Of a DNA stretch of 24,503 bases, positions 1 through 24,503 are shown piece by piece. A model generated the notes under the pieces. It worked only from the letters and a program-made list of their open reading frames with translations, did not search any database and was not told the DNA's origin. The stretch is from a virus. Where the stretch lies: the IMG/VR virus record IMGVR_UViG_3300033049_000173, positions 1 through 24,503 of that record; one strand, written 5' to 3'. Positions within the stretch are counted from its first letter, which is position 1. Each line of letters opens with the position of its first letter. The translations under genes and the position numbers were made by a program.

Positions 1-1131
1 TCAGAGGCCATTTCTCGCATGATTTCGGGTCGAATCAGAACCGCTCAGGCCGCGCTCAGGCCGCGGGAGCTTTTCGAAGAGGTCGTTCAGACCCTCAGAA
101 AGCCGCTCAGTGAGACCAGGCATCAGATGCCCATACCGATCCAACGACACCGTCACAGTCGAATGGCCAAGCCACTCCATCAACGCTCGAGGATGAGCGC
201 CCAACGAGATCAATAGAGCCGCGCACGTATGCCGCAGATCATGGAACCGCAGATCATCAGGGACCGACGGCGCCGCAAGAACCGCAGGCCGAAACGCGCG
301 CCGGTAGAAGTTGCCATGCCTCACTGGCGCGCCCGCCGGCGACACAAACAACGTCTCATGCGTATGGCCCTCGAGGTGAACTGCGATCTGGTCGGCCAGG
401 AACTTCGGCAACGGCACCGTCCGCTCACTATGGGTCTTGGTTTCGGTAACCAGCCGCTTCCCATTCACATCTGACACCGACGACATCACCCGCACACGAC
501 GATTCAACAGATCGACATTGCGCACCTCGAGCGCCCAAAGCTCCCCTGCCCTCATGCCCGTGTAGGCAGCCATGTTGACCACCAGGCCATAAGGCGGCTC
601 GATCGTCGCTGCGAGCTCCGCCACCTGGTCCGCATCGATAAACAGCATCTCTTGGCGTGACGCCCGAGGGAGCTTTAACCGCACCGCAGGGTTCGCCCCA
701 AGAGCGCCGGCATCAACCGCAGTATCGAGAGCCCCACGCAACACCGTCACCGCAGACCTAACTCGGGACGCAGAAACCCCGGCCCCCGTGAGATCAGCAA
801 CCCAACGCTTGATAGACCCTCGATCGACAGCCCCAACCGGCCAACTACCCAAATGCGGCAACACGTGATGCTTGAGAATCGACTCGTACCCGACCCTCGT
901 CTTAGGCCCAATGTTCGGACTCGTCGCCAACCATTCAACCGACCACTGCTCCACCGTGCGCCTCGATTGACGCCGGTCAACCCAGTCGCCCGTCGCCAGC
1001 CGGTGCTCAACCTCGCTGACCCACGCCCTTGCGTCGCGCTGGGTGGTGAACGTCTTCGAACGTTCGTTGCCGGCAGGGTCGCGATAACGCGCCCGCCACT
1101 TGCCGTGGTCCCGCTTCTGCACATGACCCAT
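1..1131 (-). CDS. int: Tyrosine-recombinase integrase, complete
   Basis: This 376-residue protein would catalyse site-specific recombination between phage attP and host attB. Residues 1-45 look like an AP2-like arm-DNA-binding domain (KWRARYRDPAGNE). Residues 58-150 are the SAM-like core-binding domain. Residues 165-345 are the catalytic domain. The catalytic set is visible: R194 in TGMRAGE, K232 in ETKTHSE, H297 and R300 in FHDLRHT, H323 in WLGHS, and nucleophile Y333 in DRYGH. The length is normal for actinophage integrases and the gene looks intact. The ATG at 1131 follows the stop of the ImmA-like gene by 9 bases with no clear Shine-Dalgarno, so translation may depend on coupling. The stop codon is the first triplet of the window, so attP/attL would be expected just outside the left edge. 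Family assignment is very secure. Confidence 0.97.
   Translation of the reverse strand: MGHVQKRDHGKWRARYRDPAGNERSKTFTTQRDARAWVSEVEHRLATGDWVDRRQSRRTVEQWSVEWLATSPNIGPKTRVGYESILKHHVLPHLGSWPVGAVDRGSIKRWVADLTGAGVSASRVRSAVTVLRGALDTAVDAGALGANPAVRLKLPRASRQEMLFIDADQVAELAATIEPPYGLVVNMAAYTGMRAGELWALEVRNVDLLNRRVRVMSSVSDVNGKRLVTETKTHSERTVPLPKFLADQIAVHLEGHTHETLFVSPAGAPVRHGNFYRRAFRPAVLAAPSVPDDLRFHDLRHTCAALLISLGAHPRALMEWLGHSTVTVSLDRYGHLMPGLTERLSEGLNDLFEKLPRPERGLSGSDSTRNHARNGL
42..63. repeat. 11-bp tandem repeat in the integrase 3' end
   Basis: The 11-mer CGCTCAGGCCG occurs twice head to tail (42-52 and 53-63). GCTCAG recurs near 103. It lies in the region encoding the poorly conserved integrase tail, after the catalytic domain. 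It could be simple codon repetition, or integrase arm-type sites if att lies at the left edge. Only the repeat itself is seen. Confidence 0.5.
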
Positions 1132-1140
1132 GGATCGAAC

Positions 1141-1575
1141 CTACGCCGCGTCGCGCAACATCACCAGGGCGCGTTGGGCGAGGACGAGAGGTAGGTCGAA
1201 CTCCTCGGCCACCTCGAGCGCCGTGACCGCCTCGCCGAGCTCAGCCATCGAATCCACATAGGCCCTCAACGTCACGGCCGGAATTAGGCGCTCAGCAACG
1301 ATCCGCTCGACGGTGCCCTCCTCCCTGGCGATCACTGGTAGCCATGCCGCCGGCACATCATTAGATGAGGGCGGTACGCCTCGTTCGTCATGCACGAGCT
1401 CGTGAGCCAGGGCCGCTGCACGGTCTCGTTGCGAGAGCCGGCTATCGATCACAATCGCAGCATCAGGACCCCGCCGGCCATACACCGCTCCCCCGGTCTG
1501 CTCAGGCAACGACGTAAGTCGGAAACGGATGTGAGGGCGAGTGCGAAGCGTGCGCCAAGGGTTCCACCGGGTCAT
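1141..1575 (-). CDS. ImmA/IrrE-family metallopeptidase
   Basis: This 144-residue protein carries the zinc-protease motif HELVH at residues 58-62. A glutamate-rich helix at about 84-99 (EEGTVERIVAERLIP) matches the third-ligand segment of ImmA/IrrE proteins. The N-terminus (TRWNPWRTLRTRPHI) resembles actinophage members of the family. In ICEBs1, ImmA cleaves the XRE repressor ImmR and so derepresses excision and lytic genes. A similar role against the repressor at 3329-3862 is inference. It is divergent from the lipoprotein gene across 78 bases and lies 9 bases upstream of the integrase, so the two are probably co-transcribed. That would tie repressor inactivation to integrase synthesis. The start is the ATG at 1575. 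Confidence 0.88.
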   Translation of the reverse strand: MTRWNPWRTLRTRPHIRFRLTSLPEQTGGAVYGRRGPDAAIVIDSRLSQRDRAAALAHELVHDERGVPPSSNDVPAAWLPVIAREEGTVERIVAERLIPAVTLRAYVDSMAELGEAVTALEVAEEFDLPLVLAQRALVMLRDAA

Positions 1576-1617
1576 GGCCGCAAGCTAGCTAAGGGGTGGG
1601 ACTGCTACGCCGCCGGG

Positions 1618-1653
1618 TTGTGTTGTGTCGGCGCAGATGACTACTGTGAACGC
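1618..1653 (+). promoter_or_regulatory. Probable leaderless promoter of the lipoprotein gene
   Basis: TTGTGT (1618-1623), an 18-base spacer and TACTGT (1642-1647) resemble sigma-70/SigA -35 and -10 boxes. The predicted transcription start falls on the ATG at 1654. No Shine-Dalgarno precedes this ATG. A leaderless mRNA, common in actinobacteria, is therefore inferred. Confidence 0.45.
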
Positions 1654-2466
1654 ATGCGCATCTTGGTGGTCCTATTCACTTTCAGCCTTTTGGCACTGTC
1701 CTGCGGTTCTGATGACGGCGTTATCGGGTCATCAACGAACGACACCGAGCCAGCGACAACGACCAGCGTGGATGAAGACTCAACCACTGACCAGACATCT
1801 GCGACCACCGCCACCGAGACACCGACCACGCAACCGCCGACGACCGTGACTCCCGCAACGACCGCGGCACCGGAAACAACCACGACCATTTCCGACATCG
1901 ATGAGGCACTTGATGTCGGGTTGTGGGGCGGCACCTACGACGACGGCGATTTTCCGATCTACTACGGCGCCGTCAACGTCATTAACAACACTTCCGACTG
2001 GATTCACTTGCCCAGCCTGGAAATCGATCTCCTGATAGATGGGGCCATCGCGGCGACAGAAAACATCGCCTGGGACTTTGGAGACGGCATCTACCTTTCC
2101 CCAGGTGACAACTGGATCGGATTCGAAGCATTCGACATACCAGCCGAGCCAGACGAACTAGAGGCCCGTGGTGGCGAGTTGGCATTCGAGGATCCACCAG
2201 GGGTCTTTACCTATTCAGACTTCGTTGCTGAACCGGGAAGCTTCGGCGGAACCGACATCACCGGTCGAATCGACTCCACATGGCCAACCGACCTCGAGAC
2301 GCGCGACATCAGATTCACGTTCCTCGATGCCGATGGCGTTCCCGTCGCGGGCAGTCGCGGAATTATAGATCGTCTACCTTCAGGCGGAGCGCTGTTGATA
2401 GACCAACGGGTCAGCATCGATCTCGATCCGTCGCTGACGCTGATTCCGCGTCTGATGCTGGACTGA
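1654..2466 (+). CDS. Secreted lipoprotein, possible lysogenic-conversion gene
   Basis: This 270-residue protein begins MRILVVLFTFSLLALSCGSDD. A signal peptide ends in a lipobox-like LLALSC, so C17 is the likely lipidated cysteine. Residues of about 20-80 form a Thr/Pro/Ala-rich low-complexity linker typical of surface lipoproteins in high-GC actinobacteria. The rest (about 85-270) is an acidic, beta-rich globular domain with no motif I can name (GLWGGTYDDGDFPIYYGAVN, then NNTSDWIH). It vaguely resembles FxLYD-type extracellular domains. I chose the ATG at 1654 because it alone gives a proper signal peptide and sits 6 bases after a -10 box. It is the only plus-strand gene in an otherwise minus-strand lysogeny block, with its own promoter, so it is probably expressed from the prophage. 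Superinfection exclusion or envelope modification is possible but unproven. It converges with the next gene, with two bases between stop codons. Confidence 0.82.
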   Translation: MRILVVLFTFSLLALSCGSDDGVIGSSTNDTEPATTTSVDEDSTTDQTSATTATETPTTQPPTTVTPATTAAPETTTTISDIDEALDVGLWGGTYDDGDFPIYYGAVNVINNTSDWIHLPSLEIDLLIDGAIAATENIAWDFGDGIYLSPGDNWIGFEAFDIPAEPDELEARGGELAFEDPPGVFTYSDFVAEPGSFGGTDITGRIDSTWPTDLETRDIRFTFLDADGVPVAGSRGIIDRLPSGGALLIDQRVSIDLDPSLTLIPRLMLD

Positions 2467-2468
2467 AC

Positions 2469-2485
2469 TCAGTCCTCGTCCAGCA
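2469..2485. repeat. 17-bp direct repeat, copy 1
   Basis: TCAGTCCTCGTCCAGCA here is identical to 3329-3345. Both copies read on the minus strand as the last codons and stop of a gene (..LDED, stop). The start-to-start distance is 860 bases, which is the membrane-protein gene itself. Confidence 0.9.
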
Positions 2486-3329
2486 AGCCTCTGTCGTCAG
2501 CCGATGTCACCCACCCGAATAACGACTCGCACCTATCGTGCAATGTGTCGAGCTGTTCGACCCACTCGGTTGTGGCGAAGTCCGGATCCGGCATCGGTGA
2601 GGCCGAGAGTCCAGCTTTGTGTGCTGCATACTCACCAGCGAGGCTGAGGACCGCTGCCAGCACTGCTGCAAGCACTGTCGCCTTCACCTGCCGCCGGCCT
2701 AGCCTCCGGCGCGCAAAGTAGCTCTCCTGCTGTATTGCACGAATCGCGATCTCAAGCTCGCCGACTTCAGCGTTTAGTTCTCGAGCAATAGCGGCGAGAC
2801 GTTGCTCCGCCTCACTGGCGCGGCCAGCTTGCTGCGTTACCTGTCTCATCGCATCCTCGAGGAACTTCTCGAGGATGCCATTTTGAACAATGAGACGACT
2901 GGCCTCACCCGCAAGCGACTCGAGAACACTCAGCTCGTGTTCAGGAATTCGAGCGACCAGCTTGCGATCAAACATCGCTAGACACTGATCGACGGCGTGA
3001 TCGAGCGCGCCCAGCGCGTCCGGGTCCTTGTGCACGGCCAGTCCATCGATCTCCTGACGGGTCTGACGATTGAAGATTCGCAGTAGGAAGCTTGGTTCAG
3101 GCTCGACCACATCAGATATCACGGCGAACCCGAGACAATCCGCCCTAGGCCACGGCGGATCCGCCACTCCAGAGGGCAGACCCAGAAGAATTACGAATGG
3201 CGAGCCGGGGTACGGACCCTCAGACCACCCCTCGCGCACCACGATGTTTCGAAGCATGGGAACGACCAAGTCGCTCGAAAACGACTTCGAGCCCGTAAAT
3301 GTCACGACCTTGCCCACCTGGTGAACCAT
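2469..3329 (-). CDS. Coiled-coil, single-span membrane protein coupled to the repressor
   Basis: I do not recognise a family for this 286-residue protein. Residues 1-125 form a mixed alpha/beta domain (VKVVTFTG-like strands, SPFVILLGLPSG, LGFAVISDVVEPEPSFLLRIF). Residues of about 130-205 are long heptad-like helices (ESLAGEASRLIVQNGILEKFLEDA and AEQRLAAIARELNAEVGELE), a probable coiled coil. RRRLGRRQVK then leads into a hydrophobic helix at about 215-236. An acidic C-terminal tail of about 50 residues follows. By the positive-inside rule the large N-terminal domain is probably cytoplasmic. The start ATG shares one base with the repressor stop (TGATG), so the two are translationally coupled and should both be made in the lysogen. 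A cytoplasmic sensor with a membrane anchor fits superinfection exclusion or abortive infection, but this is inference. A 17-bp direct repeat brackets the gene exactly. Confidence 0.85.
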   Translation of the reverse strand: MVHQVGKVVTFTGSKSFSSDLVVPMLRNIVVREGWSEGPYPGSPFVILLGLPSGVADPPWPRADCLGFAVISDVVEPEPSFLLRIFNRQTRQEIDGLAVHKDPDALGALDHAVDQCLAMFDRKLVARIPEHELSVLESLAGEASRLIVQNGILEKFLEDAMRQVTQQAGRASEAEQRLAAIARELNAEVGELEIAIRAIQQESYFARRRLGRRQVKATVLAAVLAAVLSLAGEYAAHKAGLSASPMPDPDFATTEWVEQLDTLHDRCESLFGWVTSADDRGLLDED

Positions 3330-3345
3330 CAGTCCTCGTCCAGCA
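3329..3345. repeat. 17-bp direct repeat, copy 2
   Basis: This is identical to 2469-2485. It covers the C-terminal codons and stop of the repressor gene. Similarity ends at once after base 17 (AGCCT versus TTGCT), so the repeat has sharp edges. Confidence 0.9.
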
Positions 3346-3862
3346 TTGCTTCAATCATGGTCTCAAGAGCCGCCCGCTGCTTCGCCGACAACTCATCCAA
3401 CCGCCCAGACAAAGCAGCCAACTCCAGCGGCGGACTTAGGGCGTCAGACGCCGGCGGATCATCATCAGGATCACGGAAGTCTTCCAGGTCGACCGCCCTG
3501 GCGAGCCGCTCCCGCGCTGTTAGGGCGTCCCGCTGGGACGCCAATTGTTGGGCTGGTGTCCCCGCGGGGTGCCGCACTCTTGATTCGGCTTCGGCGATTT
3601 GCTCAAGAACGTCCATCGGCTGGGGTAATTCGTATGTTTCATCACTCATGAACCTGGCAAGTTCGCCATTGAGCCAACCGAGCGGCCCGCCGATCTTGCG
3701 GAGCGTCCAAGTCCTATATCGAGACTGACGGGCGTTCTCAAGGACGTTTACTGATGGGAGCGAGACGCCGGCGACTTCGGCCAGGTCCTGCTGTGATAGC
3801 CCTAGTGCTACTCGGCGCTCGCGGACTACGTCGCCCAACTGTTCGTGTCTCTCGCTACTCAT
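3329..3862 (-). CDS. XRE-family HTH repressor (immunity repressor candidate)
   Basis: The product is 177 residues from the ATG at 3862. An in-frame GTG at 3877 would add MYEGL, but it has no ribosome site. The ATG has GAAGGA three bases upstream, which is close. Residues of about 8-60 are an XRE helix-turn-helix: LGDVVRERRVALGLSQQDLA, then EVAGVSLPSVNVLENAR. The middle is charged and probably helical. The C-terminal 30 residues (LSGRLDELSAKQRAALETMI) look like a dimerisation helix. It is divergent from the Cro-like gene across a palindrome-rich region, the standard layout of a temperate-phage switch, so it is the best candidate for the prophage repressor. It has no LexA/CI-like Ser-Lys autoprotease domain, which fits inactivation by the ImmA-like peptidase at 1141-1575. 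Its 3' end overlaps the membrane-protein start by one base. Confidence 0.85.
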   Translation of the reverse strand: MSSERHEQLGDVVRERRVALGLSQQDLAEVAGVSLPSVNVLENARQSRYRTWTLRKIGGPLGWLNGELARFMSDETYELPQPMDVLEQIAEAESRVRHPAGTPAQQLASQRDALTARERLARAVDLEDFRDPDDDPPASDALSPPLELAALSGRLDELSAKQRAALETMIEAMLDED

Positions 3863-3894
3863 GAGTCCTTCATACACAGAAATCTAGGAATAGT

Positions 3895-4025
3895 TTGACA
3901 TAGCTAGGCATGTTACATGGCCGTTGTTTAAAGGACATGCATGTCGTTCGCCAGGTCATGCATAGTATTTCAATTATGGACGTAGGTACTTGTAATCTAT
4001 TTCTTTTCTATGCATACTGCGTGTC
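3895..4025. promoter_or_regulatory. Lysis-lysogeny switch region with ATGCAT operator candidates
   Basis: This is the core of the 163-base gap between the divergent repressor (ATG) and Cro-like genes, and it is AT-richer than its surroundings. It contains a perfect 12-bp palindrome, GACATGCATGTC (3934-3945). Its ATGCAT core recurs at 3958-3963 and 4010-4015, and ATGCA at 4026-4030. A looser GACAT...ATGTT pair lies at 3897-3912. The copy at 4010-4015 overlaps the proposed early promoter, where repressor or Cro binding would block transcription. That these are operators is inference from position and symmetry. Confidence 0.5.
3990..4025 (+). promoter_or_regulatory. Early rightward promoter, probably leaderless
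   Basis: TTGTAA (3990-3995), a 17-base spacer and CATACT (4013-4018) form a plausible SigA promoter. Its start point would fall at or next to the ATG at 4026. There is no Shine-Dalgarno before this ATG. It overlaps an ATGCAT operator candidate. No equally good minus-strand promoter for the repressor was identified. Confidence 0.45.
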
Positions 4026-4253
4026 ATGCAAATCAACACCGCCGCACTCAGGGCCATTCGGGAAGCTAACGGACTCTCGATAAGTGCCCTTTCTCGCATG
4101 ACCAACGGTGAATTGTCTCAGCCTCATATCTCGAACATCGAGACCGGCAGACGCAGCGCTTCGCCTAAGGCCGTCAAGGTTCTGGCGTCGACCCTGCGAA
4201 TTCCTCGGGCAGCGATCCTTTGTGACCCCGAGGCCCTCGAGGTCACCTCATGA
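4026..4253 (+). CDS. Cro-like XRE-family HTH protein
   Basis: This is a 75-residue, single-domain DNA-binding protein. The XRE fold spans about residues 5-62: LRAIREANGLSISALSRMT, recognition helix LSQPHISNIETGRR, then SPKAVKVLASTLRIPRAAIL. Its small size, divergent orientation to the repressor and first place in the rightward operon match Cro, which would shut down repressor or early transcription after induction. Its first codons overlap an ATGCA half-site, and no ribosome-binding site is seen (leaderless start inferred). Its stop overlaps the next gene by four bases (ATGA). The fold is certain; the Cro role is inferred from position. Confidence 0.88.
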   Translation: MQINTAALRAIREANGLSISALSRMTNGELSQPHISNIETGRRSASPKAVKVLASTLRIPRAAILCDPEALEVTS

Positions 4254-4561
4254 CCGTCGACGACGCAATCGCCTCGAAGGTCGCCTCAGTGGTCGAGTCA
4301 ATCCTCATTGAGCGCTTCGAACCATTGCTCGTCAATGCCATCGAATCTCAGCCCCCCGTCCCGAAGGTGCTCAAGTTGAAGGGCGTCGCACACGTGCTCA
4401 GCATGGATCCGAGCGGTGTCCGCAAACTCGTCGCTCAGGGCAAGTTGGTGTGGATGGACGAGGACTTCGACAGCCACAAACGCATCACGGTCGCCTGCAT
4501 CGAGCAGTACCTAGGTCAGTTCCTCACAACGAAACAGATCCTCGAGGCGGCAGCCGCCTAA
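4250..4561 (+). CDS. Small HTH DNA-binding protein (excisionase/MerR-type fold possible)
   Basis: The product is 103 residues. The N-terminal 40 residues form a helix (VASVVESILIERFEPLLVNAI). From about residue 44, LKLKGVAHVLSMDPSGVRKLVAQGKLVWMD reads like a helix-turn-helix of the MerR/excisionase type: 'choose helix, specific position, then a wing'. It could be a recombination directionality factor or an early transcription regulator. The sequence does not decide between them. It overlaps the Cro-like gene by ATGA, so it is in the same operon. The stop at 4561 is followed by a 5-bp hairpin (CGGAG 4577-4581, CTCCG 4588-4592). Confidence 0.7.
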   Translation: MTVDDAIASKVASVVESILIERFEPLLVNAIESQPPVPKVLKLKGVAHVLSMDPSGVRKLVAQGKLVWMDEDFDSHKRITVACIEQYLGQFLTTKQILEAAAA

Positions 4562-4652
4562 CGAAGTCAGCCCAGCCGGAGCTCCAACTCCGACCAGGCC
4601 TAGTGCTTCGAAATCCATAAACCACGCAAATGCTTGAAAGGCAGACAAAGCA

Positions 4653-4697
4653 ATGCCAGACGTTACAAGTGATCCCATAAACGAGTCCAGGCCATGA
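4653..4697 (+). CDS. Possible 14-residue leader peptide
   Basis: The ATG at 4653 opens a 14-codon frame (MPDVTSDPINESRP) whose stop overlaps the next start by ATGA. Only a distant, weak purine run (GAAAGG) precedes it. It may simply couple translation into the downstream membrane protein. Support is the ATGA overlap alone, so this is a low-confidence call. Confidence 0.25.
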   Translation: MPDVTSDPINESRP

Positions 4698-4801
4698 GCC
4701 CGCTCGACCTGGCGCTATGGGCTGAGTGGATGCGCCCGATCGGGATGGCCCTTGCTCTCCTGGTGCTCGCGTTCATCGCTGCGAGTGAGCTCCTGCCATG
4801 A
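4694..4801 (+). CDS. 35-residue single-span membrane protein
   Basis: This short frame reads MSPLDLALWAEWMRPIGMAL and continues with a hydrophobic stretch ALLVLAFIAASELLP. One membrane helix spans about residues 16-32. It is linked by ATGA overlaps on both sides, to a 14-codon frame upstream and to the RusA gene downstream. Such exact overlaps are the rule in this operon, which is the main reason to believe it is translated. Function is unknown. It is far from the tail genes where holins usually lie, and it lacks a partner endolysin here. It may be an early membrane-acting host-takeover peptide. Confidence 0.55.
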   Translation: MSPLDLALWAEWMRPIGMALALLVLAFIAASELLP

Positions 4802-5256
4802 GCATCACAACGAGTCGTCGACATGTGTTCTCAGCCTTCGTTGCCGGCATTCCCAAGCCTCAGGGTTCGAAGGCGTACAAGGGTCACCGCGGAGGCGTGC
4901 CCATTCTCGTCGAGAGCTCGAAGGCACTGCCCGCCTGGCGAAGAGACGTGAGCCAGGTCATTGAGGCTCGTTGTCTCGGGAATCGCAGCTTCAAGATATG
5001 TACGGGCCCGGTTCAAGTCCTTCTGACGTTCTACATGCCTCGCCCCAAGAGCGTGAGTCAAGCCAAACGCCCGCTGCCGGTCGTAATGCCGGATCTGGAC
5101 AAGCTCATTAGGGCAGTAGGCGATTGTCTGTCGAAGGCGGTGGTGCTCGATGACTCCCAGATCGTCGAGATATTCGCCAAGAAGCGCTACGCCGAAGGCC
5201 TCGTACCTCAGCCGGGCGTCGACATCGCGGTGTACGAGCTTGAGGTCATCTCATGA
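4798..5256 (+). CDS. rusA: RusA-family Holliday-junction resolvase
   Basis: This 152-residue protein would resolve branched DNA intermediates during phage recombination or replication. The RusA signature is clear: MPDLDKLIRAVGDCL at 97-111 and VVLDDSQIVEIFAKKRYA at 115-132. D99, D101, D109, D118 and D119 are candidate metal ligands, and K102 follows the family pattern. The N-terminal strand VAGIPKPQGSKAY is also typical ('G.P.pk.R.R'). Its length fits the family (about 120-150). ATGA overlaps join it to the genes on both sides. It pairs naturally with the PD-(D/E)XK nuclease and ssDNA-binding candidate downstream. Confidence 0.92.
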   Translation: MSITTSRRHVFSAFVAGIPKPQGSKAYKGHRGGVPILVESSKALPAWRRDVSQVIEARCLGNRSFKICTGPVQVLLTFYMPRPKSVSQAKRPLPVVMPDLDKLIRAVGDCLSKAVVLDDSQIVEIFAKKRYAEGLVPQPGVDIAVYELEVIS

Positions 5257-5762
5257 TCTCAGCCGCAGAGAACGAGATCTCCAAGACTCACGACGCCCTG
5301 GTCGATCGACTCATCGATGAGCTCGAGCGGGAGCCATCGGCCGTCTTGTCGAATCTGATCGAGTGCTACGGAGACGCTCGCAGCGCCGGCGGATTCGAGA
5401 ACGGACTCAAGGACGCCGATAGCTCCCAAGCGACGGAAGATCTAAGGAACGACGCCTACAGCGATGGTCGCGATTCGGGCCATGCCGACGGCCTTAGTCA
5501 AGGCAAGGACGAAGGAAGCGCCGAGGCCTTTGCGTCTGTGCTCGAGGCTTGTGCGCCTGGCTCCGACGGTGAGCTCTACATCCTTCGTCGAGTCGCTGGC
5601 GATCACGTTCAGACCCTCGAGTTTGCTGACTGGTCCAACCCGACCCCGGGCGATATAGCGATCGTTCATCACGGTGCTGGGCGACTCGTCGTACGGCGCG
5701 AAAACAATTGCCCTGACGCGTTAGCCGATCACTCCTTCATCACCACGAGGGAGACCCCATGA
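5253..5762 (+). CDS. Unknown early protein, 169 residues
   Basis: I recognise no family. Residues 1-45 are an acidic helix (DALVDRLIDELEREPSAVLSNLIECYG). Residues 60-90 are Gly/Asp/Ser-rich (DAYSDGRDSGHADGLSQGKDEGSAEA), with a repeated DG/GxxxG pattern like YhgE-type or essential-protein 'DGxxxG' helices. Residues 105-169 look like a compact beta domain (GELYILRRVAGDHVQTLEF, then GDIAIVHHGAGRLVVRREN). ATGA overlaps at both ends place it firmly in the early operon. It is acidic overall, as many phage inhibitor or DNA-mimic proteins are, but nothing specific supports such a role. Confidence 0.75.
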   Translation: MISAAENEISKTHDALVDRLIDELEREPSAVLSNLIECYGDARSAGGFENGLKDADSSQATEDLRNDAYSDGRDSGHADGLSQGKDEGSAEAFASVLEACAPGSDGELYILRRVAGDHVQTLEFADWSNPTPGDIAIVHHGAGRLVVRRENNCPDALADHSFITTRETP

Positions 5763-5962
5763 GCGCACAAGTCACTTCACGAATCACCTGCGATGGACCT
5801 GACTGCGACCAAGCCTTGTACATCATTGCTGAAGGCACTCGATTCAGCCTCCTGCGCGAGCGTGCTGCCCGCATGGGTTGGCGCGTCGTTACTAGGCCGA
5901 ATCAGCACCCACCCAAGTCTGACTTCTGCCCAGCATGTGCAGCCTTGGCGGTGGCGTCATGA
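5759..5962 (+). CDS. Small zinc-ribbon protein
   Basis: This 67-residue protein has two cysteine pairs, CDGPDC (residues 11-16) and FCPAC (57-60). The arrangement suggests one zinc ribbon around a short helix-strand core (FSLLRERAARMGWRVVTRP). Similar small proteins are common in actinophage early regions, with unknown function. ATGA overlaps with both neighbours support translation. Confidence 0.75.
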   Translation: MSAQVTSRITCDGPDCDQALYIIAEGTRFSLLRERAARMGWRVVTRPNQHPPKSDFCPACAALAVAS

Positions 5963-6417
5963 TCGATGTAACTGACTCTTTCATCGAGCCTCGAATGAAG
6001 TCAGGCCAACCGAAGCTCTCGACTCGTTCATCTCCTAAGGCGAACAAGCGCCGCGACAACGTCACGTGTGTTGGTGGAATGTGGAACGGGAAGCCCTGGG
6101 CTCGATGCCTGTTCGTCGAAGACCTGGCGACGGTGTCGGTGGGGTTCTCGCCTCGAGGCCCGTTGTTACCGACGCGACGCTTCAAGGACGGTCCGAAGGT
6201 CCGAGGCAAGGTACCCCGCGTTCCCGACGGCTTCGACCTTGTCCGTCTCCTGGAGCCCTCGACTCACATGAGCGAGCACCGCTATCGCCTCAATCCGATC
6301 GACGACCGCGCCTACTGGGATGGACTCGCTCCGGAGCTCGTCGAGGAGCAGGCGACCGACCATGTCGCCAAAGCTGATGAGCGAGCTCGCAAGCGTGCTG
6401 AGAAGGCTCAGAAATGA
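5959..6417 (+). CDS. Unknown basic early protein, 152 residues
   Basis: The start is the ATG at 5959, which overlaps the previous stop as ATGA. An upstream in-frame ATG at 5935 lies inside the zinc-ribbon gene and is less likely. The protein has a basic, disordered N-terminus (KSGQPKLSTRSSPKANKRRDN), a central beta-rich part (CVGGMWNGKPWARCLFVEDL) and a C-terminal charged helix (ADERARKRAEKAQK). The pattern suggests nucleic-acid binding, but no family was recognised. It overlaps the next gene by four bases. Confidence 0.7.
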   Translation: MIDVTDSFIEPRMKSGQPKLSTRSSPKANKRRDNVTCVGGMWNGKPWARCLFVEDLATVSVGFSPRGPLLPTRRFKDGPKVRGKVPRVPDGFDLVRLLEPSTHMSEHRYRLNPIDDRAYWDGLAPELVEEQATDHVAKADERARKRAEKAQK

Positions 6418-6662
6418 GCGCACCACGCATGCCTCTTGATCCGATCCTTGCTCACCTCGTCGAGATTCGTGCTCATGCCCGTGCCTGCGGTCAGGGGTCG
6501 ACGACGGCCATAGCTCGACGCCTGGGTGTGGACCGTCGCACGATCTATCGCTGGCGCGACTGCGGGATCCCGTTGCATTCAGCTGACCGGGCCGCGATGG
6601 CTCTTGGCCTTCACCCGCTCGAGTTGTTCGGCGATGCGTTTCACGACGGAGTGAAGTTGTGA
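6414..6662 (+). CDS. Small HTH protein with YdaS/Cro-like motif
   Basis: The product is 82 residues. A helix-turn-helix spans about residues 28-50: STTAIARRLGVDRRTIYRWRDCGIPL. It is followed by SADRAAMALGLHPLELFG, the typical last helices of WhiB-independent phage regulators that end in 'LG.hP..LWG'. It is probably a regulator of the early operon or a replication-associated DNA binder. It overlaps both neighbours (ATGA in, GTGA out). Confidence 0.75.
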   Translation: MSAPRMPLDPILAHLVEIRAHARACGQGSTTAIARRLGVDRRTIYRWRDCGIPLHSADRAAMALGLHPLELFGDAFHDGVKL

Positions 6663-8188
6663 CCTCTCCCGCATTGGCCAAGACCCACAAAGGTGTTCGT
6701 CACTACCGCGATCCCTCGAGCGGCGATCTTCGACCTTCGCTAACGGCACTGCTTACCCACGTTGACAACGGCGTTCTCGTTGATCGACTTGTCTCCTGGG
6801 GACTCCGCCTCGGCGTTGAGACCGCTGTTGAGAATCGGGAGAGTCTCACGGACTTCTATCTCACTGGTGAAGGTGTCGACGTCGTCACTCAGCGGATTGT
6901 TCGAAAGGCCCACGTAGCTCGCAACTTCAAAGCCGACCGTGGCACCGCAGTTCACGCGTTATGCGAACGCATCGCTAACGGCGAGTTCATCGATGAGGCG
7001 ATCGCTGAGGCGTTCTTCGAGGGTTCTTGGCCTTTCGTGCAGCAGTTCCATCGCTTCATGGCTGATTGGCAGCCCGATGTCGTCTGGCAGGAACGCACCG
7101 TGTTCAACGACACGCTCGGCATTGCCGGTACCGCGGACATGCTCGCCCATCTCGACGGCGTCAACCCCGCAACCGGCGAGCCGCTCGGCCTGGTGCTCAT
7201 CGACCTGAAGACCTCGAGAGACGTGAAGGCGCCCTATCTGATTCAGACCGCCGGCTACGCCTTGGCTGATGTCGTCGCGGTGCTCGATGACGAGGGCGGC
7301 CTAGTCGCTACTGAGCTAATGCCGGCAGTGGACCACGCAGCGATCTTGCATCTGCGTGAGGACGGCTACTCGCTGCACGTTCACAAACCCGACGTCGAGA
7401 TGGTCGCTTCGATCCTGTCAGCGGCCCAGACCCTCAGCAACTTCGCACTCTTTCCACCTCTCATTCCAGAACCAATCCGACCACCGGACCAAGGAGACAT
7501 GACCATGGAGCTCAACAGCCCCGCCACCAACTCAACGGACCCCAAGACCAAGGGATCGAAGTCTGAAGGAGGTTCAGCACCAGAGGGTGCCCATGTAGAC
7601 ATCATCCTAGAACGGATCGTCGCTCTCAAAGGACGAGACCCCGCGCTGCTCGACTCGATTCGAGAATCGTTCGAGATAGGTGATGCCCAGTTCTGGGCGA
7701 GCCTCACCGCAGCAGTTGCCACCAGGCTCGACGCGGCGCTGACCAAGATCGAGGGCTTCGACGGCGGCGCCACTACTGAGGCTCAGACAGTCATGGCGAT
7801 CGCTGACGGCATCGATGGCGCCGAAGTCGTCCAGTCATCGGGTTCGAAACTGATGAACGAAACCATGGGCAAACCGTCAGACAAGGCCCGCGAGCTCATG
7901 GCCAAAGCCAAGCTCGAGGCCGATCAGATCGACGCTGTCATCGAGGGGAATTCGCCGTGGACCTATGACAAGGTTCGCAACCTCGCAGGTCGTCTCGGCG
8001 TCGAGATCGAGCACCAGGCAGAGCAGGCTGCGAAGCCGGAAGAACTCACTCCGGAGCCAGAGCCCGAAGTCGCCGAGTCCATGAGCGAGACCGTCGAGGT
8101 TTCAGCCGAAGCGCTTGGTCGCATGATCGCCGCATTCGAGACCGCGGCGGCATTCGGGAGAGATCTCCTCATCGGAGCGGGCCGATGA
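6659..8188 (+). CDS. PD-(D/E)XK nuclease (RecB/Cas4-like) fused to an unknown C-terminal domain
   Basis: The product is 509 residues, from a GTG that overlaps the previous stop (GTGA). Residues 1-265 are a RecB/Cas4-like nuclease: H99 in RGTAVHALCE, E145 in WQERTV, D160 in GTADML, the D182/K184 pair in LIDLKTS, and QTAGYA at 196-201. Phage members make ssDNA ends for recombination. A Pro-rich linker (PPLIPEPIRPPDQGD) leads at residue 281 into a separate part of about 228 residues. That part has helical segments (PSDKARELMAKAKLEADQID) and an acidic run (PEELTPEPEPEVAE). The nuclease alone is normally about 270-300 residues, so the tail is extra. An AAGGAG stands 8 bases before the in-frame ATG at 7505, so a free C-terminal protein may also be made. 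It overlaps the next gene by ATGA. Confidence 0.88.
   Translation: MTSPALAKTHKGVRHYRDPSSGDLRPSLTALLTHVDNGVLVDRLVSWGLRLGVETAVENRESLTDFYLTGEGVDVVTQRIVRKAHVARNFKADRGTAVHALCERIANGEFIDEAIAEAFFEGSWPFVQQFHRFMADWQPDVVWQERTVFNDTLGIAGTADMLAHLDGVNPATGEPLGLVLIDLKTSRDVKAPYLIQTAGYALADVVAVLDDEGGLVATELMPAVDHAAILHLREDGYSLHVHKPDVEMVASILSAAQTLSNFALFPPLIPEPIRPPDQGDMTMELNSPATNSTDPKTKGSKSEGGSAPEGAHVDIILERIVALKGRDPALLDSIRESFEIGDAQFWASLTAAVATRLDAALTKIEGFDGGATTEAQTVMAIADGIDGAEVVQSSGSKLMNETMGKPSDKARELMAKAKLEADQIDAVIEGNSPWTYDKVRNLAGRLGVEIEHQAEQAAKPEELTPEPEPEVAESMSETVEVSAEALGRMIAAFETAAAFGRDLLIGAGR
7491..7507 (+). promoter_or_regulatory. Internal ribosome-binding site within the nuclease gene
   Basis: AAGGAG (7491-7496) stands 8 bases before an in-frame ATG at 7505, and 2 bases before another at 7499. 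This is better than the signal at the gene's own GTG start, which has only a stop-start overlap. It lies exactly at the junction between the nuclease and the C-terminal domain. Initiation here would give a protein of about 227 residues. Confidence 0.55.
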
Positions 8189-8769
8189 AGATCGTCCAGA
8201 GAGACCAGGGCCCGAAAGGTCGCCTCGCCATCGCTGTATCCCAAGCGATCGCGGCACTTGGCCCGAAGAGCGCCACCGGGAGCCGACCAGAGTTCGATCA
8301 GATCAACTTCCGCCTTGTCGATGGCGAGCTCGAGGTGGGCGGGACCAACAGTCATGTAGCCGTGAGGGCCTTCGTGCCGGTTGAGTCAGTTTCTATCGAG
8401 GGTGACTTCGAGCCGTTCTCGATAGTCCGGGCGGACTTCAAGATGATCGTCGCCGCGGCCAAGAAATGCCCGATCTGGGAGATCACCGAAGGCTGGTTCA
8501 GGGCTGGTGACGAGAGTGTGGTGCTCAGCGATGTCGAGCCGCCGAACCTCGACTCGATCTTCGAGGCCATGGGTAACAGCGTTGATGGCGGTGAACCCAA
8601 CGACACCCGCACGGCTCTCACTGGTGGGGTCCTGAAGGTGATTGCTGACGTGACGAGGCTGGCCGATGCGCCGCTCACCTTCGAGCTAGGGCCGGCGATC
8701 AGCGTCCCGATTCGTGGGCATCTGCCTAATACGTCGCTGGCGATCATGCGATGCCGCTGGCCCAACTGA
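8185..8769 (+). CDS. Short DnaN-like sliding-clamp candidate
   Basis: The product is 194 residues. The order of motifs resembles the C-terminal part of bacterial DNA polymerase III beta clamp. It starts with a 'DGELEVGGTNSHVAVRAFVP' strand pair where clamps have 'ATDGHRLA'. Next comes FSIVRADFKMIVAAAKKCP, like 'f.vp.k.l..l.k.l'. WFRAGDESVVLSDVEPPNLDSIF follows where clamps have the 'LIDG.FPdy..v' segment. The C-terminus VPIRGHLPNTSLAIMRCRW resembles 'p....yLIMPMRL'. Full clamps are about 370 residues with three domains. This one could hold at most about one and a half to two, so it would have to form a higher-order ring or act otherwise. It sits between a nuclease and an ssDNA-binding candidate, which fits replication. 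The assignment is by eye and moderate. Confidence 0.5.
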   Translation: MKIVQRDQGPKGRLAIAVSQAIAALGPKSATGSRPEFDQINFRLVDGELEVGGTNSHVAVRAFVPVESVSIEGDFEPFSIVRADFKMIVAAAKKCPIWEITEGWFRAGDESVVLSDVEPPNLDSIFEAMGNSVDGGEPNDTRTALTGGVLKVIADVTRLADAPLTFELGPAISVPIRGHLPNTSLAIMRCRWPN

Positions 8770-8888
8770 TCGATCACACCTCTCATTCCGCTTCGGGCGG
8801 GCATCGGTTCGCGACCGACTGAGAGGACGCCGTCCGTCGTTTCTCGACGGGCAAGCACCCATAGGACAACCGAACAAGGAGAGCCGAG
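8770..8888 (+). other. Intergenic segment with three successive hairpins
   Basis: The 119 bases between the clamp-like and ssDNA-binding genes contain three short inverted repeats in a row. These are CCGC/GCGG around TTCGG (8788-8800), TCGGT/ACCGA around TCGCG (8804-8818) and GTCCGTCG/CGACGGGC around TTTCT (8832-8852, one G-T pair). No T-run follows. The segment may be a processing or attenuation element, or protein-binding DNA. It breaks an operon otherwise made of overlapping genes. Confidence 0.4.
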
Positions 8889-9260
8889 ATGGGATTCAAC
8901 TATCAGGACCACGTGAGTGGCGACTACGGAGAAACCTGGGAGCCAGACAAGGGAGAGGTGATTGTAGGCAAGGCGATAGCGCTGCGTTCTGCTGACACCA
9001 AGTACGGGCCTAAGCCGGTGCTCGAGGTGCAGACCTCCGATGGTGAGAAGTGGAGCGTGTGGGCCAACCGCAACCTCCTCGACGCCATGCAGGAGGCAGG
9101 TATCGACGAGGGCGACCGCATCGCCATCACCTTCCTGGGCAAAGAGGTGATTCAGGGCAAGAAGGGCGACTTCGTGATGAAGACGTTCACCGCTGAAAAG
9201 CGTGCCGAGGGCCAGCCAACGGCGCGCAAGCCGCCAGCTGACGATCTCGTCGGCCTGTAG
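8889..9260 (+). CDS. OB-fold ssDNA-binding protein candidate
   Basis: The product is 123 residues. Residues of about 20-105 alternate strands as an OB fold would: KGEVIVGKAIALRSADTKYG, PVLEVQTSDGEKWSVWANRN, then GDRIAITFLGKEVIQGKKGD and FVMKTFTAE. A flexible, charged tail follows (EGQPTARKPPADDLVGL). The end, DDLVGL, is reminiscent of the acidic tip of SSB proteins that recruits partners. Similar proteins lie beside the nuclease and primase genes of many actinophages. AAGGAG at 8876-8881, 7 bases before the ATG, is one of the better ribosome sites in the window and suggests high expression, as expected for a stoichiometric ssDNA binder. Confidence 0.65.
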   Translation: MGFNYQDHVSGDYGETWEPDKGEVIVGKAIALRSADTKYGPKPVLEVQTSDGEKWSVWANRNLLDAMQEAGIDEGDRIAITFLGKEVIQGKKGDFVMKTFTAEKRAEGQPTARKPPADDLVGL

Positions 9261-9286
9261 TCCACCACGCAATACCCGCATCACCC

Positions 9287-9314
9287 AAGGGCGGGGCTTT
9301 CGGGTCCCGCCCTT
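9287..9314 (+). terminator. GC-rich hairpin, probable terminator
   Basis: AAGGGCGGG (9287-9295) pairs perfectly with CCCGCCCTT (9306-9314) around a 10-base loop. It is in the gap after the ssDNA-binding gene. No U-tract follows, as is common in actinobacterial intrinsic-like terminators. It would lower or end transcription before the primase gene. Confidence 0.6.
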
Positions 9315-9344
9315 ACCTATTCCTCACCACGAACGGCCTCGCCA

Positions 9345-12278
9345 ATGAGTTTCAGTCAACTCCTATCCACTCTCTACCCCCAAGGCCTACCAAGAGGTTC
9401 GGCGCTCACGGTCGGCTATGTGACTCCGAAGGCTCAGTGGCTCCATATAGACAGCCTCGACGAAGCAGCCGGCCAAGAGACTCCCGCCGATCAGACGCTC
9501 TATTTCATGCCGTCAGCAACGAGGCTCGGTCTGAAGACCCACGAGAAGGGCTCAGCTGACGACGTAGTCGCAATGCCGGCCCTGTGGCTCGACATCGACT
9601 ACCTGCTCCCCCACTCCAAGACATCGGGAGCTCACGACTATCACGTCGCCCAGATGCTCAAGAACCTCGCCCTCGAGGGCCTCGTCCCTACTGCGATTGT
9701 TTCAACTGGTGGCGGCATTCACACCTACTTCGCGTTCGAAGACGTCGAGGTCGACAACATCGCTAAGGCCGTAGAGCTCAATCATCGTCTCCGCGCTACT
9801 GCGCAGCGCTGCCTCACCAAAACGGGCTCAACAGCGCGCCTCGATGCAGTGGGCAACGCTGATCGCCTTCTCCGTCCGCCTGGGTCGATGCGAACCAAGG
9901 ACGACGGTCCTCGTGTCCGCGCTGAGCTCGTCGAGCACAACCCAGATATCCGTTACACCCTCGAAGGCCTCGATGATCGCCTCGACCAGCTACCGCGCAC
10001 CCGGGTAGCCGGCCCAGTCGACCCTGACACTGCGACAAGCGACTCGCCGGCTGAGAGAGCAAGAGCGTTCTACGACGCAACCGTGAGCGTCCATGAGGTG
10101 TTCGACGCTGCAGGGTGGGAGCGCTCCGGAGTGGACGGCTGGGACCATCCAGCAGCAACCGTGTCGCCATCAGCGGTCGTCGTCGATGAACAGACCTCCA
10201 CAGCGAGCGATTGGCCCGAGGGCGTTCGCGACATGGCCGTCATCTACTCAGGGTCAATCCTGGCTGAACTCGAATTCAACGAACCCCTGCGACTGAAATC
10301 AGGGGCCCTAGCTCAGCACCTTCTCGACGAAGGCGACGCGTCGGCGTTCGCACAACGGGCAATGACAATGGTCGAAGAAGGTGCTGAGGCCTATCTGGCG
10401 ACCTGGGGCATCAACAGCGACGACGAAGCCCAGGCTCGAGGCACCCAGAGCGTGAAGGTCGACGTCGAGCTAGGCGAATGGCACACCCCAGACGCCTTAG
10501 GTGTTCCAGACACTCGCCTACCCTTCCCGATTGACATTCTTCCTCCGGAAGCTCAGGCGGTATGTGTCGATGTTGCTAACGCGGTTGAGACACCAATCGA
10601 TCTGTGTGGGACGTCGGTGCTCGGCGCATATTCGTCGATTGCGACCTTGGCCGGCTTGAAGGTTCGTCGAGAGACCAGGGTCGATAGGTGCAACCTGTGG
10701 CTCGTCATGGTCGCCGAACCAACGGCAGGAAAGTCGCCGGTGCTCAAGATGCTCGTCGAGACGTTCCTAGGCGGCTTCGAGGATCAGGCCCAAGCGATCC
10801 GTCGCCGTAAGTGTGAAGCAGCCCGCCAGGGATACGCGAAACGCAAGGAGCGTGTTGAGAAGGCGATCAGAGCCGCAGACGAGGCTGACACTGCCGCCTT
10901 CGAACGCCTCTACATGGATCTAGGCCCAGAGCCCGATACCGACGACGGAACCCGCTACATCACCTCTGGCACTCCGGAGGGGATTCAGAAGCTGCTGAGC
11001 ACCAACGGAGGACGCCTGGCCCTGGTGAGCGCTGAAGGTGGGCTGTTCGCTGACCTCGAGGCCTACCAAGGATCGAATCGAGCTTCCAAGGTTGAGCCGC
11101 TGCTTGGTCTGTGGAGTGGAGATCGTGCTCGGGTAGCACGAGTCGACGAGACGAAGCGTCGCGAGTTGCCTCCTGATTCGAGGTTGTCCCAGTGCATTGG
11201 TGCTCAGCCCATCGTGATCGAAGGCATGATGACCAACGAGCAATATCGACGCTCTGGGTTCATCCCTCGCTTCATGGTCTGTCAGCCGGCCTTCACGCCT
11301 TTCGAACGTAAATACGGTGTACGAACTCACGATGGTGTTCACGACGCCTACGACACTCACCTGTCTCACCTAGCCGCTCGCCTCACCGCTGTCGAGGTTG
11401 ATCGAGAGGCAATCTTCAGCCCAGAAGCTGAGCTTGAGTTCGTCGAATACCAACGAGATCTCCAACGAGCAGTCAAAGGCCTGGGACTCGCAGACGACAA
11501 CTTCGCACAGAGCCTCGTCGGCAAGATCGCCGATTCTGTCGCTCGGGCGATCGGCATTCTGCACTTCGCTCACGGCCATGGAGAGCACTCAAGGGTGACG
11601 CCCGAAGCGGTCGAAGCAGGGTGGCGCCTGGGCTGGTATTGGCTCGGCATGGCCGCCTACGTGATCCGACGTTCGACCTTCGTCGCAAGGCAAGGATCGA
11701 CGATCTATGACGCCACCGTGAGGGTCGCCAGATCGATCCTGAAACGGAGCTCAGAGGAGCCTTTCGGGGTGCGAGATATCCATCAGAACTTCAAGCGCAA
11801 CCTCACCTCAGAAGAGGTCGCTGAGGCCCTCGAGGCGCTGCGAGAAGCAGGGTGGATTGCCACCAGCGACGGGCGTCAGATACGGAAATTGAAGCGAGGA
11901 AACACGAAACAGACCATCGAAATACACCCGGAGCGTGAGATCTTGACCCACCTACTCACCGGACAAGCCTCGTCCGACCTACCGACCCTTCGTCAAGTGA
12001 TGAGTCCGGCCCGCGGGCATGGGGGCACTACCGGTCCGAATGACCCCAATTTGGCCCCTGGCATGAGGGCCACGGGGGCAACTTCTCTAGAAGAAGAAGA
12101 GTCTAATAACACTTACTATTCTCCTATTAGTAGTAATAGTGAATTTGGGTATCTCCTTGAGAAATTGCCCCCAAACCCTCAGGCAGTAGACGACCACTCA
12201 GAGTCACAGCCTCCCCAAGAAGCCTCGTCACACCGGAATCCTAAAGTCGTGGGTGTCGAGCATCTGGAGGGCTTGTGA
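9345..12278 (+). CDS. Primase-polymerase fused to DUF3987-type ATPase/helicase
   Basis: This 977-residue replication protein has an archaeo-eukaryotic-type primase domain at about residues 1-220. Its D83 and D85 lie in LWLDIDYL, the SxGGGxH motif is STGGGIHTYF (H126), and a late DRLLRPPGSMRTK segment matches RepB-like prim-pols. A linker leads to a DUF3987-like region from about residue 390 (FPIDILPPEAQAVCVDVANA). It has a Walker-A-like AEPTAGKSP (K463) and an acidic Walker-B candidate in LALVSAEGGLF. Near the C-terminus VRDIHQNFKRNLTSEEVAEA with LREAGWIATSDG looks like a winged helix. The last 90 residues are low-complexity (EEEESNNTYYSPISSNS), encoded by an AT-rich island. It would unwind and prime phage DNA. 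The ATG at 9345 has no strong ribosome site. It overlaps the next gene's ATG by one base. Confidence 0.87.
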   Translation: MSFSQLLSTLYPQGLPRGSALTVGYVTPKAQWLHIDSLDEAAGQETPADQTLYFMPSATRLGLKTHEKGSADDVVAMPALWLDIDYLLPHSKTSGAHDYHVAQMLKNLALEGLVPTAIVSTGGGIHTYFAFEDVEVDNIAKAVELNHRLRATAQRCLTKTGSTARLDAVGNADRLLRPPGSMRTKDDGPRVRAELVEHNPDIRYTLEGLDDRLDQLPRTRVAGPVDPDTATSDSPAERARAFYDATVSVHEVFDAAGWERSGVDGWDHPAATVSPSAVVVDEQTSTASDWPEGVRDMAVIYSGSILAELEFNEPLRLKSGALAQHLLDEGDASAFAQRAMTMVEEGAEAYLATWGINSDDEAQARGTQSVKVDVELGEWHTPDALGVPDTRLPFPIDILPPEAQAVCVDVANAVETPIDLCGTSVLGAYSSIATLAGLKVRRETRVDRCNLWLVMVAEPTAGKSPVLKMLVETFLGGFEDQAQAIRRRKCEAARQGYAKRKERVEKAIRAADEADTAAFERLYMDLGPEPDTDDGTRYITSGTPEGIQKLLSTNGGRLALVSAEGGLFADLEAYQGSNRASKVEPLLGLWSGDRARVARVDETKRRELPPDSRLSQCIGAQPIVIEGMMTNEQYRRSGFIPRFMVCQPAFTPFERKYGVRTHDGVHDAYDTHLSHLAARLTAVEVDREAIFSPEAELEFVEYQRDLQRAVKGLGLADDNFAQSLVGKIADSVARAIGILHFAHGHGEHSRVTPEAVEAGWRLGWYWLGMAAYVIRRSTFVARQGSTIYDATVRVARSILKRSSEEPFGVRDIHQNFKRNLTSEEVAEALEALREAGWIATSDGRQIRKLKRGNTKQTIEIHPEREILTHLLTGQASSDLPTLRQVMSPARGHGGTTGPNDPNLAPGMRATGATSLEEEESNNTYYSPISSNSEFGYLLEKLPPNPQAVDDHSESQPPQEASSHRNPKVVGVEHLEGL
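12108..12150. other. AT-rich inverted-repeat island, candidate replication origin
   Basis: This is a sharply AT-rich stretch inside the GC-rich 3' end of the primase-helicase gene. It contains CTATTA (12124-12129) and TAATAG (12134-12139) around GTAG. An outer pair, ACTATT (12115-12120) and AATAGT (12135-12140), shares the right arm. The encoded residues are low-complexity. Phage origins often lie inside the initiator gene (lambda O), so an origin is plausible. No DnaA box or iteron array was seen. Confidence 0.4.
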
Positions 12279-12811
12279 TGGGAAGGCATCTGACACCCGC
12301 CGCGACGCGCGACGCAATCGAGTTCTACCTACGACGCCTCGAGCGGATCCTGCCGGCGATGCCTGACGCGATGGAGTTCGCCCGGCAGTGTCAAAGCGAC
12401 CTCCCGGCTCGAGGCGAAGGGCGCCGACCTAAGCACGAGATTTCGGACCCGACAACCAACTCGGGCAAGGACCCAGCCCGGACAGCACGCGACGAAGTCT
12501 CGGCAGTACTGCGAGGTTCCGGAACGATCAACGAGGCCCTGTCTGTCATGGAGTCGTTCGTCGCCAACTACACCCGTCCGGCCAAGGGAGCCCAGCCCAA
12601 CCCTGAGCCGATGAGGACCACCGTCGCTTCGTGTCTCGTCTGCCAGCTTCCGCTCGTGTCGGGCGGTATCTCAGCAGGCATGTGCCGTGATTCGTGCTAC
12701 CACCGGTACCTACGAGCTGGCCGCCCGGAGAAAAACACGCCGGGGTGGTCGGGGTTGCTCGATGAGACCGCGCAACGTCTGCATCCACCCGCGCAACGTC
12801 CAGGTGTGTAA
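12278..12811 (+). CDS. Unknown protein with C-terminal zinc finger
   Basis: The product is 177 residues. The ATG at 12278 is preferred over the GTG three bases upstream, because GGAGG (12266-12270) lies 7 bases before it. The N-terminal half is helical (ATRDAIEFYLRRLERILPAM and TINEALSVMESFVANY). The C-terminal third has CLVCQLP...GMCRDSCYHRYLRAGRPEK, a CxxC...CxxxC zinc finger with a basic helix that looks DNA-binding. It shares one base with the upstream stop, so it is in the primase operon. Late-gene regulation or an accessory packaging role would suit its position before the HNH and terminase genes, but no family was recognised. Confidence 0.72.
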   Translation: MGRHLTPAATRDAIEFYLRRLERILPAMPDAMEFARQCQSDLPARGEGRRPKHEISDPTTNSGKDPARTARDEVSAVLRGSGTINEALSVMESFVANYTRPAKGAQPNPEPMRTTVASCLVCQLPLVSGGISAGMCRDSCYHRYLRAGRPEKNTPGWSGLLDETAQRLHPPAQRPGV

Positions 12812-12884
12812 AGTGTGCAGCGAGTTGAGTTCTGCGCATGAAGCGCTACTCGACTCGATTGCGTTTTCGAGCACCGCTCGGTGA
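12762..12884 (+). CDS. Possible 40-residue cysteine-containing small protein
   Basis: A frame from the ATG at 12762 (or a GTG at 12804) ends at 12884 and overlaps the next gene as GTGA. It holds VCIHPRNVQVCKVCSELSS, with a CxxC pair, then a short helix. The GTGA junction and its bridging of the gap between 12811 and 12881 are the only support. From 12804 it would be 26 residues. Confidence 0.3.
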   Translation: MRPRNVCIHPRNVQVCKVCSELSSAHEALLDSIAFSSTAR

Positions 12885-13213
12885 CCAGCCGCCACTACTC
12901 CGGCCGCTGGCAGGCCTTCTCACGTCGAGCTCGCAACGTGTGGATTCGCCACCTCGGCTACACCTGCGCCGGCTGGCAACGCACAGCACATCCGTCCACT
13001 GACCTCACGACAGATCACATCGACCCGCGACATCTCGAGCAAGGCGTCACGATCCTGTGTCGCCGATGCAACTCCGCTCGAGGCGATCTCCCATGGACCG
13101 AACCGTTGATCACGATCGCGATGGTTGGCGATGTTCCGTTGAAAATTCCTGACCGAACCAACGCGATGAGGACCATCGACACGGGGGGCGGGTCGAAAGT
13201 TCAGCGGATCTGA
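12881..13213 (+). CDS. HNH endonuclease next to the terminase
   Basis: The product is 110 residues, from a GTG. The HNH beta-beta-alpha metal fold is seen in LTTDHIDPRH (D45, H46) followed by LCRRCNSARGD (C60, C63, N64). It has the CxxC knuckle of the motif's second half, but only one cysteine (C29, YTCAGW) before the His, so the zinc site may be partial. HNH proteins beside terminase genes are needed for specific DNA cleavage in HK97-type phages, acting with the large terminase. That role is especially likely here because the large terminase lacks its usual nuclease residues. The start overlaps a small cysteine-containing frame (GTGA). A short spacer with an inverted repeat separates it from the small terminase gene. 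Confidence 0.87.
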   Translation: MTSRHYSGRWQAFSRRARNVWIRHLGYTCAGWQRTAHPSTDLTTDHIDPRHLEQGVTILCRRCNSARGDLPWTEPLITIAMVGDVPLKIPDRTNAMRTIDTGGGSKVQRI

Positions 13214-13230
13214 CCTACTGCAGACCCGCC
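13187..13230. other. Inverted repeat near the terminase genes, possible terminator or packaging site
   Basis: GGCGGGTC (13187-13194) is the exact reverse complement of GACCCGCC (13223-13230), with 28 bases between. It spans the end of the HNH gene and the start of the 63-base gap before the small terminase. A smaller CCCG/CGGG hairpin follows at 13235-13248. Cos sites of many phages lie just here, but no cohesive end can be recognised from sequence. A transcription terminator is the alternative. Confidence 0.35.
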
Positions 13231-13276
13231 TCTTCCCGTCTTTTCGGGGTGTGACATCACGAAGGGTTGTTGACTG

Positions 13277-13768
13277 ATGGCCCAAACCGCAGCCGAACGC
13301 AAACGCCGGCAGCGTGAGCGAGAGGACACCACAGGCCCAGAACCAAAGGCCGAAAGGCAACTGGCCCGTGTCTCGAGGCCGCTCCCCGCAGCGCCGGCAG
13401 ATCGTGACATCCCCTGGCATCCACAAGCCCGCGTCTGGTGGAACGCAATAGCAAAATCGCCACAAACGAAACGGTGGCTCGACTCCGATTGGGCTCAACT
13501 GCGAATAGTTCTCGTGCTCGTCGACCGATTCTGGAGGGCCGACGCAGAAGGCGACATCGACATGGTCGCGAAGCTGTCCGGACGGATCAACACCCTTGTC
13601 GGTCAGCTCGGCGGCACGCCTCGAGCCCGATACCTCATGGGCTGGGGAAACCAAGCCCCACCATCGCAACCAGCCCCGCTCGACATCGATGAGCCTGACC
13701 CTCAAACCAAAGAAACGAACGTGGTCGACATGGCCATGTTTGCTGGCCTTCACCGCAAGTCGTCATGA
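13277..13768 (+). CDS. terS: Terminase small subunit
   Basis: The product is 163 residues. It starts with a basic, disordered segment (MAQTAAERKRRQREREDTTG). A helical core follows, VWWNAIAKSPQTKRWLDSDW and IVLVLVDRFWRADAEGDIDM, then KLSGRINTLVGQLGGTPRAR. This is the pattern of actinophage small terminases ('W.....s....w...dw..l..la.l...'). The protein would recognise the packaging site as an oligomer and hand DNA to the large subunit. It overlaps the large subunit by four bases (ATGA). The family is recognised from this helical pattern and the position directly before the large terminase. Confidence 0.82.
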   Translation: MAQTAAERKRRQREREDTTGPEPKAERQLARVSRPLPAAPADRDIPWHPQARVWWNAIAKSPQTKRWLDSDWAQLRIVLVLVDRFWRADAEGDIDMVAKLSGRINTLVGQLGGTPRARYLMGWGNQAPPSQPAPLDIDEPDPQTKETNVVDMAMFAGLHRKSS

Positions 13769-15498
13769 CTGTCACAACCACCCTTCCAGACCGAGATCTG
13801 GGACCGACACTCGGTGTCGAGGTAATCGACTGGGCTCACACCTCGCTCGTTCACGGCCCAGGGCCGTTGCATGGCGACCCGTATCGGATGTCACCGCTAT
13901 TCCAGTTCCTCACAATGTGGGCCTACGAGGTCTACCCACAAGGCCATGCTCTGGCCGGCCATCGACGCTGGCCTCGAGTTGTGCTCACAATCCGCAAAGG
14001 AGCTGCCAAGACAGAATGGATGGCAGTCATCACCGGCGTCGAGCTGCATCACGAGGGCCCAGTCCGGGTATGCCGTTGGCTGGCTGATGGAACCCCTGTT
14101 GGTGCCCCGAAATCGACCCCTTATGTGCCGCTCATGGCGTACAACGCAGACCAGGCCGACGATCTAGCGTTCTCGGTGCTCTCCAAGATGGTCGAACACG
14201 AAACCTGCCCTACAAGAGCCGACTGGTCGGTAACCAAAGACGAGATCACCCGGGCCAACGGCATGGGCAAGGTCCAGGCGCTCGCCACCTCACCAGGCCG
14301 TGACGGAGCGCTCACCACTTTCCAGGGGTTCGACGAAACCCACCGAATGACTCTGCCTCGCCACCATGTTGCTCACAGCCTGATGCTCGAAAACGCTGAG
14401 AAGAACCTGCTCCTTGACGCCTGGTCGCTCGAAGCAACCACGATGCACGAACCGGGCCGCGGTTCGGTATCTGAGCACTCGACCGATGACGCAGAGTCCA
14501 TCATCGAATCCGACAACACCGACGCTGGCCTCCTCTACTTCCGACTGTCAGCCGACCAACACCTCGACCTGACCGCCCTTGATGACCCTGATGTCCGCTG
14601 GAAAGCGCTCGAGGACGCATCCGGAGTCAGCATCAACGCCGGGCTGCCAAGAGCCCGACTCGAATCAATCCATTCCCGCTGGGACCTGCCCCACACCGAC
14701 CGGCCCTACCTCGCTCGAGCATGGATGGCGCTCCCAATGTCATCGGCCGGGAAATGGACCACACCCGACCGCTGGTCAGACCTCACCGAACCACGAGACC
14801 TCCCAGAAGATCAATGCCCAATAGCGCTCGGTTTCGTATGCGCCGGCCCCACCAACGACGGCATCGCCCTCATCGGTGTCGAACTCGACTCCGGTTGGAC
14901 ATGGCCTGTCGGCATATGGACACCACCCAACGACTGGCCAGGCAACACCGTCTGGAACCAACCACGAGATGAAGTACTCGAAGCCGTCGCCGCCACCCAC
15001 GAACGGTGGACAGTGGAACGAATGCTCTGCACACCGACCCGCTGGGAAACCGAAGTCCAACGCTGGCGCGGCCGCTACGGATCCAAAGTCGTACGCGACA
15101 TGCGCCAAGAACAAACCCAGAAACTCATCCCGTCAATCTGGGCCACCACACGGGCCATCGATCGAGGCGACTGGAACCATTCCGGAGACCCCGAGCTCCG
15201 CTCCCATGTTCTGACCGCTGAACGCGAACAGAACGACAAATATGAAATGCCCGACGACACGTTCGGCTTCTTGATCGTCAAGTCAGCCACAGGCGCCCCG
15301 ATCGTCGCCGCTCTAGCCGTCGTCCTAGGACACGAAGCGAGACGCATGGCCATCGGATCCGGCGCCCTCGACGGCGAAGACGAAACACCCACCAAACCCC
15401 AAGTCCACGGCGGTGACCCTGACCAGGTCGCTGCAGCTCTAGCCCAGATCCGTAAGGAGACCGCCAATGCAAGACGAGAACTCAGAGGCGAAACCTGA
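13765..15498 (+). CDS. terL: Terminase large subunit with atypical nuclease residues
   Basis: This 577-residue protein is the ATP-driven packaging motor. The ATPase domain is intact: Walker A RKGAAKTE (77-84), Walker B FQGFDE (186-191, D190/E191), and a YNADQADDLAF segment typical of actinophage terminases. The C-terminal nuclease fold is recognisable along its length (IALGF...DGIALIG, WNQPRDEVLEAVAATHERW, ELRSHVLTAEREQ, PIVAALAVVLGHEAR). Three positions differ from the family pattern as I know it. 'GFDGS' is GFVCAG here (V358). 'ADPxxW' is CTPTRW (T423). 'KIDAAxA' is PIVAALA (V514). The usual metal-binding aspartates are thus all absent. No frameshift or stop explains this. DNA cutting may rely on the adjacent HNH protein. 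It overlaps the next gene by 32 bases. Confidence 0.93.
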   Translation: MTVTTTLPDRDLGPTLGVEVIDWAHTSLVHGPGPLHGDPYRMSPLFQFLTMWAYEVYPQGHALAGHRRWPRVVLTIRKGAAKTEWMAVITGVELHHEGPVRVCRWLADGTPVGAPKSTPYVPLMAYNADQADDLAFSVLSKMVEHETCPTRADWSVTKDEITRANGMGKVQALATSPGRDGALTTFQGFDETHRMTLPRHHVAHSLMLENAEKNLLLDAWSLEATTMHEPGRGSVSEHSTDDAESIIESDNTDAGLLYFRLSADQHLDLTALDDPDVRWKALEDASGVSINAGLPRARLESIHSRWDLPHTDRPYLARAWMALPMSSAGKWTTPDRWSDLTEPRDLPEDQCPIALGFVCAGPTNDGIALIGVELDSGWTWPVGIWTPPNDWPGNTVWNQPRDEVLEAVAATHERWTVERMLCTPTRWETEVQRWRGRYGSKVVRDMRQEQTQKLIPSIWATTRAIDRGDWNHSGDPELRSHVLTAEREQNDKYEMPDDTFGFLIVKSATGAPIVAALAVVLGHEARRMAIGSGALDGEDETPTKPQVHGGDPDQVAAALAQIRKETANARRELRGET

Positions 15499-15652
15499 CC
15501 GGGTCGCTCAAATCAACACTCTCGGCTACTACCTCGGCGCCGCGACTGTCGCTGTCGGTATCGGCCTGGTGTTCATGCCCGCCGGCGTGATCGCGGCCGG
15601 ACTGAGCCTTGTCGCTGATACGACGATGCGATCGATGGGCAGAACCAAATGA
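15467..15652 (+). CDS. Small membrane protein between terminase and portal
   Basis: The product is 61 residues: a polar N-terminus (MQDENSEAKPDRVAQIN), then hydrophobic residues of about 20-50 (YYLGAATVAVGIGLVFMPAG and VIAAGLSLVA). These form one long or two short membrane helices joined by MPAG. A basic tail ends it. AAGGAG (15453-15458), 8 bases before the ATG, is a strong ribosome site inside the terminase gene. The overlap of 32 bases with the terminase and ATGA with the portal shows it is truly expressed. Function is unknown. Its place in the head module does not suggest lysis. Confidence 0.75.
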   Translation: MQDENSEAKPDRVAQINTLGYYLGAATVAVGIGLVFMPAGVIAAGLSLVADTTMRSMGRTK

Positions 15653-16902
15653 CGATGCTCGCCCGCACAATCAGCCGCCAAATCGAAACCCGATCAGTGT
15701 CCCAGGACATGCTGAACGAGGCCATGGTCCGCAACCGTGGCCTAGCCGTCCCTCCCGGAACGCCACGCGTCGACCCGTCTACGGCGACAATGCATACCGC
15801 AGTGTTCGGCGCCGTGCGCCTTCTCTCAACAGCGATTGCCGGGCTGCCGCTCCACGAATACCAAGACATAACCAACGACCGCGGACAGACCTACAAGCAG
15901 AAATCCGCAACACAGCCGACCGTTCTAACCGACCCATGGCCCGATTGGATCCAATTTCGGTGGATGCAATACATGATGGTCTCATTGCTCCTTCGCGGCA
16001 ACGCTTTCGCTCTCATCGCCGCACGCGATCGGCTCGGCTACCCGACCATGTTGATGCCACTGCCAACCGACCAGGTACGGCTTCGCACCAAAGGCCGTGG
16101 TGCCTCTCGCCGTCTCGAGTACATCGTCGGATCTGAGCCAGTCGATCGAGACGACGTCGTTCACATGATCGGATTCCCCGACGACGCCACCAACGGCCTC
16201 ACAGGACTATCAGTAATTGAACATTTCGCCCGCACGATTGGCCTCTCGCTCGCCGCCGAAGAGTTCTCGCTGCGTTGGTTCACCGAGGGTTCGGCACCCG
16301 CCGCCGTGCTACAGACCGACGAAACGCTTGAGGCCAGCGAGGTCGAAGAAAACCAGGCCCGCTGGATGGCGTCTCATGGTGGCATGTCCCGCATACCGGC
16401 GGTGCTGTCGGGCGGGCTGAAATACGAGGCGGTGTCGATCACTCCAGAAGAGTCCCAGTTTCTCCAGACACAGGGGTTCGGTGTCGAGCAGGTCTCCCGA
16501 ATCTTCACCCTTCCGTTGCACAAGCTCGGAGCGATGAACAAACAATCGAACTGGGGAACCGGTGTCGAACAGCAGAACATCGGCTACGTCACTGACGCCC
16601 TGCAGAGTTGGATGATCCCCTGGGAACAGACAATCACGAAACTCCGCCCCCGTGGTCGCTACGTCAAATTCAACGTCAACGCCCTGCTGCGCGGCGACAC
16701 CGCGGCACGAGCCAAGTGGTATACGTCCATGCGCCTGATCGGAGCCATCAATAACGACGAAGTTCGTGCCTTCGAAGATTGGGCCCCGATACCAGGTGGC
16801 CTGGGCGAAGAGTTCTCCCAACCATTCAACCAAGGCGACTGGGCCGATGCCCGTCTCGACGACGACGAAATCCCACCACCACCCCCACCAGTGGAGGACT
16901 AA
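15649..16902 (+). CDS. Portal protein (HK97/SPP1-like family)
   Basis: This 417-residue protein would form the dodecameric ring through which DNA enters and leaves the head. Family features are in order. TATMHTAVFGAVRLLSTAIAGLPLHEY is the usual start of Phage_portal proteins. LLLRGNAFALIAARD follows, then PLPTDQVRLR, then DDVVHMIGFPDD. GLTGLSVIEHFARTIG and QGFGVEQVSRIFTLPLHKLG are the stem/crown-region signatures. The C-terminus is acidic with a polyproline run (DDDEIPPPPPPVED). The length is typical. The start codon overlaps the membrane-protein stop (ATGA), and the stop overlaps the protease ATG by one base (TAATG). Confidence 0.93.
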   Translation: MTMLARTISRQIETRSVSQDMLNEAMVRNRGLAVPPGTPRVDPSTATMHTAVFGAVRLLSTAIAGLPLHEYQDITNDRGQTYKQKSATQPTVLTDPWPDWIQFRWMQYMMVSLLLRGNAFALIAARDRLGYPTMLMPLPTDQVRLRTKGRGASRRLEYIVGSEPVDRDDVVHMIGFPDDATNGLTGLSVIEHFARTIGLSLAAEEFSLRWFTEGSAPAAVLQTDETLEASEVEENQARWMASHGGMSRIPAVLSGGLKYEAVSITPEESQFLQTQGFGVEQVSRIFTLPLHKLGAMNKQSNWGTGVEQQNIGYVTDALQSWMIPWEQTITKLRPRGRYVKFNVNALLRGDTAARAKWYTSMRLIGAINNDEVRAFEDWAPIPGGLGEEFSQPFNQGDWADARLDDDEIPPPPPPVED

Positions 16903-17708
16903 TGACCAGACCAGCCCAACGCCACGAACTCGGACCGATGACCCTGGCCGAAGTCCTCGCCGCACGTGACGGCCGCGCCCCGACCGCTGTTGCTCTCGCC
17001 GACCGGCCACTCATCGACCCACGTGACGCTCGAGCTATGCCTATGGGTGTCGGCCGCGCCGAGCTTCGCATGCAAGGCGACGACCAGATCTTGGCCGGTT
17101 ACGCCACCGTCTACGATGTCGGATACGAAATGTACGGCGGGCCTTCCCGATATGGCTGGATCGAAACAATGGTCAAAGGCTCCGGCGCCAAATCGTTGGC
17201 CGAGTCACCCGACGTCGTCCACCTCGAAAACCATATGGGCCGAGCCTATGGACGCACCAAATCCGGCACCCTCAAACTCAGCGAGGACAACACCGGCCTA
17301 GCCAACGAAGTGACCCTCGCCGCCGGCGACACCCGAGTCCCAGACCTGATCATCGCCCTCGAACGCCGCGACGTCGATGAGCAGTCCTTCGCGTTTCGGA
17401 TCATCCGCCAGGAATGGAACGAGGACTACACCGAACGGTGGATCACCGAGTACTCGATCGACCGAGGCGACACCTCCCACGTGACATTCGGAGCAAACCC
17501 GCACACGTCGGTTGCTACCAGAGGCGACGGAATGCTCGACCCCAACCGTCTGATCCTCGACCAGGCCCTGGCTGGGCTCATCGAAGCCGGCGAAACCGAC
17601 CCTCTCGCTGCTCTCATCCGCACAGTCGGACGAGACACGATCACCCAACCGAACGCTGGCCGATCAATCCGGCTAGCCCGAATCCAGGCAGACCTCCAGA
17701 TCGCCTGA
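16902..17708 (+). CDS. Prohead protease (HK97 U35-like)
   Basis: The product is 268 residues from the ATG at 16902, which overlaps the portal stop as TAATG. In-frame starts further upstream lie in the portal gene. It has a beta-strand AGYATVYDVGYEMYG, the catalytic His in LENHMGRAYGRT (H111), the Ser in DEQSFAFRI (S162), and TSHVTFGANPHTSV, matching the end of the protease fold. It would cleave the capsid's N-terminal scaffold-like region during maturation. Residues 1-50 and the final 60 are less conserved; the latter may act as scaffold. Its position between portal and capsid is the standard order. Confidence 0.9.
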   Translation: MTRPAQRHELGPMTLAEVLAARDGRAPTAVALADRPLIDPRDARAMPMGVGRAELRMQGDDQILAGYATVYDVGYEMYGGPSRYGWIETMVKGSGAKSLAESPDVVHLENHMGRAYGRTKSGTLKLSEDNTGLANEVTLAAGDTRVPDLIIALERRDVDEQSFAFRIIRQEWNEDYTERWITEYSIDRGDTSHVTFGANPHTSVATRGDGMLDPNRLILDQALAGLIEAGETDPLAALIRTVGRDTITQPNAGRSIRLARIQADLQIA

Positions 17709-17841
17709 CAACCCCAACCCGCCGAGGCCACGCCGCTCGCCCACGCCGCCGCAAGGCACCTGGACGACGCACCTGACCTGACCCATAGGGGAAATCCGCC
17801 CAAATCCGGGCACACCAACCCTTGATACAGGAGAAAACCAA

Positions 17842-19239
17842 ATGACACTTCTAGAACGAATGCGCCGCGCCCTAGCAGCCCTGCTCGAGCAGCGCGGAAC
17901 CCTCGTAACTGAACGTGACGCCATCGTCACCACCGCGGCCGAGGAACGCGGCGAGGACGCAACCCTCACCGATGAAGAGACCGTCCGATTCGACGCTCTC
18001 CGCACCCAAATCGGCACCCTCGACACCGACGAACTCGAGCCTATGCAGGCCCGAGTCGCCGAGCTCGAAGCCGACGCCGAACGAGACGCCCGAGCAGCCG
18101 AAGCAGCAACCCTGCTCGACACCCACAACGGGCCAACCAGCCCAGATGTGCGTATCACCGGCGAACCCGACCTCTATGTGAGAGGCGGCACCAACGGGCT
18201 GCTGATCGACATGTACCGGGCTCAGATCCATCATGACCCCGCCGCCATCGAACGTCTCGCCCGCCACCGCCAACACGAAGAGACCCGTGCCGGCACCACT
18301 GGCTCTGTTGGCGGGCCTGCCGGCGGGCTCATGCCGCCCCAGTTCCTAACCGATCACTGGGCACCTGTGCTTCGGGCCGGCGCACCGTTCCGGCGTATGT
18401 GCCGCCAGCTTCCACTCCCATCGAGTGGAACTCGGTTCGAGATCACCAAAGGAGTCCAGAAGCTCGACACCGCCGCTCAAGCCGCCGAGGGTGACGCTGT
18501 TGCTGACCAGACCGGGACAACCACCGATCTCGATGTGAATGTGAAGACCATCGCCGGCCAAACCACGGTGTCTCGCCAACAGCTCGAACGTGCCGTCGTC
18601 GGCATGGAAGAGCTCTGGTACGGCGACATGGGCCAGGACTACTTCACTGGCCTTGATGGCCAGCTCGTCAACGGCGCCGGAACATCAGGCACCCACAAGG
18701 GTGTGATCCCATCGGTGACCGGCGGCAACACCGTCGCCTACACCGATGCCAGCCCAACCGCGGTCGAGTCTCTCCTCAAGATCGCTGACGGGATTCAACG
18801 GATCACCACCGGCCGGTTCCTGCCACCGGACCTGATCGTGATGCACCCACGCCGCTGGGGCTGGTACACAGCCGCGGTCGACACCTCGGGCCGGCCACTG
18901 CTCGGCGTCGAAACTGACGCCCGCAACGTCGTCGGCCACGGCGAAGCCGCTGCCACCGGGATCGTTGGTTCAATCCTCGGGATACCTGTCCTGGTCGATG
19001 CCAACGTGCCAATCAACCTTGGCGCCGGCACCAACGAAGACGCGATCATTATCGCCGTAACCGACGACCTCCTCCTCTGGGAAGAGAACGGCGGCCAGCC
19101 GCGAGAGCTCCGCATCGAGATCCCATCCAGCCTCGAAGTGACCCTCGCCGTTTACGGCTACTCGGCGTTCACCGCTGAGCGCTACGTCGCAGGCATCGCA
19201 TCCATCGAAGGCACCGGCCTCGTAACGCCCACTTTTTGA
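17842..19239 (+). CDS. Major capsid protein, HK97 fold
   Basis: The product is 465 residues. Residues 1-95 are a charged coiled coil (LLERMRRALAALLEQRGTLV; RVAELEADAERDARAAEAAT), the delta/scaffold domain removed by the protease in this family. The rest is HK97 fold. AGGLMPPQFLTDHWAPVLRA begins the E-loop region, PSSGTRFEITKGVQKLDTAA follows, then TIAGQTTVSRQQLERAVVG. LPPDLIVMHPRRWGWYTAAV and GIVGSILGIPVLVDANVP are A/P-domain signatures. AGGAG (17831-17835) precedes the ATG with suitable spacing. It is followed directly by an HNH gene whose TTG start overlaps the capsid stop. The 133 bases upstream hold no gene. Confidence 0.94.
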   Translation: MTLLERMRRALAALLEQRGTLVTERDAIVTTAAEERGEDATLTDEETVRFDALRTQIGTLDTDELEPMQARVAELEADAERDARAAEAATLLDTHNGPTSPDVRITGEPDLYVRGGTNGLLIDMYRAQIHHDPAAIERLARHRQHEETRAGTTGSVGGPAGGLMPPQFLTDHWAPVLRAGAPFRRMCRQLPLPSSGTRFEITKGVQKLDTAAQAAEGDAVADQTGTTTDLDVNVKTIAGQTTVSRQQLERAVVGMEELWYGDMGQDYFTGLDGQLVNGAGTSGTHKGVIPSVTGGNTVAYTDASPTAVESLLKIADGIQRITTGRFLPPDLIVMHPRRWGWYTAAVDTSGRPLLGVETDARNVVGHGEAAATGIVGSILGIPVLVDANVPINLGAGTNEDAIIIAVTDDLLLWEENGGQPRELRIEIPSSLEVTLAVYGYSAFTAERYVAGIASIEGTGLVTPTF

Positions 19240-19898
19240 GTTGGCTAGTGGCTGAGTGGAGTTGCTCTCGCTGCGGCGAGAGGGATGGGATTATGGCCTA
19301 CGGCAAGAATCCCTGGTGCAAGGCGTGTTATCGGGAGTGGCACCGCTCTCGGTACACGCCGAGCACCGGGGCTGACGACGACGTGAGACCGTGCGCCAAA
19401 TGCTGGGCACTCTACCGTCCGAAGCAGCGTCGACCGTCGCTGTTCTGCTCTCGGGTTTGTAAAGACGAAAGCAGAAAGGCACAGAACAAAGCTGATCGGA
19501 TCGCATCGAAACAGAATCGGGACTGTGCGTGGTGTGGCGGGCTGGTGTCGAGTTCGATGCGATCCGACGCCAAATTCTGCTCCTCTGCGTGCAACTCGAA
19601 GGCACATGCATCCACCCGAAAAGCATCTACCCGAGCAGGCCTTACGAATCGCTCGGGTGATCTGATCTCGCTCTCGTACGTGGGCGAGAGGGACCGTTGG
19701 AGGTGTGGGATCTGTGGTGGGCGGGTGAGTAAGGGGCTGGTACACCCAGATCCGAGAGCACCATCGCTTGATCATGTTGTGCCTCTTTCACTCGGAGGTG
19801 CGCCAACAGACCCGACCAATCTCCAACTCAGTCACTTGCGTTGCAATCTCAGAAAAGGGAATACACCCACAGGCGAGCAACTCCGCCTTATCGGGTGA
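19236..19898 (+). CDS. Zinc-rich HNH endonuclease, probable homing enzyme in the head operon
   Basis: The product is 220 residues if the TTG at 19236 is used; a GTG at 19248 is possible. No ribosome site is seen. The ATG at 19290 would cut off the first zinc pair and is unlikely. There are four cysteine clusters: CSRCGERDG with CKACYREW, CAKCWALY with FCSRVCKDE, CAWCGG with FCSSACNSK, and CGICGG leading into the HNH core SLDHVVPLSLGG...LSHLRCNLRKGN. H and N of the HNH are present. Extra zinc fingers before the HNH give DNA specificity in free-standing homing enzymes. Codon choice (more CGG, TCT, GTG) differs somewhat from its neighbours. It sits immediately after the capsid stop, a frequent insertion place for such genes. 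Confidence 0.85.
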   Translation: MSWLVAEWSCSRCGERDGIMAYGKNPWCKACYREWHRSRYTPSTGADDDVRPCAKCWALYRPKQRRPSLFCSRVCKDESRKAQNKADRIASKQNRDCAWCGGLVSSSMRSDAKFCSSACNSKAHASTRKASTRAGLTNRSGDLISLSYVGERDRWRCGICGGRVSKGLVHPDPRAPSLDHVVPLSLGGAPTDPTNLQLSHLRCNLRKGNTPTGEQLRLIG

Positions 19899-19921
19899 CT
19901 CAAAATCCAAACCCAACATCG

Positions 19922-19929
19922 AAAGGAGG
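19922..19929 (+). promoter_or_regulatory. Near-perfect ribosome-binding site
   Basis: AAAGGAGG stands 6 bases before the ATG at 19936. It is almost fully complementary to the 16S rRNA tail and fixes the start of the small acidic gene. Confidence 0.75.
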
Positions 19930-19935
19930 CCAGAG

Positions 19936-20175
19936 ATGGCCCCACGCAGAAAGAAAGAGACGACACCCGATGTCGAACCAAACCGCAAGCGAGTCATCGC
20001 GCTCCTCGAGGAACGCCGCGGCTACATCGCCCGGCGACTCGAAGACCGAATCGCCGACGTCGATGCCCAGATCGCCCTCTACGGCGGCGCTGACATCGCG
20101 ACCGAGGACAAACCCGATGCAGAGGGCGATACCCCAGCCGGCGACGACCCGGTAGACGAAGGAGGTGATGACTGA
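19936..20175 (+). CDS. Small acidic head-module protein
   Basis: The product is 79 residues from the ATG set by AAAGGAGG. A frame open further upstream (from 19768) lies inside the HNH gene and is not the real start. The N-terminus is basic (MAPRRKKETT). The centre is a helix with heptad character (NRKRVIALLEERRGYIARRL; EDRIADVDAQIALYGG). The C-terminus is Asp/Glu-rich (EDKPDAEGDTPAGDDPVDEG). Small proteins of this type follow the capsid in many actinophages, as head-assembly or scaffold-like factors. I cannot name a family. Its last codons contain the ribosome site of the next gene, and the genes share one base (TGATG). Confidence 0.72.
   Translation: MAPRRKKETTPDVEPNRKRVIALLEERRGYIARRLEDRIADVDAQIALYGGADIATEDKPDAEGDTPAGDDPVDEGGDD
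20159..20169 (+). promoter_or_regulatory. Extended Shine-Dalgarno before the decoration/tail-like gene
   Basis: AAGGAGGTGAT, 11 bases complementary to the 16S rRNA 3' end without a mismatch, stands 5 bases before the ATG at 20175. It predicts very high translation, as for a structural protein made in hundreds of copies. Confidence 0.75.
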
Positions 20176-20579
20176 TGGCTACCGAAGTTTGGGATGACGC
20201 TTTTCTGACGATCAACGCTGTTGATCTGTCGGACCATATTCAGTCTGTCTCGTTCACGTACAGCGCCGCTGAGCTCGATGACACCGCGATGGGCGATGAC
20301 ACCCATTCGCGTAAGGGCGGTTTGAAGGACTGGGGGATCACGGTCAAGTGGCATGAGGACTTCGCTGCCGCTTCTGTCGATGCGACGATGTTCCCCCTTG
20401 TCGGAACGAACCCGGCCATCGTGCTACGCCCGCGCAAGGCAGACGTCAAGTCAGCGACGAACCCTGAATACACGGGGACAGGATTCGTTCCGTCGTACGG
20501 GTTCGGAGGCAACGTCGGAGATCTGCTCCCAGCAGACACTCAGATTCAAGCCGCCGGCACCCTGGCCCGCGGGGTCTAA
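20175..20579 (+). CDS. Tail-tube-fold protein, possible capsid decoration protein
   Basis: The product is 134 residues. Its pattern is the beta-sandwich of a common actinophage tail-tube-like family: INAVDLSDHIQSVSFTYSAA, then ELDDTAMGDDTHSRKGGLKD, WGITVKWHEDFAAASVDATM, FPLVGTNPAIVLRPRKADV, and TNPEYTGTGFVPSYGFGG with GDLLPADTQIQAAGTLARG. A distinct major tail protein is encoded at 21904-22656, and this gene lies between capsid and head-tail adaptor. A head-decoration role is therefore more likely than tail tube, though this is inference. The ribosome site is unusually strong. A long hairpin follows the stop. Confidence 0.75.
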   Translation: MATEVWDDAFLTINAVDLSDHIQSVSFTYSAAELDDTAMGDDTHSRKGGLKDWGITVKWHEDFAAASVDATMFPLVGTNPAIVLRPRKADVKSATNPEYTGTGFVPSYGFGGNVGDLLPADTQIQAAGTLARGV

Positions 20580-20592
20580 CCACCAGTCGATG

Positions 20593-20636
20593 TCAGGTCG
20601 GGCAGACCACCATCGCATGGCCCCTGCCCGGCCTGA
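20593..20636 (+). terminator. Long imperfect hairpin after the head genes
   Basis: TCAGGTCGGGCAG (20593-20605) pairs with CTGCCCGGCCTGA (20624-20636): 13 pairs, one of them G-U, around an 18-base loop that itself contains CCAT/ATGG. It fills most of the 84-base gap before the adaptor gene. No U-run follows. It is a probable attenuator or 3' stabiliser separating abundant head proteins from tail genes. Confidence 0.55.
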
Positions 20637-20663
20637 TGTCATCTATCTAGAGAGGGTCGACGG

Positions 20664-21281
20664 ATGACAATCACCAACGGTTACACCACGCTGGCCCGAC
20701 TCAAAGACCGGATGGACAACCAGAGCTCGGGCAGCGACACGAACCTCGAGGAAGCCATCGAGTCAGCCTCACGTGAGATCGATGGCAACACCATGTGCGG
20801 CCGCCAGTTCTACAAGGTCACCGATGTCCGCAGGATCGCCTCACCGTATGGCGGCTATTGCTTGTGGGTCCCAGACATCGTGCACAGCACGATCACGTCA
20901 GTGAAGATCGACACAACCGACGACGGAACGTTCGATGCCACCTGGGTCGAGGGCACAGATTTCGTTGTCGAACCCTACGCAGGGGAGCTCTCGGCCGGTG
21001 TCCAGTTCCCAATCACCCAACTCATCGCCCTCGGTTCAGCCTGGCCTTCTGCAGGCCGCCGGCCGCGACGTGTCGAGATCTCCGCCGATTTCGGGTGGGC
21101 CGCTATTCCTGACCCGATTCGCCAGGCCTGCCTCGAGCTAGCCGCTTTCCGATTCAAACTCAAAGACGCCGCGCTTGGTGTTGCTGGGTTCGGTGAGTTC
21201 GGCGACATCAAAATCAAGGACCTACCGACCATCAAGAAAATCGTGCAGCCATACGCCCGTAGGCGTCTCGGGTTCGCCTGA
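20664..21281 (+). CDS. Head-tail connector/adaptor (gp6-like)
   Basis: The product is 205 residues. It opens with YTTLARLKDRMDNQSSGSDT and NLEEAIESASREIDGNTMCG. This is the 'at..dl...l.....d...l..ai..as..id..cgr.Fy' helical start of Phage_connect_1/gp6 adaptors. QFYKVTDVRRIASP and a beta region (LWVPDIVHSTITSVKIDTTD; TDFVVEPY) follow. It ends in an all-helical part with IPDPIRQACLELAAFRFKLK and PYARRRLGFA. It would dock on the portal to build the neck. It ends TGATG, sharing one base with the tail terminator gene. Confidence 0.85.
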   Translation: MTITNGYTTLARLKDRMDNQSSGSDTNLEEAIESASREIDGNTMCGRQFYKVTDVRRIASPYGGYCLWVPDIVHSTITSVKIDTTDDGTFDATWVEGTDFVVEPYAGELSAGVQFPITQLIALGSAWPSAGRRPRRVEISADFGWAAIPDPIRQACLELAAFRFKLKDAALGVAGFGEFGDIKIKDLPTIKKIVQPYARRRLGFA

Positions 21282-21697
21282 TGGACCCAGCAGCAATCCG
21301 CACGGCCCTCAAGACCCAGCTCGAAACCCAGATCCCTGGCCTCAACGTGTACGAGCATGGGTACTCCAGCGTCGAAATTCCGGCTGCGCTGATCGCAATC
21401 CCCGAGATCGACTACCAGGTATCGATGCGCGGTGATGGCGGCCAACTCAACCGGCTCAAAATCACGCTCATATGTGTGCTCGGCACAGCCGACGAACGCG
21501 ACTCGCTGCCACGCCTCGACGGCTACGCAGCCACGACCGGGCCGACATCGATACAGGCAGCCCTACGCGCCGACCGATATCTCGGTGGCGCTGTCCACCA
21601 GATCGTGGTTAAACGGCTGATCAGGGCAGGGAAATACAACCTCGGAAACGTCGACGTGTACGGCGCCGAGTTCGAACTCGAAGCCCACGGAAGGTAA
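21281..21697 (+). CDS. Tail terminator/completion protein candidate
   Basis: The product is 138 residues. MDPAAIRTALKTQLETQIPG plus LNVYEHGYSSVEIPAALIAI is the usual start of tail-terminator-like proteins: a helix, then 'v....p....pP.avv'. A beta strand with LKITLICVLGTADERDSLPR and a helix DGYAATTGPTSIQAALRADR follow. The final strand region YNLGNVDVYGAEFELEAHG fits the alpha/beta fold that caps the tail tube. It lies between adaptor and major tail protein, the standard place. Confidence 0.75.
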   Translation: MDPAAIRTALKTQLETQIPGLNVYEHGYSSVEIPAALIAIPEIDYQVSMRGDGGQLNRLKITLICVLGTADERDSLPRLDGYAATTGPTSIQAALRADRYLGGAVHQIVVKRLIRAGKYNLGNVDVYGAEFELEAHGR

Positions 21698-21701
21698 ACC
21701 C

Positions 21702-21899
21702 ATGGCAACAGCCAAGAAGGCGCCAGCCAAGAAAAAGGCCGCCACCAAGAAGACGCCAGCCACGCCAGATGAGCCCACCTACAAGGTGGTGGGTGAACAT
21801 CCCGTCGACGGCCACGAGCCCGACACCAAGGGTCTGACTGTCGAACCCGCCGACCGGGCTGCACGACTCGTGCGCGCCGGCGTAATCGAAAAGGAGTAG
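21702..21899 (+). CDS. Small Lys/Ala-rich protein
   Basis: The product is 65 residues. The first 23 residues (ATAKKAPAKKKAATKKTPAT) are a histone-H1-like, DNA-binding-like basic tail. The rest (EPTYKVVGEHPVDGHEPDTK, then EPADRAARLVRAGVIEKE) resembles the small 'hypothetical head-tail' domain common before the major tail protein in actinophages. It is four bases after the terminator gene and four before the major tail gene. Its role is unknown. Confidence 0.68.
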   Translation: MATAKKAPAKKKAATKKTPATPDEPTYKVVGEHPVDGHEPDTKGLTVEPADRAARLVRAGVIEKE

Positions 21900-21903
21900 G
21901 CCA

Positions 21904-22656
21904 ATGGCAACGGTATGCCTAGTAGGAACCGAGCTCTACCTCGGTGGTAAGAATCGCTCAGCCGAAATGGACCAGTTCGCGTTGCAGTACACGTCAGCGG
22001 GCAAAGACATCACGACGTTCGGCGATAAAGGCACCCGCCGGCGTCGCGGCACCCGCAAGGACGCCACGATCGAAATCTCAGGATTCTGCGATTTTGCGAG
22101 CGCCGACTTCGGCGACGTTGGCGGTGCCGGTAACCCCTCGCTGTTGATCACCGATCCGACCGGCGCCGACCTCGCAGTTGTCGAGGGCGACATCGCCTAT
22201 ATGGCCAACATGTTTTCGTCGAAACTCGACATCGGTGATGCCGTCTCGGAGATCGCGCCGTTCTCACTCACCCTCGGCAACCTTGGCACCGCTCCACTGG
22301 CCAGGGGCCCACTGGTCTCGGTCACAGCAGGAGCGGTCACCGCCGAGGTGCAACCGGTCACGAACGTGCCTCACGCCGTCAACCAAGTCGGCATCGTCAT
22401 CTGCACCGTGGCCATCACACCAGGCGGTGCCGGCGGCAACATCAACGTGTCGGTCGACTCAGACTCCGACGCAGGTTTCGCCTCACCGATCACACGCCAC
22501 GCCTCGGGCGCAGTAGCAACTGCGGGCACCGAGTACATGAGCTTCGTTGACCTTGGTCTGTTCACAGGTGAGGACTACTGGCGGGCCACCGTCACCGCTG
22601 ACGCCGCTGTCACCTCGATGTATGTCGCTGTCGGGGTCTACATCCCCACGGCATGA
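21904..22656 (+). CDS. Major tail tube protein
   Basis: The product is 250 residues. The N-terminal 140 residues are the tail-tube beta-sandwich: LVGTELYLGGKNRSAEMDQF, then TTFGDKGTRRRRGTRKDATI with EISGFCDFASADFGD, and later IAPFSLTLGNLGTAPLARG. Residues of about 145-250 form a second, Thr/Val-rich beta domain (VTAGAVTAEVQPVTNVPHAV; FTGEDYWRATVTADAA), probably Ig-like and on the tube surface. The first part shares the pattern 'D.T..GD....R..G.KD..I' with the protein at 20175-20579. It is placed between terminator and chaperone genes, as expected. It overlaps the next gene by four bases. Confidence 0.82.
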   Translation: MATVCLVGTELYLGGKNRSAEMDQFALQYTSAGKDITTFGDKGTRRRRGTRKDATIEISGFCDFASADFGDVGGAGNPSLLITDPTGADLAVVEGDIAYMANMFSSKLDIGDAVSEIAPFSLTLGNLGTAPLARGPLVSVTAGAVTAEVQPVTNVPHAVNQVGIVICTVAITPGGAGGNINVSVDSDSDAGFASPITRHASGAVATAGTEYMSFVDLGLFTGEDYWRATVTADAAVTSMYVAVGVYIPTA

Positions 22657-23087
22657 TCGATCACACCATCAAGATCGAAGGACTTGATGAGTTCCGCCGG
22701 CAGCTTCGCGCCGCTGACCCGAAATTCGGGCGCGAGATGGGCCGCATCAACCAGGCGGTGGCCAAACCCATCGCCATCAAAGCCGCCTCCCGAGCTCAAG
22801 CGTTGGGCGGATCGGCGGCCAAAGGGTCCAAGACGACCAAAGCCGCCCGCAAAGCCAAGGCCGCGGTCATCGCGGTCGGCGGCCCCCAGGCGCCGTGGAT
22901 GTGGGGCGCAGAGTTCGGATCTGAGCAGTACGCCCAGTTCCCGGCGTGGCGAGGCAACCAGTGGAACCCCGTCGGTGGTGGTGTCGGCTACTTCCTGCAT
23001 CCCACCATCCGCGACGAACGCGACAACAGCGACGAAATCTTCCTCGGCGGGATCACCGAGCTCGTGTCGAGAGCATTCAACCAATAA
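22653..23087 (+). CDS. HK97 gp10-like neck/tail-completion protein
   Basis: The product is 144 residues. IDHTIKIEGLDEFRRQLRAA starts like gp10-type proteins ('i.i.Gl.el...l......'). A helix AVAKPIAIKAASRAQALGGS follows, then a basic region (KGSKTTKAARKAKAAVIAVG). AEFGSEQYAQFPAWRGN plus GYFLHPTIRDERD is the typical 'y..fvEfGt....pa.Pfl.pa' end. In HK97-type phages this gene precedes the major tail gene. Here it follows it, a swap in the usual order. ATGA overlap with the tail gene. Confidence 0.75.
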   Translation: MIDHTIKIEGLDEFRRQLRAADPKFGREMGRINQAVAKPIAIKAASRAQALGGSAAKGSKTTKAARKAKAAVIAVGGPQAPWMWGAEFGSEQYAQFPAWRGNQWNPVGGGVGYFLHPTIRDERDNSDEIFLGGITELVSRAFNQ

Positions 23088-23109
23088 CAACCCCTGAGAG
23101 GGCCATGCG

Positions 23110-23490
23110 ATGTCAAACAAGAAACCGGGCGGTCGAACGACACCCAAAGGCACCCGACCACCCACCAAAAAGAAGGCGCCACCGGCCGATAGTGATGCTG
23201 TTGTCCGTTTCAAAGTCGGCGACAAAATCCACACCCTCGACTACGCCCTGATCGGCGCCAAAGACGAACGGGCAATCCGCCGAGAGACCGGCATGTCGTT
23301 CGACCAGGTCATCGATGCGTTCACCGAAGCGCCCGGCCTGGACCTGGTCGCGGTGATGGTGTGGCGGGCCCGAATCCAAGCAGGCGAAACCGGTCTAACG
23401 CTCGAAGAGGTCGAGGAAGGCATCACCTTCTCAACCGAAATGGACGTCATCGAGGACGACGACCTGGGGGAAGACCCCGCCGGCGGCTGA
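23110..23490 (+). CDS. Tail assembly chaperone (gpG-like)
   Basis: The product is 126 residues. It has a basic, disordered N-terminus (SNKKPGGRTTPKGTRPPTKK) and a core VVRFKVGDKIHTLDYALIGA followed by DERAIRRETGMSFDQVIDAF. Helices with LDLVAVMVWRARIQAGETGL and an acidic end (MDVIEDDDLGEDPAGG) complete it. This is the pattern of actinophage gpG-like chaperones, which bind the tape measure and major tail protein. GGGGGAA near the 3' end would shift a fraction of ribosomes into the -1 frame, yielding the longer gpGT-type product. Its placement before the tape measure is diagnostic. Confidence 0.85.
   Translation: MSNKKPGGRTTPKGTRPPTKKKAPPADSDAVVRFKVGDKIHTLDYALIGAKDERAIRRETGMSFDQVIDAFTEAPGLDLVAVMVWRARIQAGETGLTLEEVEEGITFSTEMDVIEDDDLGEDPAGG
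23466..23472 (+). other. Slippery sequence for -1 frameshifting
   Basis: GGGGGAA is read as G GGG GAA in the chaperone frame. After a -1 slip the GGG codon re-pairs perfectly, and reading enters the frame that is open to 23615. The exact slip base is inferred. Confidence 0.6.
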
Positions 23491-23615
23491 TCTCCCAGTT
23501 GCCGGCACTCGCACATTGGTTCGGGATCATGCCCTGGCACATCGACGGCCCTCAATGGCTATCTGACCTTGAACTCGAAGTGTTCGTAGCAGCCATCCCC
23601 AAACCCGACGACTGA
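23466..23615 (+). CDS. Frameshifted C-terminal extension of the tail chaperone (gpT-like)
   Basis: After the -1 shift the frame reads GRPRRRLISQLPALAHWFGI, then MPWHIDGPQWLSDLELEVFV and AAIPKPDD. It is 48 residues, giving a fusion of about 168. 'L..lahwfG..pwhid..sd.El..f' matches the T-part of siphophage tail chaperones. It lacks a good start of its own; the only internal ATG (23529) has no ribosome site. Expression by frameshift is therefore the better model. It ends 21 bases before the tape-measure start. Confidence 0.72.
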   Translation, partial: GGRPRRRLISQLPALAHWFGIMPWHIDGPQWLSDLELEVFVAAIPKPDD

Positions 23616-23636
23616 TCTACCGCCGGGAGGTGGCCG

Positions 23637-24503
23637 ATGGAACGCAAACTCGAAGTCACCATCCTCGGCGACGGATCCAAAGCCCAAAAAGCGTTCAAGA
23701 ACGTCTCCGACTCGGCAGGCAAATTCGGGGGCAAGCTCGGCAAAGTATTCAAAGCCGCCGCCCTCGCCGGCGGCGTCGCTGTCCTTGCGCTCGGTGCAGG
23801 CGTCATCAAGCTCGGCCTGTCGTTCGATAAGGCCAACAAAGCCATCGCCGTGGCCACCGGAGCCACCGGAGACAAGCTCAAAGGGCTAACCGACTCGTTC
23901 AAAGACACCATGGGTCAAGTCCCCGACTCCATGGACCTCGTCGCCGCGTCACTCGGCACACTGAATACGTTGACCGGAGCGACCGGTGATGCACTCGAGG
24001 ACATGGCCGTCCAAGTCCTCGACGCCTCACGCATGCTCGGAGAGGACGCAGCCGGTAACGCTGACGCGTTCGGTAAGGCAATGAAGCAATGGCAGATCGA
24101 CTCTGCTGACGGACCCGAGCTGCTCGACTCGCTGTTCAAAGCCACCCAGGACTACGGCGTCTCCCTGGGCGGCCTGCTGGGCAACATGAACAAGTTCGGC
24201 CCGGTCATGCAGAACGCCGGGTTCAGCGTCGGTGAGACAGCGGACCTGATGGGCCGCCTCGAATCTGCCGGCATTCAAGTCACCCGAGTCATGCCAGGCA
24301 TGAACGCAGCGTTCCGCAAAATGGCCGAAGCCGGCAAAGACCCCCGCGAAGAACTCGGCCTGATCTTCGACGCCATGAAAAACGCAGGCTCCGAAGCCGA
24401 AGCGCTCAACATCGCCACCACGAACTTTGGCGCCGAAGGCGCCCAGCGCATGACCACTGCTGTTCGCAACGGTGTCCTGTCGATGGATGACCTCGGCTTG
24501 GCC
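23637..24503 (+). CDS. Tape-measure protein, N-terminal part (runs off the window)
   Basis: 289 codons are open to the last base, with no stop. GGGAGGTGG (23625-23633) precedes the ATG. The start MERKLEVTILGDGSKAQKAF with NVSDSAGKFGGKLGKVFKAA is the usual 'l.v.i.gd...a...f....' of tape measures. The next segment, ALAGGVAVLALGAGVIKLGL, is a hydrophobic stretch. The TP901/PhageMin_Tail core follows: SFDKANKAIAVATGATGDKL and VPDSMDLVAASLGTLNTLTG, later GNMNKFGPVMQNAGFSVGET and MPGMNAAFRKMAEAGKDPRE. It sets tail length and carries the tail-tip membrane-penetration machinery. The full gene should be several kilobases. Confidence 0.92.
   Translation, partial: MERKLEVTILGDGSKAQKAFKNVSDSAGKFGGKLGKVFKAAALAGGVAVLALGAGVIKLGLSFDKANKAIAVATGATGDKLKGLTDSFKDTMGQVPDSMDLVAASLGTLNTLTGATGDALEDMAVQVLDASRMLGEDAAGNADAFGKAMKQWQIDSADGPELLDSLFKATQDYGVSLGGLLGNMNKFGPVMQNAGFSVGETADLMGRLESAGIQVTRVMPGMNAAFRKMAEAGKDPREELGLIFDAMKNAGSEAEALNIATTNFGAEGAQRMTTAVRNGVLSMDDLGLA

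Follow-up and report, generated by a model that had tools for sequence, protein, structure and literature searches.

The catalytic center of the large terminase (TerL) of phage HK97 consists of D302, D388, and D471, with K463 beside them (PMC9410871), and in that phage the HNH protein gp74 promotes cos cleavage, for which it has been proposed that each enzyme cuts one strand (PMC9410871, PMC11331095). In the G20c nuclease, D294, D347, and D429 are indispensable, whereas a D300N mutant is near wild type (PMC5389553). In phi29, the packaging ATPase is gp16, whose nuclease is vestigial and whose C-terminal domain retains DNA binding (PMC7672431). In gp16 and its relatives, this domain is RNase H-like and without catalytic residues; phi29 has unit-length, protein-capped genomes, a packaging RNA (pRNA), and no small terminase (TerS). 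The cluster J mycobacteriophages form plaques and have linear genomes with defined 4-base 3′ overhangs; the published description treats their terminase genes and the HNH genes at the left end, and the passages found make no mention of missing aspartates (PMC3706429).

The window analyzed here (IMGVR_UViG_3300033049_000173, meaning the whole 24.5-kb stretch of DNA) is a fragment of the genome of an uncultured phage, and the record is incomplete. Judging from sequence and model, its TerL resembles gp16 in being a packaging ATPase with an RNase H-like C-terminal domain that lacks the catalytic residues. We consider it a vestigial-nuclease TerL. Such proteins are known from phi29-like phages, but the packaging setting differs here.

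Packaging and head genes of the window

4798 to 5256, plus strand: RusA-like resolvase, another possible cutter
12881 to 13213, plus strand: HNH/endonuclease VII-like protein that matches its family weakly; candidate cos cutter
13277 to 13768, plus strand: terS, small terminase (Pfam Terminase_7, E = 1e-17)
13765 to 15498, plus strand: terL, 577-aa packaging ATPase with a vestigial nuclease domain (phrog_9 match)
13993 to 14016, plus strand: Walker A of TerL, RKGAAKTE, residues 77 to 84, the motif of the RKGxAKTE clade
14332 to 14337, plus strand: Walker B of TerL, D190-E191
15467 to 15652, plus strand: small membrane-protein-like ORF between terL and the portal gene, as in Courthouse
15649 to 16902, plus strand: portal protein, closest to cluster J mycobacteriophages
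16779 to 17708, plus strand: head maturation protease, possibly with its true start farther downstream
17842 to 19239, plus strand: major capsid protein, closest to prophiGD43A-5, cluster J, and Marvinvirus phages
19236 to 19898, plus strand: second HNH endonuclease, alternative cutter (clear family match)

The terL frame runs for 577 codons without a stop, and its product matches phrog_9, the phage large-terminase family (E = 1.6e-37), and no Pfam model. The protein has what a packaging motor needs: an ASCE ATPase with the Walker A lysine and the Walker B DE, and with K82, T83, D190, and E191 conserved. In a structural comparison of the AlphaFold2 model, the ATPase fold matches that of P74-26 TerL (Z 19.7). 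The first-pass annotation had described a clean frame and intact Walker motifs, and the ORF, its coordinates, the residue numbers, and the motifs are all as it described.

The gene order is terS, terL, portal. The portal and capsid proteins have their closest relatives in cluster J (Courthouse, WXIN), Marvinvirus, and prophiGD43A-5. Since this part (15649 to 19239) is like cluster J and Marvinvirus while terS and terL go with another TerL family, the head module is mosaic. The window further encodes a primase-helicase, an exonuclease-like protein, and, at its left end, an integrase.

Three aspartates lost from a conserved nuclease fold

14749 to 15363, plus strand: C-terminal RNase H-like nuclease domain, about residues 329 to 533 (AlphaFold2 model)
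14836 to 14838, plus strand: V358 (GTA, codon start 14836), replacing catalytic aspartate 1 (HK97 D302)
14857 to 14859, plus strand: D365, the sole site acid retained
15031 to 15033, plus strand: T423 (ACA, codon start 15031), replacing catalytic aspartate 2
15280 to 15282, plus strand: K506, retained, 8 residues ahead of position 514, the spacing of HK97 K463 to D471
15304 to 15306, plus strand: V514 (GTC, codon start 15304), replacing catalytic aspartate 3 (HK97 D471)

The nearest homologues of the window TerL, at 31 to 41% identity, form the RKGxAKTE actinophage clade (GAL1, GTE5, MacGully, and F-cluster mycobacteriophages), which shares its gene order and the upstream HNH gene. Unlike the window TerL, which has V358, T423, and V514 at these positions, this clade keeps the aspartates throughout. 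The comparison covered 141 homologues, found in cultured phages, IMG/VR contigs, and prophages. Positions 358 and 423 each hold D in 140 of the 140 that can be aligned (the other is a fragment), and position 514 does so in 138 of 138, the remainder being gaps; the window TerL is the sole exception. A second, more accurate alignment (MAFFT L-INS-i, 60 sequences) gave D in 60/60, 60/60, and 59 sequences plus one gap. Both alignments thus bear out the earlier observation of V, T, and V in place of three nuclease aspartates. None of the three metal-binding carboxylates is kept, while D365, H481, and K506 are retained.

The fold of the domain is preserved. An AlphaFold2 model (49 sequences, mean pLDDT 89) shows a complete RNase H fold, in which V358 ends the strand 352 to 359, T423 ends the strand 416 to 423, and V514 starts the helix 514 to 531. 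The model superposes on HK97 TerL (6z6d) with Z 27.2 and on the G20c nuclease (5m1f) with Z 16.4 (rmsd 3.2 over 176 residues), and a sequence match pairs HK97 D302 with window position 358. Where at least 90% of relatives share a residue, the window TerL keeps it at 66% of positions in its ATPase half and 63% in its nuclease half. Such near-equal conservation fits a structural role more than decay.

It is well supported, by the sequence, the conserved fold, and the published mutants of a homologue, that the window TerL nuclease is inactive, one of two options that had been raised at first. The other, a site rebuilt with D365, E428, or an unrecognized acid and still able to cut, would be in keeping with the retention of D365, H481, and K506 in an intact fold, and the sister TerL family discussed below often shows a single D changed to H, N, or Q, so that some variation may be tolerated. 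However, D365 is the invariant fourth acid of the TerL family and E428 is the commonest residue at its position (E in 86 of 140 relatives); both are thus family-typical, and neither replaces the lost aspartates. By its spacing, D365 is the likely counterpart of G20c D300, the dispensable acid, whereas each of the three G20c aspartates is indispensable, and a hydrophobic V at positions 1 and 3 with T at position 2 is unlikely to hold two metals. We regard a rebuilt site as highly improbable. An error in sequencing or assembly has only the rarity of V/T/V in its favor. The terL DNA is identical in a contig (L001) from another metagenome record, assembled independently; its one difference from the window is the base at 18356, a variant also present in a third contig. 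An identical terL in an independent assembly with a separate variant elsewhere makes a sequencing error very unlikely; in addition, the local frame and nearby motif residues are conserved, and reaching GAT or GAC would take at least two base changes from GTA, at least three from ACA, and at least one from GTC, at least six in all. We consider the chance of an error negligible.

The variant at 18356 is a one-base A/T difference within the capsid gene that changes H to L, and two other contigs share the alternative.

The V/T/V state appears confined to this lineage. Viral contigs were searched with the full-length protein, with its nuclease domain, and with the portal protein, and only near-identical contigs and intact relatives came back; a profile search of viral contigs gave no other V/T/V member among the matches listed, and neither did the TerL protein and a profile against genome contigs, nor a search of 396 genomes of one phylum. 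Within its clade, the window TerL forms a long basal branch (2.79), and the searches yielded no intermediate relative.

Aspartate loss in a sister TerL family

The same kind of loss is found in a sister TerL family with an RQNGK Walker A (89 sequences, 80 of them different). All three aspartates are present in 45 of the 89, and one to three are missing in the other 44. The Courthouse clade (10 sequences, some of them almost identical) has none of the three, and neither do the TerLs of L182 and L218 (H, K, S) or that of Cutibacterium phage PHL092M00 (S, V, S), this last being a single distant sequence and less certain. A tree built from the ATPase part requires at least eight changes to explain the degenerate state, and at least five to explain loss of the third aspartate. 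Some activity may survive a single change to H, N, or Q; the full three-aspartate losses should leave none. Dead TerL sites seem to recur in actinophages and to have gone largely unremarked; we found no report of recurrent aspartate-less TerLs in the open-access literature searched, which is not proof of absence.

Cluster J (Omegavirus) offers the closest parallel. In the Courthouse TerL, gp10, multiple and profile-profile alignments place Y328, V/G at 382-383, and T/Y at 463-464 where the three aspartates would be, and the AlphaFold2 model of this protein keeps the fold (Z 26.8 to HK97 TerL, Z 15.4 to the Sf6 nuclease). Like the window, these phages have HNH genes upstream, related portal and capsid proteins, and a small membrane ORF between terL and the portal gene. 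They differ in belonging to the RQNGK family, in having Y, G, and T/S/A as replacements, and in being cultured, with known 4-base 3′ ends. The replacing residues differ from V/T/V, and the loss is thus independent. Their defined overhangs and plaques imply that a precise cut is made without a recognizable TerL site. In such cultured phages, a protein other than TerL therefore probably does the cutting, and the HNH protein beside the motor is the likeliest one.

The TerLs of L146 and L147 (Marvinvirus and prophiGD43A-5) keep aspartates 1 and 3 and have Q at position 2, and a subclade (L185, L186, L191, L203, and L215) has H for aspartate 1 with the other two kept; by its sequence, this subclade is possibly still active with altered metal use. 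Cluster J phages also encode, extra to the full TerL, a 229-aa ATPase-only TerL-like protein (Courthouse gp2, L145 599 to 1288), to which the published description assigns no clear role (PMC3706429). A nuclease domain split off elsewhere was considered and rejected: of the two other Courthouse proteins annotated as terminase, gp2 is ATPase-like and gp4 has 77 aa and no Pfam match, and the window has no second TerL.

HNH neighbors and the question of cutting

The upstream HNH gene lies 884 bases upstream of the terL start and just upstream of terS. Its product has the D-H and CxxCN elements, and the second Cys of the first CxxC, a zinc cysteine, is replaced; it scores 16.8 bits against Pfam HNH, below the cutoff of 21.4. 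The second HNH gene directly follows the capsid gene, and its product has several extra cysteine-rich stretches.

In the window's own TerL clade, where TerL is intact, 76 of 78 loci carry an HNH gene ahead of terL, and adjacency alone is thus no evidence of outsourced cutting; we discarded it as evidence in itself. In the sister family, among the matches listed, the packaging genes have an HNH gene next to them at 32 of 34 loci with a degenerate TerL, versus 12 of 29 where TerL is intact (Fisher P = 5e-6). These counts cover loci with enough context and use HNH models built here; near-identical loci enter separately, and five cultured phages within the 32 were scored with a broader criterion than the other loci. 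After correction for relatedness, the association is not significant, the comparison being underpowered with about five independent pairs (1.6 the same way, 0.1 opposite). For two degenerate TerL loci (L147 and L239), no HNH gene was found nearby among the matches listed. At the right genome end, across cos, an endonuclease or HNH gene is the last or second-last gene in all five of these cultured phages with degenerate sites (PHL092M00, TM4, Jung, BBQValindra, and Parada); Pfam support for HNH is firm for PHL092M00 and TM4 and weak or none for the other three. The pattern fits a relationship in which loss of the TerL site needs an HNH partner, yet the partner does not force the loss. The suggestion that cutting had moved to the adjacent HNH enzyme is plausible and gains strength from other actinophages, in which dead TerL sites recur together with cos-adjacent HNH genes; adjacency alone adds nothing, given its prevalence beside intact TerLs, and the window protein is a weak family match. 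HK97 is similar in having an HNH gene in the packaging region, the same overall TerL fold, and the equivalent of K506, but there gp74 stimulates cleavage by a TerL that has D302, D388, and D471, whereas the window TerL has lost all three.

We somewhat favor the idea that the window TerL is a motor only and that cos is cut in trans by another phage protein acting with TerS, most likely the upstream HNH protein and next the second one. TerL would translocate DNA without cutting it, and TerS would mark the site; packaging would be of the cos rather than the pac type, and the HNH protein would make the initiation and termination cuts in trans, on both strands. By analogy with the C-terminal domain of phi29 gp16, the vestigial nuclease domain may guide DNA or dock on the portal. 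Against this stand the restriction of the loss, within its TerL family, to the window lineage, the presence there of HNH genes alongside intact TerLs, the below-cutoff score and missing zinc-finger cysteine of the window HNH protein, the association that loses significance once relatedness is considered, and the degenerate loci in which no HNH gene was seen. More broadly, and with a little less than even confidence, we propose that several actinobacterial tailed-phage lineages, this one included, have split translocation from cutting, keeping the TerL nuclease fold only for DNA guiding or portal docking and leaving both strand cuts at cos to a separate HNH protein.

Two other readings also take the nuclease to be dead. 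It could be that no TerL cut is needed, as in phi29-like unit-length replication, or that a different enzyme cuts, such as the second HNH protein, RusA, or a host enzyme; gp16 is a precedent for a packaging ATPase with a vestigial nuclease, and the window encodes RusA, the exonuclease-like protein, and the second HNH protein. Unlike phi29, however, the window has a terS, an HNH gene, and a complete RNase H fold; no pRNA was matched by Rfam at gathering scores in this 24.5-kb fragment, no DNA polymerase, protein-primed or otherwise, was noticed within it, and terS, primase-helicase, and integrase are present as in temperate phages that package concatemers. With terS present and no Rfam match in this incomplete record, phi29-like packaging was set aside as unlikely, and we hold this group of explanations as a whole to be unlikely. 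A decaying prophage or defective element, in which the nuclease was lost as packaging ceased, would account for the very long TerL branch, the many further family-conserved TerL residues that have changed, and the integrase at the left end. It is hard to square with an uninterrupted terL with intact Walker motifs, with intact terS, portal, protease, and capsid genes, with near-identical contigs assembled separately, and with conserved positions kept about equally in the ATPase and nuclease halves, and we consider decay improbable.

For the motor-only reading, the cluster J and Cutibacterium phages would allow the question of cutting to be put to bench tests. Phages with an aspartate-less TerL and precise ends would demonstrate that the whole of the cutting can be carried out by a different enzyme. 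An annotation as terminase large subunit would then no longer imply a nuclease, which bears on the prediction of packaging type. If translocation and cutting have indeed been split, the TerL site would have been lost after an HNH protein took over the cutting.
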